64,000 nt of DNA from Xanthomonas hortorum pv. cynarae. GTDB lineage: Bacteria > Pseudomonadota > Gammaproteobacteria > Xanthomonadales > Xanthomonadaceae. Both the position numbers and the translations under genes were made by a program. Where the stretch lies: NCBI RefSeq assembly GCF_002939985.1, contig NZ_MDFM01000006.1, forward strand, positions 118,404-182,403, read 5' to 3'. Every line of letters starts with the position of its first letter. Within the stretch, counting starts at the first letter, position 1. This document shows positions 1 through 64,000 of the stretch, in pieces. The notes below the pieces were generated by a model. That model saw nothing but the letters and a program-made list of their open reading frames with translations. It was not told where the DNA came from and made no database searches.

Positions 1-52
1 GGATCGCATCGAAGGACGGCAGTCCGGACAGGTCGAGCAGCGGGTTGGTCAT
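1..52 (-). CDS. prlC: Oligopeptidase A (M3 family), 5' end only
   Basis: Only the first 17 codons are inside the window, reading MTNPLLDLSGLPSFDAI from the ATG at 52 down to base 1. This closely matches the start of oligopeptidase A (PrlC/OpdA; E. coli begins MTNPLLTPFELPPFSAI), a cytosolic zinc metallopeptidase of the M3 family that degrades short peptides and cleaved signal peptides. The HEXXH zinc site lies outside the window. The gene lies downstream of the PLP enzyme on the same strand with a 115-base spacer. The identification rests on the N-terminal motif alone. Confidence 0.7.
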   Translation of the reverse strand, partial: MTNPLLDLSGLPSFDAI

Positions 53-167
53 GGAGCGCTCCGGCGGTGGACTGGATGACGGGTGACTGGATCAAGAATC
101 AACACGTGTGGCTAGCAAAACGTCGCGAGGCGCAGCAGTGTCGATGGCAGCTCCAAGGATATGGCGG

Positions 168-1271
168 TCATTCCAGCGCCGCACAAGGCAACGTGGGCAA
201 GTCGCCGCCGTTGACTGCGATGGCAATGGCCGCATTGCTGTCGGTGACGTCGATGGTGTGCGCCACGTACCAGGCCGGGTCGTAATAGCTGTGCGCATAA
301 CGCTCGCCGGCATCGCACAGGATGGTGACGATGGAGCCGGTACGGCCTGCCTCGCGCATGCGCTGGGCGGCCTGCAGCACACCGACGAAATTGGTGCCGG
401 TGGAGCCGCCGACGCGGCGGCCGAGCGTGGCGCTGACGTGGCGCATCGCCGCCAGGCTCAAGGCGTCGGGCACCTTGATCATCATGTCCACGCAGCTGGC
501 GATGAAGCTCGATTCCACCCGCGGGCGGCCGATGCCCTCGATACGCGAGCCGCCGGTGATGGCCAGCTCCTTGGGGCACTGCCCGTCCACCGCGCGGCAA
601 TAGCCGTCGAAGAACACCGACACCTCCGGGTCCACGCACAGGATGCGGGTGGCGTGGCGCCGGTAGCGCACGTAACGGCCCAACGTGGCGCTGGTGCCGC
701 CGGTGCCGGGGCTGCACACGATCCACTCGGGAATCGGGTGCGGTTCGTCGGCCAGCTGCTTGAAGATCGACTCGGCGATGTTGTTGTTGGCGCGCCAGTC
801 GGTGGCGCGCTCGGCGTAGGTGAACTGGTCCATGAAGTGCCCGCCGGTCTCGCGGGCGAGCTGGTGCGAGGCGCTGTCCAGATCGCAGGCACGCTCCACC
901 AGATGGCAGCGGCCGCCCTGGAATTGAATTGCGGCGATCTTTTCGGGCGAGGTCGAGGCCGGCATCACCGCGATGAAGGGCACACCCAGCAAACGTGCGA
1001 AATACGCTTCGGAAATCGCAGTCGAGCCACTGGAGGCCTCGATCACCGGCCGCCCCGCACGCAGCCAGCCGTTGGTCAGCGCGTACAGAAACAGCGAGCG
1101 CGCCAGCCGATGCTTGAGGCTGCCGGTGGGGTGGCTGGACTCGTCCTTGAAATACAGGTCGATGCCCGGATAGCCCGGCAGGTCCATCGGAATCAGGTGG
1201 GTGTCGGCCGAACGGTTGAAATCGGCTTCGATCTTCTGGATGGCGGCGGCCACCCACTGGCGCTGCGACAT
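168..1271 (-). CDS. PLP-dependent cysteine-synthase-family enzyme
   Basis: Predicted 367-residue cytosolic fold-type II PLP enzyme of the cysteine synthase / cystathionine beta-synthase family. Visible are the motif PTGSLKHR, whose lysine would bind PLP, the substrate loop EASSGSTA, and a glycine-rich phosphate-binding stretch (PGTGGTSAT). The start at 1271 (MSQRQW) is preferred because the family fold begins just after it. An in-frame ATG at 1376 would add 35 low-complexity residues. Family members make cysteine from O-acetylserine or handle related beta-replacements; the exact substrate cannot be read from sequence. It is longer than CysK (about 320 residues) and is probably the separate Xanthomonas paralogue rather than the main CysK. 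Confidence 0.85.
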
Positions 1272-1404
1272 GGCAGGACTGTGCGGCGAAGGAAGCCCCG
1301 ATTCTACCGCTGCAAGGCGCGCGGCCACGGCCGGCGGGTCATCGGGCGGACAGCTGGGAGCCGATGCTATGCTCATCGCACCTGTTTGCCTGCCCTGACC
1401 GCCT

Positions 1405-1806
1405 GTGCTGCGTTGCCTGCTCCGCCTGCTGCTGTGCCTGTGCCTGGTTGCCAATACGGCCACCGGCGCGTGGGCGTCGGTGGGTATGGCGATGCCGGCG
1501 ATGGCCTCGGGTGCGATGGCACCGGCTGCGTCAGCTGCGCAGGCTTCCATGCCGGCCGCAATGCCGTGCCATGCCGACATGCAGCCGACTGCCGCCGTGC
1601 CTACCCACGACAACGCCAAGCATGCGCACGCAGCCGATTGCTGCAAGCTGGGCAGCTGCGACTGCCTGCAGCACTGCAGCCTCGCCTTGCTGACCCTGCC
1701 TGCGGTGCCCGCAGGTCTGCTCGGTCACTCGGCGTTGCCGGCCAACCTGGCCGAAGGACGCAGCAGCCCGTTGCCCGAGCAACCGGTTCGACCTCCCATC
1801 GCCTGA
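1405..1806 (+). CDS. copL: CopL, copper-responsive leader/regulatory protein of copLAB
   Basis: A 133-residue protein with a GTG start directly upstream of copA. It opens with a hydrophobic, cysteine-containing signal-like segment (residues 1-24). A Met/Ala/His-rich middle follows, then a cysteine cluster ([13 protein letters not shown], about residues 79-91) that looks metal-binding. In Xanthomonas the first gene of the copper cluster, copL, is known to be needed for copper-inducible expression of copAB. Its position, size and Cys/His/Met content fit. Sequence conservation in this family is low, so the name rests mainly on context. The alternative is a plain periplasmic copper-binding protein. 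Confidence 0.8.
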
Positions 1807-1909
1807 GCGCTGACGGCTTTTGCTGTCATCGGGCCCGCGTGCTTGCTGCGCGGGGTTTCTAAGCGATGCGATGCGTTCGCCTTCATCGGTGGGCTGCAGC
1901 GGAGATGTC

Positions 1910-3730
1910 ATGTCTTTCGATCCCAATTCTTTCGATCCACCCTCCAACGGCGGCCTGAGCCGACGCCGCTTCGTGCAGGGCATCGCCCTGGGCGGTGTTG
2001 CCGCCACCACCGGCCTGTGGCGCAGCGATGCGCGTGCGTCCAACCCGGTGAACACGCCGGTCCTGCGCGGCAGCAGCCAATCGCTGCAGATCGGCCGCAT
2101 GCCGGTCAACCTCACCGGGCGCGCGCGCACCGCCATCACGGTCAACCAGAGCCTGCCCGCGCCCACGCTGCGCTGGCGCGAGGGCGACACCGTGAGCGTG
2201 CGCGTACGCAACGCGCTGGCCGACCAGCCTACCTCGGTGCATTGGCACGGCCTGTTGCTGCCGGCCAACATGGATGGCGTGCCGGGCATGAGCTTTGACG
2301 GCATCGCGCCGGACCAGGAGTATCACTACCGCTTCGCGCTGCGCCAATCCGGCACTTACTGGTACCACAGCCATTCGATGTTTCAGGAGCAGGCCGGCTT
2401 GTACGGCGCGATCGTCATCGACCCGCTGACACCGCCGCCGTATCGGCACGATCGCGAGCATGTGGTGCTGCTCTCGGACTGGACCGATCTGGAGCCGGCC
2501 GCACTGTTCCGGCGGCTCAAGCAGATGCCCAGCCACGACAATTACGCGCAGCGCACCGTGGGCGATTTTCTGCGCGATGCGCGCGAAGACGGCTTGCGCG
2601 CAACGCTGGCCGATCGCGGCATGTGGGGGCGCATGCGCATGACTCCCACCGACCTGTCCGACGTCAACGCCAATACCTACACCTATCTGCTCAACGGCGT
2701 CGCCCCGGCCGGCAACTGGACCGGGGTGTTCACCCCCGGCGAAAAAGTGCTGCTGCGTTTCATCAACGGCTCGTCGATGACCTATTTCGACATCCGCATT
2801 CCCGGCCTGCGTATGACCGTGGTGGCCGCCGATGGCCAATACGTGCACCCGGTGAGCGTGGACGAGCTGCGCATTGCTGCTGCAGAAACCTTCGACGTGA
2901 TTGTCGAACCCATCGGCCAGGACGCATTTACGTTGTTCGCGCAGGACATGGGTCGTACCGGATTCGCCTGCGGCACGCTGGCGGTGCGGCATGGCTTGCA
3001 GGCGCCGATTCCTGCACTGGATCCGCGCGCGATCCTGACCATGCAGGATATGGGGCATGGCGATGGCATGGCGCATGCAGATCACGCCATGCACGGCGGC
3101 GACACGACGCAAAGCGATCCGCATGCGGCACACGCGATGGCAATGCCGATGCCAGACATGCAGATGCAGGGGCATGGGCATGCAAGTAACGATGCGCACA
3201 GCAAGACCCCGCACCACCCTGCCAGCGAAGACGGCAATCCGCTGATCGACATGCGCAGCAATGCCACTGCGCCGCGCCTGGACGACCCCGGCGTTGGCCT
3301 GCGCAACAACGGCCGCCGCGTGCTGTGCTACGCCGACCTGCACAGCGTGTTCGACGATCCGGATGGGCGCGAGCCCGGGCGCGAGATCGAGCTGCATCTC
3401 ACCGGGCATATGGAAAAATTCGCCTGGTCATTCGATGGCATCGCCTTCGCTTCGGCAGAGCCCTTGCGGCTGCAGTACGGCGAGCGGCTGCGCATCGTGC
3501 TGGTCAACGACACCATGATGCAGCACCCCATCCACCTGCACGGCATGTGGAGCGACCTGGAAGACGCCGACGGCCATTTCCAGGTACGCAAGCACACCAT
3601 CGACATGCCGCCCGGCACCCGCCGCACCTACCGCGTGCGTGCCGATGCGCTGGGCCGCTGGGCCTACCATTGCCATCTGCTCTACCACATGGAAGCGGGC
3701 ATGATGCGCGAAGTGCGGGTGGAGGCATGA
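1910..3730 (+). CDS. copA: CopA, periplasmic multicopper oxidase for copper resistance
   Basis: 606-residue multicopper oxidase. The start at 1910 places a twin-arginine signal (LSRRRFVQGIALG) at the N-terminus, fitting export of a folded copper enzyme. Copper ligands are visible in order: VHWHG, YWYHSHS, then HPIHLHG and AYHCHLLYHMEAGMM at the C-terminus, which form the type 1 and trinuclear centres. A Met/His-rich insert (about residues 375-435, repeats such as MQDMGHGDGMAHADHAMHG) is typical of CopA/PcoA and binds extra Cu(I). CopA oxidises Cu(I) and sequesters copper in the periplasm. The gene lies 103 bases after copL and overlaps copB by four bases (ATGA), so copA and copB are probably co-translated. 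Confidence 0.95.
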   Translation: MSFDPNSFDPPSNGGLSRRRFVQGIALGGVAATTGLWRSDARASNPVNTPVLRGSSQSLQIGRMPVNLTGRARTAITVNQSLPAPTLRWREGDTVSVRVRNALADQPTSVHWHGLLLPANMDGVPGMSFDGIAPDQEYHYRFALRQSGTYWYHSHSMFQEQAGLYGAIVIDPLTPPPYRHDREHVVLLSDWTDLEPAALFRRLKQMPSHDNYAQRTVGDFLRDAREDGLRATLADRGMWGRMRMTPTDLSDVNANTYTYLLNGVAPAGNWTGVFTPGEKVLLRFINGSSMTYFDIRIPGLRMTVVAADGQYVHPVSVDELRIAAAETFDVIVEPIGQDAFTLFAQDMGRTGFACGTLAVRHGLQAPIPALDPRAILTMQDMGHGDGMAHADHAMHGGDTTQSDPHAAHAMAMPMPDMQMQGHGHASNDAHSKTPHHPASEDGNPLIDMRSNATAPRLDDPGVGLRNNGRRVLCYADLHSVFDDPDGREPGREIELHLTGHMEKFAWSFDGIAFASAEPLRLQYGERLRIVLVNDTMMQHPIHLHGMWSDLEDADGHFQVRKHTIDMPPGTRRTYRVRADALGRWAYHCHLLYHMEAGMMREVRVEA

Positions 3731-5028
3731 GCGCGCTTCGTACGCAAGACGTGGTGCTGCTCGCACTGCTGCTGAGCGCATCGGCTACTGCACAGGAGCA
3801 TGTGCCTGAGGCGATGGATTCATCCGCGCATGCCGATGGCACGCAGGCAATGCAGATGGCCGACCACGCGATGCCGGCCCAGCCGCAGTCATCCATCGCG
3901 ACAGAGGCATCGCCGCCATCTGCGCAGGAGACCGCAGATGCGATACAGATGGATCACGCGCATCTGCAGCACACCGGCGCTGCATCGCCATCGGCAGACG
4001 CTGCCGACAGCACGCCTGCGCAACGCCCGGTACAAGCCGACGTTTCGGCATCGCCGACATCGATGCATCACGCAGGCATGCAGCACGCCGACGTCAAGCA
4101 TGCCGCACACCAGGCCTCTACGAATCCACAACCGGGCCACAGCCAGCAGCCCCAGGCAGATATGGACCATGCGTCGGTGGGGCACGCGTCGATGCAGCAC
4201 GCCCCGATGCAACATGGACCAGCGCAGCATGGGCCGATGGATCACACCAACATGCAGCACGCGCAGCACACCGAAGCGGCGACCCAAACGCCGGCATCGC
4301 CCACCACCAGCGCATTGCCGCGTGAGCCTATTCCCGAGCCCACTTCCGAGGAGATCGCTGCGGCTTTTGCACCTCTGCAGCACCATGCGATGCACACGGC
4401 AGGCATCAATCACTACGTGTTGCTCGATCGACTGGAAGCGTCCAATACCAACCGCGGCAGTGGTCAGGATTGGGAAGCACGCGCCTGGATCGGCGGCGAC
4501 ATCGACCGGCTCTGGCTGCGCAGCGAAGGCGAGCGGCACGAAGGGCGCACGCAGGACGCATCGTTGGAGGCGTTCTACGGTCACGCCATCTCGCCGTGGT
4601 GGGATGTACTGGTTGGCGCACGTCAGGACATCGGCGCGGACGCACATCGCAGCTGGGCCGCCTTCGGCGTGCAGGGACTGGCACCCTACAAGTTCGAGAC
4701 CGAAGCCACGCTCTACATCGGCAGCGGCGGCCGTGCCGCACTGCGACTGGAAGGCGAGTACGAGGTGCTGCTGACCAACCGGCTGATCCTGCAACCGCGC
4801 GTGGAAGTCAGTATCGCCCTGACCGACGATGACCGGCGCAACATCGACAACGGCGTGGAGCAGGCCGAATTTAGCCTACGGCTGCGCTACGAAATCACCC
4901 GCCGTTTCGCGCCCTATATCGGCTGGGTACACAGCCGCAGCTTCGGTGACACCGCCAGACGCACCGCGATCGAAGACGAACCGGCGCGCGACAGCCGCTT
5001 CGTTGCCGGCGTGCGCATCTGGTTCTGA
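3727..5028 (+). CDS. copB: CopB, outer-membrane copper-resistance protein
   Basis: 433-residue protein starting at the ATG that overlaps the copA stop (ATGA). It has a Sec signal peptide (cleavage near ATAQ, about residue 22). A long His/Met-rich region follows to about residue 200, with degenerate units such as MQHAPMQHGPAQHGP and MDHTNMQHAQH. The C-terminal 230 residues form a CopB-family (PF05275) beta-barrel ending in IWF, an outer-membrane assembly signal. The protein is known to bind copper at the outer membrane and contribute to resistance together with CopA. The repeat region is longer than in Pseudomonas CopB and probably varies between strains. Confidence 0.93.
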   Translation: MSALRTQDVVLLALLLSASATAQEHVPEAMDSSAHADGTQAMQMADHAMPAQPQSSIATEASPPSAQETADAIQMDHAHLQHTGAASPSADAADSTPAQRPVQADVSASPTSMHHAGMQHADVKHAAHQASTNPQPGHSQQPQADMDHASVGHASMQHAPMQHGPAQHGPMDHTNMQHAQHTEAATQTPASPTTSALPREPIPEPTSEEIAAAFAPLQHHAMHTAGINHYVLLDRLEASNTNRGSGQDWEARAWIGGDIDRLWLRSEGERHEGRTQDASLEAFYGHAISPWWDVLVGARQDIGADAHRSWAAFGVQGLAPYKFETEATLYIGSGGRAALRLEGEYEVLLTNRLILQPRVEVSIALTDDDRRNIDNGVEQAEFSLRLRYEITRRFAPYIGWVHSRSFGDTARRTAIEDEPARDSRFVAGVRIWF

Positions 5029-5249
5029 GACAGCCGCTGTGCGCAGGGGCCCGACCGTTCGGAGTCGGAGTCGGGCCCATGCCACTACCTTGACCCGTGC
5101 AGGTCATGCGGTCTGGCGCGATCAACCAGAACGCGGCGCGGTCGGATCACCGCCCCGCGCAATGCAGACATACCGACAACCATTGCCTCGCTACTATCGG
5201 CGTCCAACGCAGACAGACCTGCTCCCCCCATTCCATCGAGGAGACCGCA

Positions 5250-5774
5250 ATGCCTTTGACCGACCTACAACACGTTCCCGGCGCCAGCGCCGCGCCTGCC
5301 GACACCAGCGGCTTCGTGTTCAACCACACCATGCTGCGCGTCAAGGATGCCCAGCGTTCGCTGGATTTCTACACCCGTGTGCTCGGCTTCCGCCTGCTGG
5401 ATGCGCGCGATTTTGCCGATGCGAAATTCAGCCTGTATTTTCTCGCCTTGTTGCCGCAAGACACCGTAATCCCCGAAGAAGATACCGAACGTCGTCTGTG
5501 GATGGCCGGCATCCCCGGCGTACTGGAACTCACCCACAACCACGGCACCGAAACCCAGGACGGCCCGGTCTACCACGACGGCAACAGCGAGCCGCGCGGC
5601 TTCGGCCACATCTGCATCTCGGTGCCCGACATCCACGCCGCCTGCGCGCGTTTCGACGCTCTCAATGTGCCTTACCAGAAACGCCTGGAAGACGGCCGCA
5701 TGAGGCACCTGGCCTTCATCAAGGACCCGGACGGCTATTGGGTAGAGATTATTTCCAATACGCCGCTGGCCTAA
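5250..5774 (+). CDS. gloA: Lactoylglutathione lyase (glyoxalase I)
   Basis: 174-residue VOC-fold enzyme that converts the methylglyoxal-glutathione hemithioacetal to S-lactoylglutathione in the cytosol. Metal ligands and substrate residues are visible: FNHTMLRVKD (His26), GVLELTHNHG (Glu), GFGHICISV (His) and WVEIISN (Glu). The start at 5250 has a good Shine-Dalgarno sequence (GAGGAGACC) seven bases upstream. The length (about 175) is that of the long, eukaryote/pseudomonad-like glyoxalase I rather than the short E. coli enzyme (135). It is monocistronic, ending in a strong terminator. Confidence 0.93.
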   Translation: MPLTDLQHVPGASAAPADTSGFVFNHTMLRVKDAQRSLDFYTRVLGFRLLDARDFADAKFSLYFLALLPQDTVIPEEDTERRLWMAGIPGVLELTHNHGTETQDGPVYHDGNSEPRGFGHICISVPDIHAACARFDALNVPYQKRLEDGRMRHLAFIKDPDGYWVEIISNTPLA

Positions 5775-5782
5775 CGCAGAAC

Positions 5783-5814
5783 AAAAAATGCCCGGAATTC
5801 CCGGGCATTTTTTA
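5783..5814. terminator. Bidirectional rho-independent terminator after gloA
   Basis: Perfect hairpin AAAAAATGCCCGG..CCGGGCATTTTTT with A- and T-runs on both sides. It can end gloA on the plus strand; the convergent gene at 5947-7089 may use it too. Confidence 0.9.
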
Positions 5815-5946
5815 TGCGTGCGAGCTATCGGCAGTTGTTACAAAACGGCGCGTTCGAGCAACGTGCGTCAATACACAAGACTGCCCGCATTTTTGAATAA
5901 AGCCGTTGCACGCAGATGCAGCTGCCATCCAGCGCGGCGCACTGCA

Positions 5947-7089
5947 TCAGTTGGAAGCGGCAACAGCCTCTCTGTCCGGAAACCATTGCGGCAACTGCTC
6001 GGCAAATCTTGCAGCACATTCCTCGCTGTAGGCCTGCGCGGCCTCCTTGACCAGCGCGTAGTCGTTGGCCTCCCACTCCTCCAGCGATGCAGTGCGCGGT
6101 GTCGGTGCACAGTCCAGATTGACTGGGCTGGCCTTGCGCTTCAGAAGGCCGGAGCGCTCACCGCCGATCGTCACTGCATAGCGCAGCTCGTAGGGCGATG
6201 TGGTATCGGCCAGGCTCTGGTAGACCAGCAGCCAGTCGGACATCAGCACCTGCAGCGGGAACGGGTCCACCGGCAGTGCTGCCGGATGCCCGCTGAAGTA
6301 GGTCTTCAGACGCGCATTGACCGCATCGCGCTGCAATTGATATCCGGGATTCCCCACGGCCTCCATCTTCTCGCCTTTCAGCTGCCCCTTACCAAAGGAC
6401 GACACTGCGATGCCGCGCGCGAACAGGCTGGTGGCGATCTGCAAACCCACCACCGCCCCGGTGTGTCCCCGCCGCACCACGCGCAACATTTCGTCGCCGT
6501 TGGGTAGGCCGTTGGACCCCACACGCATGCTGGCATGCAACGGAAGCTGCAACGCCCAATCCGCCGACGATGCAATGACGGCATCAGCTTGCGTTTGTGA
6601 AGCGGGCTGCTCTTCTGTTGCAGCGACCAACACCGTGCCGGCAGCCGCGGCGGCGGCATGGGCCGTCGCTGTCGAAAAATCGCCAGTGGCAAATGCAGGC
6701 ACCACTGCCACAGCCTCTGCCCCACGCGCGGCCGTACAGAACGCGCTGGAAGCACGCATCTGCACTTCATGAAATTCGATGCCGTTGATCTGATGTACGA
6801 CCGCATCCTGGCCGTACTGCGCCACCAGTTTGGTAACGATGGCCTCCTGCTCGACCGGCTGCTGGCCGCAGACCTTGGCCGCAGCGATGCGCGACCAGGC
6901 GAACTGCAGCGCAGGATCCCACCCCATCGCGTCTTCGCCCACAAACCCGTGGTCGTAGTGGTAGACGTAGATGGCCGGGTCGATGTCTTGCAAGGTCATC
7001 CCGCCCACACCCGCATAACCGGGCGGAACATCGCCAGCCATCGCAATGCCGCTCAGTGCCGAGATCGCCACCGCAATCAATGCTTTCAT
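5947..7089 (-). CDS. Secreted protein of unknown function
   Basis: 380-residue protein I do not recognise. It begins with a clear Sec signal peptide (MKALIAVAISALSGIAMA, cleavage about residue 18). The ATG at 7089 has a strong Shine-Dalgarno sequence (GGAAGGAGTC), which decides against the upstream in-frame start at 7137. The mature part has an Ala/Thr-rich linker (about residues 150-180) and a C-terminal half with mixed alpha/beta character. No catalytic motif or membrane segment is apparent. It stands alone, convergent with gloA. Two cysteines near residue 90 and in the 110s could form a periplasmic disulfide. Confidence 0.7.
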   Translation of the reverse strand: MKALIAVAISALSGIAMAGDVPPGYAGVGGMTLQDIDPAIYVYHYDHGFVGEDAMGWDPALQFAWSRIAAAKVCGQQPVEQEAIVTKLVAQYGQDAVVHQINGIEFHEVQMRASSAFCTAARGAEAVAVVPAFATGDFSTATAHAAAAAAGTVLVAATEEQPASQTQADAVIASSADWALQLPLHASMRVGSNGLPNGDEMLRVVRRGHTGAVVGLQIATSLFARGIAVSSFGKGQLKGEKMEAVGNPGYQLQRDAVNARLKTYFSGHPAALPVDPFPLQVLMSDWLLVYQSLADTTSPYELRYAVTIGGERSGLLKRKASPVNLDCAPTPRTASLEEWEANDYALVKEAAQAYSEECAARFAEQLPQWFPDREAVAASN

Positions 7090-7271
7090 AGACTCCTTCC
7101 ACTGGAAATGGCGTCGCATTGCGTGTCCCCCACGCAATGCGACAAGACACTGTCAGACCGCGCGGACAGCGGCCAATAGCACAGTGCTCGGTCCATCAGA
7201 CAACGATCCGCAGTCGGCTTGAACGCTCAGTTGCGAACATAGTGTGGGCGCATCACGCGCACTTGGCAGTC

Positions 7272-7303
7272 GGGGCGGTCCCCACATCTGTAGGGACCGC
7301 CCC
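7272..7303 (-). terminator. Perfect 11-bp hairpin, likely terminator without a T-run
   Basis: GGGGCGGTCCC (7272-7282) and GGGACCGCCCC (7293-7303) are perfect inverted repeats with a 10-base loop, immediately downstream of the gene ending at 7319 (minus strand). No U-tract is visible, so intrinsic termination is uncertain. Confidence 0.5.
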
Positions 7304-7318
7304 GGAAGTGGCGCTTAT

Positions 7319-7792
7319 CTATGCATGCAACAGTCCGCCAGTACTGCGCTGCCACTCGCGCGGCGGGCGCAGTGCGGCAAGCGTGTGGACCAACTCGCGA
7401 TAGCTCTCGGCCAGTTGCGCGAACAGGCTGGCATCGCTGCAACGGGTGTCGGCCACATCGGAATAGGCGCCGCGCCCCAGGTCGATGAAGTAGTCCACGC
7501 TAAGCCGGCGACGTTGCGCCACTCCGGGAAACAGCCCGGCAATCAGCAGACAGCCATCGCCCAGATCGCGCAACAGATCGGCACGCACACTGCCCATCTG
7601 TTCCTGCGCATGCAACCACGCCAATGCCTGCGTGCGCGAAAGCAGATGCGCATCGCGCTGGAAGCGCAGCAACACGAACACCAGATAATGCTCGCGCGAT
7701 TCGTCCAGCGGCCGCGCGATGCGCTGCCCTGCCTCACGTACCAACGCCTGCCACAACTCGGCCGGCGCGCCCTGTTTGAAAGACTCGTGCAT
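7319..7792 (-). CDS. Conserved small protein of unknown function
   Basis: 157-residue soluble, mostly helical protein without signal peptide or membrane segment. The start at 7792 (MHESFKQGAPAELW) is chosen because AGGAGG lies four bases upstream at 7797-7802. An upstream ATG at 7885 lacks such a site and would add 31 residues. Phrases such as PLDESREHYLVFVLLRFQRD suggest a conserved family restricted to Xanthomonadaceae and relatives, of which I know no function. The gene stands alone, with a perfect hairpin after its stop. Confidence 0.7.
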   Translation of the reverse strand: MHESFKQGAPAELWQALVREAGQRIARPLDESREHYLVFVLLRFQRDAHLLSRTQALAWLHAQEQMGSVRADLLRDLGDGCLLIAGLFPGVAQRRRLSVDYFIDLGRGAYSDVADTRCSDASLFAQLAESYRELVHTLAALRPPREWQRSTGGLLHA

Positions 7793-7999
7793 ACGTCCTC
7801 CTGCGTGGTGGGACCCTCGCAAGAGCGTATGCATAACCTGGGCCATCGCGTTGGCAGCCAGGTCCGTCGTCTGCCAATCATCCACCGCAGCGAGATCGCG
7901 CGACGGGTTAGCTCACTGTGGCCACGCGCCGTCACCGCACCTTGCACGGCACCGGTTAATTGCTACCCGCGACCGACCCGACTGCCGCTGCCGGGCGCG

Positions 8000-8686
8000 T
8001 CATCGGGTACGCAAGCGCAGTGCCTTCCGCTCTTCACGATTTACAAGCCACGTAAGCAATGCACCGGGCAGAAGGAACCCCAGCGTTACGAGCAAACCGT
8101 GGAGCAGATGCGCCGCCGGTTCGTCCAACACGGCGATGTGCTTCATCGGAGACAGCCACGGGGAAAGATTGAAGAACGCGATCGTCAAGACGACAAGCGG
8201 CCAAATCCAGTTCACCCCACGCTTGCGCGCAGAATTCCAGGCGTAAGCGGCCAGCACAACAACAAAGACTCCTTCGATCACCCAAGAGGCGGTTCCAAGC
8301 CGCCCCCACAGTCCCAGCCCAAAGTGAGTCTGTGAATGCGGCAACAGCGCCAGGTCATTGTTGTGCATTGGCCAGTCGGCAAGGAAGTGAGAGAAAGACG
8401 CGACAAACGCCAGAACTGCAATGCGCCTGTCTTTCCAGAAGAGGCAAGCCCAGACAACGGACCAAACCACCGCCGCCAAGAGCGAATGATCCCAGTCGAT
8501 GAATGTCAGGTCGAAGAACAGATAGGGGCCTGCAGCAAAGTTGGGCGTTACGATGTCCCAGCCAAGCATGATGAAAATACCGTCCAGGATGTCGAGAAAG
8601 CCCACGCCCAGTAGTAACGGAAGCGTTGGGATGCCCGGAAAGCTGGCTTTCAAGGCCAGTCCGATCGCAAAGTGACCCACATACAT
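8000..8686 (-). CDS. Multi-pass inner-membrane protein, DUF457/YdjM-like
   Basis: 228-residue protein with about six hydrophobic segments. Conserved polar motifs FIDWDHSLL (about residues 75-83) and FSHFLADWPMHNND (about residues 112-125) sit next to membrane segments. Such His/Asp motifs are typical of the DUF457 family, annotated as membrane-bound metal-dependent hydrolases without a proven reaction. The start at 8686 has a GGAGAACC ribosome site. It is divergent from the Crp/Fnr-type regulator at 8776, with 89 bases between the start codons, so the regulator may control it. Family assignment is moderate; function is unknown. Confidence 0.7.
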   Translation of the reverse strand: MYVGHFAIGLALKASFPGIPTLPLLLGVGFLDILDGIFIMLGWDIVTPNFAAGPYLFFDLTFIDWDHSLLAAVVWSVVWACLFWKDRRIAVLAFVASFSHFLADWPMHNNDLALLPHSQTHFGLGLWGRLGTASWVIEGVFVVVLAAYAWNSARKRGVNWIWPLVVLTIAFFNLSPWLSPMKHIAVLDEPAAHLLHGLLVTLGFLLPGALLTWLVNREERKALRLRTR

Positions 8687-8775
8687 GGCCGGTTCTCCAA
8701 GGATTAGGCCTGCATGGTGCCCCCGTTGCACCCTCCAGACTGTAAAATCAGAACGGTTCGACCACGGTCCCGGCT

Positions 8776-9411
8776 ATGCCTGACGATGGCACCCTGAGTC
8801 CAGAGATTGCAGAGATTTTTCTCTCCCAGGCTTCGGTTCGAACGTGTGTTGCGGGGCAGCGCATTTTTGAGCTGGGTTCCTCCCCTGCCTGCATGTTCGG
8901 CATTCTCAGCGGCTCGGTCCGGGTCTCTCTGGAGCCGATCCAGCTCAGCGAGAGGCTGTCGCTGATCCTTGGACCAGGCCAGTGGTTTGGAGAAGTTCCG
9001 CTGCTGGATGAGCGGGCAAGGGCGTTCAGCGCGGTGGCCCACGGACGTAGCAAGATCGCCGTCGTCTCGACTGTCGCCTTCAACCGTGTGATCGCATCCA
9101 ACCCGGCGGCGCTCCTGGCCATCACCCGCCTGGTGTGCTCACGCTATCGCCAGGCCTTGGACTGGATTGAAGCCAACCAGGCACGTTCGCTCGAACGCCG
9201 GCTGGCGGCTCAGCTTCTCACTGCCCAACACAACGTCCGCATGCCACAGAGTGCGCTGGCCGACAGGCTGGGCGTCTCCCGTCCTACCGTGAACCAGCTC
9301 TTGAAAGCATGGAAAGCCCAAGGCTTGATCGACGTTGGCTACGGCAAAGTGAATGTGTTGAACATGGACGCCCTGGCATCGATCCTCGCAGGGGAGCTAG
9401 AGCGCGACTAG
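8776..9411 (+). CDS. Crp/Fnr-family transcriptional regulator
   Basis: 211-residue cytosolic regulator. The N-terminal cyclic-nucleotide-type beta-barrel is seen in GQRIFELGSSPACMFGILSGSVRV and the phosphate-binding-cassette-like GQWFGEVPLLDERARAFSAVA. A dimerisation helix follows at about residues 115-150. A C-terminal winged helix-turn-helix (MPQSALADRLGVSRPTVNQ, about residues 157-175) binds DNA. It lacks the four-Cys iron-sulfur arrangement of FNR and the full cAMP-binding residues of CRP, so the effector is unknown. It is not the Xanthomonas virulence regulator Clp, which is more CRP-like and about 230 residues. It probably regulates itself and the divergent membrane protein. Confidence 0.88.
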   Translation: MPDDGTLSPEIAEIFLSQASVRTCVAGQRIFELGSSPACMFGILSGSVRVSLEPIQLSERLSLILGPGQWFGEVPLLDERARAFSAVAHGRSKIAVVSTVAFNRVIASNPAALLAITRLVCSRYRQALDWIEANQARSLERRLAAQLLTAQHNVRMPQSALADRLGVSRPTVNQLLKAWKAQGLIDVGYGKVNVLNMDALASILAGELERD

Positions 9412-9527
9412 CGTCCCTTGGCGCCTGGATGATCAGGCCAAGTCCCCACCGCGGAACCGGCATGCGCGATCCGATTCTGTGGATGGCAGACCAGCAGGAG
9501 TCGCAAGCGTCGCGCTGCAGAAACGCA

Positions 9528-9563
9528 AAAGGGCGGGAGCAATGACGCCCCCGCCCTTTCGCT
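9528..9563. terminator. Bidirectional terminator between the Crp/Fnr regulator and glmS
   Basis: Stem AAAGGGCGGG (9528-9537) and CCCGCCCTTT (9550-9559) with flanking T-rich sequence on both strands. It serves the convergent genes ending at 9411 and 9685. Confidence 0.8.
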
Positions 9564-9684
9564 CTTTTCGGTCTGGACGAAGCATTACCCGTCCGCCCGC
9601 CATACATCGCCGCTGGTTGGACGAACCATTGTCCAGTCGGACCGAGAGATCCCTGCGACCGCCCACGATGCTGGGCTTCTGCCG

Positions 9685-11514
<1,830 letters not shown>

Positions 11515-11551
11515 AGGACAACCCTTGAGGACGAAGCCGCGCATTTTAGCG

Positions 11552-11624
11552 TGTCCGTTCTTGTCCGCTGCATGGCCGTGCCCGGACAGCGTGTCCGCGT
11601 TGATGTCCGCGGACACTGCGGACA
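11552..11624. promoter_or_regulatory. Cluster of seven TGTCCG/CGGACA hexamers, candidate enhancer
   Basis: Exact TGTCCG occurs at 11552, 11562, 11592 and 11604, and its complement CGGACA at 11583, 11610 and 11619. They form a perfect 12-bp palindrome TGTCCGCGGACA (11604-11615) and the inverted pair CGGACA-GCG-TGTCCG (11583-11597). Site starts are often 9-12 bases apart, close to a helical turn. The palindrome centre is about 88 bases upstream of the expected start from the sigma-54 promoter at 11670, a usual distance for an enhancer-binding protein. Binding by the response regulator encoded at 16899 is inferred. Confidence 0.65.
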
Positions 11625-11669
11625 CATGCGACCCGAACACAAAGACTTTTACTTTCAAACACTTGGCGA

Positions 11670-11686
11670 TTGGCACAGGTTCTGCT
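11670..11686 (+). promoter_or_regulatory. Sigma-54 (-24/-12) promoter of the efflux operon
   Basis: TTGGCACAGGTTCTGCT contains the invariant GG (11672-11673) and GC (11684-11685) separated by exactly ten bases, and the TGGCAC half is perfect. Transcription would begin near 11697, leaving a leader of about 22 bases before the ATG at 11719. A sigma-54 activator is encoded in the same gene block. Confidence 0.75.
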
Positions 11687-11718
11687 TTAGCGCAGTGACG
11701 CCAACGAGCCAGCCGATC

Positions 11719-12990
11719 ATGATTCGCGATACTTCTGCCCAGGACCAGGTTCTCCGTACATCCGCCCAGAGCACGCCATGGCGTCGTTGGCTGTGGCCCG
11801 GCATCGCTGCGGTCGCCGTGTTGGCCGGTATTGGTTGGGCGGTCACCGCGTGGAGCGCCGGCAGCCGCTCGTTCGATGCCAGCCGGGTGCGCATCGCCAC
11901 CGTCAGCCAGGGGGATCTGGTGCGCGACATCGCCGCCGACGGCCGCGTCATCGCCGCCAACAGCCCGGTGCTGTACGCCATCTCGGCCGGCACGGTGACG
12001 CTGAGCGTGGTGGCCGGCGACGTGGTCAAGCAGGGCCAGGAGCTGGCGCGCATCGACAGCCCGGAGCTGCGCAGCAAGCTGGCGCAGGAGCAGGCCACGC
12101 TGGCCGGCCTGGAGGCCGAATCCAGCCGCGCCGGGCTGGATGCCACGCTGGCCCGTGCCAACGCCAGCAAGCTCACCGACCAGGCCAAGATCGACAAGCA
12201 GGCCGCCGCACGCGACCTGGAGCGCTATCAGCGCGGCTACGATGGCGGCGCCGTGCCGCAGGTGGAACTGGCCAAGGCGCAGGACACCTTGAAGAAGACC
12301 GACATCGACCTGCAGCACGCCGAGCGCGATGCGTCGTTGAAGAGCCAGGGCGCGGATCTGGATTCGCGCAACAAGCGCCTGCTCGCCGACCGTCAACGCG
12401 CGGTGGTGGCCGAGGTGCAGCGCCAGGTCGATGCGCTCACGCTGCTGTCGCCGTTCGATGGTCAGGTCGGCCAGGTGCAGGCGGTGCAGCGCACCCAGGT
12501 CACTGCCAACGCACCGATCCTGGGCGTGGTGGATCTGTCCAAGTTCGAAGTCGAAATCAAGGTGCCCGAGAGCTTCGCGCGCGATCTGGCGATCGGCATG
12601 CCGGCCCAGCTCACCAGCGGTAATGGCGAGCCATTCCCGGGCGCCATCTCGGCGGTGTCGCCGGAAGTGGTCAACGGCGAAGTCACCGCGCGCATCCGCT
12701 TTGCCGACAAGCAGCCGCCGGGTCTGCGCCAGAGCCAGCGCATGAGCGCACGGGTGGTGATGGACACCCGCCGCAATGTGCTCAAGGTCGAACGCGGCCC
12801 GTTCGTCGAACAATCCGGCGGCAGCTACGCCTATGTGATGGATGGCAATACTGCGGTGCGCCGCCCCGTGCGCATGGGCGTCAGCAGCCTCGGCGAAGTA
12901 CAGGTGCTCTCCGGGCTGCAGGCGGGCGACCGCGTGGTGGTGTCCGGCGCAGATAACTTTGGAGATGCCCCGCGCGTCACCGTTCACTGA
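11719..12990 (+). CDS. Periplasmic adaptor (membrane-fusion protein, HlyD/MacA family) of an ABC efflux system
   Basis: 423-residue protein with one N-terminal membrane anchor (about residues 24-46). The standard adaptor layout follows: lipoyl/barrel half ([30 protein letters not shown]), a coiled-coil hairpin (about residues 115-220, rich in Lys, Glu and Ala), the second half-lipoyl ([15 protein letters not shown]) and a beta-barrel/membrane-proximal domain to the end. It should link the inner-membrane ABC transporter with an outer-membrane channel such as TolC, which is not encoded here. It is the first gene of the block, behind a sigma-54-type promoter, and 118 bases precede the ATPase. 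It has no lipobox, unlike some MacA homologues. Confidence 0.9.
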
Positions 12991-13108
12991 GAGCGGCGAC
13001 CAATACCACTACGCAGCAGTCCGCAGCCGCCTGACGACCTGCTTGCTACGTTTTCTTAGCCACTCTAAATCTCTTTCGCACACACCACTTTTCGCAAAGG
13101 AATCGGCA

Positions 13109-13828
<720 letters not shown>

Positions 13829-13839
13829 GGGGCATCTCC

Positions 13840-15132
13840 ATGTTCGGTTATTACTTCACTCTCGCGGTCCGCAGCTTCCGCCGCAACAAGATCCTCACCG
13901 CGCTGATGGTGCTGGCGATCGCTCTGGGCATCGGCGCCAGCATGACCACGCTGACGGTGTTCTACATCCTGTCTGGCGATCCGATACCTCAAAAAAGCGA
14001 ACGACTCTTCATCCCGCAAATCGATGCGCGCTCGCCGGGCCATCAAAGCACGGAAGCCCTGGAGCAATTGACACGCTTCGATGCCGAAAACTTACTGCGT
14101 GAGAAGCGCGGAGACCTTCAAGCGATGATGAGCGGCGGAAGCGTCCCGTTGGAGCCAGATAATTCTTCGGTGCGCCCGATGAAACTGGAGGCGCGCTATA
14201 CCTCCGCCGATTTCTTCCCGATGTTCAATCCGCCATTTCTCTACGGTGGCGCGTGGACGGCAAACGAGGACGGTAGCAGAGCGCGTGTCGCGGTGATCAC
14301 CGAAGAACTCAACAAAAAACTCTTCAACGGAGAGAATAGCGTTGGGCGTACGTTGCGTATAAATCGTCAGTCGTTCCGCATCGTCGGCGTTCTGCGCGAA
14401 TGGCGGCTGACCCCCAAGTTCTACGACCTCAGCAACAGCAGTTACGCCAAGTCGGAACAGTTGTTCGTTCCGTTCAGTGCCGCGATGGAACTGAAATTCC
14501 AGTCCAGCGGCTCGCGCTCCTGCTGGGGCGACAGTAAGGATGCAAACAGCACTGACCAAAAATGCTCATGGATTCAGTACTGGGTTCAGCTGGATAGCCC
14601 GCAAAAAGCGGCGGCCTACCGTCAATACCTGGAGAATTACTCCGACCAGCAACGGCGCGCCGGGCGCTTCGAGCGGCCGACCAATGTCCAGCTGCGTAGC
14701 GTCATGCAATGGATGGACTACAAGAAAGTGGTGCCCAGCGACGTTCGCCTGCAGACCTGGCTGGCATTGGGATTTCTGCTGGTGTGTCTGGTCAATACCG
14801 TGGGCCTGTTGCTTGCAAAGTTCATGCGTCGCAGTGGCGAAATCGGCGTACGCCGCGCGCTTGGCGCCACCAAACGCAGCATTTTTGCGCAGTCCCTGGT
14901 GGAGGCGGGAATGATCGGCCTGGCAGGCGGCATCTTGGGGCTCGGCCTCGCCACGCTAGGACTGTGGGGCGTGCGACAACAACCCTCTGATTATGCAGAG
15001 CTCGCACATCTTGATCCGCTGATGCTGCTGGTCACGTTCGCGCTTGCCCTGTTGGCCAGTGTCGTTGCCGGGCTACTCCCGGCATGGCGCGCCTGTTCCG
15101 TGCCACCTGCCATCCAACTCAAAGCGCAGTGA
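13840..15132 (+). CDS. MacB-like ABC permease 1 (periplasmic core + FtsX domain)
   Basis: 430-residue permease: one N-terminal membrane helix (ILTALMVLAIALGIGASMTT), a large periplasmic core domain (about residues 45-300), and an FtsX domain with three C-terminal helices (about residues 308-425). It contains the cytoplasmic coupling motif GEIGVRRALGATK that contacts the ATPase. Two cysteines in the periplasmic core (CWGDSK.., CSW) may form a disulfide. It presumably pairs with permease 2, each contributing one half of the transporter, unlike classical homodimeric MacB where permease and ATPase are fused. Codon choice in the periplasmic core looks somewhat less GC-rich than its neighbours. Confidence 0.9.
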   Translation: MFGYYFTLAVRSFRRNKILTALMVLAIALGIGASMTTLTVFYILSGDPIPQKSERLFIPQIDARSPGHQSTEALEQLTRFDAENLLREKRGDLQAMMSGGSVPLEPDNSSVRPMKLEARYTSADFFPMFNPPFLYGGAWTANEDGSRARVAVITEELNKKLFNGENSVGRTLRINRQSFRIVGVLREWRLTPKFYDLSNSSYAKSEQLFVPFSAAMELKFQSSGSRSCWGDSKDANSTDQKCSWIQYWVQLDSPQKAAAYRQYLENYSDQQRRAGRFERPTNVQLRSVMQWMDYKKVVPSDVRLQTWLALGFLLVCLVNTVGLLLAKFMRRSGEIGVRRALGATKRSIFAQSLVEAGMIGLAGGILGLGLATLGLWGVRQQPSDYAELAHLDPLMLLVTFALALLASVVAGLLPAWRACSVPPAIQLKAQ

Positions 15133-15195
15133 GATGCCGCCCTGATGGCGCCGCTCGCGCGTTGCCGTTGGCCAGCAACCATCAAGGAATCTTCA

Positions 15196-16404
15196 ATGGA
15201 AATCCGCCCCATCCTGTCCACCCTGCGCCGGCACAAGACCGCTGCGGCACTGATCATCCTCGAGGTGGCGCTGAGTTGCGCCATCATTTCCAATGCGCTG
15301 TTCCTGATCGGCAATCGCCTGGATCGCACGCAGCGCCCCAGCGGCCTTGCCGAAAACGAGCTCGTGACCATCAGCATCAGCGGCATCGGGGAAGACGATA
15401 ACGCCAATGCACTCACCGAGACCGACCTGGCCGCCTTGCGCAGTATCCCCGGCGTCAAGTTCGCCTCCGCAGTCAGCCAGATACCATTCGGTCAGAGCAT
15501 CTGGATCACCGGCCTGAAACTCACCGCCGATCAAGATATCTCCACGATTGACGTCAACAGCTACAACGGCGACGCCCAGACGCTGGACGCGATGGGGCTG
15601 AAACTTGTGCAGGGACGTCGTTTCACGGAGAGCGAATTCAGCTGGAACAGTGAAACGACGGCTGATAGCCCAAGCGTCATCCTCACCAAAAGCGCAGCAG
15701 ACAAGATGTTTCCCGGGCAATCTGCACTGGGCAAATCCATTTACATTGGACCGACACCCAGCAAGGTCGTTGGAATCGTCGAACACCTGGCGCGCGTTCT
15801 CGATTACGGCGGCGATTCCTCATACGACGACTCCATGCTGTCTCCGATCAAGGTGAGCTACAAAGATGGCGGGATGTATTTGCTACGCACCGATCCGGCG
15901 CGACGACAGGAAGTTCTGCGCCAGGCCGTCGCAGTGCTGGAGAAGAACAGCTCCAACCGCATCATCAAGAGCCCCACAACAGTAGAGGAAATGCGCAACG
16001 ACTATTATCGCCAGGACCGCTCCATGGCCTGGCTGCTGGTCACCATGAGCATCGCGCTGCTGATCGTCACCGCATTGGGCATCGTCGGCCTTGCAAGCTT
16101 CTGGGTGCAGCAACGCACCAAGCAGATCGGCATCCGCCGCGCACTAGGTGCGACACGAGGCCAGATCCTGCGTTACTTCCAGATCGAAAACTTCCTGCTC
16201 GCCTCGATCGGCATCGTGCTCGGCATGTTGATGGCGTATTCGATCAACCTCTGGTTGATGGCGCGTTACGAGTTGCCACGCTTGCCGTTGATCTATCTCC
16301 CGATCGGCGCAGTCACCTTGTGGGCACTCGGCCAGATCGCGGTGTTCTGGCCGGCCCGCCGCGCTGCGCTGGTGCCGCCGGCGGTGGCCACGCGTAGCGC
16401 GTGA
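15196..16404 (+). CDS. MacB-like ABC permease 2 (periplasmic core + FtsX domain)
   Basis: 402-residue permease with the same layout as the preceding gene: an N-terminal helix (AALIILEVALSCAIISNALFL), a periplasmic core (about residues 40-275) and three C-terminal membrane helices with the coupling motif TKQIGIRRALGATRG. The start at 15196 (MEIRPIL) follows a purine-rich AAGGAA. The pair of non-identical permeases plus a separate ATPase and adaptor is a recognised MacB-like efflux arrangement. Which compounds are moved cannot be read from the sequence. The next gene starts about 500 bases later, after a hairpin. Confidence 0.9.
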   Translation: MEIRPILSTLRRHKTAAALIILEVALSCAIISNALFLIGNRLDRTQRPSGLAENELVTISISGIGEDDNANALTETDLAALRSIPGVKFASAVSQIPFGQSIWITGLKLTADQDISTIDVNSYNGDAQTLDAMGLKLVQGRRFTESEFSWNSETTADSPSVILTKSAADKMFPGQSALGKSIYIGPTPSKVVGIVEHLARVLDYGGDSSYDDSMLSPIKVSYKDGGMYLLRTDPARRQEVLRQAVAVLEKNSSNRIIKSPTTVEEMRNDYYRQDRSMAWLLVTMSIALLIVTALGIVGLASFWVQQRTKQIGIRRALGATRGQILRYFQIENFLLASIGIVLGMLMAYSINLWLMARYELPRLPLIYLPIGAVTLWALGQIAVFWPARRAALVPPAVATRSA

Positions 16405-16415
16405 TGTATCTCCGC

Positions 16416-16447
16416 ACATCGTCGGGGCGATGCCGCCGACGATGTGC
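16416..16447. terminator. Strong hairpin after permease 2, possible terminator or attenuator
   Basis: Inverted repeat CACATCGTCGG (16416 onward) and CCGACGATGTG with a loop of about ten bases, starting 12 bases after the permease 2 stop. There is no U-tract, so it may only reduce read-through into the regulator gene. Confidence 0.5.
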
Positions 16448-16527
16448 GGCGGCGGTAAGCCGCTTACACAGATCGCGCAATTGGTCACCACCCTGCCTGC
16501 CACTGCGGGCCGCGCTGCCACCAGGCA

Positions 16528-16557
16528 GATCCAGCGCGATCCAGCGCGATCCAGCGT
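16528..16557. repeat. Three tandem copies of decamer GATCCAGCGC
   Basis: Copies at 16528-16537, 16538-16547 and 16548-16557; the third ends in T. The separate hexamer tandem CCTTGA x3 plus CCTAGA follows at 16564-16587. Confidence 0.85.
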
Positions 16558-16898
16558 CGATATCCTTGACCTTGACCTTGACCTAGACCGCTGAGGCGCA
16601 GGCATCGTCCATTCCTTCGCTGAGGCATACAGCACCGCCACAACTTTGCCACCGACAGGCTGCAACACCTGCACGTGTCCGGACTACTTGGGTCCGGCAG
16701 GTCAACCATCGTGACGAAGCCTCCTGCATCACCGCGCCTTTGCCAAACCGCAACGACCTCTACACGCCAAACGCAGTTGTGTGCGGTCAAACCAAGCGCA
16801 GGCATCCCTACACTTCACCTGCGACGCGTCACCCGTTCCGCAGCGTGCCGAATCCTGTTCTGATAGCCCTTCTCCCCGCGCCTTTCACCGAGCACCCG

Positions 16899-18238
<1,340 letters not shown>

Positions 18239-18242
<4 letters not shown>

Positions 18243-19603
18243 TTCCCCGCATGTGGCAGCGTTCTTTCACATTTTCCCTGTTTTTGCGGCTGTTGCCGGT
18301 GCTGGCGCTGGCGGCCGCGCTGCCTTGGTTCACGGCGTACTGGCTGGACCGTGGCTGGGAAGTGGCGGTGTTATCGGCAGTGGTTCTATTGTCGGCAATG
18401 TGGTTCAGCCTCAGCCGCGCCACAGCTCCGATGCGCTCGCTGTTCCGCGCATTGGCCGGCACCACCAGCAGCTACCGCGATGGCGAATACAACTTCGGCG
18501 TGTATTGGCGCGGCACCGACGAGCTGGCACAGCTGGTGCAGGCGCACGCAGAACTAGGCGAGGTGCTGCGCGCGCAACGGCGCAATCTGGTACAGCGCGA
18601 ATTGATGCTCGACACCATGTTGCAGAACACCCCGGTGGCGATGTTGCTGGTTGTCGCCGGCGGCGATGGTGTGCGCCGTATTGGTTTCTCCAACAACGCT
18701 GCGCGCAAGCTGCTGCATGACGGTCGCAAACTCGAAGGCCAGCATCTGGACGATGTGCTCGGCCGCATGCCGAACGAATTGCGTGATGCATTGGCACGTG
18801 GCGGCGATTGTCTGTTCGCAGTACGCGAAGACGGCGATGACGAAGACGACGAGCAGATCTATCACCTCTCCCGCCGCAGTTTTCATCTCAACGGACGCGG
18901 CCACGAGCTGTTGCTGATCCGCACCTTGACCAACGAATTGCGCCGCCAGGAAGTGCAGACCTGGAAGAAGGTGATCCGCGTGATCAGCCACGAGTTGAAC
19001 AATTCGCTTGCACCGATCGCCTCGTTGGCGCATTCCGGCGCCGAGTTGCTGCGTCGCGAACGTACCGACCGGCTTGGCATCGTGTTCGAAACTATCGAAG
19101 AGCGCGCACGCCATCTGGAAGGCTTCATTCGCGGCTACGCACGCTTTGCCAAGTTGCCGCAGCCGCAGCTGCAGACCATCGAATGGGCGCCGTTTCTGGA
19201 GCGTTTGCGGCAACAGATCCCGTTCCAGCTGCAAGGCGCACTGGCGGATGTCTCCAGCCGCATCGATGCGGCGCAAATCGAGCAGGCATTGCTCAACCTG
19301 CTCAAAAATGCACACGAGGCCTGCAGCGAGGCGCAGCCATCCAACAGCGACGTCGCTGTGCGCGTGACCCGCGTGCCGCAATGGCTACGCATCGAAGTGC
19401 TGGACCGCGGCAACGGCATGAACGAGGCCGTGCTGCATAACGCACTGATGCCGTTCTACTCGACCAAGCGCAACGGCACCGGGCTCGGGCTTGCGCTCAC
19501 CCGCGAGATCGCCGAAGCCCACGGCGGGCGCATCTCGCTGCATAACCGCGAACACGGCGGGCTATGTGTCACCTTGTTGCTGCCGTTTGCGACGGCCGGT
19601 TAG
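18239..19603 (+). CDS. Sensor histidine kinase, partner of the sigma-54 regulator
   Basis: 454-residue membrane kinase. Two closely spaced N-terminal helices (about residues 10-60) leave almost no periplasmic loop, so it probably senses a signal within the membrane or in the cytoplasm. Next come a HAMP-like/PAS region (about residues 65-220), the H-box VISHELNNSLAPI with His251, and the ATPase domain: N-box LLNLLKNAHEA, G1 LDRGNGM, F-box FYSTKRNG and G2 GTGLGLALT. The NtrY/NtrB-type HELNNSLAPI box matches kinases that pair with sigma-54 regulators. Translation is coupled to the upstream regulator through ATGA. It ends 41 bases from the convergent beta-helix gene. Confidence 0.93.
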
Positions 19604-19643
19604 TTCGCTACAAGCTGTAGCGAGCAACCGTTTGATAACGGCT

Positions 19644-20609
19644 TCACCCGCCGCGAAGCGTGCCACGCTCTTCGATTCGCGGTTTCTTCAACGCACCACA
19701 GGCCTCGTCTGCACCCGTCGTTCGCGTGGCGTCGATCGCGCCGTAATAGCCAACCCCCACCGTGTTGTCGAAGAACTGCCCGCCTTGCGAGGGACATTCG
19801 CCGTCGGGTTTGATCCAGTCCGAAAACGCCGCGTACTTGCCGGCCCGGACGAAGCGGTTGGCACCGACATAGGTGTTGTCCGAGGCGTCGCGGGTGCGTA
19901 CCGCATCGCCGTTGACGTCGGTAAAGGTATTGCCTTCGATGCGGTTGCCGGAGGAGTGACGCGCCAGATACAGCGCATGGATGAAGCCCGAGGTCTTGGT
20001 GTCGTTTTCGATCGACACGAAGCGATTGCGTTCGATGCGGTTGTCGCGCGAATTCTGCAAACGGATCGCTGCGAACGAGTACGCAGCCTCGCTACTGCTG
20101 CCATGGATGCCACCGATCCGCTCGAAGGTCATATTGCGGATCACGTTGCCGCTGTTGCCGTCCTGGCTGCGTTTGCTGCTGCCCAGGTCCATTGCCATCC
20201 AGTAATTGCTGACTTTCAAACCGGTAAAGGTCAACCGCGTGGCAGCATTGCCGCCGCCCTTCAGCGTGAACCAGGTAGCGCCACCGCGTCCATCGAACCA
20301 CGCTGGCGTGGCGGCATCGGATGCTGCGATGAAGCGAATGGACGCGCCGTTGGTGAATGTCCATTGCACCGACTGCCGCAAATAGGTGCCTGCGGCAATC
20401 ACCACATCTACCGCGCCGGTGGGGCGCCGTTCGAGCAAGCGCTGTTGGGCGGCACTCAAACTACGCAACGCAGTCGAGGCACTGGTGCCCGCAGCGGCGT
20501 CGTTGCCATCTGGCGCCAGATACAGCCGAAAGGTCTGTGCGGATACCGCCCCTGGTAGCAGCGCTGCCAAGAACACCATCAATAGCAGTGCGTAGCGTCG
20601 CGTTTGCAT
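19644..20609 (-). CDS. Secreted right-handed parallel beta-helix protein
   Basis: 321-residue protein with a Sec signal peptide (MQTRRYALLLMVFLAALLPGAVSAQ, cleavage about residue 24). The mature part opens with YLAPDGNDAAAGTSASTALRSL, a signature of extracellular beta-helix proteins. Repeated coils with N/D-N-x-I/V patterns follow (NVIRNMTF, RDNRIERNRF, SGNRIEGNTF, DNTYVGANRF) from about residue 150 to 270. Such folds occur in pectate lyases, polysaccharide lyases and epimerases. No pectate-lyase calcium/Arg motif is obvious, so the substrate is unknown. The ATG at 20609 has an AGG-type ribosome site. A GCACT tandem repeat lies 46 bases upstream of the start. Confidence 0.82.
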   Translation of the reverse strand: MQTRRYALLLMVFLAALLPGAVSAQTFRLYLAPDGNDAAAGTSASTALRSLSAAQQRLLERRPTGAVDVVIAAGTYLRQSVQWTFTNGASIRFIAASDAATPAWFDGRGGATWFTLKGGGNAATRLTFTGLKVSNYWMAMDLGSSKRSQDGNSGNVIRNMTFERIGGIHGSSSEAAYSFAAIRLQNSRDNRIERNRFVSIENDTKTSGFIHALYLARHSSGNRIEGNTFTDVNGDAVRTRDASDNTYVGANRFVRAGKYAAFSDWIKPDGECPSQGGQFFDNTVGVGYYGAIDATRTTGADEACGALKKPRIEERGTLRGG

Positions 20610-20654
20610 CGGGCACCTCGTGATCGGTGGTGACGTGCGTGGTCTGTTGGTGTC

Positions 20655-20678
20655 GCACTGCACTGCACTGCACTGCAC
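20655..20678. repeat. Pentanucleotide tandem repeat GCACT x4 plus partial unit
   Basis: Exact units at 20655, 20660, 20665 and 20670, followed by GCAC. It lies between the glmU stop (20717) and the start of the beta-helix gene (20609), that is in the upstream region of the latter. Confidence 0.9.
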
Positions 20679-20716
20679 CTATGCAGCGCAGTGCAACCAG
20701 CAGCACGTACCCACAG

Positions 20717-22081
20717 CTACTTCTTGGTCGGACGCTCCCAGCCTTCGATCACGGTCTGACGCGCACGCGCCACGCTGAGCTGGCCGGCAGGCGCATCGCG
20801 GGTGATCACCGAGCCCGCGCCAATGTTGGCCATGGCGCCGATGGCGATCGGTGCCACCAACGCGCTGTTGGAGCCGACAAAGGCGCCATCGCCGATGATG
20901 GTCTGCGACTTGTTCACGCCGTCGTAGTTGCAGGTGATGGTGCCGGCGCCGATGTTGACCTTGCTGCCGATCACCGCATCGCCCAGATAGGTCAGATGGT
21001 TGGCCTTGCTGCCCACGCCCATCGTGACCTTTTTGGTCTCGACGAAATTGCCGATATGCACGCCATCGGCAAGCACGGTGCCAGGCCGTAGCCGCGCGAA
21101 CGGGCCGATCATCGCTGCGCCCTCGGTCACCACCCCTTCCAGATCGCAGTGCGCGCGTACCTGGGTACCGGCGCCGAGCGTGACATCGCGTAGCCGTACG
21201 AACGGGCCGATCACCACGCCATCGCCCAGCGTCACCTCGCCTTCCAGAATCACATCGATATCCAGTTGCACGTCATTACCCACTGTCACCGTACCGCGTT
21301 GCTCCACGCGCGCCGGGTCGGCCATGCGCACCCCGCGCAGGCACAGCGCACGTGCCGCACGTGTCTGCCAGGCGCGCTCCAGTAGCGCGAGTTGCCACAG
21401 GTCGTTGGCACCTTCCACATCCTGCGAATCACTCACATGCACCATGTCGGCCGGGGTGAAATCGGCCGCAGCGCTGGCAAACACATCGGTGAGGTAGAAC
21501 TCGCCCTGCGCATTCTGGTTCGACAAACCACTCAGCCAACGGCGCAGCGCCGTGGACTCGGCGGTGAGGATGCCGGTGTTGATGGTGCGGATGCGGCGCT
21601 GCTCGTCGTTGGCATCCTTCTGCTCGACGATAGCGGCGACCTTGCCTTCGGCATCGCGCAGGATGCGGCCGTAACCGCTGGGATTGGGCACATCGGCCAC
21701 CAGCACCGCCATGCGCCCGGGTGCGTGCAGCAGTTGCAGCAAGTCGTTGGACTGGATCAGCGGCACATCGCCGTACAACACCAGCACCGTGGCTGCGTCC
21801 GGAATCGCATGCATCGCCTGCTGCACCGCGTGCCCGGTGCCCAGTTGCTGACGTTGCTCGGCCCAGTGCAGATCGCTTTGCGCAGCGAACGCCGCCTGCA
21901 CCTGCTCACCACCGTGCCCGTGCACCACATGGATCGCGGCTGGCTGCAACTGCCGCGCAGTGGCGATCACGTGCGCCAGCATCGGCTGGCCGGCAAGCGG
22001 CTGCAGCACCTTGGGCAGGGACGAGCGCATGCGCTTGCCCTCTCCCGCGGCCAGGATCACGACGTGCAGGGGCAAAGTCAT
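20717..22081 (-). CDS. glmU: Bifunctional UDP-GlcNAc pyrophosphorylase / GlcN-1-P acetyltransferase
   Basis: 454-residue cytosolic enzyme that acetylates glucosamine-1-phosphate and then forms UDP-GlcNAc. The uridyltransferase domain starts with the nucleotide-binding signature [17 protein letters not shown] (residues 10-26), with GTGHAVQQA and YGDVPLI following. A left-handed beta-helix made of hexapeptide repeats occupies about residues 250-430 and carries the acetyltransferase site ([20 protein letters not shown]). Its length is normal for the family. It shares strand and relative order with the atp operon upstream and glmS downstream. Confidence 0.98.
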
Positions 22082-22225
22082 CGAAGCGTTCCAAAACGTG
22101 AGATGGACAAATTCTAGTCGCTGTCTCGGCAGCGCGTCGTTACCGCATCGCCGTCTTATGGTGATTACGATTTTTAAGCGCCGCTGCCGTTAGCATGAGC
22201 GCCCTCTCACGATCACCCGGCCCGC

Positions 22226-22609
22226 ATGAGTCTGTTCCGCCAAGGCAGCCAGTTCACCCTGATTGGCGCCCTGCAATTGGCTGTGGATTGCGGCATCTTC
22301 ATTGCCGCCACGGCGGCGGGCATGCCGACAGTACCTGCCAATCTGCTCGGGCGCATCAGCGGTGCAGTGCTTGGCTTCTGGCTCAACGGCCGCTACACCT
22401 TCGCCCAGGAAGGTGGTGCACGTCTAGGCTGGCAGCGCTTCCGCCGCTTTGCGGTGATGTGGCTGGTGCTCACACTGATCAGCACCTGGCTGCTGTCGGC
22501 GACGGTGGATCTGCTCGGCCTGCGTCAGGCCTGGCTGGCCAAACCGCTGGTGGAAGGCGGGTTGGCGATCGTGTCGTTTTTTCTTGGCCGGCATGTGGTG
22601 TATCGCTGA
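22226..22609 (+). CDS. GtrA-family inner-membrane protein
   Basis: 127-residue protein with four hydrophobic segments and the GtrA/DPMS pattern: an N-terminal FTLIGALQLAVDCGIF, the loop NLLGRISGAVLGFWLNGRYTF, and C-terminal LAIVSFFLGRHVVYR. GtrA-like proteins are thought to move undecaprenyl-linked sugars across the membrane or assist glycosyltransferases in LPS/O-antigen modification. No glycosyltransferase is next to it, so its partner is unknown. It lies divergent to glmU with 144 bases between the start codons. Confidence 0.85.
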   Translation: MSLFRQGSQFTLIGALQLAVDCGIFIAATAAGMPTVPANLLGRISGAVLGFWLNGRYTFAQEGGARLGWQRFRRFAVMWLVLTLISTWLLSATVDLLGLRQAWLAKPLVEGGLAIVSFFLGRHVVYR

Positions 22610-22797
22610 GCGAGCGCACTGACGCTAACGCAGTGACCGAAGACGCTGCTGCTTTCGGCTGAAGAAAACGCGATCCATGCCGCCACCACGTGCAGATCAG
22701 CCAATACACGTTTAGCGCATCGCTGATCGCGTGCTCGGTAGAGCGTCCCCCTCCTGAGGGGACGATCGGCACTTGGGTGCTGATGGCGGTGCGGGGT

Positions 22798-23310
22798 TCA
22801 GCGGCAGAAATCGCCCAGGCTGCGCACCAGTGCGGCGCGATGCAGCGCATCCAGCTGCCATTGCGCCGCGTAATGCGCTGCTGCGCGCGCGGTGCTGGCC
22901 GGGCACTGCGGCGCTGCGCGCAAGGGTGCAACATCGGCCAATGCATCGAGCAATTGTCCTTGCAGCTGATCCAGACGCACACGCAACGTCGCCAGATCCG
23001 GACGTGCGGTGTCCGGCGCGCGTCCGCGTTCGCGCCAGTGATTCAACAGTGCGTACTGCACTGCCTTGTTGGCCTCGATCTGCGCTGCAAAGAACCGCGC
23101 CGCATCCTCGGCATCCAGCCCGTGCGCAGCGGCCTGATCGCGCACGCTCTGCAGCGCCACCGCATCGCCGATCGCATTGCGCTGCACGATGCGATCCAGC
23201 AACGGATCCAGCGGCGGCTGGCTACGCGCCGGCAGTGCGCAGCCCAGCAGTGCGACGGCCAGCAGGCCGGTCAGCGCGTAACTGCGAAAGCCATCGATCG
23301 TGCGGGTCAT
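22798..23310 (-). CDS. aroQ: Secreted/periplasmic chorismate mutase (AroQ gamma class)
   Basis: 170-residue exported enzyme. The start at 23310 has a GAGGAAC ribosome site. The N-terminus (residues 10-30) is a signal sequence with LLGC at 21-24 that could be a lipobox, although ARS-Q just after it also fits ordinary Sec cleavage. The mature part shows the gamma-AroQ pattern: LDRIVQRNAIGDAVALQS, then AARFFAAQIEANKAVQYALLNHW (about residues 75-97) supplying active-site residues. It converts chorismate to prephenate, probably in the periplasm. Secreted chorismate mutases are known in Xanthomonas and other host-associated bacteria. Length is normal for the monofunctional secreted class. Confidence 0.85.
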   Translation of the reverse strand: MTRTIDGFRSYALTGLLAVALLGCALPARSQPPLDPLLDRIVQRNAIGDAVALQSVRDQAAAHGLDAEDAARFFAAQIEANKAVQYALLNHWRERGRAPDTARPDLATLRVRLDQLQGQLLDALADVAPLRAAPQCPASTARAAAHYAAQWQLDALHRAALVRSLGDFCR

Positions 23311-23370
23311 TTGGTGTTCCTCAACATGCATGGGAGAGACGCCGCGCCGCCTGCAGCAGGCGGCATCGCG

Positions 23371-23402
23371 CAAGGCACCAAGGCACCAAGGCACCAAGGC
23401 AC
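23371..23402. repeat. Octamer tandem repeat CAAGGCAC x4
   Basis: Four perfect, adjacent copies starting at 23371, 23379, 23387 and 23395. They lie 60 bases upstream of the chorismate mutase start codon (minus strand), in its probable promoter or leader. Confidence 0.95.
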
Positions 23403-23464
23403 GCAGTGTGCCTGCTCCCCCGGTGCAGGTGGAACGCGCCACGCAGGCGCATCTCCAAAAACGA

Positions 23465-23490
23465 AAACGCCGACACGATGGTCGGCGTTT
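23465..23490 (-). terminator. Rho-independent terminator of the atp operon
   Basis: Stem AAACGCCGAC / GTCGGCGTTT with a six-base loop; on the minus strand it is followed by a T-rich tail (TTTTCGTTTTTGG). It lies 77 bases after the atpC stop. Confidence 0.85.
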
Positions 23491-23567
23491 CCAGTGCCAC
23501 ACCGGCGTGTGGCTGTACATCTGTTGTCACGCTTGCACGTGCCGCGAGGGCGCACGCGATCGTGCGT

Positions 23568-23990
23568 TTAGTGCTTCAGCGTACGACGCAAGCGCTCCAG
23601 CGCCTGCAACTGCACGGTCGCCTCGGCCAACCGACGCTGCGCTTCCGCCACATCCACCGCGTCGCCACGGTTGGCCAGCAGACGTTCGGCCTCTTCCTTG
23701 ACCTTGCGTACCGCAGCTTCATCGATGTCCTGGGCACGCACCGCAGTGTCGACCAGCACGGTCACCACCTGCGGCTGCACTTCCAGGATGCCGCCGGAAA
23801 TGGCGAAGTCCAGCTGTTCGCCGCTGGCGGTGGTGACCACCACCTTGCCCGGCTTCAGGCGCGTGATCAGCGGCGCGTGCTTTGGCGCAATGCCCAGCTC
23901 GCCCAACTCGCCGGTGGCCACGACCAGCGTCGCCTCACCGTGGAAGATTTCCTTCTCGGCGCTGACGATGTCGCAACGGATAGTGCTCAT
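23568..23990 (-). CDS. atpC: F-type ATP synthase epsilon subunit
   Basis: 140-residue F1 epsilon chain: an N-terminal beta-sandwich ([45 protein letters not shown]) and a C-terminal helical hairpin (about residues 88-140) that can inhibit ATP hydrolysis. Last gene of the operon; an intrinsic terminator follows. It is separated from atpD by a 203-base spacer that holds an unusual GGGAATC / GATTCCC heptamer repeat, while most other junctions in the operon are short. Confidence 0.97.
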
Positions 23991-24011
23991 GGTGCCTCAC
24001 TCTGTGAGGCG

Positions 24012-24169
24012 GGGAATCGGGAATCGGGAATCGGGAATGGGAAGAGCCGCTGGCTGCGTACGCTTCCTGGTTCCCACATTTCCGACTCGCCTACAACCCG
24101 CCTTTACGATTCCCGATTCCCGATTCCCGATTCCCGATTCCCGATTCCCGATTCCCGATTCCCGATCCC
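24012..24169. repeat. Facing heptamer tandem arrays between atpD and atpC
   Basis: GGGAATC occurs three times in tandem at 24012-24032 with a fourth degenerate copy to 24039. Its complement GATTCCC occurs eight times in perfect tandem at 24108-24163, followed by GATCCC. The two arrays can pair into a long stem in the atp transcript between atpD and atpC. Confidence 0.95.
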
Positions 24170-24193
24170 AGCCGCACAGCGGCTGGGATCGCA

Positions 24194-25721
<1,528 letters not shown>

Positions 25722-25722
25722 G

Positions 25723-26586
25723 CTATACGGCGGCCGCGCCGCTGACGATTTCCGAAATTTCCTGGGTGATCGCCGCCTGACGCGCCTTGTTGTAGACCAG
25801 TTGCAAGGTGCCGATCATCTTGTTGGCGTTGTCGCTGGCGGCCTTCATCGCCACCATACGCGCGGCATGTTCGGAAGCCACGTTTTCCAGCACGGCCTGG
25901 TACACCAGCGACTCGATGTAGCGCGTCATCACGTGCTCCAGCACGCTGGCGGCATCGGGCTCGTACAGGTAATCCCAATCATGATGGGCCACCTTGTGCT
26001 CGGCGGCCGGCAGCGGCAGCAGCTGATCGAAGCTGGCCTTCTGCGTCATCGTGTTCACGAAGCGGTTGTAGACCAGATAAACGCGATCAACCTTGCCTTC
26101 GGTGAAGGCATCCAGCATCACCTTGATCACACCGATCAACTGCTCGATGTGCGGGCTGTCGCCCAGGTGGGTGACGCTGCCGACCATGTTGACCTTGATG
26201 CGGCGGAAGAACGCCGAAGCCTTCTGACCGATGGTCACCACGTCGATCTCGGCGCCCTGCTCCTGCCACGGGCGCACTTCGCCCAGCATCTTGCGGAACA
26301 GGTTGTTGTTCAGACCGCCGGCCAGGCCGCGGTCGGAAGAGATCACGATGTAGCCGACCCGCTTGACCTGCGCACGCTCCATCAGGAACGGATGCTGATA
26401 GTCGGTGCTGGCCTGCGCCAGATGCCCGATCACCTGCTTCATGGCCTGCGCGTAGGGGCGCGAGGTCTTCATGCGGTCCTGCGCCTTGCGGATCTTGGAG
26501 GCCGAGACCATTTCGAGCGCGCGCGTCACCTTGCGGGTGTTCTGCACGCTCTTGATCTTGGTTTTGATTTCGCGTCCGCCTGCCAT
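25723..26586 (-). CDS. atpG: F-type ATP synthase gamma subunit
   Basis: 287-residue central-stalk subunit. The N-terminal helix ([28 protein letters not shown]) and the C-terminal helix ([36 protein letters not shown]) form the rotor coiled coil. The [10 protein letters not shown] motif is present. Length is normal. Its stop abuts a heptamer hairpin. Confidence 0.98.
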
Positions 26587-26610
26587 ACTCGCTCGCTTCG
26601 CTCGCTTAGT

Positions 26611-26691
26611 GGGGAATGGGGAATCGTGAGTCGGGAATTGGCACAGCCAACCCGCTTTGACGATTCCCTATTCTCTATTCCCGATTCCCGC
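26611..26691. repeat. Inverted GGGAATC-type repeat between atpA and atpG
   Basis: GGGGAATGGGGAATC and GTCGGGAATT on one side (26611-26639) face GATTCCCTATTC and CCCGATTCCC (26662-26691) on the other. The arms are less perfect than in the two later spacers of the operon. Confidence 0.85.
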
Positions 26692-26699
26692 AGCTGGAT

Positions 26700-28247
<1,548 letters not shown>

Positions 28248-28294
28248 CGTTCAGTCCTAGGTGCCGGCCGCGAGGGCCATGCGTTTATGTGAAT

Positions 28295-28822
28295 TCAGTG
28301 GGCGAGCGAGCTTTGCAGACGCGCGAGCTTGCCCTTCAGCGAGCCGTCGATGACCACGTCGCCGGTGTCGATCACCGCGCCGCCGATCAACGAAGCATCC
28401 ACCGCGGTGGTGATGTCCACCTCGCGGCCAAAACGCTTCTTCAGCGCAGCAGCGATCGTGTCCAGCTCAGTCGCGGTCATTTCAGTTGCCGAGGTCACCG
28501 TCGCCTTGACGACATGTTCGGCCTCGGCGCGCAGCTGTTCGTACAAGCCTGCGATTTCCGGCAGCACCGACAAACGCTGCGCATCGGCCAGCAGGCCAAG
28601 AAAACGCAGATAGTCTTCGCTCGCCGTTGGCGGCGCCAGCAACGTCACTGCCTGTTCCTGGCGCAAGGCCGGGTTGAGCAGCAATGCAGCCACGCGCGGG
28701 TCGCCGGCCACCTGCGCCGAGAACGCCAGCGCATCGGACCAGAGTGCGAAGGTACCGCCCTCACGCGCGATCGCAAACGCGGCACGGCCGTAGGGACGGG
28801 CAAGTGTGAGGGCCTGGCTCAT
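28295..28822 (-). CDS. atpH: F-type ATP synthase delta subunit
   Basis: 175-residue peripheral-stalk subunit (OSCP family). N-terminal helical domain ([16 protein letters not shown]) and C-terminal [44 protein letters not shown], the family signature. Three bases separate it from the atpF stop, which suggests coupled translation. Confidence 0.98.
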
Positions 28823-28825
28823 CGA

Positions 28826-29296
28826 TTAAATCTCCGCCGCCAGCTCGTCGAGCAGCGCCTTGTGGGCGTTGGCATCGATTTCGCGCTTGAGCAGCTTCTC
28901 GGCACCGCTGACCGCCAGCACCGAGATCTGCTTGCGCAGTTCTTCGCGGGCACGGGTGGCAGATGCGTCGATTTCGGTCTGCGCCAGATCCTTCTGACGG
29001 TTGGCTTCGGCAATTGCCTCGTGCTTGGCCGCTTCGATGATCTGGTTGGCGCGCGCATGGGCCTGATCGATGATCTCGTTGGCCTTGGTGCGTGCGTCCT
29101 TCAGTGCTTCGTTGACCTTTTCCTGCGCCTGCGCCAGATCCTTCTGACTACGATCGGCCGCAGCCAGACCTTCAGCGATCTTTTGCTGACGCTCTTCGAT
29201 CGCCTGCAGCAGCGGCGGCCAGATTTTGGTCGCTACGATCCAGATCAGACCGGCGAAGGCCAGCGCCTGGGCAAAGATGGTAAGGGTGATGTCCAT
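28826..29296 (-). CDS. atpF: F-type ATP synthase subunit b
   Basis: 156-residue peripheral-stalk subunit. One N-terminal membrane helix ([28 protein letters not shown], about residues 3-30) is followed by a long charged coiled coil (residues 31-156). It anchors F1 to the membrane through delta. Length equals that of E. coli subunit b. Confidence 0.98.
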
Positions 29297-29409
29297 GGGT
29301 CGCTCAATCGCTCTTTAGGGGTGAAAGCGCCGCCGCATGGCGACGCTTTCCGACCTTCATCCGCGGAGACAACCGCACGCGGTTGCCTCCACATCCTGCT
29401 ACCGCTGGA

Positions 29410-29784
<375 letters not shown>

Positions 29785-30585
29785 TCAGTGACTGTCTTCG
29801 GCAAGGCTCAGATACACGATCGACAGCATCATGAAAATGAAGGCCTGCAGCGGAATCACCAACAGGTGGAACAGCATCCAGCCGAGGCCGAATACGCCGC
29901 CAGCAACCATGCCGGCGATGCCCGCACCGCCCAGCACCCAGATCAGCAGGAAAACGATCTCGCCGCCGAACATGTTGCCGAACAGTCGCATCGCCAACGA
30001 AATCGGCTTGCTCAGCCACTCGACGATGTTCAAAAGCAGGTTGAACGGCATCATCCACTTGCCGAACGGCGCCGTCAGGAATTCCTTGGTCATGCCGCCC
30101 ACGCCCTTGGAGCGCAGCGAGAAGAAGATCATCAGGAAGAACACGCTGATCGACATGCCCAAGGTGGCATTGACGTCGGCGGTCGGCACCGGCTTCCAGG
30201 CGTGGATGCCTGCCCAGCCCAGCGGGATGGCAATGAAGTCGGCCGGGATCATCTTGATGAGATTCATCAACAGGATCCAGAAGAAGATCGTGATCGCGAT
30301 CGGGGTCACCAACTTGCTGGTGCCGTGGTAGGTGTCCTTGGCCTGCCGGTCGACGAACTCCAGGCAGATTTCCACGAACGCCTGCCACTTGCCGGGCACG
30401 CCGGCGGTGGCATTGCGGGTCGCCGTCCAGAAGCCGACGACCATCACCAGGCCCATCAACACGGCCATGACCAGGGTGTCGACGTGAATGGTCCAAAACG
30501 TACCGCCACCCTCGCGAACCGGATAGATCAGGTTCTGCAAGTGATGCTGGATATAGGAGGTAGGTGTTGCTGCCTCGCCCGCCAT
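29785..30585 (-). CDS. atpB: F-type ATP synthase subunit a
   Basis: 266-residue Fo subunit with five to six membrane helices. The essential arginine lies in LAMRLFGNMFGGE (about residue 195), and the C-terminal helix has the usual QAFIFMMLSIVYLS. It forms the proton half-channels with the c ring. 72 bases precede atpE. Confidence 0.98.
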   Translation of the reverse strand: MAGEAATPTSYIQHHLQNLIYPVREGGGTFWTIHVDTLVMAVLMGLVMVVGFWTATRNATAGVPGKWQAFVEICLEFVDRQAKDTYHGTSKLVTPIAITIFFWILLMNLIKMIPADFIAIPLGWAGIHAWKPVPTADVNATLGMSISVFFLMIFFSLRSKGVGGMTKEFLTAPFGKWMMPFNLLLNIVEWLSKPISLAMRLFGNMFGGEIVFLLIWVLGGAGIAGMVAGGVFGLGWMLFHLLVIPLQAFIFMMLSIVYLSLAEDSH

Positions 30586-30610
30586 GTGTCCGGAGCCCTT
30601 TAAGTTCGAA

Positions 30611-30976
30611 TCAACGCCTGGCCAGAGCCAGAACCTGAAAAATCAGCCCGATGGCGATACCCGCCAACAAAGCCAGAGGAGGCAGCCGCCACAGGCCGAA
30701 GCCGAGCGCCAGCGCCACGAAAACCAATACCCACTTCAACACCATCGCCAGGATCAACCGGACCATGGCAATACCTGCCGCCTGGATCCCGCCCCCTAGC
30801 GCGGTCCGTGCTGCGACCCAGCCGCCCAGCACCGTCGCAAATCCGGTCAACGCCAGACCGGCAGCGTAACGGGGACCGACCAACAGCAACCCCAGACTGG
30901 TTATAGCTACAGCGGCAAGCGGATATACCGCAGCGCGCAGCATCAACCGCCGACCCGCGTCAACGGAGTTCAGCAC
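30611..30976 (-). CDS. atpI: ATP synthase subunit I (AtpI-like assembly protein)
   Basis: 121-residue, four-helix membrane protein at the head of the atp operon. It helps assemble the c ring in characterised relatives. The GTG at 30976 is chosen because AAGG lies eight bases upstream; an upstream ATG at 31045 would overlap the predicted promoter region. The GGWVAARTALGGG loop and following helices are typical of the family. Family sequence conservation is low and the name rests partly on position. Confidence 0.85.
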   Translation of the reverse strand: MLNSVDAGRRLMLRAAVYPLAAVAITSLGLLLVGPRYAAGLALTGFATVLGGWVAARTALGGGIQAAGIAMVRLILAMVLKWVLVFVALALGFGLWRLPPLALLAGIAIGLIFQVLALARR

Positions 30977-31035
30977 TACGGTTACCTTACGTGTGAATGA
31001 GTGGGAAGCGCAGATGCGCCTCGTCGAGCCGCGAA

Positions 31036-31065
31036 AGTATAGCAATGGGACAAATTGCGAGACAA
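31036..31065 (-). promoter_or_regulatory. Sigma-70-type promoter of the atp operon
   Basis: On the minus strand TTGTCT (31060-31065) and TATACT (31036-31041) are separated by 18 bases. The expected start is about 50 bases upstream of the atpI GTG. Good match to the -35/-10 consensus; not tested. Confidence 0.55.
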
Positions 31066-31420
31066 CCGGCAGAAGTCACTGGCTGCTGCGGCGCACCATA
31101 CAGGTGCTGCGGCAACGGGTGGGAACTTTGCCACAAACAGACGGTCATAACCTACGAGGCCTGCACATCCTCGTCGAAAGGTACTGCCGCAGGCTGCGTC
31201 CAGGGGCCCTGGGAGACCGGGGCTCCTGCTTTTTACGCATTTTGTCGCACCCTGCGACCTTCCCATCGGCGGTCCAATCGACGCGTTCCTGGCGCGATAC
31301 CAGCCTCGCCGTTTCGTTATTGGCGCCTCGATTGCGCGGCGCACGACGAAAGTCGAACTGCCCGCGGCACCGGACCGTTTTGTCCGATTGCTATTTCGGC
31401 CTTCACATCGAATCGACAGC

Positions 31421-31438
31421 TCGTTCACTTGTGAACGA
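31421..31438. promoter_or_regulatory. 18-bp perfect palindrome, candidate operator
   Basis: TCGTTCACTTGTGAACGA is a perfect inverted repeat of eight bases with a two-base centre, 68 bases upstream of the outer-membrane protein start. It could bind a dimeric regulator; no family is claimed. Confidence 0.5.
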
Positions 31439-31505
31439 CACCATTTTATCGATAGTGCGCGCCACAGGTCGGTTGCCTGCCTCTCTTAGAACTATGGAGC
31501 TCCCC

Positions 31506-32318
31506 ATGAAACACCTTCTCGCACTGGTCATCCCGTGCGTACTGGCTGCCGCTTACGCCGCGCCTGCCCATGCAGAAGACACCGATGATCGCTTCCAGAT
31601 TCGTCTCGGTGCGATGAACGTCGACAACGACAACACCATCCGTGGCAACACGCTGGTGGCAGGCAACAATGTGTCGGTCAATGAAGATTTCAAGCTCGGC
31701 GGCAAGGAATGGGAGCCACGTGTCGATGGCGTGTTCCGCATCAGCACCCGGCAGCGCCTGATCTTCGATTACTTCAAGTACGACAAGGATCGCCGCGAGA
31801 CCCTGACCCAGGATCTGAGCGGCGGCGGCATCACCGTGCCGACGGGCAGCTTCATCAAGGGTGAGCTGAAGTATCAGGTCGCCACCCTGGTGTACGACTA
31901 CTCGGTCATCGATTCGCCGGAATTCAGCCTGGGCCTGCAGCTCGGTGCCGAATACGCCAAGGTCGAAGCCAACGCATACGCCGACCTGGGCAGCGTCTTC
32001 AGTGGCGACGTGCTGGACGAAAGCGAAGACGGCGTTGCGCCGGTAGTCGGCATCCGCTTCACCGCACGTCCGAGCGAGCATTGGCTGTTCAACGTGCAGG
32101 GTCAGTACCTCAATACCAGCTGGGGCAACTTCGACGATTACAAAGGCGACCTGAGCCGCGCCAACGCGATTGCCGAATACCGCTTCACCAAGAACTTCGG
32201 CATGTTCGCCGGCTACGACTGGTTCAAGCTCGATGTCGACCAGCGCGGCAGCGATGGCCTGATCGGTTTGAAGCAGGAGTTCAAGGGCCCGGTTGCAGGC
32301 GTGACGTTCGCGTTCTGA
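31506..32318 (+). CDS. Outer-membrane beta-barrel protein of unknown function
   Basis: 270-residue exported protein with a Sec signal peptide (MKHLLALVIPCVLAAAYAAPAHA, residues 1-23). The mature chain shows alternating amphipathic strands, for example RQRLIFDYFKYD, HWLFNVQGQYL and FGMFAGYDWFKLDV, and a terminal phenylalanine (VTFAF), the outer-membrane assembly signal. Strand number looks like eight or more. The start at 31506 has GGAG eight bases upstream, favoured over an ATG four codons earlier. No transport substrate can be inferred. A strong terminator follows. Confidence 0.82.
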   Translation: MKHLLALVIPCVLAAAYAAPAHAEDTDDRFQIRLGAMNVDNDNTIRGNTLVAGNNVSVNEDFKLGGKEWEPRVDGVFRISTRQRLIFDYFKYDKDRRETLTQDLSGGGITVPTGSFIKGELKYQVATLVYDYSVIDSPEFSLGLQLGAEYAKVEANAYADLGSVFSGDVLDESEDGVAPVVGIRFTARPSEHWLFNVQGQYLNTSWGNFDDYKGDLSRANAIAEYRFTKNFGMFAGYDWFKLDVDQRGSDGLIGLKQEFKGPVAGVTFAF

Positions 32319-32337
32319 GTTGCAGAGACCGTCTGAA

Positions 32338-32376
32338 CCAAAAGGCCCGCTTTTTGCGGGCCTTTTGCGTTTTTTC
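32338..32376 (+). terminator. Rho-independent terminator after the outer-membrane protein
   Basis: AAAAGGCCCGC / GCGGGCCTTTT stem (32340-32366) with a TTTTT loop and a downstream T-run. Confidence 0.92.
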
Positions 32377-32545
32377 CATGTACCGAATGCGCCGCTATGG
32401 CGTTGGGCAGAGGTGCGCGGCGAAGCACACATAATCGGCCAACGGCGTCTCACCCAAGCTGGCGCGCCGCACATCCACCTGGTCTGGATCCTCGATGGCC
32501 TGGGCATCCAACGGCCTTGCAGCGCGATCAACAGCATGCCCAAAC

Positions 32546-32577
32546 GACGACGCCCCGCGCAAGGCGGGGCGTCGTTG
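32546..32577 (-). terminator. Terminator-like hairpin downstream of lpd
   Basis: ACGACGCCCCGC (32547-32558) and GCGGGGCGTCGT (32564-32575), 22 bases after the lpd stop on the minus strand. GC-rich with a short T-poor tail. Confidence 0.7.
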
Positions 32578-32598
32578 GCAGCGCCGCGTGTGCGGTGC

Positions 32599-34431
32599 TT
32601 ACTTCTTCTTCGGGATGTACAGGTCGGTGATGGTGCCGTCGTACACTTCGGCGGCCATGCCGACCGATTCGCTCAGGGTCGGATGCGCGTGAATGGTGTG
32701 GCCGATGTCTTCGGCCTCCGCGCCCATTTCGATGGCAAGACCAATTTCGGCCAGCAGGTCACCGGCATGCACGCCGACGATGGCACCACCGATCACGCGA
32801 TGCGTTTCTTCATCGAAGATCAGCTTGGTGAAGCCCTCGGTGCGGCCGATGCCGATTGCGCGACCACTGGCGGCCCACGGGAACTTGGCCACGCCAACCT
32901 TCAGGCCCTTGGCCTTGGCTTCCGTTTCGGTGACGCCAACCCAGGCGATTTCCGGGTTGGTGTAGGCAACCGACGGAATCACCCGCGCCACCCATTCCTT
33001 CTTCTCGCCGGCAGCCACTTCGGCGGCCAGCTTGCCTTCGTGGGTGGCCTTGTGTGCCAGCATCGGGTTACCGACGATGTCGCCGATGGCGAAGATATGC
33101 GGCACGTTGGTGCGCATCTGCCGATCGGCCGGGATGAAGCCGCGCTCGGTGACGGTGACGCCGGCCTTGTCGGCGCCGATCTTCTTGCCGTTGGGCGTGC
33201 GGCCCACAGCGACCAGCACGCGATCGTAGGCGGTTGCCTGCAGACCCGGCTTTTCGCCTTCGGTCGCGGCTTCAAACGACACCGTGATGCCGCTGGCGTC
33301 GGCCTTGACGTCGGTGGCCTTGGTCTTGAGATGGACTTCCACGCCTTGCTTCTTCAGGCGGTCGGCCAGCGGCTTGACCAGGTCCTTGTCGGCGCCCGGC
33401 ATCAGCTGGTCCATGAACTCGACCACGGTGACCTTGCTGCCCAGCGCGCTGTACACCGTGGCCATTTCCAGGCCGATGATGCCGCCGCCGACTACCAGCA
33501 GGGTCTTGGGGATGTCGTGCAGCTCCAGCGCGTCGGTGGAGTCCATCACGCGCTTGTCGTCCCACGGGAAGTTGGGCAGCTTCACCGCTTGCGAGCCGGC
33601 GGCGATGATGCAGTGCTCGAAGCGCAGCAGCTGGGTCTTGCCGTCGTCGCCGACGATCTCCAGCTCGTTGGGCGAGACGAAGCTTGCCACACCGGTGACG
33701 GTGCGCACCTTGCGTTGCTTGGCCATGCTGGCCAGGCCGCCGGTGAGCTTGCCGACCACTTTTTCCTTGTACTCGCGCAGCTTGTCCAGGGTGATCTTGG
33801 GCTGGCCGAAGTCCACGCCGAAATCGCCGGCATGGGCCACTTCATCGATCACCGCGGCGGCATGCAGCAGCGCCTTGGACGGGATGCAGCCGACATTGAG
33901 GCAGACCCCGCCCAGGCTGGCGTAGCGCTCGATCAGCACGGTGTCCAGGCCGAGGTCGGCGGCGCGGAACGCGGCGGTGTAGCCGCCGGGGCCGGCGCCG
34001 AGCACCACCATCTTGCATTCGATATCGGCCGGCTTGCCACTGGCCAGCGCCGGCTTGGACGGCGCCGGTTCGGCCGGGGCACGATGCGACGGCGTCACCG
34101 GCGGCTTGCTGCCTGGCGCGGCGGCCGGTGCAGCCGCCGCCGGCGCAGGCTTGGTGTCGGCCTTGGCGGGCGCAGCCGGTGCGGCGGCCTCGCCGTCGGT
34201 TTCCAGCAGCAGCACGACCGCCCCTTCGGACAGGTTGTCGCCGACCTTGATCTTGAGTTCCTTGACCACGCCCGCAGCCGAGGACGGCACTTCCAGCGTG
34301 GCCTTGTCCGATTCCAGCGTTACCAGGCCCTGATCCTTGACCACGCTGTCGCCGACGGCGACCAGCACTTCGATGACGGGAACATCGCTGTAATCGCCGA
34401 TGTTGGGAACCTTGATTTCAATGACCGCCAT
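32599..34431 (-). CDS. lpd: Dihydrolipoamide dehydrogenase (E3) with N-terminal lipoyl domain
   Basis: 610-residue flavoprotein. A lipoyl domain fills residues 1-80 with its lipoylated lysine at about 43 (LESDKATLE). An Ala/Pro-rich linker runs to about residue 135. Next is the FAD motif VVLGAGPGGYTAAFRAADLG with redox disulfide GGVCLNVGCIPSK, the NAD domain (LLVVGGGIIGLEMATVY) and the dimer interface with active-site His (GHTIHAHPTLSE). It reoxidises dihydrolipoyl groups of the pyruvate dehydrogenase complex. Start 34431 is the natural beginning of the lipoyl domain. E3 without a lipoyl domain is about 475 residues, so this is the fused form. Confidence 0.97.
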   Translation of the reverse strand: MAVIEIKVPNIGDYSDVPVIEVLVAVGDSVVKDQGLVTLESDKATLEVPSSAAGVVKELKIKVGDNLSEGAVVLLLETDGEAAAPAAPAKADTKPAPAAAAPAAAPGSKPPVTPSHRAPAEPAPSKPALASGKPADIECKMVVLGAGPGGYTAAFRAADLGLDTVLIERYASLGGVCLNVGCIPSKALLHAAAVIDEVAHAGDFGVDFGQPKITLDKLREYKEKVVGKLTGGLASMAKQRKVRTVTGVASFVSPNELEIVGDDGKTQLLRFEHCIIAAGSQAVKLPNFPWDDKRVMDSTDALELHDIPKTLLVVGGGIIGLEMATVYSALGSKVTVVEFMDQLMPGADKDLVKPLADRLKKQGVEVHLKTKATDVKADASGITVSFEAATEGEKPGLQATAYDRVLVAVGRTPNGKKIGADKAGVTVTERGFIPADRQMRTNVPHIFAIGDIVGNPMLAHKATHEGKLAAEVAAGEKKEWVARVIPSVAYTNPEIAWVGVTETEAKAKGLKVGVAKFPWAASGRAIGIGRTEGFTKLIFDEETHRVIGGAIVGVHAGDLLAEIGLAIEMGAEAEDIGHTIHAHPTLSESVGMAAEVYDGTITDLYIPKKK

Positions 34432-34447
34432 TTGCTTCTCCTGTGGC

Positions 34448-35098
34448 TCAACCGGCCGTGCCGGCAAGCGTCTGCTGGAGTTCATCCAGCGACGATTCGA
34501 TTTGGGTCCAGCGCTTGTCGCGCTTCTTTTCCTTGCCTTCGCTGGCTTCGATCAGCAGCGCGGCCTGCTGCAGCAGCAACTCGCCGGCACCGCAGCTTGG
34601 ACGCGCGCCGCTGTAGCGCACGCCATCGACCTGGAACGACAGCACCTCGCCCTCGCTCACCGGCGCGGTGCGACCGGTCGGTGCAAGCTGGGTCAATGCA
34701 GCGGTCCAGTTGCTGACCAGGCGTTTTGCCAACGCCGCCGGAATCGGAATCTCCACCGTTTCCGGGGTCTGCTCGGTGCGGAACTGCACGCTGCCGCGAT
34801 CGCTCTGGCTGACCCAGCTGTAGACGCGCTCGTCGGCGCGGCTATGCCGCAGGGTCCAGTCGGCGGCGCCGTCCTTGCCCGGCAGCAGCGACACGCCGCT
34901 TTCGACACCGCGGGTGGGCAGTGTCAATAGCGACAAGCTCGGCTTGGTAGCGCCGTCGAGCAGCGTGGTCACCGCGGTGCCGTAGTTACCCACCGCCGGC
35001 GGCCAGCCGCGCCCGAGCGTGCTTTCGCATTCGCGCGCTGCCGCAACTGTCCACGGCAGCACGCCCAGCAGGGCGATCGTCAGCAGCGCCGCTCTCAC
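34448..35098 (-). CDS. Secreted protein of unknown function coupled to aceF
   Basis: 216-residue protein between aceF and lpd. The start is a GTG at 35098 that overlaps the aceF stop (GTGA), strongly suggesting coupled translation. The N-terminal AALLTIALLGVLPWTVAAA is a Sec signal peptide. The mature part has two cysteines (one near residue 24 and one in RPSCGAGELL) and a charged C-terminal helix (EASEGKEKKRDKRWTQIESSLDELQQTL). No known catalytic motif is visible. Why a probable periplasmic protein sits inside a pyruvate dehydrogenase operon is not clear. Confidence 0.72.
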   Translation of the reverse strand: MRAALLTIALLGVLPWTVAAARECESTLGRGWPPAVGNYGTAVTTLLDGATKPSLSLLTLPTRGVESGVSLLPGKDGAADWTLRHSRADERVYSWVSQSDRGSVQFRTEQTPETVEIPIPAALAKRLVSNWTAALTQLAPTGRTAPVSEGEVLSFQVDGVRYSGARPSCGAGELLLQQAALLIEASEGKEKKRDKRWTQIESSLDELQQTLAGTAG

Positions 35099-36873
35099 AG
35101 CAGGACGCGTCGCATGTCGGCCAGCACCTGGCTGAGGTAGGTGGTGAAGCGTGCGGCCAGCGCGCCGTCGATGACGCGGTGGTCGTAGCTCAACGACAAC
35201 GGCAGCATCAACTTGGGCGCGAAGTCCTTGCCGTTCCACACCGGCTGGATCGCCGACTTGGACACACCCAGGATCGCCACTTCCGGTGCATTGATGATCG
35301 GCGTGAATGCCGTGCCACCGATGCCGCCGAGCGAGCTGATCGAAAAGCAGCCGCCGCTCATGTCGGCCGGGCCCAGCTTGCCGTCACGCGCCTTCTTGGC
35401 CAGCTCGCCGCTTTCCTGCGCGATCTGCAGCACGCCCTTCTTGTCGACGTCGCGGATCACCGGCACGACCAGGCCGTTCGGGGTGTCGGCGGCAAAGCCG
35501 ATGTTGATGTACTTCTTCAGCGTGAGGTTTTCGCCGGCCGCATCGAGCGAGGCGTTGAACTCGGGGAATTTCTTCAACCCCGCGGCGCTGGCCTTGACCA
35601 GGAAGGCGAGCATGGTCAGCTTGATGCCGGCCTTCTCATTTTCCTTGTTCAGCGCCACGCGCAGGGCTTCCAGGTCGGTGATGTCGGCCGATTCGAACTG
35701 GGTGACGTGCGGAATCATCGCCCAGTTGCGTGCCAGGTTGGCACCGGAAATCTTCTTGATGCGCGACAGCGGCTGGGTTTCGGTCTCGCCGAACTTGCTG
35801 AAGTCCACCTTCGGCCAGGCCAGCAGGTTCAACCCGTTGCCGCCGCCGGCCGGCGCAGCACCGGCTGCGGCAGGCGCGCCGCCGCTGAGTGCGGCCTTGA
35901 CGAAGCGCTGCACGTCTTCGCGGGTGATGCGGCCGCCCTTTTCGCTGCCCTTGAGCTGGTTCAGATCCACGCCCAGCTCGCGTGCGAACACGCGCACCAC
36001 CGGGCTGGCGTAGGCCACCTTGGAAGGCAGCACGCTGTCGGCGTCGAAGGTCACCGGCGGGCTGGACGGGTTGCCGGCCGACGGCTGGCCGCCCTGTGCA
36101 GGCTGCGACGCCTCGCTGGAGCGCGCGCCCTGTACCTGCGCGATCTCGCGCTGGGCCAGCTTGTCCGGTACCGCAGACACCGCGACCGGCTCGACCTTGC
36201 CCGCCGTTTCGGCGGTCTCGGTGGTGGGCTTGGCCGGGGACTGGGCCGCACCGGCACCGCCATCGCTGGCAGCAATGATCGCGACCACATTGCCCCGCGA
36301 GAGCGTGTCGCCGACCTTGACCTTGAGTTCCTTGACCACACCGGCGGCCGAGGACGGCACTTCCATCGTGGCCTTGTCCGACTCCAGCGTGACCAGGCTC
36401 TGGTCCTTGGCGACGGTATCGCCGACGGCGACCAGCACTTCGATCACCGGGATGTCAGTGTAATCACCGATATCGGGCACAAGCGCCTCGACCAGGCCGC
36501 CTTCCGAGGATGCGGCAGGCGCAGCCGGCTCGGCCTTGGCGGCCGGCGCCGGCGCCGGGGCGGCAGCGGGCGCGGCCTTGGCCGGAGCAGCGGGCGCAGC
36601 AGCAGGTGCCGCGGCGGTCTCGGCGCCGGCATCGGCCACTTCGATCAATGCGACCAGCGCGCCCTGCGACAGCGAATCGCCGACCTTGACCTTGATCTCC
36701 TTGACCACGCCGGACACCGACGAGGGCACTTCCATCGTGGCCTTGTCCGATTCCAGCGTGACCAGGCTCTGGTCCTTGCTGACCGTATCGCCGACCGACA
36801 CCAGCACCTCGATTACCGGGACATCGCTGTAGTCACCGATATCGGGGACAAGTGCTTCCTTGATTTCGGCCAT
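35095..36873 (-). CDS. aceF: Dihydrolipoamide acetyltransferase (E2) of pyruvate dehydrogenase
   Basis: 592-residue core subunit. Two lipoyl domains have lipoylated lysines near 44 and 167, both in LVTLESDKATMEVPS. Ala/Pro-rich linkers follow, then a peripheral-subunit-binding domain (SPVVRVFARELGVDLNQLKGSEKGGRITREDVQ, about residues 288-320). The catalytic domain ends with SLSYDHRVIDGALAARF, whose His and Asp make up the active site. It transfers the acetyl group from E1 to coenzyme A. E1 (aceE) is not in the window. It is followed by a coupled small gene and by lpd. Confidence 0.97.
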   Translation of the reverse strand: MAEIKEALVPDIGDYSDVPVIEVLVSVGDTVSKDQSLVTLESDKATMEVPSSVSGVVKEIKVKVGDSLSQGALVALIEVADAGAETAAAPAAAPAAPAKAAPAAAPAPAPAAKAEPAAPAASSEGGLVEALVPDIGDYTDIPVIEVLVAVGDTVAKDQSLVTLESDKATMEVPSSAAGVVKELKVKVGDTLSRGNVVAIIAASDGGAGAAQSPAKPTTETAETAGKVEPVAVSAVPDKLAQREIAQVQGARSSEASQPAQGGQPSAGNPSSPPVTFDADSVLPSKVAYASPVVRVFARELGVDLNQLKGSEKGGRITREDVQRFVKAALSGGAPAAAGAAPAGGGNGLNLLAWPKVDFSKFGETETQPLSRIKKISGANLARNWAMIPHVTQFESADITDLEALRVALNKENEKAGIKLTMLAFLVKASAAGLKKFPEFNASLDAAGENLTLKKYINIGFAADTPNGLVVPVIRDVDKKGVLQIAQESGELAKKARDGKLGPADMSGGCFSISSLGGIGGTAFTPIINAPEVAILGVSKSAIQPVWNGKDFAPKLMLPLSLSYDHRVIDGALAARFTTYLSQVLADMRRVLL

Positions 36874-37001
36874 ACGGGGAACTCCGGCAACAGAATGGGG
36901 AAACCCCTATTGTGGCCGGCTGCGGGCCGCAGCGCCAACCATTGCCGTGGAAAAAGTCGCGCATCGGGTGGGATGCAGCGTTTGCGCACGCACGCGCTGG
37001 A

Positions 37002-37760
37002 TCATTTCGAGGCGCGTCGATCCACCCGCAACAGTTGCAGTGGCTCGCCCGAGGGCAAACGATACGCCAGCGCATTGTCCAAGCCATCGAGCGCTTCCAC
37101 CCGCTCGCACAGTTGCTGCGCGCGCGGCCGCAATGCACGTGCCTGCGGCTCGATCAGGCGCTCGATGCGCGCTTCCACGCCATCCAGCGACCGCAGCTGC
37201 ACATCGTTACCGGTCAGTGCCGACTGCACCGCACCGGCGACGACATCGCCGATCAGTTGCGGCAACAGCTCGGCCACCATCGCGCCGATGTCGTCATCAA
37301 TATCGATCGTGGTGAGCTGGCTTTTGCTGAAGCTCTGCTTCAAGCGGGTATCGATCTTCTCGCGCACGTTCGCCATCTGGGTGCGGGTGGCCTCCGGGGT
37401 GCGGCTGAAACCGGCCGCCACTTCGCCCAGCGCGGTGACGGCGATGTCGGCGGCTTCGCGCCCGACCTCCTGCGCCAGCGGTACCACGTCGCGGGTCTGC
37501 CGCTCGAACTGGATCAAGCGGGCGCGATCGTCCGCGCTCAGCGCGACCCAGCGGTCGTCGACGAACAACGCGCCCTGGCGCATCACCAGGCGCTGCGGCG
37601 TGCCCGATTCGCGGATCAGGATCAGGCTGCGCGAGTTGAGCGTGAGGTCGTAGTCGCTGCTGACTTCGCAGTGCAGGTCTTCGGCCGCTGCCGCGTCCAC
37701 GACACCGAACATGCCTGCTAGCAGCCCTAGCGCCATCATCAATCCGTGCTTGCTCGTCAT
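37002..37760 (-). CDS. DUF2884 family periplasmic protein (YggN-like)
   Basis: 252-residue protein with a Sec signal peptide (GLMMALGLLAGMFGVVDAAAA, cleavage about residue 25). The mature part starts EDLHCEVSSDYDLTLNSRSLILIRESG and resembles YggN/DUF2884. It then becomes strongly helical, for example FERQTRDVVPLAQEVGREAADIAVTALGEV and the late charged helices with AQQLCERVEALD. The function of the family is unknown. No operon partner; 128 bases lie between its end and the aceF start. Confidence 0.75.
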   Translation of the reverse strand: MTSKHGLMMALGLLAGMFGVVDAAAAEDLHCEVSSDYDLTLNSRSLILIRESGTPQRLVMRQGALFVDDRWVALSADDRARLIQFERQTRDVVPLAQEVGREAADIAVTALGEVAAGFSRTPEATRTQMANVREKIDTRLKQSFSKSQLTTIDIDDDIGAMVAELLPQLIGDVVAGAVQSALTGNDVQLRSLDGVEARIERLIEPQARALRPRAQQLCERVEALDGLDNALAYRLPSGEPLQLLRVDRRASK

Positions 37761-38011
37761 CGCGCTGCTCCGTTGTGCATTGGGTGCAGCATGCCCGCGC
37801 GTGCCGGGCGCGTGCCTGTGCCGGACGCTGGCATGACTTCTGGCCGATAGCGGTGCCGCAGCCGGTCAAATTGGCGCTGCAGTTGGTATGCGCGTTGGTT
37901 CAAGCCGCTAAAACGCGTGCACATCGCTCGACTGGCATCATGCGCCTCGCTCGTGTCTCGATCATGGGCATGTCTTCGATCACGACGTCGATGCATGCCT
38001 GGCCAACGTCG

Positions 38012-38572
38012 CTAGTCCAAGGCATCGCGCAACGGCTGCCAGGCGTCGCACAACAGCTGCAGCGACCACGCTGCGTTGGCCGGACTGGTGGACGGCAACG
38101 CCCACACCGGCACTGACTGCAACTGCGTAGGCAACAGCGGTTGCACGTGCCGACGCCACGCCTGCGCCGCAGCGGCACCATTGCAGGCCACCGCGCGCAG
38201 CTGCGGCAGCGTCGCCAGGCGCGCCGCCAACGGATTGACCACGATGCTGCTGGCGACGATGGCCGTATCCAGGCTCCCGCGCCGTTCGCATTGGCCGATC
38301 ACATCCCACAAGCCGATGCCGCAGTGCGCCAACGCCCCCAGACGTTCGGCATACGCAGCGCTTGCATCGATACCCAGCAAAACCTGCATCAACGGCCAGA
38401 ACCGATTGCGTGGGTGCGCGTAGTACATCGCCGCGTCCAGCGAGGCGTTGCCGGGCATCGAACCGAGCACCAAGACACGGCAATCGCCAGGAATGTGCGC
38501 TGGCAGGCCTTGCAACACGTCGTTTTTCGTCACGGCGATCGCACCTGGGTGAATGTCTTTTTCAGCTTGCAT
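38012..38572 (-). CDS. DNA-deoxyinosine glycosylase (uracil-DNA glycosylase superfamily)
   Basis: 186-residue protein with the signatures of the hypoxanthine-DNA-glycosylase group: VLVLGSMPGNASLDAAMYYAHPRNRFWPLM (about residues 34-63) and the downstream HCGIGLWDVIGQCERRGSLD. The C-terminal WALPSTSPANA is the DNA-insertion/catalytic loop counterpart. It probably removes hypoxanthine or other deaminated bases from DNA in base-excision repair. Length is normal (about 160-190). It is divergent to the OmpW-like gene. Confidence 0.88.
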   Translation of the reverse strand: MQAEKDIHPGAIAVTKNDVLQGLPAHIPGDCRVLVLGSMPGNASLDAAMYYAHPRNRFWPLMQVLLGIDASAAYAERLGALAHCGIGLWDVIGQCERRGSLDTAIVASSIVVNPLAARLATLPQLRAVACNGAAAAQAWRRHVQPLLPTQLQSVPVWALPSTSPANAAWSLQLLCDAWQPLRDALD

Positions 38573-38713
38573 GTCGCAACCACGGCCTTCTTCGGAAACT
38601 TGCTGAACAAACGAAATTTTAGCGAGCTGCGGGTGGGCGTGGATTCAGATTTTCAGGAATAGCTTTGGCGCGGCCCACTCCACGGGCCCAACAAGAACAC
38701 GAGGAGACCCCCA

Positions 38714-39385
38714 ATGCGTTCCATTTCCATCCTGAGCCTGGCTGCTGTATCCGCACTTGCGTTTGCGCCGTCTGCATTTGCACAAGACACCACCTACACC
38801 GGTGACACCTCCTCGGCTTCCACCAGCGCCGATAGCGCCTCTGGCAAGCATTGGGCAGTGGTCGGCGGTGTGGCCCTGATCAAGCCGAAGAACGACCCGG
38901 CTCCGGGCCTGGACGTCGATGGCGGCCCGGCGCCGACGCTGAGCGCCAGCTACTACATCAACGACAACTGGGCAGTTGAACTGTGGGGCGCAGCCGACAA
39001 GTTCAACCACCGCGTCAACGCCGATGGCGTGGGCAAGGTCGGTACCGTTGAGCAGCAGCCGATCGCCATCAGCGGCCAGTACCACTTCGGCCAGGCCGAT
39101 AACGTGTTCCGTCCGTTCGTGGGCGTGGGCTACTACGAGTCGAACTTCAGCAACGAGAAGATCGACGCAGCCTCGGCCAGCGGCCAGCACGTGGGCCTGG
39201 ACACCGCCAAGGGTGTCATCGGCACCGTCGGCGTGGACATGAACATCAACTCCACCTGGTTCGCACGTGCCGACGCCCGCTACATGCGTTCGCGTCCGGA
39301 ACTGCGCGAAGGCGGCCAGGGCACCGGCAGCGAACTGGAACTCGATCCGTGGACCGTCGGCTTCGGTGTCGGCGCGCGCTTCTAA
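38714..39385 (+). CDS. OmpW-family outer-membrane protein
   Basis: 223-residue protein with a Sec signal peptide (residues 1-23, cleavage at FAQ). The mature barrel contains SASYYINDNWAVELWGAADKF and ISGQYHFGQADNVFRPFVGVGYYESNF, recognisable OmpW features. It ends in GARF with the terminal Phe of outer-membrane proteins. Eight strands are expected, with a channel for small hydrophobic molecules. A Ser/Thr-rich stretch (GDTSSASTSADSASG, about residues 30-45) is inserted after the signal. A strong terminator follows. Confidence 0.9.
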   Translation: MRSISILSLAAVSALAFAPSAFAQDTTYTGDTSSASTSADSASGKHWAVVGGVALIKPKNDPAPGLDVDGGPAPTLSASYYINDNWAVELWGAADKFNHRVNADGVGKVGTVEQQPIAISGQYHFGQADNVFRPFVGVGYYESNFSNEKIDAASASGQHVGLDTAKGVIGTVGVDMNINSTWFARADARYMRSRPELREGGQGTGSELELDPWTVGFGVGARF

Positions 39386-39415
39386 GCAAGTTCGACCAAG
39401 CGTGAGTGTCAGTTG

Positions 39416-39447
39416 AAGAAAAACGGGCCGCAAGGCCCGTTTTTTTA
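39416..39447. terminator. Bidirectional terminator after the OmpW-like gene
   Basis: AAAAACGGGCC-GCAA-GGCCCGTTTTTTT, a perfect stem with a four-base loop and T-runs on both strands. Confidence 0.93.
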
Positions 39448-39636
39448 TGCGCGGAAATCGTGGCGCTCTATCGATTTCGGAGCGCTAGATCGCGCGAGCT
39501 GTGTGCGAACGCTGCGCGTGATAGGCGGCCCACCCGCGCCACTCCCAACTCCTACTCCGTACCAGTGTTAGTGCCGGTGCCGGTGCCGTGCCGGTGCCAG
39601 CGAAGCATCGAGATGCGCTCACGTGCAGGCGCCAGC

Positions 39637-40194
39637 TCAACGCCAGTAAACGCTGCCGCGCAGGCGCGCACTGCGCCAACGCCACCACAGCAAGGTGGCA
39701 TACGCGAGTGCATAACCGAGCAATACGCCGGCCGCGCCCAGCAAACTCGCATGACTGAGCCAGCCTTCCGTGGGCCAGGCCACACCCTGCCAGGCGCTGC
39801 GCCAGCCCTGCACCATGCCGGCGATGACGCGTACCACCACCAACGCCGTCACTGCGAGCACCAGCCACAGATTGGGCCGGTAAAACAGGCCCTGCTGGGT
39901 ACGTTCGAAGCGGGTCAACCGCAATGCCAGCAGACCCAAGGCCAGCCCGCAGGCCCAGCCGAATGCGGCGTGGCTGATCGCGCCGGGCCAGAACGCCGCA
40001 GCAACCAGCGCGAAAATGACGAACAACACGTTGGAGAGCGCAGCCGAGGCCAGATTGATCATCAACAACCAGCCACGCGCCTGTCGCCGCGCAGTACCGA
40101 CACGGAAGCGCTGCACCAGCGACAACGGAAACAGCACCGCGAACACCGCCAGAGCGATGATCACGGCCAGCGGAATAGCGAGGAGAAGTGGCAT
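39637..40194 (-). CDS. Integral membrane protein, possibly DUF1453/CcdC-like
   Basis: 185-residue protein with about five hydrophobic helices spread over residues 3-25, 45-70, 75-92, 110-128 and 150-170. It has an RRQARG turn after the first helix, as in CcdC/DUF1453 proteins. The function of that family is not established. It is divergent from nothing obvious and sits convergent to the OmpW-like gene, upstream of the met genes on the same strand but with a 161-base gap. Family assignment is tentative. Confidence 0.65.
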   Translation of the reverse strand: MPLLLAIPLAVIIALAVFAVLFPLSLVQRFRVGTARRQARGWLLMINLASAALSNVLFVIFALVAAAFWPGAISHAAFGWACGLALGLLALRLTRFERTQQGLFYRPNLWLVLAVTALVVVRVIAGMVQGWRSAWQGVAWPTEGWLSHASLLGAAGVLLGYALAYATLLWWRWRSARLRGSVYWR

Positions 40195-40355
40195 CAGATA
40201 CTCAGTTGCGGCGAACGGTGGTTAGCAAAACATCGCGGGCGCACGTCAGGCGGATGTGACGGCGCGCCTAGAACCGCAGTGCACGCGGAATGTGTGCCGC
40301 GACGGGTACCGATCGCACCCGCCTGGCCACTGCACAGCTGTCTTGATGGCCGCTC

Positions 40356-41159
40356 TTAGAACGCCGGCAACACCGCGCCTTTGTACTTCTGCTCGATGAA
40401 GGCCTTCACTTCGGGGCTGGTCAAGGCCTTGGCGAGCTTCTGCACGCGCGCATCGTCCTTGTTGTCCGGGCGGGCTACCAGGAAGTTCACGTACGGCGAG
40501 TCCTTGCTTTCGATCGCCAGCGCATCGCGGGTCGGATTGAGCCCGGCGTCGAGTGCGTAGTTGGTGTTGATCAGCGCCAGATCGACCTGGTCGAGCACAC
40601 GCGGCAGCATTGCCGAATCGAGCTCGCGGAACTTCAGCTGCTTGGGGTTCTCGACGATGTCGCGCTGGCTGGACAACGCGTTGCTGGGATCCTTGAGTTT
40701 GATCACGCCGGCCTTGTCGAGCAGGATCAGCGCGCGGCTGTTGTTGCTAGGGTCGTTGGGGATCACCACGTCCGCGCCGGTGGGCAGTTCGGCCAGCGTC
40801 TTGAACCGGCGCGAATAGGCACCGAACGGTTCGATATGTACGCCGACCACGGTCACCAGCTGGCTCTTGCGGTCGCGGTTGTAGGCGTCCAGATACGGCT
40901 CGGTCTGGAAGTAATTGACGTCGATCTGCTTCTGCACGACCTGGTCGTTGGGCTGCACGTAGTCGTTGAACACGCGCACGTCCAGCTTGACGCCCTGCTT
41001 GGCCAGCAGCGGTTCGACCACCTCCAGGATTTCGGCATGCGGCACTGCAGTGGCGGCCACGGTGAGCGTGTCACCGCCGCTGCTGCCACCGTTACCGCCG
41101 CAGGAGGCCAACGCCAGCGTGGCCGCAGCCAGGAGGGAACGAAACGCGAATGTGCTCAT
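40356..41159 (-). CDS. metQ: Methionine-binding lipoprotein of the MetNIQ importer
   Basis: 267-residue substrate-binding protein with a lipobox LALASC; Cys20 is the lipidated residue. The NlpA/MetQ signature is seen in AVPHAEILEVVEPLLAKQGVKLDVRVFNDYVQPN and VNYFQTEPYL, and the ligand region has PNDPSNNSRALILL. It captures methionine (D or L) in the periplasm and passes it to MetI/MetN. The start at 41159 gives a proper lipoprotein signal. Last gene of metNIQ, 136 bases after metI. Confidence 0.95.
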   Translation of the reverse strand: MSTFAFRSLLAAATLALASCGGNGGSSGGDTLTVAATAVPHAEILEVVEPLLAKQGVKLDVRVFNDYVQPNDQVVQKQIDVNYFQTEPYLDAYNRDRKSQLVTVVGVHIEPFGAYSRRFKTLAELPTGADVVIPNDPSNNSRALILLDKAGVIKLKDPSNALSSQRDIVENPKQLKFRELDSAMLPRVLDQVDLALINTNYALDAGLNPTRDALAIESKDSPYVNFLVARPDNKDDARVQKLAKALTSPEVKAFIEQKYKGAVLPAF

Positions 41160-41295
41160 GTAGGGATCCGTGGGAGGAGGAATGCGGCACTGCCGCAAGA
41201 GGTAAACCTAGCAGACCGCGGGTGCAGCGGCGATTCGCAAGCCCATGTTTCGTGCGTGACCCTCCGCGCCACGCGGCACCCGGTCGCAGCCGACC

Positions 41296-41991
41296 TCAGC
41301 GCCGGCTGTAACGCGCCACCAGCCGGTCGCCCAGCATCTGCAACAACTGCACCAGCACCAGCAGGGCGATCACGGTGACCAGCGCGACATCCGAATGCGA
41401 GCGCAAATAGCCTTCGCGATAGGCCACATCGCCCAGGCCGCCCGAGCCGATCGCACCGCCCATCGCAGTGAAGCCGATCAGCGCGATGGTGGTCACGGTG
41501 GCACCGGCAATCAGCCCCGGGCGCGCTTCGGGCAGCAACACACGAAATACCAGTTGCCACGTGGTGGCGCCCATCGCCTGGCTGGCTTCGATAATGCCGC
41601 GGTCCACCTCGCGCAAGGCGGTTTCCACCAGCCGCGCGTAGAACGGTGCAGCGCCGACCACCAACGGCAGGATCGCGCCGCGCACGCCCAGCGAGGTGCC
41701 CATCAACATCAGCGTGAGCGGAATCATCGCAATCATCAGGATGATGAAAGGCACCGAGCGCAGCAGATTGATCAGCGCCGCGAGTGCGCCGTACAGCACC
41801 GGGCGGCGGCGTAGTTGGGGCGCGCCGCACAGGAACAGCGCGACGCCCAGCGGCAGGCCGATCAACAACGTCAGCGGCAGCGCGCCGGCCAGCATCAGCA
41901 AGGTGTCGAGCGTGGCCTGGCCGATATCGCCCCACTTGCCGGCATCGAGATTGCGGAAGAACCCATTGGCAGTGGCGATCAACAGAGTCAT
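41296..41991 (-). CDS. metI: Methionine ABC transporter permease
   Basis: 231-residue permease with five to six membrane helices and the EAA-type coupling motif ([25 protein letters not shown], about residues 140-165) that docks on MetN. It overlaps metN by four bases (ATGA), so the two are translationally coupled. Size is typical for MetI. Confidence 0.96.
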
Positions 41992-42995
41992 ACGCGCAGA
42001 TCCTCCACTTGCACACCGGCCGCGACGAAGCCGGCACGTGCCGCGTTATGGTCGCCGCCGGTCAAGGCGACGATGAGCTGGCCGTACGGGGTGTCCTTGA
42101 TGCGGTCCACGCGCCCGGACAGGATGTTGTAGTCCACGCCTGTCTCGCGCGCGATGCGGCCCAGCACCGGTTCGTAGGTGCCGTTGCCCAGGAAGGTCAG
42201 CCGCACGATGCGCCCGCCCACCGCAGCGAAGTCGCGATGCAGCTCGGCTTCGTCCACGTGCTCGGCTTCGGAGACGAAGCGCCGGGTGGTGGCGTGCTGC
42301 GGATGCAGGAACACCTCGGTCACCGGGCCGGTTTCGACCAGCTTGCCGGCGTCCAGCACTGCCACGCGGTCGCAGACGCGGCGGATCACGTCCATCTCAT
42401 GGGTGATCAGCACGATGGTCAGGCCCAGCTCGCGGTTGATCTGCGCCAGCAGTTGCAGCACCGAGGCGGTGGTCTGCGGATCCAGCGCGCTGGTGGCCTC
42501 ATCGCACAGCAGGATCTGCGGCCGGGTGGCCAACGCGCGCGCAATACCGACGCGCTGCTTCTGCCCGCCGGACAACTGCGCCGGGTACTTGTTGGCGTGC
42601 TGTTCCAGCCCCACCCGCGCCAGCAACTCGGCCACACGCGTATCGACCTCGGCGCGCGGGGTGCCGGCAAGTTCCAGCGGAAACGCCACATTGCCGGCCA
42701 CGGTGCGCAAAGACAGCAGGTTGAAGTGCTGGAAGATCATGCCGATACGGCGGCGCAGCGTGCGCAGGCCCTGGCTGTCCAGCGCGGTGACGTCCTCGTC
42801 GCCGATCAGCAGGCGCCCGCCGCTGGGTTCTTCCAGCCGGTTGATCAGCCGGATCAACGTGGATTTGCCGGCGCCGGAATGGCCGATGATGCCGAACACT
42901 TCGCCGGGGCCGATCCGCAGATCGAGCGGGTGCAGCGCCACGATCTGGCGACCGTCAACGGAATAAGACTTGTGCAGGCGCTGAAACTGGATCAC
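41988..42995 (-). CDS. metN: Methionine ABC transporter ATP-binding protein
   Basis: 335-residue ATPase: Walker [10 protein letters not shown], signature [12 protein letters not shown], Walker [14 protein letters not shown] and H-loop ITHEMDVI. The C-terminal NIL domain (about residues 260-335, [21 protein letters not shown]) binds methionine and inhibits transport when methionine is plentiful. I saw no SAM riboswitch or MetJ box upstream, only a heptamer-type inverted repeat at 43070. First gene of metNIQ. Confidence 0.96.
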
Positions 42996-43069
42996 CGCGC
43001 GTGGCCGATTGGGGGGCCGTGAAGCCTACCAGTCAATGTTTGCGGACGATATTCCATTGAGTTCTAAGG

Positions 43070-43173
43070 TGGGGATTTGGGAGTCGGGATTGGGGATTCG
43101 TAACAGCCAAAGCGCCTTGCCGTTGCTCTAGCCAATCCCCAATCCCCAATCCCCAATCCCGACTCCCCAATCA
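43070..43173. repeat. Inverted GGGGATT-type repeat between metN and the EamA gene
   Basis: Arms of 20 bases are perfect: GGGAGTCGGGATTGGGGATT (43079-43098) and its complement at 43148-43167. Extra ATCCCCA units lie inside. It is related to the repeats in the atp operon and at 58847. Confidence 0.9.
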
Positions 43174-44067
43174 CGGCTTATCCAACGACATCGGCCGATC
43201 CGCCTTGCGAATCCGCTCCCGCCGCAACAAATACAGCCCGCTGGCGACGATGATGCCGGCGCCGGTCCAGGTCCAGTTGTCTGGCAGGGTCTGCCACAGC
43301 AGCCAATCCCAGCCGATCACCCAGACCAGGCCGGTGTATTCCAGCGGCGCGATCATCGAGGCCTCGCCGCGCAGGAAGGCCTGGGTCAGCGCAATCTGCC
43401 CCAGAGCCCCGGCCAGGCCCATGCCGGCGATCAACCAGGCGTGTTCGCCCCGCAACGGCACCCAGCCGGGGATCGCCAGCAGGCCGGCACCGATCGCCAT
43501 GAACAGCAGAAACCACACCACCATCGCCTGAGGGGTATCGGTACGCGTCAGCAAGCTCACGGTGATGGCCGCGATGGCGTAGGCAGTAGCGGCCAGCAGC
43601 ACCATCAGGCCGGGCAGCGAGATCAGCCCGTCCACCCCGGGGCGCAGCACCAAGATGACGCCGACCAGGCCAATGCCAATCGCGGTCCAGCGCCGCGGGC
43701 CCACATGCTCACCCAGCAACGGCACCGATAGCGCCGCCACCAGCAACGGCGCCACGAAATACAGCGTGTAGGCGGTGGACAGCGGCATGCGCTTCAAGCC
43801 GTAGACGAAGCAGCCGATCATCACCATGCCCAGCACCCCGCGCAGCAGATGCAGCCCCCAGCGCACCGGCACGATCGAACGCGGCCCGGCGGTGGCGAAC
43901 ACCCACACCAGTACGAACGGAAGCGAGGCGGCGGCGCGCAACAAGGTGACCTGCAGCGGTGGGTAATGCGCCGACAACAGCTTCATGCCCGCATCCATCA
44001 GCGAGAAGCAGGCCACGGCGGCCACCATCCAGGTGATGGCGGGAAGCGGAGAACGGGTGTTGGGCAT
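43171..44067 (-). CDS. EamA/RhaT-family (DMT) transporter
   Basis: 298-residue inner-membrane protein with ten predicted helices in two EamA repeats (about residues 8-140 and 150-285). Typical phrases are RAAASLPFVLVWVFA, LYFVAPLLVAALSVPLLGEHVGPRRW and APLEYTGLVWVIGWDWLLW. Such transporters export metabolites such as amino acids or nucleosides; the substrate here is unknown. It is divergent from yajQ with 107 bases between start codons. Confidence 0.92.
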   Translation of the reverse strand: MPNTRSPLPAITWMVAAVACFSLMDAGMKLLSAHYPPLQVTLLRAAASLPFVLVWVFATAGPRSIVPVRWGLHLLRGVLGMVMIGCFVYGLKRMPLSTAYTLYFVAPLLVAALSVPLLGEHVGPRRWTAIGIGLVGVILVLRPGVDGLISLPGLMVLLAATAYAIAAITVSLLTRTDTPQAMVVWFLLFMAIGAGLLAIPGWVPLRGEHAWLIAGMGLAGALGQIALTQAFLRGEASMIAPLEYTGLVWVIGWDWLLWQTLPDNWTWTGAGIIVASGLYLLRRERIRKADRPMSLDKP

Positions 44068-44174
44068 GACGCATTATCGCTACGCCTGCGCACCGACCGC
44101 CAACCCCCGTCTCGACAGTACGCACGACGCGATGCCCTAGAATGGCGGCTGTTTTCAGATAGCAGGAGCTTTGC

Positions 44175-44660
44175 ATGCCTTCCTTCGACGTGATCTCCGA
44201 AGTCGACAAGCACGAACTGACCAATGCGGTGGATCAGGCCAATCGTGAGCTGGATACGCGCTTCGATTTCAAGGGCGTGGAGGCCAGGTTCGAGCTGGAA
44301 GACGACAAGGTGATCAACCAGTCCGCGCCCAGCGATTTCCAGGTCAAGCAGATGACCGACATCCTGCGCGCACGCCTGCTGGCACGCGGCATCGACGTGC
44401 GTTGCCTGGAGTTCGGCGATATGGAAACCAATCTGGCCGGTGCGCGCCAGAAGGTCACCGTCAAGCAGGGCATCGAGCAGAAGCAGGCCAAGCAGCTGGT
44501 GGCCAAATTGAAGGAAGCCAAGCTCAAGGTGGAAGCGCAGATCAATGGCGACAAGCTGCGTGTGAGCGGCAAGAAGCGCGACGATCTGCAGGATGCGATG
44601 GCGCTGCTGAAGAAGGCCGATTTCGAGCTTCCGCTGCAGTTCGATAATTTCCGCGACTGA
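44175..44660 (+). CDS. yajQ: YajQ-family cyclic-di-GMP-binding protein
   Basis: 161-residue cytosolic protein with two RNP-like alpha/beta domains. It matches the family closely: MPSFDVISEVDKHEL, TNAVDQANRELDTRFDFKG, VKQGIEQKQAKQLV and KKADFELPLQFDNFRD at the C-terminus. In X. campestris the homologue (XC_3703) binds c-di-GMP and controls virulence genes through a LysR-type regulator; no such regulator is nearby. Translation of the next gene appears to depend on its end. Confidence 0.97.
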   Translation: MPSFDVISEVDKHELTNAVDQANRELDTRFDFKGVEARFELEDDKVINQSAPSDFQVKQMTDILRARLLARGIDVRCLEFGDMETNLAGARQKVTVKQGIEQKQAKQLVAKLKEAKLKVEAQINGDKLRVSGKKRDDLQDAMALLKKADFELPLQFDNFRD

Positions 44661-44667
44661 GCTAACC

Positions 44668-45495
44668 ATCGACAGCACCGACCTCAAGCCTGGCAACGCC
44701 GCACGCTGCCACTGGCAACATGCGGCGCAGACACGCACGCCGCTGGCGCTGCTGTACCTGCACGGCTTCACCGCCAGCCCGGGCGAAGCCGGCGCACTGC
44801 CCGAACAGATGGCCGATGCGTTGGGCGCCAACCTGTACGTGCATCGTTGGCCTGGCCATGGATGCAGCGCAGCCGACGCGATGCAAGGACTCACGACTGC
44901 CGCGTTGCAGGCATCGGCACTGCAAGCATTGGCGCAGGCGCAGCGGATGGGCGAGCGCGTGGCGATCGTTGGCTCGTCCATGGGCGGCACGCTGGGTTTA
45001 TGGCTTGCGGCGCAACAGCCCGACGCGGTGGCTGCGGTCGTCGCATGGTCGCCCGGCATCCGGCCTGCAGACCCTGCACTGCTCGATCAGGTCTGCGCGG
45101 CGCAGGCGCCATTGACCGATCCACGCCCGCGCAACGCCGCATCCTTGGCGTTCTGGTCGAACATCATCCACCCGGATGGATTCCGCGCGCTGCGCAGTCT
45201 GTTCGCGAGCATGGCCGCCGATCCTCCGTGGTCGCGCGTGCGCTGCCCGGTGTTTGTGGGCCACTACCGCGCGGCCAACGGCGACGAAGATCCAACCGCC
45301 TCGGTGCCGGCGATGCTGGACATGTTCGATGCGCTCGGCACCGCGGCAAGCCGCAAACAGGCGATGGCATTCGACACCGGCGCGCATGCGATCGGCTCGC
45401 CGCACAAGACCCCGCATGCCGATGCGGCTGCACAGGCATCGATCGCATTTGTGCGTGCGCACGTGACAGCTCCTGCGCAGACCGAGACTCGATAG
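44668..45495 (+). CDS. Alpha/beta hydrolase without a conventional start codon
   Basis: Serine hydrolase of the alpha/beta fold. The oxyanion-hole motif LYLHGFTASPGE is encoded at about 44752-44790, upstream of the first in-frame ATG at 44809, and the nucleophile elbow GSSMGGT comes at about 44974. The open frame extends back to a stop at 44608 inside yajQ, but holds no ATG, GTG or TTG between that stop and 44809. I give 44668 (ATC) as start because protein homology should begin near here; ATT at 44647 or 44620 is also possible. CTA occupies 44662-44664, where a CTG start could have been lost. Substrate unknown. Starting at 44809 would remove the oxyanion motif. Confidence 0.7.
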   Translation: MDSTDLKPGNAARCHWQHAAQTRTPLALLYLHGFTASPGEAGALPEQMADALGANLYVHRWPGHGCSAADAMQGLTTAALQASALQALAQAQRMGERVAIVGSSMGGTLGLWLAAQQPDAVAAVVAWSPGIRPADPALLDQVCAAQAPLTDPRPRNAASLAFWSNIIHPDGFRALRSLFASMAADPPWSRVRCPVFVGHYRAANGDEDPTASVPAMLDMFDALGTAASRKQAMAFDTGAHAIGSPHKTPHADAAAQASIAFVRAHVTAPAQTETR

Positions 45496-45640
45496 ACCCG
45501 CGGCGCCAAGGCCGAACTGCACGTTGCAGTGACAGTACGCGTCGACATCGGTCGCGTCTGCTTCACCGGGCCACCGTAACCGCGCGCGGCCGCGAAAACA
45601 CCGATCGCATACACTGGCGCTCCATCCCGCCGCCGCCACG

Positions 45641-46201
45641 ATGACGTCCACGCCTTCCACGCTTGACCCGTTGACCGCTACCCGCCAGTGGATCGAGCGC
45701 GCGGTGATCGGTTTGAACCTGTGCCCGTTCGCCAAGGCGGTCTACGTCAAGGAGCAGGTGCGCCTGGTCCTCAGCGACGCCAGCACGCCCGAAGCGCTGC
45801 TCGAACAACTGGCCGAAGAACTGGTGTTGCTGCGCGACACCCCGGCCGAGCAGATCGACACCACCTTGATCGTGCATCCGGACGTGCTCACCGATTTCCT
45901 GGACTACAACGACTTCCTCGACAACGCCGATGCGGCCGTGGAAGCGCTGGATCTGGACGGCGTGTTGCAGGTGGCCAGCTTCCATCCGGACTATCAGTTC
46001 GCAGGCGCGGCCGTGGACGATGTGGCCAACTTCACCAACCGCTCGCCCTTCCCCACCTTGCACCTGCTGCGCGAAGACAGCGTGGAGCGTGCGGTGGCCG
46101 CCTTCCCCGACCCGGACGTAATCGTCGAGCGCAATATCGAGACGCTGGAACGCCTGGGCCAGGACGGCTGGGAACGTCTATTGAACGCATCGACGCACTG
46201 A
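45641..46201 (+). CDS. DUF1415 family protein
   Basis: 186-residue soluble protein. The typical start (TRQWIERAVIGLNLCPFAKAVY, about residues 14-35) with its Cys and the later core SFHPDYQFAGAAVDDVANFTNRSPFPTLHLLRE (about residues 110-142) identify DUF1415. The function is unknown. No membrane segment or signal peptide. It lies alone, 145 bases after the hydrolase. Confidence 0.87.
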   Translation: MTSTPSTLDPLTATRQWIERAVIGLNLCPFAKAVYVKEQVRLVLSDASTPEALLEQLAEELVLLRDTPAEQIDTTLIVHPDVLTDFLDYNDFLDNADAAVEALDLDGVLQVASFHPDYQFAGAAVDDVANFTNRSPFPTLHLLREDSVERAVAAFPDPDVIVERNIETLERLGQDGWERLLNASTH

Positions 46202-46320
46202 TCAGCCGATACGCGGCGCGCACGCAGGCGCCGCTGCTTAGGCCAAAGCCCGCGTGCGTTGCTGCGACCACCACAACGCACGCGTTACAGTGCCGACGAC
46301 CTCACTGACGCGATGCTCCG

Positions 46321-47127
46321 ATGCCCTTGATTCCGGCTGTTTCCGCATGGAACCCGTCCCCGCTGCAGGACCGCGTGGTGGTGATCACCGGTGGCGCGCA
46401 AGGCATCGGCCGCGGCATTGCGCAGGCAGTGCTGGGCGCGGGCGGCAGCGTGGTGATCGGCGATCTGGATGCGGAGGCCGGCAAGACCTGTCTGCACGAA
46501 TGGGCACTGCCGCAACGCAGCGCCTTCGTCCGTTGCGATGCGGCGCGCGAATCCCAGGCAACACGCTTGATCGCCACTGCACTCAAACGCTTCGGTCGCC
46601 TCGATGGCCTGGTCAACAACGCAGGCGTGGCCGATCCGCATGTCGCGCCCTTGCCGCAACTGGAGTGGGACGAGTGGAATCGCCGGTTGGCGAGCCTGCA
46701 TGGCGCATTTTTGTGCAGCAAGCAGGCCTTGCCCGCACTGGCGCAAGCCGAGGGCGGCGGTGCGATCGTCAACATCGCCTCCACCCGCGCCTGGCAATCC
46801 GAACCGCATAGCGAAGCCTATGCCGCCGCCAAGGGCGGCCTGGTGGCCTTCACGCATGCATTGGCGCTGAGCGAAGGCCCGCAGGTGCGCGTCAACAGCA
46901 TCAGCCCGGGCTGGATCAGCACCGATGCCTGGCGTGCACCGCAGCGCAGGCGTACGCCCAAACTCTCGCGCCGCGACCATGCCCAGCATCCGGCCGGACG
47001 CGTTGGCACGCCGGAAGACATCGCACAGCTGGCGGTGTATCTGCTGTCGCCGCAGCTGTCCGGCTTTGTGACCGGGCAGGATTTCGTCGTCGATGGCGGC
47101 ATGTCGCGCAAGATGCAGTACGTCTAA
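46321..47127 (+). CDS. Short-chain dehydrogenase/reductase (SDR)
   Basis: 268-residue Rossmann-fold oxidoreductase. The NAD(P) motif TGGAQGIG (residues 23-30), the NNAGVAD motif, a Ser (NIASTRA) and the catalytic YAAAK (SEAYAAAKGG) are intact. Asp after the second beta strand (IGDLDAEAG) suggests preference for NAD over NADP. An N-terminal extension of about 15 residues precedes the fold. Substrate unknown; the closest well-known classes are sugar and 3-ketoacyl dehydrogenases. Confidence 0.9.
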   Translation: MPLIPAVSAWNPSPLQDRVVVITGGAQGIGRGIAQAVLGAGGSVVIGDLDAEAGKTCLHEWALPQRSAFVRCDAARESQATRLIATALKRFGRLDGLVNNAGVADPHVAPLPQLEWDEWNRRLASLHGAFLCSKQALPALAQAEGGGAIVNIASTRAWQSEPHSEAYAAAKGGLVAFTHALALSEGPQVRVNSISPGWISTDAWRAPQRRRTPKLSRRDHAQHPAGRVGTPEDIAQLAVYLLSPQLSGFVTGQDFVVDGGMSRKMQYV

Positions 47128-47273
47128 AGTCTGGCGCAGGTTAGCTACTTGGAGCGGGGCGACAAAACGACGTGCACCGCCAGGCGAGCGCGGCCGTCTT
47201 CGTGGTTCCCATCAGCACACGAACACGTTGGCGGTGCGGTGTCTCACTGCTTGCGGGACCTTTGGCGGATGGA

Positions 47274-47987
47274 TCATGCCTGCTCGCTGCGGCCGAACAA
47301 CACCTCAAGATCGGGCGCTTCCAGCGTGCGCCATTGCCCGGACGGCAGGCCTTCCAGCGACAGCCCGCCAATGCGGCTGCGGTGCAGCGCCACCACATGA
47401 TTGCCGGCAGCGGCAAACATGCGCCGCACCTGGTGGTAGCGGCCCTCGTGCAAGGTCAGGCGCGCTTCGCGTGGGCCGAGCACATCCAGTTCGGCCGGCA
47501 GCAATGGTTTGGTTTCGCCTTCCAGCAGCAACGTGCCGCTGGAAAACAGCGCGGCTTCGTCGCCACGCAAGTCCTCGGCCAGGGTGACGTCGTAGACCTT
47601 GTCCAATGCGGACTTGGGCGAAATGATCCGGTGCAGCAGCGCGCCGTCGTCGGTCATCAGCAACATGCCGCTGGTCTCGCGATCCAGCCGCCCCACTGGC
47701 GCCAGCACCGGCGCGCGCGAACGGAAGCGCAGCGGTAGTAACTCGTAGATCAGCCGACCGGTGTCCTTGGTCGAGCAGGTGTAGCCGCTGGGTTTGTGCA
47801 GCAACAGGCTGAAACCCGACGGCGGATCCAGCGGTTCGCCATCGATACGAATCGCGTCGTGCTCCACCTGGTCGTCGGCATACAGCACCTCGCCCTGGAC
47901 ATCGGTGACCGCGCCCTGGCGAAACAGCTGGGTCACCTGCTTGCGGCTGCCATAACCGAGATTGGCGATGTGCTTGACCAGCTTCAT
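47274..47987 (-). CDS. rsuA: 16S rRNA pseudouridine synthase (RsuA family)
   Basis: 237-residue enzyme with an N-terminal S4-like RNA-binding domain (KHIANLGYGSRKQVTQLFRQGAV, residues 5-27) and the pseudouridine synthase domain with catalytic Asp in VGRLDRETSGMLLMT (about residues 98-112). The motif RYHQVRRMFAAAGNHVVALHR also fits. It probably modifies U516 of 16S rRNA. Overlaps the methyltransferase gene by four bases (ATGA), so both rRNA-modification genes are coupled. RluE/RluF-type targets are less likely given the size. Confidence 0.9.
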   Translation of the reverse strand: MKLVKHIANLGYGSRKQVTQLFRQGAVTDVQGEVLYADDQVEHDAIRIDGEPLDPPSGFSLLLHKPSGYTCSTKDTGRLIYELLPLRFRSRAPVLAPVGRLDRETSGMLLMTDDGALLHRIISPKSALDKVYDVTLAEDLRGDEAALFSSGTLLLEGETKPLLPAELDVLGPREARLTLHEGRYHQVRRMFAAAGNHVVALHRSRIGGLSLEGLPSGQWRTLEAPDLEVLFGRSEQA

Positions 47988-49051
47988 GCGCGCGCTCCAC
48001 GGCCGCGGATGGCAGAAATCAGCTTGAAACCGTGGCGTTCGGCGGCCACGCGTACCTGCCCGAAGCTTTCGTTAAGTACGTATTCGTAAGGCAGATGCCG
48101 GTTGGCGACCAGCAACAATTGCCCGCCCGGGCGCAGCGCCTGCGCGGCCACGGCGATGAAGCGCTGCCCGATATCCGGGCGATCGGCACGCGAAGGCGTG
48201 TGGAACGGCGGATTGCTGACGATGAAGTCGTACTGCGCCACCAGGCCGGCAGTGACGTCGTGCCAGTGGTACTGCAGCTGCGCCGGATGCGCGATGCCCT
48301 GCAGATTGCGCTGCGCCAGGGTGAGTGCGCGCGCCTCGGCCTCGTACAGATCCAGCGCGGTGACCTTGGGGCAGCGCGCCAGCACTTCGGCCGACAGATA
48401 GCCAAAGCCCGCACCCAGATCGGCGCCGTGCCCGGCCAGCGTGGTCGGCAGATGCTCGACCAACAGCGCAGAGGCAGGATCGATGCGGTCCCAGGCGAAC
48501 ACGCCCGGGCGGCTGACGAAGCGCCCGTCCAGAATCTTACGCGGCGCATCCAGCGCGGCCCAGCGCGCCTGCAGCGCCACATCGGTGTCGGCAGGCAGCG
48601 GGGCGCTCCAGTAGGTGCGGCAATGGTGCTTGGTCAGGCTGCCGGCCAGGCCGGTGAGCTGGCGCAGATCGGCTTCGCCCGAACGCGCGCCCTCGTTGTT
48701 GGACTGGCAGGCCACCACGCGGCCACCCGGCGCGGTCAGCGCCACGGCGCGCGCAAACAACGCACGCGCTTCTTCGCGCTGACGCGGCGGCAGCACCAGC
48801 ACCAGTGCGTAGCGGGTGCTGTCGGCTTCGATCTCGCTCTCTTCGCGCACGTTCCAGCCACTGCGCTCCAGCGCCTCGGCGAACGGCCGAAAGCTCTGCT
48901 CGCAGGTCAGCGTATCGACGGCGGCATGCTCACTCAGCGCAAAGCCATCACGCGCGCGCAGGAACAACACCGGGCCGTTGGGCCACGGCAGCACGCCCTG
49001 GGCGAAGGGCAGGAACAGGGTGTGAAGCGGGGCGTCGTGCGGGCCAGCCAT
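47984..49051 (-). CDS. SAM-dependent methyltransferase, RsmC/RlmG-like
   Basis: 355-residue protein made of two similar halves. The C-terminal half is the catalytic one: SAM motif LGAGFGYLSAEVLA (about residues 215-228) and the N-methyltransferase motif VSNPPFHT (about residues 275-282). This arrangement is that of RsmC (16S G1207) and RlmG (23S G1835); which one is meant cannot be decided here. It lies upstream of and overlaps rsuA. A repeat-rich spacer lies on the other side. Confidence 0.87.
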   Translation of the reverse strand: MAGPHDAPLHTLFLPFAQGVLPWPNGPVLFLRARDGFALSEHAAVDTLTCEQSFRPFAEALERSGWNVREESEIEADSTRYALVLVLPPRQREEARALFARAVALTAPGGRVVACQSNNEGARSGEADLRQLTGLAGSLTKHHCRTYWSAPLPADTDVALQARWAALDAPRKILDGRFVSRPGVFAWDRIDPASALLVEHLPTTLAGHGADLGAGFGYLSAEVLARCPKVTALDLYEAEARALTLAQRNLQGIAHPAQLQYHWHDVTAGLVAQYDFIVSNPPFHTPSRADRPDIGQRFIAVAAQALRPGGQLLLVANRHLPYEYVLNESFGQVRVAAERHGFKLISAIRGRGARA

Positions 49052-49154
49052 CGGATCATCGGGTCGGGAAACAGGCGGCCATTGTAAGGGACCGCTGCCG
49101 GCTACCCGGCGCCGCCGTCCGCTGGGAGCTCTCGATTGCGCCGATCTTGATTGA

Positions 49155-49253
49155 GCGAGTCAGAAGCTTAGTCGGTCGAGGGCGCGGTGCCCTCACCGCA
49201 CCGGAGGGTCGCGTCAGAAGCCTGGTCGGTCGAGCGCGCGGTGCCCTCACCGC
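49155..49253. repeat. Direct repeat pair of about 43-45 bp
   Basis: Copies at 49155-49199 and 49211-49253. They differ at only a few positions and share GTCAGAAGC, GTCGGTCGAG and GCGCGGTGCCCTCACCGC. Confidence 0.85.
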
Positions 49254-49290
49254 TCGCGGGACACGCCGTAAACCCGTCCCTGGGGGCTCG

Positions 49291-49312
49291 GTGGCGGCAT
49301 CCATGCCGCCAC
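49291..49312. repeat. 22-bp perfect palindrome
   Basis: GTGGCGGCAT and ATGCCGCCAC separated by CC. It uses the same core GCGGCAT/ATGCCGC as the inner palindrome at 49420-49445. Confidence 0.85.
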
Positions 49313-49391
49313 ACGGTCCCGCAATCGGTGAGGACACCGCACCAGAACGTTTGCTGGTTGCTTGAAAACATGCAAACCGACCATCGCGACT

Positions 49392-49499
49392 GGTCCTTGC
49401 CCGCCCACCGTCGCGGGACCTTACGCGGCATGGATGCCGCGTAAGAGCTTACAAGGACGCACTTGCAGCGTGTCCCGCGACGGTGGGCGGGCAAGGACC
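49392..49499. repeat. Nested inverted repeats: 28-bp arms around a 26-bp palindrome
   Basis: The outer arms 49392-49419 and 49472-49499 are perfect complements over 28 bases (GGTCCTTGCCCGCCC on the left begins the arm). Inside lies a 26-base perfect palindrome at 49420-49445 with 12-base arms around GG. Confidence 0.92.
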
Positions 49500-49686
49500 C
49501 TGCAGCCAAGTCGCAGATCAGCCGCTCTGCAATAGAACAACCTTAAGTAGCTTGGTCAGCCGTTCCAAGCCAACTTCAATTGCGTGACCTGGCAACGGCA
49601 TGCCTTCCAATGTCTATACGGACTATTGATGCCCACGCAACATCCGCACGCCTAGGCTGAAAGCACGCCCACACCGGAGAGACGCG

Positions 49687-49947
49687 ATGCGAGCCTTGTT
49701 CGTAGGTGGAGTTGTCGACAACAGCGAAATGGATCTGGACGACACCCCGCCACCGATGCATTACCCCGAAAACACCGGCGCCGGCCGGCCGCGTTATCGC
49801 CTGCATCAGGTGGGCGAACGCGACGATGGCAGCTTGGCCTATGCGGTCTATGGCGCACCGGAAATGGCCGACGATGACATCAGCCGGATCACCGAGGAGC
49901 GTGGCTACGCGCGTCGCTTCAGTGCGTCTCCGGAGGCGCCGCGCTAA
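49687..49947 (+). CDS. Small protein of unknown function
   Basis: 86-residue soluble protein that I do not recognise. It has no signal peptide or membrane segment. The centre (about residues 30-60: GRPRYRLHQVGERDDGSLAYAVYGAP) looks like a short beta sheet. A GAGAG purine stretch lies nine bases before the ATG, and a strong terminator follows, supporting a real gene. Probably confined to Xanthomonadaceae. Confidence 0.7.
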   Translation: MRALFVGGVVDNSEMDLDDTPPPMHYPENTGAGRPRYRLHQVGERDDGSLAYAVYGAPEMADDDISRITEERGYARRFSASPEAPR

Positions 49948-49988
49948 TTGCGCTTAAGCGACCTGATTGTGTTTGAGTGAGAACGCGC

Positions 49989-50022
49989 ATGAAAAAACCG
50001 GGCCTGAGCCCGGTTTTTTGTT
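49989..50022. terminator. Bidirectional terminator
   Basis: AAAAAACCGGGC-CTGA-GCCCGGTTTTTT stem. Ends the small gene on the plus strand and the sugar-dehydrogenase-like gene on the minus strand. Confidence 0.92.
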
Positions 50023-50048
50023 TGAACGCCTGGATCAGCGCATTGGGA

Positions 50049-51386
50049 TCAGCGTGCCTTCGGAGTCACCCGCCAGATCACATTGCCCACATCGTCGGCC
50101 ACCAGCAGCGCGCCGCTATTGTCGGGCGCCACACCGACCGGACGGCCCTGTGCATTGCCTTCGGCATCCAGAAAACCGTCCAGCACGGTGATCGGCGTGC
50201 CACTGGGCTTGCCGTCGACGAACGGCACGAACAGCACCTTGTAGCCGCTGGGCGGATCGCGATTCCACGAGCCATGCTGGCCGATGAAAGCGCCCTGGCG
50301 GAAGCGCTCGGGGAGCAACGTACCGCTGGCAAAGCTCAGACCGAGCGAGGCGGTATGCGGGCCGAGCGCATAATCGGGCTTGATCGCCTTGGCCACCAGC
50401 TCGGCATTTTGCGGCTTGACCCGCTCGTCCACGTGCTGGCCGTAATAGCTGTAAGGCCAGCCGTAGAAGCCGCCATCGCGCACCGAGGTCAGATAGTCAG
50501 GCACCAGATCGCTGCCGATTTCATCGCGCTCGTTCACCACCACCCACAGCGATTTGCTCTGCGGCTCCCACGCGGTGCCGACCGGATTGCGTAGCCCGCT
50601 GGCGAACACGCGGCTGCTGCCGGTGGCCGGATCGATCTCCAGAATCGCCGCGCGGTTGAGCTCGGCTTCCATGCCGTTTTCGGCCACATTGCTGTTGGAG
50701 CCCACGCCTACATACAGCTTGCTGCCATCGGCGCTGGCCAGCAGCGACTTGGTCCAATGGTGATTCAGACCGCCAGGCAGATTGGCCACGAAGGTCGGCT
50801 TGGCGGTGATATGCGTATCGCCGGCCTTGTACGGAAAGCTCACCAGCGCATCGGCATTGGCGACATAGAAACGATCGCCGACCAAGGCCATGCCGAACGG
50901 CGAAAACAGGCCGCTGACAAACTGCGTGCGTACTTCGGCCACACCATCGCCATCGACGTCGCGCAGCAGCGTGATGCGATTGGCGCTGGGCACCACGGCA
51001 CCGGCCTTGCTCATCATCGCGCCCTGCACTTTCTTGCGGATTCCGCCACCGCCTTCGGCATCGTCCGGCTTGGGCGGTTCTGCAGTTTCGGCCACCAGCA
51101 CATCGCCGTTCGGCAGCACATAGACCCAACGTGGGTGGTCGAGATCGCGTGCGAACGCGGCGACCTGCAGATCGTCGGCGGCGATCGGCTTGGCGTTCTC
51201 GGTCCAGCGTTTGACCGGCGCCACCTTGACGGTGGGGATCAGGCGTTTGACCGGCTCGGGCAATTGCGGGTTGGGTCCGGCTCCCTGTTCGATGGCAAGC
51301 GTGGCGGTATCGCCGCAGGCGGCGAGAACGGCGACAGTCAGTAACGACAGCGGCCAACGAGCGAGCTTCAACGAGGGTGCATTCAT
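50049..51386 (-). CDS. Glucose/sorbosone-dehydrogenase-like lipoprotein
   Basis: 445-residue exported beta-propeller protein. The start at 51386 gives the lipoprotein signal LLTVAVLAAC with lipidated Cys24. The propeller shows the features of the sorbosone/soluble glucose dehydrogenase group: LRDVDGDGVAEVRTQFV, GLNHHWTKSLLASADGSKLYVGVGSNSNV, RVFASGLRNPVGTAWEP and IGQHGSWNRDPPSGYKV. These enzymes oxidise sugars with PQQ in the periplasm. PQQ use is inferred, and no PQQ-synthesis genes are near. It ends at a shared terminator. Confidence 0.85.
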   Translation of the reverse strand: MNAPSLKLARWPLSLLTVAVLAACGDTATLAIEQGAGPNPQLPEPVKRLIPTVKVAPVKRWTENAKPIAADDLQVAAFARDLDHPRWVYVLPNGDVLVAETAEPPKPDDAEGGGGIRKKVQGAMMSKAGAVVPSANRITLLRDVDGDGVAEVRTQFVSGLFSPFGMALVGDRFYVANADALVSFPYKAGDTHITAKPTFVANLPGGLNHHWTKSLLASADGSKLYVGVGSNSNVAENGMEAELNRAAILEIDPATGSSRVFASGLRNPVGTAWEPQSKSLWVVVNERDEIGSDLVPDYLTSVRDGGFYGWPYSYYGQHVDERVKPQNAELVAKAIKPDYALGPHTASLGLSFASGTLLPERFRQGAFIGQHGSWNRDPPSGYKVLFVPFVDGKPSGTPITVLDGFLDAEGNAQGRPVGVAPDNSGALLVADDVGNVIWRVTPKAR

Positions 51387-51475
51387 TGCGGGGGCAATCC
51401 TGAACAGTTGCGACACTCGGCCATCATGCCGTCAACACCACGTTGAGAAGTAAACACATCGTCAATGCAGGCGTG

Positions 51476-51784
51476 TCAGGGCGTAGGTTGCGGAGCGATG
51501 CCCACTGGTAGCGGGTGCACCGCCACGATGCGATCCATCCAGATCCATTGCGGTTCCTGCGCTGCATCCAGGTGATCCAGACGCAATTGGCCGTTGATGC
51601 CTTCGCGCTGCTGAGCATCGAGATAGGTCTGGATGGTGGGGCGTACGGCAACCGTGCCGCTGATGGTGCTGCCATCGTCCAGTTCGATCTGCACACGCTC
51701 CTGACCACCGAGCAGCGACACCCAGTGTTCGAGCGTTGCGATCTGTACCTGTTCCGAATAAACGTGCGGTGCATATTTGGACAT
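51476..51784 (-). CDS. DUF3247 protein, XC5848-type Sm-like fold
   Basis: 102-residue small protein. The core RVQIELDDGSTISGTVAVRPTIQTY (about residues 30-54) and the C-terminal WIWMDRIVAVHPLPVG fit DUF3247, whose X. campestris member XC5848 was reported with a variant Sm-like fold. A role in RNA binding is possible but not shown. A good ribosome site (GAGATGCC) precedes the ATG. It is transcribed on the same strand as its neighbours, but its spacing is loose. Confidence 0.85.
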   Translation of the reverse strand: MSKYAPHVYSEQVQIATLEHWVSLLGGQERVQIELDDGSTISGTVAVRPTIQTYLDAQQREGINGQLRLDHLDAAQEPQWIWMDRIVAVHPLPVGIAPQPTP

Positions 51785-51909
51785 CGTGGCATCTCCGAAG
51801 AAGAAGTTGCTACGCTAGGCCACTGGCTGTGAAAGACGCACAAAACAGCGTCTTGCTCATGCAATCGCCTGGCTACGCATGATCGCGCGACGTGGATGCC
51901 GCGCTTGGG

Positions 51910-53943
51910 TCACTCCACCGATTCGCGCGCCGCGCGCACAGCAGTGACAAGTTGCGCAACGCTGTACGGCTTGGCCAGATGCTCCTGAAAACCGGAGTCC
52001 AGCGCGCGCTTGCGATCGTCGTCGCGTGCCAGTGCGGTCACTGCCACCGCCGGCAATGCACTGGCATCCAGCCCCAGGTTTTCGCGCACGGTACGGATCA
52101 GTCCGTAGCCATCCATGCCCGGCATGCCGATGTCGGTAAGCATCAGATCGAAGCGTGCGTAACCGCGATGATCGATCAGCGCCAGTGCATCGGTGGCGCT
52201 GCCGGCGGTGACCACTTCGGCGCCCTGCTCTTCTAGCAGGCGGCGCAGGTAATCGAGCATGTCCGGCTGATCTTCCACTGCCAGCAGACGCAGGCCATTG
52301 AGCGCGCGTGCTTCGATGATCTGCTCGGACATCAGCCGCCGACGCAGTTCGCGCCGCGGCCGCTTGGCCTGATCGGGAATGTGCTCGGGCAGGCGCACGG
52401 TAAACGTGGCGCCCTTGCCGCGCCCGCCACTGGTGGCGCCCACCTGGCCGCCATGCATTTCCACCAATTGCTGCACGATCGCCAGGCCCAGGCCCAGACC
52501 GCCGTGCTGGCGCGTGGTGGTACCGTCTGCCTGGCGGAAGCGCCCGAACAGATGCGGCAGGAATTCGGCGGCGATGCCGTCGCCGGAGTCGCGTACCGAC
52601 ACCAGCAGATGGCCGTCGTCGCGCTCGATGGTGACGTCGATGCGGCCGTGTGCCGGCGTGAACTTGATCGCGTTGGAGAGCAGATTCCACAACACCTGCT
52701 GCAGCCGCGTGGCATCGCCGAGTACCAGGCACGGGGTGTCCGGCACGTGCACCTCCAGGATCTGGTCCTTGCCTTCGGCAGCCAGTTCCTGGGTAGTCAG
52801 CGCTTCGTGCACCTGCTCGGCCAGATCCAGCGATTCGACCTCCAGCTGCACCTTGCCCAGCAGCATGCTGCTGAGATCGAGCATGTCCGAGATCAGCCGC
52901 TTTTGCGCGCGTGCGCTGCTGGCGATCACCGACAGGCCCTTGTAGGTGGGTTGGCCTTCTTCGACCCGCTGCAGCAGCAGTTCGCTCCAGCCCAGAATCG
53001 TGGTCAATGGCGTGCGCAATTCGTGCGACAGCGTGGCCAGGAACTCGTCCTTGAACCGCGCCATGCTCTCGGCCTCGTTGCGCGCAGTGCGCTCGGACTC
53101 GAGCAATTGTTCGCGCGCCAATTCGATTTCGCGCTGTTCGGTGACATCCGGACTGCTACCGGCAAGACCAATAAAACGACCATCGGCCGAATACCGCGGC
53201 GTGGCGGCCATTTCGATCCAGCGCCACTGGCCATCGTGGCGGCGCGCACGTACCAGCGCATGCAACGCGCGCTGTTCTTCCAGGGAAGCGGCCAGTTCGA
53301 ACTGGAAGATCGACAGATCGTCCGGATGCAGCAATTCGCTCCACGCCGAGACCGTGCCGCTGGAAATATCGATGCCGAAAAATTCGCCGTAAGCACTGTT
53401 GACGAAACGCACCACACCCTGCGCGTCCAGCACCCAGACCGGCATCGGCAAGCCATCGGCCAGTGCGCTGAAGCGCGCCTCGCTCTCGGCCAGCTCGCGC
53501 TCGACGCGCTTGCGTTCGGTGATGTCCATGAACAGCACCGCCACCCGCGCCTGCTCCGGTTGCCCGACCCGGAACGCATCCACCGAATACCAGCGCCGCA
53601 ATGCCTTGGCCTGCATTTCGAAATGGATACGGTTGCCGGTGCGGGCAACATGCCCGTAGCGGTCGAACCACTCCTGCTCGTGCTCGGCGAGCATGCCGCG
53701 CACGGAGACATTCACCGCGTTGGTCAGACCGGTGTAGCGCTCGAACGCGCCATTGGTCGAGCGAATCACGTAATCGACCGCTTTGTCGCCATCGAACACC
53801 ATGTCGATGACGCAGAACCCCGCGTCCACGTTATGGAAAATCTCGTGGTACATCGCAGGATCCAGAAACGGCTCGGCGATGGCGGCGGGCAGGCCGGCGG
53901 CCAATTCTGGGCTGGGACTGGAAGTGCTCAAATCGGGGTCCAC
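51910..53943 (-). CDS. Hybrid sensor histidine kinase with PAS domains and C-terminal receiver
   Basis: 677-residue cytosolic kinase. Two PAS domains (about residues 25-150 and 155-280, the second with a PAC tail SSPDVTEQREIELA) precede the H-box FLATLSHELRTPL with His307. The ATPase domain has N-box QVLWNLLSNAIKFTP, G1 VRDSGDGI, F-box FGRFRQ and G2 GGLGLGLAI. A C-terminal receiver has acidic pair VEDQ and phospho-acceptor Asp604 (LMLTDIGMPG) with Lys in HLAKPY. No membrane segment is present. No separate output domain, so it likely signals through a phosphotransfer partner elsewhere. Signal unknown; PAS domains may bind a cofactor. Confidence 0.94.
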   Translation of the reverse strand: MDPDLSTSSPSPELAAGLPAAIAEPFLDPAMYHEIFHNVDAGFCVIDMVFDGDKAVDYVIRSTNGAFERYTGLTNAVNVSVRGMLAEHEQEWFDRYGHVARTGNRIHFEMQAKALRRWYSVDAFRVGQPEQARVAVLFMDITERKRVERELAESEARFSALADGLPMPVWVLDAQGVVRFVNSAYGEFFGIDISSGTVSAWSELLHPDDLSIFQFELAASLEEQRALHALVRARRHDGQWRWIEMAATPRYSADGRFIGLAGSSPDVTEQREIELAREQLLESERTARNEAESMARFKDEFLATLSHELRTPLTTILGWSELLLQRVEEGQPTYKGLSVIASSARAQKRLISDMLDLSSMLLGKVQLEVESLDLAEQVHEALTTQELAAEGKDQILEVHVPDTPCLVLGDATRLQQVLWNLLSNAIKFTPAHGRIDVTIERDDGHLLVSVRDSGDGIAAEFLPHLFGRFRQADGTTTRQHGGLGLGLAIVQQLVEMHGGQVGATSGGRGKGATFTVRLPEHIPDQAKRPRRELRRRLMSEQIIEARALNGLRLLAVEDQPDMLDYLRRLLEEQGAEVVTAGSATDALALIDHRGYARFDLMLTDIGMPGMDGYGLIRTVRENLGLDASALPAVAVTALARDDDRKRALDSGFQEHLAKPYSVAQLVTAVRAARESVE

Positions 53944-54050
53944 TGGTGATGCCGATGCGGATGACGGGCAGATGAAAACATGCCCGATGTCGTCAGCGGG
54001 TGCACGGGCAACTGACCGGATTCACGATTCACCCACAATCCCGAATCGCC

Positions 54051-54341
54051 TCACCACAGCAAGGCCGCAGACAGCGCGATAGCGGCGGCCAGCAACACGA
54101 TGCCGGCAATCACGCCGCGCAGGACCCATTGGCCTTCGCGCCGCAACTGCTCATCCATCCAGCGTTGGGCTTCTTCGCGCCAGGCGGTCGAGCGCGCATG
54201 GTCGGCATCCAGCAACAGCAAGCGCACGCGCGACAGCCCGAGCTCGGCGCATTCGCTGCGACAGCGCAGGCTGAAACCGTCCACGCCGGTGGCGACCTGG
54301 GCGTCGAGCGGCAGTTGCAATTCGAGTTCAGGCCTGGACAT
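54051..54341 (-). CDS. Small single-span membrane protein of unknown function
   Basis: 96-residue protein with a C-terminal hydrophobic helix (GVIAGIVLLAAAIALSAALLW, residues 76-96) that would anchor it tail-first. The soluble part has two cysteines (CRSEC motif near residue 27). The start at 54341 lies inside the preceding gene (14-base overlap), which suggests coupled translation. No homologue recognised. Confidence 0.68.
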   Translation of the reverse strand: MSRPELELQLPLDAQVATGVDGFSLRCRSECAELGLSRVRLLLLDADHARSTAWREEAQRWMDEQLRREGQWVLRGVIAGIVLLAAAIALSAALLW

Positions 54342-54837
54342 AACGGGGACGCTCCTGATCCAGTTCGTGTTCCAGCGCCATGCGCGCCAGTTGGGTGTAG
54401 TTGGCACGCGGGCCCTGGCCGCGACCGGTGAGCATTCCCTGGTAATCCAGGTCCTCCCAGACCCGCCCGGTCCACTCGACGCAATCCTCGGCGATGACCA
54501 GCATCAACGAGTAACGGTAGTCGAGCCCATTGGCCGAGGTGTAGGCATAGACCGGCGGGAACTGCACCGCCACATCACCCTGCCGCGCCAACGCAGCCAG
54601 ATGCTCACGCAGTGCATCCCGTGGGTCGGCACCCGTCTCCAGACGCATCCCGCGGGTTGCCAGATCCAGATCCACATCGCTTTGCAACGCGACGAACGCG
54701 GCGGCACCGGTGGACGGGTTGTGGCCATGCTGCTTTGCCCAGTCGATGAACTGCAGGCGCACGTCCGACGGCATGTGCGCCGGCGCCGAGGAAGCTGACT
54801 TTGTGCGGAAAGAGTGGGTGTCCATGCTGGCGATCAT
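54328..54837 (-). CDS. Conserved protein of unknown function
   Basis: 169-residue soluble protein. The start at 54837 (MIASMDTHS) has GGAG eight bases upstream; a second ATG at 54825 lacks this. It has an alpha/beta character with GMRLETGADPRDALREHLAALA and YRYSLMLVIAEDCVEWTGRVWEDLDYQGM. No catalytic motif recognised. Co-transcribed with the small membrane protein that overlaps its end. Divergent to the DUF3016 gene at 55023. Confidence 0.68.
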   Translation of the reverse strand: MIASMDTHSFRTKSASSAPAHMPSDVRLQFIDWAKQHGHNPSTGAAAFVALQSDVDLDLATRGMRLETGADPRDALREHLAALARQGDVAVQFPPVYAYTSANGLDYRYSLMLVIAEDCVEWTGRVWEDLDYQGMLTGRGQGPRANYTQLARMALEHELDQERPRYVQA

Positions 54838-55022
54838 CCGGTCCGCTCCGTGAAGCGCGGGCGCAGGCGCAGTGAACCCGCCGTCATGGCGGCGCGGTCG
54901 TGGATTAACCGCGCGGCAACACCGATGCATGCCCGGCGGCGGCTGCGTTGCGGGCGATCCAGCGCACCCCCACACTGCTGGAACACCCGGTACGCCATGT
55001 ACCTTCCGCTTGGAGACTTTCC

Positions 55023-55598
55023 ATGAAACGTTCCAGCCTTTACGGCGCCAGCCTGTTGCTGGCAGGACTGCTCGCGGCGACCGGTGTGCAGGCCCGCGTG
55101 CGTAATGTCACCGACCCTCAAGCGCCGCGCGCGCTGAGCAGCGAAGGAAACGTGGATGTGCGCTGGACCGACCCGGCGCAGTTTGCCGAGATGCGCTTCA
55201 GCGGCAACCGCTGGGAGGCGCAGCGCGGCGATTGGGTGACCCAACTGGCGACCCATTTCCAGCAAAGTGCCGCCCGCCGGCTTCCCGATGGCCAACACCT
55301 GAGCGTGACCATCACCGACATCCGCCGCGCCGGCCAGTACGAGCCCTGGCACGGCCCGCGCATGCAGGACGTGCGCATCGTCAAGGACATCTACCCGCCT
55401 CGCCTGAGTTTCAGCTACACGCTCACCGGCGCCAATGGCGAGGTGATCGATCAGGGCGAGCGCAAGCTGGTGGATTCGGCATTTCTGATGAGCGGCCCAC
55501 GCCTGACCGACAGCGATCCGTTGCGCTTCGAAAAAGCCATGATCGACGACTGGGTGCGCAAGCAGTTCCGTGGCGATCGGAGTACGGCCGGGGTGTGA
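55023..55598 (+). CDS. DUF3016 family exported protein
   Basis: 191-residue protein with a Sec signal peptide (residues 1-24, cleavage near VQA). The mature part matches the DUF3016 pattern: VRWTDPAQFAEMR, WVTQLATHFQQSAARRLPDGQHLSVTITDIRRAGQYEPW and a DYYPPRLSFSYTL-like stretch (KDIYPPRLSFSYTLTGANGEV). The function is unknown; location is probably periplasmic. The start at 55023 sits two codons before the charged signal and is well placed. Confidence 0.83.
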   Translation: MKRSSLYGASLLLAGLLAATGVQARVRNVTDPQAPRALSSEGNVDVRWTDPAQFAEMRFSGNRWEAQRGDWVTQLATHFQQSAARRLPDGQHLSVTITDIRRAGQYEPWHGPRMQDVRIVKDIYPPRLSFSYTLTGANGEVIDQGERKLVDSAFLMSGPRLTDSDPLRFEKAMIDDWVRKQFRGDRSTAGV

Positions 55599-55610
55599 GC
55601 TCCGCTTGAA

Positions 55611-55817
55611 CCCCTCTCCTGCGGGGCGAGAAGGCACAGCTTGCGTGCCACTGGCGCGCGTGCCTTGGTGCGCCTGCGCCGCTGGCGCAGGCCGGGGCGC
55701 GGAGCGGGGGTTGGGGTGAGGTACGGGGGCGAAGCCCTCGTGTTGTTCCGACTGCACGAGGCTTCGCTCGTACCCTCATCCGGCGCTGCGCGCCCCCTTC
55801 TCCCGATGGGAGAAGGG
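55611..55817. repeat. Xanthomonas-type intergenic repeat, copy 1
   Basis: Starts CCCCTCTCC, passes GGGGTTGGGGTGAGGTACG and GAGGCTTCGCTCGTACCCTCATCC, and ends TCTCCCGATGGGAGAAGGG. Its outer part recurs in opposite orientation at 59516-59643. The end hairpin may act as a terminator for alr. Confidence 0.8.
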
Positions 55818-55824
55818 ATGCAAC

Positions 55825-56925
55825 TTACCGGGTCACTTCGTCGCCCACTGCCGCCTCACCTACATACGTCCGCGGCACGCGCTTGAGTCCACACAGCAGC
55901 TGATACGCGCTGACATTGCACTGCGTGGCCAACGGGGCGACCCGTGGCGCATCGCCCCACAGCTGGACTGGCGCGCCAATCTCCGCCTGCGGATGCTCGG
56001 TGAGATCCACGGTGAGCATGTCCATCGAGACGCGACCGATCAACGGGCAGACCACCCCATCCACAAGCACCGGGGTGCCATTGGGTGCGAACTGCGGATA
56101 GCCGTCGGCATATCCCATCGCCACCACGCCTACGCGCGTGGGCCGTTGCGCAACGAAGCGGGCGCCGTAGCCCACCGGCTCGCCGGCCGGCAGCTCCCGC
56201 ACGGAGATGATGCGCGAGCGCAGCGTCATCACCGGGCGCAGTTGCGCAGTGCTCTCGGTCTCCTGCGGGAACGGGTTTGCGCCGTACAGCATCAGCCCCG
56301 GGCGCGACCAATCGTTGCGCAGCGCCGGCCAGCCGAGCAGGCCGGGCGAATTGCGCAGACTGGTTTCCGCGCGCATGCCGCCTGCGGTGAGCGCGAAGGC
56401 CACCGCCTGTTCGTCGGTGCGGCTGCACTCCAGTTCATCGGCGCGCGCCAGGTGGGTCATCAGCACCAGCGAGGCAATCTGCGGCAGCCCGCGCAAGCGC
56501 AACCACGCGGCGCGAAAATCCTCCGGCGACAGGCCCAGCCGATGCATGCCGCTGTCCAGCTTCAACCACGCCCGTAACGGGCGTGGGCTCTGAAAGTCGG
56601 CCAGCGCGCGCACCTGCTGCGTGGTGGCTGCCACCGTCCACAGATCATGCTCGGCGATCAGGCGCAGTTCGTCGTGTTCGAAAAAACCTTCCAGCAGCAA
56701 AATCGGCGCACGGATGCCGGCCTGGCGCAGCTCCAGGGCCTCTTCGATACAGGCCACCGCAAAGCCGTCGGCTTCCGGTTCCAACGCCTGCGCGCAGCGC
56801 ACCGCGCCATGCCCGTAGGCATCGGCCTTGACCACCGCGAGGGCCTTGCTGCCGCCCAGGCGCTTGGCCAGGCGGTAGTTGTGACGCAATGCATCCAGAT
56901 CGATCAACGCTTGCGCAGGACGCAC
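55825..56925 (-). CDS. alr: Alanine racemase
   Basis: 366-residue PLP enzyme interconverting L- and D-alanine. Catalytic Lys33 lies in [11 protein letters not shown], and the second active-site base, the Tyr, lies in GYGARFVA (about residue 255). It starts with GTG at 56925, directly overlapping the stop of dadA (TAGTG), so it is the downstream gene of a dadA-alr operon and probably serves alanine catabolism (DadX role) as well as D-Ala supply. I saw no second racemase in the window. Confidence 0.95.
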
Positions 56926-58214
56926 TACGCGGCCTCCTGCTGCGCACGGGCGCTGCGTGGCGAGAGGTAACGGAACACATCCAGGCCTTCGGTATCGATG
57001 TCCGGGCTGCGGCCCTGCATCAGATCGGCCAGATAGCGGCCCGAGCCGCAGGCCATGGTCCAGCCCAGGGTGCCGTGGCCGGTGTTGAGGAACAGGTTGA
57101 AATACGGCGTGGCACCGACCACCGGGGTGCCATCGGGCGTGGCCGGGCGCAGGCCGGTCCAGAACTCGGCCCTGGCCAGATCGCCGCCGCCCGGGAACAG
57201 GTCGTTGACCACCATTTCCAGGGTGGCGCGGCGGCGCGGATTCAACGACAGATCGAACCCGGCCACCTCGGCCATGCCGCCGACGCGGATGCGCTCGTCG
57301 AAGCGGGTGATGGCGATCTTGTAGCTCTCGTCCAGCACCGTGGAGGTCGGCGCGCGCTGCGCGTCGACGATCGGGATGGTCAGCGAATAGCCCTTGAGCG
57401 GGTACACGGGCAGATGCATGCCGAGCGAGAGCAGCAGGTCGGCCGAATAGCTGCCCAGTGCCAGCACGTAGCGGTCGGCGGTTTCGAGACGGCCATCGAT
57501 CTGCACGCCGGTGACGGTGCGGCCGTCATGCTCCAGGTGCTCGATCTGCTGCCCGTAGCGGAATTGCACACCGGATTGCGCGGCCAGCGCAGCCAGGCGC
57601 TGGGTGAACAGCCGGCAGTCGCCGGTCTGGTCTTCGGGCAGGCGCAAGGCACCGGCCATCTGCGCGCCGCCACCGGCCAGGCCGGGTTCGAACTGGGCGA
57701 TCTGCGCCGGGGTCAGCAATTCGTACGGCACGCCGTACTGGGCCAGCACTTCGATGTCCTGCGCGGCGGCATCCAGCTGTTGCTGGGTGCGGAACAACTG
57801 GGTGGTGCCGAGCTGGCGGCCTTCGAATTCCAGCCCGGTGCTGGCGCGCAGTTCATTGAGGCAATCGCGGCTGTAGTCGGACATGCGCACCATGCGCGCC
57901 TTGTTTACCGCATAGCGCTCGGCAGTGCAGTTGCGCAGCATCTGGGTCAGCCAGGCCAGCTGGCGCAGATCGCGGGTGGGCCGGATCGACAACGGCGCGT
58001 GCTGGGCGAACAACCACTTCATCGCCTTGCCCGGCACGCCAGGGGCGGCCCAGGGCGAGGTGTAGCCGAATGACAGCTGGCCCGCGTTGCCGTAGCTGGT
58101 TTCCAGCGCCGAGGCCGGCTGGCGGTCCACCACGGTGACCTCGCAGCCGGACTGCGCCAGATACCAGGCGGTGGTGGTGCCGATGACGCCGCTACCGAGA
58201 ATGAGCACCCGCAT
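56925..58214 (-). CDS. dadA: D-amino-acid dehydrogenase small subunit
   Basis: 429-residue flavoprotein that oxidises D-alanine and other D-amino acids to 2-oxo acids. The FAD motif [21 protein letters not shown] is at residues 3-23, and [20 protein letters not shown] and a late [15 protein letters not shown] are DadA features. The start at 58214 has a GGAGAACGAC ribosome site. It is the first gene of dadA-alr and divergent to an Lrp-type regulator. Confidence 0.96.
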
Positions 58215-58363
58215 GTCGTTCTCCTGGAAAGGGTATTCCCCCACAACCAAGCGCCGAGGGAGACAGTTAGACGCAGTATATTGCGAGCCAGGCAGTGCCG
58301 GTCCTGGAATCGGCGCTACTTCGCAGTGAAATTTCCTGCCAGTTCTGTAGGGAGACAGACCTC
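58215..58363. promoter_or_regulatory. Divergent control region of dadA-alr and lrp
   Basis: 149-base spacer between dadA and the Lrp-type gene. It holds an A/T-rich imperfect palindrome GCAGTGAAATTTCCTGC (58323-58339), a plausible Lrp-type site. Assignment is by analogy with the Lrp-controlled dadA gene of other proteobacteria. Confidence 0.45.
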
Positions 58364-58843
58364 ATGGCCACCCGTGCGCGCGAGCTGGACAAGATCGACC
58401 GCAAGATTCTGCGCATCCTGCAGCAGGAGGGGCGGATTTCCTTTACCGACCTGGGCGAACGGGTGGGCTTGTCGACCACGCCTTGCACCGAGCGCGTACG
58501 CCGGCTGGAGCGCGATGGCGCCATCACCGGCTACTACGCGCGGCTGGACCCGCACCTGCTCAAGGCCAGCCTGCTGGTGTTCGTAGAGATCAGCTTGGCC
58601 TACAAATCCGGCGACATCTTCGAAGAGTTCCGCCGCGCCGCGCTCAAGCTGCCCAACGTGCTGGAATGCCATCTGGTCTCGGGCGATTTCGATTACCTGC
58701 TCAAGGCGCGCATCAGCGAGATGGCGTCCTATCGCAAGCTGCTCGGCAGCACCTTGTTGACCTTGCCGCATGTACGCGAGTCCAAGAGCTACATCGTGAT
58801 GGAAGAGGTCAAGGAGACCCTGGCGTTGCCGATTGCGGACTGA
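58364..58843 (+). CDS. lrp: Lrp/AsnC-family transcriptional regulator
   Basis: 159-residue regulator: N-terminal HTH (DKIDRKILRILQQEGRISFTDLGERVGLSTTPCTERVRRLE, residues 9-49) and a C-terminal RAM domain for amino-acid binding (LECHLVSGDFDYLLKARI, SYIVMEE). The start at 58364 follows a ribosome site GGGAGAC. It lies divergent to dadA and most likely is an alanine-responsive regulator of dadA-alr. Naming as lrp is by family; it might be a specialised paralogue. Confidence 0.9.
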   Translation: MATRARELDKIDRKILRILQQEGRISFTDLGERVGLSTTPCTERVRRLERDGAITGYYARLDPHLLKASLLVFVEISLAYKSGDIFEEFRRAALKLPNVLECHLVSGDFDYLLKARISEMASYRKLLGSTLLTLPHVRESKSYIVMEEVKETLALPIAD

Positions 58844-58846
58844 GGC

Positions 58847-58874
58847 GGGGATTGGGGATTGGGGATTGGGGATT
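58847..58874. repeat. Heptamer tandem GGGGATT x4
   Basis: Four perfect adjacent copies directly after the lrp stop. Same sequence family as the arms at 43079 and 43148; no opposite arm is seen here. Confidence 0.9.
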
Positions 58875-58963
58875 CGTGGTCGGCGACGCAGCGAAGCCTG
58901 GGACGGCGGTTGGATGGAGACCGATCTGATTGCTGCGGATCAGACATCGACTGCTGCCGGATG

Positions 58964-59395
58964 TCAGCGCACCACGCGCATGCCGTCGCCGGCCGGAACC
59001 GCGTCGTAATAACGCCCGGTCTTGGTGTCCAGCACCCGGTTGGCGCCGGCCGGCTGCATGCCTTGCAGCAGGCGGCCATTGCGGTCGTAGACCATCGGCG
59101 CGCTGGCAGGCAGCACCTGGCTACCGGCCGGGGCCACCGGTGTCTGTGCCGGGCCACGGGTGGGGATGGTCGGCGCGGACGGGCGCTGACCGAGCTGAGA
59201 CGGCACCGGACTGGTGCCTGGCGCTGGTTGCACTGCGCGCGGCGCGGTCATCGTGGGCTGCGCAGGCGTCGGCGTAGTGATCGGCTGCAAGGTGTTGGAC
59301 GAGCGCGTGGTAGTGGCCGATTGCGCCAGCGCCGCACCGGTAACCGCCAACAGGCCGCAAAGCAGCAGGCCGCGCGTTGAAGAATGGATCGCCAT
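58964..59395 (-). CDS. Secreted Pro/Thr-rich protein of unknown function
   Basis: 143-residue protein with a Sec signal peptide (MAIHSSTRGLLLCGLLAVTGAALAQ, cleavage about residue 24). Residues 25-95 are a Pro/Thr/Ala-rich low-complexity stretch. The C-terminal 45 residues (VYDRNGRLLQGMQPAGANRVLDTKTGRYYDAVPAGDGMRVVR) are better conserved in appearance and may form a small domain. No function can be given. The start at 59395 is preferred over a far upstream ATG because of the signal peptide. Confidence 0.68.
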   Translation of the reverse strand: MAIHSSTRGLLLCGLLAVTGAALAQSATTTRSSNTLQPITTPTPAQPTMTAPRAVQPAPGTSPVPSQLGQRPSAPTIPTRGPAQTPVAPAGSQVLPASAPMVYDRNGRLLQGMQPAGANRVLDTKTGRYYDAVPAGDGMRVVR

Positions 59396-59515
59396 GACGG
59401 GCACCGTGATTGATTGGGCAGTATTGACTGGGTGGGGGCGCCGGTGTGCTGCAGCAATGCACAGGATCGGCTGCGGGATGAACGCGTTCGCGAGATGAGT
59501 GCAGCGCGAAGAAGG

Positions 59516-59643
59516 CCCTTCTCCCATCGGGAGAAGGTGGCGCGCAGCGCCGGATGAGGGTGCGAGCGAAGCCTAGCAATGCCCATCGTGCAGCGGCTTC
59601 GCCCCGTACCCTCACCCCAACCCCTCTCCCGCAGGGAGAGGGG
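59516..59643. repeat. Xanthomonas-type intergenic repeat, copy 2 (inverted)
   Basis: Begins CCCTTCTCCCATCGGGAGAAGG and ends CCCCTCTCCCGCAGGGAGAGGGG-like, with the same conserved blocks as copy 1 at 55611-55817 in reverse order. The two lie on either side of the alr-dadA-lrp region. Confidence 0.8.
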
Positions 59644-59760
59644 CTTGATTCTCTGCGGACGGAAGAAGGCTTCGAGCACTTAGGTTGAACGCAGGCTTCC
59701 GCGCCCACATCACTGAGGGCAGACGCGGCACCCTGCCAGCGCGCGCATGCGAGAGCCTTC

Positions 59761-60225
59761 ATGAGCCAGTTCGATCTGACACCGCCCTCCCCCGCCCAAC
59801 GCGATGCCCTGATCGCCGGGCTCAGCGACGAGGAGCAGCGCGTGCTGCTGCAGCACGGCACCGAGGCGCCGTTCTGCGGGGTGTTCCTGGACAACAAGCT
59901 GGAGGGCGTCTACACCTGCCGCCTGTGCGGGCTGCCGCTGTTCCGTTCCAGCGCAAAGTTCGAATCCGGTACCGGCTGGCCGAGCTTCTTCGCCCCGTAC
60001 GATGCGGCCCACGTGCGCGAGATCCGCGACATCAGCTACGGGATGATCCGCACCGAGATCGTCTGCGCGCGCTGCGACAGCCACCTCGGTCACGTGTTCC
60101 CCGACGGCCCGCCGCCGACCGGCGAACGGCATTGCCTCAACTCGGTCTCGCTGGGCTTCACCGAAGATGGCCAGGCACTGCCGAACCCGCTGCAACGCGA
60201 CGGTGCCGAGGCGCAACCGGCCTGA
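59761..60225 (+). CDS. msrB: Peptide-methionine (R)-S-oxide reductase
   Basis: 154-residue zinc-containing repair enzyme. Two CxxC pairs (CRLCG and CARCD) bind zinc; the catalytic Cys lies in [13 protein letters not shown]. The substrate region [12 protein letters not shown] and [11 protein letters not shown] are conserved. It reduces the R-epimer of oxidised methionine in proteins. Cytosolic, since no signal peptide is seen. Length is normal. Confidence 0.96.
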
Positions 60226-60825
60226 CCTGGCGAGGCCGCCCAGCAAGCAGTGGCGACCCACTCAGAGCGACTCACAGAACTACAGCGCAATCGTCAGGCG
60301 GGCGCGGCCGGCGCCCGGATCGGCATGCACGGTTCATTTCGGTTCCTGTGCGCCGTCCGCACCCACCTGACGGCCGCTCGCTACGTTCTGTTATCCGCTC
60401 TTACTGCCCACACCATTGCTCGCTGTAGTGCTAGAAACTGCCACGACAATGACGCTCGACGCTCGGCGGCGGGTCATCCGGGACGTGGTGCAGACGCTGA
60501 AGTTTGCTGCCGAGCGCAACCTGCGCATCAAGTCCGCCGATGCTGGTGCCACCGCCAATGCAGAGGCCGCTTGCTGCAATGCGCTGTCTCGACGCACACA
60601 GCAGTCGATGCAAATCGCAAGCTCAACCAGGCAGACCTTGTCATCACAAGCCTCACTGCGGTGAACGCCTTGCCGCAGTAAGCGCGATGCCGCTGATCGC
60701 CCTGTGTGAAGCCGTCATCGCACCACCCGATCGTTCAGTTACAGCACACACCTTCACGCCGTGCACTTCAAGAATCCGCCGCGCGCGCCGAAACAACAGC
60801 AACCCTGTTTGCTTTTGGCTGCGCC
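60226..60825. other. 600-base spacer upstream of motA without a convincing gene
   Basis: An 82-codon open frame at 60416-60664 (plus) has no clear ribosome site and a weak composition. No terminator, promoter or repeat that I would defend is seen. This may contain the motAB promoter. Confidence 0.55.
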
Positions 60826-61680
60826 ATGCTCATCATCATCGGCTTCATCGTCGTCATCGTCAGTGTCCTAGGCGGCTATGTGCTGTCGCACGGAAAGCTG
60901 GGCGCGTTGTGGCAGCCGTACGAGCTGTTGATCATCGGTGGCGCGGCGCTGGGCGCATTTCTGGTGAGCACGCCGGGCAAGATCGTCAAGGAAACCTTCA
61001 GTAGCGTGCTGGGCGTGTTCAAGGGCCCGCAGTACAAGTCCGAGGACTACAAGGACACCCTGAGCCTGGTCTACGAACTGTTGAACAAGGCCCGCCGCGA
61101 CGGCTTCATGGCCCTGGAAGATCACGTCGAAAAACCGCAGGACAGCACCATCTTCGGCAACTATCCCAAGGTGGTGGCCGACCATCACCTGCTGGACTTC
61201 ATCACCGACTGCCTGCGCCTGATGATCGGCAGCAACATCGAGCCGCACGAGCTGGAGCCGCTGCTAGAACTGGAACTGGAAAAGCACCACCACGAGGCGA
61301 TGGCGCCCTCGCATGCCTTGAGCAAGGTCTCCGACGGCCTGCCCGGCTTCGGCATCGTGGCCGCCGTGCTCGGCATCGTGATCACCATGGGCTCGATCGG
61401 TGGCCCGATCGAGGAGATCGGCCACCACGTCGGTGCCGCACTGGTCGGTACCTTCCTCGGCATCCTGCTGGCGTATGGCTTCGTGGCGCCGTTGTCGGCA
61501 GCGATGGAAGCGCGTGCCGATCAGGACGGGCGCATCTATGAAGCGGTCAAGACCGCGCTGCTGGCCTGCCTGCGCGGCTACAACCCGAAGATTGCGCTGG
61601 AATTCGCGCGCAAGACGCTGCCCTCCAACGTGCGTCCGAGCTTTGCGGATTTCGAAACGCACCTGAAGACGATCAAGTAG
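60826..61680 (+). CDS. motA: Flagellar motor stator protein MotA
   Basis: 284-residue inner-membrane protein with four helices (about residues 2-22, 30-50, 165-190, 195-220). It has the cytoplasmic loop with charged residues and the FGIVAAVLGIVITMGSIGGPIEEIGHHVGAALVGTFLGILLAYG signature. It forms the proton channel with MotB and drives flagellar rotation. The start at 60826 (MLIIIGF) fits the first helix. Ten bases precede motB. Confidence 0.96.
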   Translation: MLIIIGFIVVIVSVLGGYVLSHGKLGALWQPYELLIIGGAALGAFLVSTPGKIVKETFSSVLGVFKGPQYKSEDYKDTLSLVYELLNKARRDGFMALEDHVEKPQDSTIFGNYPKVVADHHLLDFITDCLRLMIGSNIEPHELEPLLELELEKHHHEAMAPSHALSKVSDGLPGFGIVAAVLGIVITMGSIGGPIEEIGHHVGAALVGTFLGILLAYGFVAPLSAAMEARADQDGRIYEAVKTALLACLRGYNPKIALEFARKTLPSNVRPSFADFETHLKTIK

Positions 61681-61690
61681 GGCCGCAGTC

Positions 61691-62905
61691 ATGGCCGAGG
61701 GCAAATCCACCGTCGTCATCCGACGGGTCAAGAAGGTGCAGGGCGGCGGCCATCATGGCGGCGCCTGGAAAGTGGCGTTTGCCGACTTCGTGACCGCGAT
61801 GATGGCCTTCTTCCTGGTGCTGTGGCTGATGGCCGCCACCACCAAGGAGCAGCGCGCGGCGATCTCGGAATACTTCCGCAATCCCAGCCCGTTGTCGGGC
61901 AAGTCGCCGGCGCCTTCGCCCGGCATGAATGGGCCCGGCGGCGCCAGCACCTCGATGATCAAGCTCGGCGGCACCGCCGACATGGCCAAGGGGCAGAAGG
62001 ACGAAATGGGCCGCAAGCGCGACAACGCTGCCGACACCACCGAAGACAGCCGCGCCAAGGACAAGAAGCGCCTGGAAGCGCTGATGCAGGACCTGAAGGA
62101 GGCCATCGACAAGAGCCAGGCGCTGGAGCCGTTCAAGGACCAGCTGCTGCTCGACCTCACCCCCGACGGGCTGCGCATCCAGATCGTGGACAAGCAGAAC
62201 CGCCCGATGTTCGACATCGGCCGCGATCAGCTCAAGCCGTACACGGTGGACATCCTGCGCGAGCTCTCCAGCTTCATCAATCAGGTGCCCAACCACATCA
62301 GCATCACCGGCCACACCGACACCACCGCCTACAGCAGCGATGCCGGTTACACCAACTGGGAACTCAGTGCCGACCGCGCCAATGCCGCGCGCCGTGCGCT
62401 GGTGGGCGGCGGCATGGCCGATGCCAAGGTCACCCGTGTGGTGGGCTTGTCCTCGTCGGTGCTGTTCGACAAGACCAACCCGCAGAACCCGATCAACCGC
62501 CGCATCAGCATCGTGGTGATGACCCAGGACGCCGAGCAGACCGCCTTGGCCGGCGCCGGCCAGGGCGTGGCGCTGGGTAAATCCACCCACGATGCCGACA
62601 CGCATGTGCCGGATCTGAGTGCGGCCGCGGCCACCGGGACTGCTTCTGTGGGCACGCCGGCTACGGTGCCTGCTACAGGACCTGCTGCGGGTGCACTGAC
62701 AGGTGCGGGTGCGGCGGCAACTGCGCCAACCGCAACCAACAAGCCAGCCGCCGCAGCGACCACGGCCACTGCCGCAACGCCGGCTGCACTGCGCATCTCC
62801 ACACGTACCCAGGTCGCCTCGGCTGCCGCGCTGGCCAAGGCTGCCGAGGCCGCTGTGGCTGCGGCGCCGCGCACTGCGGTCGGCACCGCGCCCGAGCAGC
62901 GCTGA
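61691..62905 (+). CDS. motB: Flagellar motor stator protein MotB
   Basis: 404-residue protein. The single membrane helix (about residues 30-50) contains the essential Asp32 (FADFVTAMMAFFLVLWL). A plug/linker follows, then an OmpA-type peptidoglycan-binding domain (about residues 150-275, with ISITGHTDTTAY and ELSADRANAARRAL). The C-terminal 120 residues form an Ala/Thr/Pro-rich tail that is unusual for MotB (typically about 300-350 residues). It anchors the stator to the cell wall. Confidence 0.95.
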   Translation: MAEGKSTVVIRRVKKVQGGGHHGGAWKVAFADFVTAMMAFFLVLWLMAATTKEQRAAISEYFRNPSPLSGKSPAPSPGMNGPGGASTSMIKLGGTADMAKGQKDEMGRKRDNAADTTEDSRAKDKKRLEALMQDLKEAIDKSQALEPFKDQLLLDLTPDGLRIQIVDKQNRPMFDIGRDQLKPYTVDILRELSSFINQVPNHISITGHTDTTAYSSDAGYTNWELSADRANAARRALVGGGMADAKVTRVVGLSSSVLFDKTNPQNPINRRISIVVMTQDAEQTALAGAGQGVALGKSTHDADTHVPDLSAAAATGTASVGTPATVPATGPAAGALTGAGAAATAPTATNKPAAAATTATAATPAALRISTRTQVASAAALAKAAEAAVAAAPRTAVGTAPEQR

Positions 62906-63308
62906 CCGCGTTGCGCAACACCTGGCAGCAGGTGTCAGGTGGCTGAAGACGGCACGCTGTTTTGCATGCAGCTCCTGAGGATCCGCACCGCGCACCGCTG
63001 CAAGCGAGAGACGCCCCGGTGGTGCTGAGAGCGGCGCCCCCCCCTACCCAGCAGTTGTCAGCTGCGGGCGGCGCGTCGTCTTACATACCGATTCTGACAA
63101 GCATCCGCGCCGCCTGACGGTGAGCGCACCCGCTGTGTCAGCCACTTCTGGCTGTCCCAGACCCCGGCATTAGCTGCCTTCATCACGCGACCGGATCGAT
63201 CGATGCATCGGCCCGGAAGGCCGCCGTTGACGGGCCTGGCAGTGTCGAGCGAGCCGGGTCACGCACAAGCGCCTAGAATGGCCGGCCATTCCCAGCGTCG
63301 AGAACACC
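62906..63308. other. 403-base spacer after motB
   Basis: Contains one hairpin ACACCTG-GCAG-CAGGTGT (62919-62936) that may slow transcription after motB. No gene or repeat otherwise recognised. Confidence 0.55.
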
Positions 63309-63893
63309 GTGTCCCGCAATTCAAAGGCCAAGCGCGACAAGCGCAAGAAGCAGCTCCCCAAGCGTCCGATCGTCCGTCTGGGCCAGGCGCCCCAGGTCAC
63401 CAACCACGCCGTGCTGCAGGATGCCGATGGTCGCGTGGTCGCTGCGATCGGTCTGCAGGGTGGCAGCGAGTGGATGCTGTCGATCGGCGGCCAGACCATG
63501 GGCAGCGCCGACAACCCGGTCCCGATGCTGGCCATGCTCAAGCACCTGGCCAACCTGCAGGAAGCCGAAGGCAAGACCATCTCGCTGGAATATTCGACCC
63601 AGCTGCAGCAGATGATCGACGACCTGGCCGCCGAAGACGGCAAGACCGCCGAGGAATACCTGACCACGCTGGTGGCCGAATTCCAGAACGCCGATGCCGA
63701 TGAAGACGGCGATGACGCTGCAGAAGACGCAGCCGCCGACGCCGGCACCGACGCCGTTGCGGAAGATGCGGCTGGCGACGACGCTGGCAGCGACGACGAC
63801 AGCACGGCAGACGCAGACGCCAGCGATGCCGCAACCGACGACGCCGACGGCGAGACGGCCGGCAAGAAGCCGAAGAAATCCAAGAAGGCCTGA
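63309..63893 (+). CDS. Conserved protein with acidic C-terminal tail
   Basis: 194-residue protein with a GTG start. Residues 1-20 are highly basic (SRNSKAKRDKRKKQLPKRP). Residues 25-110 are a folded domain (LQDADGRVVAAIGLQGGSEWMLSIGG, then a helical part). The C-terminal 75 residues are almost all Asp, Glu and Ala with a final Lys-rich end (KKPKKSKKA). No homologue with known function is recognised. Basic head plus acidic tail would suit an RNA- or protein-binding role, but this is only a guess. Confidence 0.75.
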   Translation: MSRNSKAKRDKRKKQLPKRPIVRLGQAPQVTNHAVLQDADGRVVAAIGLQGGSEWMLSIGGQTMGSADNPVPMLAMLKHLANLQEAEGKTISLEYSTQLQQMIDDLAAEDGKTAEEYLTTLVAEFQNADADEDGDDAAEDAAADAGTDAVAEDAAGDDAGSDDDSTADADASDAATDDADGETAGKKPKKSKKA

Positions 63894-63901
63894 CCCGGCC
63901 G

Positions 63902-64000
63902 ATGGCCGTCTACGTCGACGATGCGGTGCATCTGTGGCGCGAGCAGCGCTGGGCGCACCTGCTCGGCGATACGCTGGACGAGCTGCATGCGATGGCGGCG
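63902..64000 (+). CDS. DUF4031 family protein, 5' end only
   Basis: The first 33 codons, MAVYVDDAVHLWREQRWAHL and LLGDTLDELHAMAA, start eight bases after the preceding stop (63893). This matches the start of DUF4031 proteins, small proteins of unknown function. The rest is beyond the window. Confidence 0.72.
   Translation, partial: MAVYVDDAVHLWREQRWAHLLGDTLDELHAMAA

Follow-up and report, generated by a model that had tools for sequence, protein, structure and literature searches.

A hexamer array and sigma-54 promoter as the probable control element of a MacB/FtsX-type efflux operon and an unlinked exported-protein gene in Xanthomonas hortorum

The seven hexamers and the sigma-54 promoter that lie between glmS and a run of efflux genes in Xanthomonas hortorum pv. 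cynarae are best read, with a probability of roughly 0.8 on the basis of sequence comparison, as the enhancer and promoter of a self-regulated tripartite efflux operon of the MacB/FtsX type, whose NtrC-type regulator would also drive an exported-protein gene in trans. NtrC/sigma-54 control is a class already known, of which this module and its code form a variant.

The array, its promoter and the genes behind them

Within the window, that is the whole 64,000-nucleotide stretch analysed, word positions and conservation delimit the enhancer at 11552–11624 (no strand assigned). TGTCCG starts at 11552, 11562, 11592 and 11604, and CGGACA at 11583, 11610 and 11619; the four and three copies that the initial annotation had counted in 73 bp were thereby re-found, together with the 12-bp palindrome TGTCCGCGGACA at 11604–11615 inside the array. 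TGTCCG shows no enrichment across the window as a whole (44 found, 44.15 expected). The array itself holds seven TGTCCG/CGGACA hexamers per 73 bp versus one to three in 200 dinucleotide shuffles, none of which ever exceeded three, which upholds the claim that it goes beyond chance expectation; and when the 204-bp intergenic region was shuffled 500 times, the most frequent hexamer, whichever it was, had at most five copies, compared with the seven seen. Chance clustering of the hexamers is ruled out by these shuffles.

The word is better given as [TC]GTCCG than as TGTCCG. A single dyad spacing rule was ruled out, since pair distances vary between loci: T-to-C distances of 6, 18, 14 and 26 are the commonest at the operon, and 10 or 11 are common at the XAC0231 gene discussed below, so that we describe the sites as arrays of half-sites. 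Upstream of L414, a locus of a distant family, three TGTCCG copies are spaced by exactly 21 bp and make a very regular version of such an array.

Forty-six bases separate the last hexamer from the T of the sigma-54 promoter TGGCACAGGTTCTGC (11671–11685, forward strand), which is assigned by sequence match and conservation and whose GG (11672–11673) and GC (11684–11685), ten bases apart, confirm the GG-N10-GC element initially placed at 11672–11685. From the position of this promoter only, transcription is predicted to start near 11697. Between array and promoter, TTTCAAACACTTG (11653–11665, forward strand) is a candidate DNA-bending site, called IHF-like on account of a single mismatch to WATCAANNNNTTR, which we take to be the IHF consensus. 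The available text on X. fastidiosa glnA reports AATCAA-N4-TTG as an IHF site (PMC3224663).

All genes of the operon lie on the forward strand. The first (11719–12990) encodes a 423-aa periplasmic adaptor of the HlyD/RND_mfp type (Pfam HlyD_3 and HlyD_D23; TIGR01730), followed by a LolD/MacB/DarD-like ABC ATPase (13109–13828, with a start at 13109 or 13118; Pfam ABC_tran), whose best NCBIfam match, DarD, stays below its cut-off. Two MacB/FtsX-type permeases come next, permease 1 at 13840–15132 (Pfam MacB_PCD and FtsX) and permease 2 at 15196–16404 (likely start 15196; Pfam FtsX and MacB_PCD), which align to the first and second halves of ADOP, respectively, both below cut-off. The run ends, as the initial annotation had it, with an NtrC-type response regulator of 447 aa (16899–18242), made of receiver, sigma-54 AAA+ and Fis-type HTH domains (Pfam Sigma54_activat, HTH_8), and a histidine kinase (18239–19603) that combines a HATPase domain with a pair of closely spaced membrane helices at the N terminus, its HisKA match being below cut-off. 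The divergent neighbour glmS (9685–11514, reverse strand) is judged to be outside the system because the hexamers persist without it. A long gap (16405–16898) separates permease 2 from the regulator gene. It contains one TGTCCG (16676) and nothing that is clearly a sigma-54 promoter; the regulator gene may have a promoter of its own.

In the recognition helix of the regulator, R432, Q433, Y436, R437 and R438 are invariant in 146 of 146 orthologues, which come from the fetched loci and include related ones, and the linker that precedes the HTH shows little conservation in this set; the invariant residues fit one conserved binding word. The protein remains below the cut-offs of the NtrC model TIGR01818 (343.2 versus 558.6 bits), the PrsR model TIGR02915 of the PrsK/PrsR system associated with PEP-CTERM (328.9 versus 502.6 bits) and the ZraR model NF007689 (265 versus 760 bits), as well as those of the AtoC and NtrX models, and no function is described for this NtrC-type regulator in the literature searched. 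As for the kinase, 107 orthologues were scored and 105 show two helices or more; in 103 of these, two close ones are joined by a loop of fewer than 20 residues, helices being defined by simple hydropathy alone; a third, weaker hydrophobic stretch is seen in 43 of the 107, including that of the window. The kinase thus appears to be without a periplasmic domain.

Conservation of the element and its link to the regulator

The upstream region was matched in all 35 Xanthomonas genomes, the match covering only the glmS side in G020 and falling into two pieces in G019 because the operon has decayed there. Upstream of the adaptor gene, all 80 named loci have the promoter-like GGCAY-N6-TGC and two or more exact hexamers. 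In the family, where the adaptor is found at E <1e-40 in 128 of 149 genomes, 129 places were considered (30 were returned as loci and 80 of the other 99 were fetched, together with five Xanthomonas outliers), and 112 loci were retained from 185 candidates (L032, L038–L221) after dropping those with no usable adaptor match, with fewer than 253 bases upstream or at least 80% alike. In this set, CGGACA on either strand occurs in 107 of 112 upstream zones versus 13 of 112 adjacent control zones (largely glmS coding DNA), at least two copies of [TC]GTCCG are present at 111 of 112 loci, and the mean [TC]GTCCG count is 5.08 versus 0.46 in shuffles. GGCAY-N6-TGC with at least two [TC]GTCCG 20–140 bp upstream was found at 110 of the 112, compared with 10 of 112 for promoter and hexamers in a reverse-strand control of the same DNA; the two exceptions, L194 and L216, both have hexamers.

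Written as TGGCAC-N5-YTGC with at most one mismatch, the promoter is present at 106 of the 112 family loci, and no more than 60 bp upstream of it WATCAANNNNTTR recurs with at most one mismatch at 72 of these 106 (1.4 expected) and exactly at 20 (0.1 expected). The gap from the nearest hexamer to the promoter clusters at 35–39 and 44–47 bp, with four loci at 26 bp (family loci, kinship ignored); the two clusters are about one helical turn apart, as expected of a looping activator. Upstream arrays, IHF-like site and promoter together make up the classical NtrC/sigma-54 layout, and looping activation is therefore the natural reading.

In a search of the order, the adaptor was found in 108 of 200 genomes. 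Forty loci outside the family were taken, and the regulator was sought anywhere in each genome. Where an orthologue of the regulator is present (58–73% identity over nearly the full length), the element precedes the operon at 27 of 27 loci, versus none of 11 loci where it is absent (eight genomes of family f7, two of f4 and one of f10). With the relaxed word this contrast (27/27 versus 0/11) gives a Fisher value of 8e-10, and with exact TGTCCG only (24/27 versus 0/11) one of 3e-7, both ignoring kinship; the relaxed site definition was set after exceptions had been met under a stricter one. As counterexamples, L183 and L408 dissolved, the element lying about 150 bp further upstream in the former and the latter using CGGACG variants. 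Two genomes, G217 and G223, were set aside as ambiguous (completeness 80 and 84%, so that the assemblies may have missed the regulator, and little upstream DNA); their best regulator match reaches only 44–45%, like those of G180 and G186, and the element was found in one of the two. Counted as regulator-less, they bring the figure to 1 of 13 (Fisher 2e-9, kinship ignored). Among the genomes counted, G333 and G186 are 87 and 89% complete, and the absence of the regulator from G207, G232, G186 and G180 was scored on 40 of the first-look candidates only. Conservation of the hexamers in orthologous operons, the lack of which the initial annotation had named as fatal to its model, is seen in the genus, in the family and in other families of the order.

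Regulator and operon are far apart on the same contig in G179 (about 1.1 Mb), G224 (about 1.2 Mb) and G132 (about 0.27 Mb), and in G196, G187 and G340 the two lie on different contigs, that of the operon running tens of kb further without the regulator; G225, whose contig ends early, is uninformative on linkage. In the genomes with an unlinked regulator the element is still found at the operon (for G132, at L180 and L333), so that physical linkage is not what keeps the hexamers.

Further targets and joint loss

TGTCCG-N0-15-CGGACA occurs at six places in the X. hortorum genome, three of them in the array and one at a second locus, C8:102410–102511, where TGTCCGCGGCCGGACA, another CGGACA and the promoter TGGCACGCCACTTGC repeat the layout of the operon; at C5:194421 and C8:47574 there is no suitably placed sigma-54 promoter, and these two appear to be chance matches. 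The pattern read backwards, as a control in the same genome, gave 11 places. The scan for clusters of the same spacing that had been suggested with the initial annotation thus returned one further site of the same layout, the half-site spacing itself differing between promoters.

The gene at the second locus (G000:C8:101793–102511 with its hexamers and sigma-54 promoter; L232, L293) encodes a protein of 153 aa with, by eye, a signal-peptide-like N terminus and three LxTVQVRPSAEQ-type repeats, which matches the XAC0231 family model NF052303 at 220.6 bits (cut-off 140) and has no match in Pfam; XAC0231 is not mentioned in the literature searched. The gene adjoins a trmL-like gene (SpoU methylase; the TrmL model is just below cut-off). 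Its leader, from promoter to start codon, is about 160 bases long and contains, by eye, a conserved second promoter-like block.

XAC0231 matches were found in 34 of 35 Xanthomonas genomes, the one without (G028) being 81% complete. The gene is full-length with the promoter and at least two hexamers in 28 of these 34; in G009, G021 and G026 the gene is there with hexamers (by eye) and a degenerate promoter, and in G019, G020 and G029 nothing is left but remnants or a copy interrupted by stops. In the family as a whole the protein occurs in 34 of 149 genomes belonging to 12 genera, and the element precedes 27 of the 30 family XAC0231 loci returned, being absent at L302, L318 and L319. The exported protein is weakly matched in G083, where the operon is absent. 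The code that the initial annotation assigned to the efflux block is thus conserved there without being private to it, as it also precedes the gene of an unlinked exported protein.

In other genera the element precedes genes for other small proteins with hydrophobic N termini (L341, L343, L423, L337, L339, L344, L420, L421 and L432). In L341, L343 and L423 a trmL-like gene follows immediately, as it does at XAC0231, and the small proteins of L341, L344, L337 and L420 have no Pfam or NCBIfam match. A possible third target was noticed in four of the 35 Xanthomonas genomes (G018, G028, G031 and G032; L291, L417, L418 and L419), where an S41-family peptidase gene sits behind hexamers and TGGCATGCCGATTGC; the peptidase of L291 scores 30.2 bits (cut-off 24), and the other three were judged by similarity to it. 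Separately, a distant genome (G156:C8, L422) has another HlyD-type adaptor gene behind two CGGACA copies and a sigma-54 promoter. Several matches to the pattern across the family look like chance, having only one or two hexamers and being followed by other genes.

Among the 21 family genomes without an adaptor match, 19 have no regulator orthologue either, the other two, G074 and G171, being 76 and 71% complete. In G019 and G020, which are 91–98% identical in the region and were counted as one event, the operon is lost save for the kinase and promoter-side remnants, glmS is intact, no regulator orthologue is present and the XAC0231 gene is reduced to its 3' part; G019 retains hexamers and promoter at the decayed operon. 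In G029 both the adaptor gene and the XAC0231 gene are broken, and no regulator orthologue was found. The operon and the unlinked XAC0231 locus have accordingly been lost together about twice (three genomes), a joint loss to which general genome decay may contribute. The exception is G166, one of the 19 family genomes with neither adaptor match nor regulator orthologue (best regulator match 41%) and rated 100% complete; the element persists there in front of a truncated adaptor gene close to the end of a contig, and again in front of an XAC0231-like gene (L424, L425); recent loss of the regulator or another activator would explain it.

Alternatives, mechanism and related systems

That another NtrC-type activator, such as NtrC or XibR, reads hexamers and promoter while the linked regulator is a passenger seems improbable to us: genomes do carry NtrC-type paralogues (about 40–46% identical in full-length matches), and G166 combines such paralogues and a retained element with the lack of an orthologue, but G180 and G186, which have NtrC-type paralogues and no regulator, are without hexamers and promoter, and XibR of X. 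campestris, in the available part of its description, is an orphan of another size (433 aa) with no sensor linked to it (PMC5130282), unlike the linked regulator. YipR was set aside, as the Xanthomonas motif reported for it in the text available, CCCTCTC, is another word (PMC6941359). Lower still is the probability that the array acts on the divergent glmS, for instance as an operator of that gene. The hexamers do lie in an intergenic region common to both genes, the nearest 38 bp from the glmS start; against this, they stay where there is no upstream glmS match (e.g. L177, L179, L184, L213–L216 and L218), 39 of the 40 loci outside the family have no glmS in the stretch fetched, their spacing clusters relative to the sigma-54 promoter of the operon, and they recur at an unlinked gene, so that a glmS operator was rejected. 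Intergenic DNA often contains short inverted repeats, which would suit an array that is only a repeat or a structural feature, conserved by descent and with no part in regulation; this we find barely credible, the array being absent at all 11 loci with the operon but without the regulator and present at other genes in a similar layout. Reading of the hexamers by the linked regulator, as first proposed, is on the other hand probable from its presence and absence across genomes, from the unlinked loci and from joint decay, with G166, which keeps the element without an orthologue, counting against it.

In the mechanism that we favour, the membrane kinase, once stimulated, would phosphorylate the NtrC-type regulator, which would bind the [TC]GTCCG half-site arrays with which it co-occurs; IHF, to judge from the conserved site, would bend the intervening DNA, and the AAA+ domain of the regulator would open sigma-54 RNA polymerase at TGGCAC-N5-YTGC. 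Expression of adaptor, ATPase and permeases would rise, along with that of the regulatory pair if the transcript reads through. The same regulator would drive in trans the unlinked gene of a small exported protein, of the XAC0231 family in Xanthomonas and relatives and elsewhere perhaps of other small exported proteins, some encoded beside a trmL-like gene.

Compared pairwise across 22 Xanthomonas loci (L078 and L083 were left out), adaptor and ATPase have a median identity of 96%, glmS one of 97% and regulator and kinase one of 94% (the kinase from 21 loci), against only 80 and 75% for the two permeases, which split into distinct types at 85% identity. At 63 of the 80 named loci a single stretch carries both ATPase and regulator, and two permease genes are found in 50 of these, three in 2, four in 10 and six in 1; the stretches covered for the other 17 are without one or the other gene and may hide longer arrays. 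The pump core thus seems to be exchanged or duplicated while the switch is constant, which suggests that the permeases (13840–16404 in the window; loci L062–L141) are exchangeable cassettes.

Bce-type modules have an OmpR-type regulator. As far as the available text describes it (PMC7828314), BceAB-BceRS of Firmicutes resembles the present system in combining an ABC permease, an ATPase, a kinase without extracellular sensing domain and a response regulator, and Bacillus BceS, a kinase of the same build, is controlled by its transporter; the system described here differs in its NtrC-type regulator, sigma-54, periplasmic adaptor and two permease genes. The Bce-type arrangement of two helices, a short loop and no periplasmic domain is found in our kinase (by hydropathy only), whereas a single large BceB-type permease with an OmpR-type regulator is not what the operon contains. 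With no apparent periplasmic domain in the kinase and with the transporter control of BceS in mind, it is plausible that the pump informs the kinase, and one may speculate that the latter monitors the membrane or even the pump, in the manner of BceS in Firmicutes. Extended further, the system would be a Gram-negative counterpart of the Bce type, in which a kinase without outside domain reads the FtsX-type pump, a sigma-54 regulator acting on hexamer arrays adjusts the pump together with its partner in the envelope, a secreted repeat protein, and the permease pair (two, three, four or six genes) is an exchangeable cassette between constant adaptor/ATPase and regulatory genes; we hold this extension to be tentative and rather unlikely in full. 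Somewhat short of an even chance, and in other respects compatible with the main model, is that the kinase senses a ligand of its own or membrane damage and the pump has no part in sensing: the signal may not be permease-specific, as kinase and regulator are conserved (median 94%) while the permeases differ (80 and 75%), but a periplasmic domain seems to be missing from the kinase, which accompanies FtsX-type permeases, as in Bce-type modules to the extent that these are described in the text available (PMC7828314). If the Bce-type extension were true, one sensing and switching circuit would serve changing substrates.

In ZraPSR, too, an NtrC-type regulator and a kinase control a small periplasmic protein, and there is no efflux operon; the likeness lies in the NtrC-type pair and its small exported-protein target, the difference in the efflux operon found here. 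MacAB-TolC and the darobactin exporter (DarB, DarC, DarD) share the adaptor, a MacB/FtsX permease and a related ATPase with our operon, which differs from both by two separate permease genes and by scores below the family cut-offs: ATPase and permease are not fused as in MacB (separate genes, the highest PRK10535 score being 214 versus 966 bits), and DarD (259.1 versus 375 bits) and DarC (53.6 versus 450 bits) remain under their thresholds. NtrC-type enhancer-binding proteins have the same activator build of receiver, AAA+ and Fis-type HTH domains, and NtrC-type/sigma-54/IHF systems such as X. fastidiosa glnA, as described in the text available (PMC3224663), have upstream sites, an IHF-like site and a GG-N10-GC promoter as well; what sets the present system apart from them is that its sites are [TC]GTCCG half-site arrays, that the target is an efflux operon and that its dedicated regulator scores below the model cut-offs.

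A survey of 2025 predicted sigma-54 enrichment for COG0577 (FtsX-type) permeases in gamma-Proteobacteria, calling it first evidence, and agrees with our findings in placing sigma-54 promoters before this class of transporters; its available text names no activator, binding sites or second target (PMC12316311). SmaCDEF of Stenotrophomonas maltophilia (Smlt1651–1654), described in the available parts of two papers as an ABC-type efflux pump (PMC11356428, PMC12189255), is likewise a four-gene ABC-type efflux block of a relative; comparing its locus tags with location only, the orthologue of our operon differs in lying at about 4.13 Mb in S. maltophilia D457 (L131), and that of S. maltophilia EA1 adjoins glmS (L107). 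A review of sigma-54 in plant pathogens covers FleQ, PilRX and PrpR in Xanthomonas and, in the part available, calls three further NtrC-family proteins of X. oryzae unstudied (PMC8657755). The literature searched, with subscription papers largely outside its scope, holds no description of the sites, of the targets of the regulator or of XAC0231.

In summary, the array and its promoter offer a readable and testable regulatory code for an efflux system that is widespread in the family and in other families of the order, with bearers that include plant pathogens and Stenotrophomonas, and the code ties this system to an uncharacterised family of exported proteins. It proposes targets for the NtrC-type regulator, and through it the question of what MacB-like pumps respond to becomes approachable.
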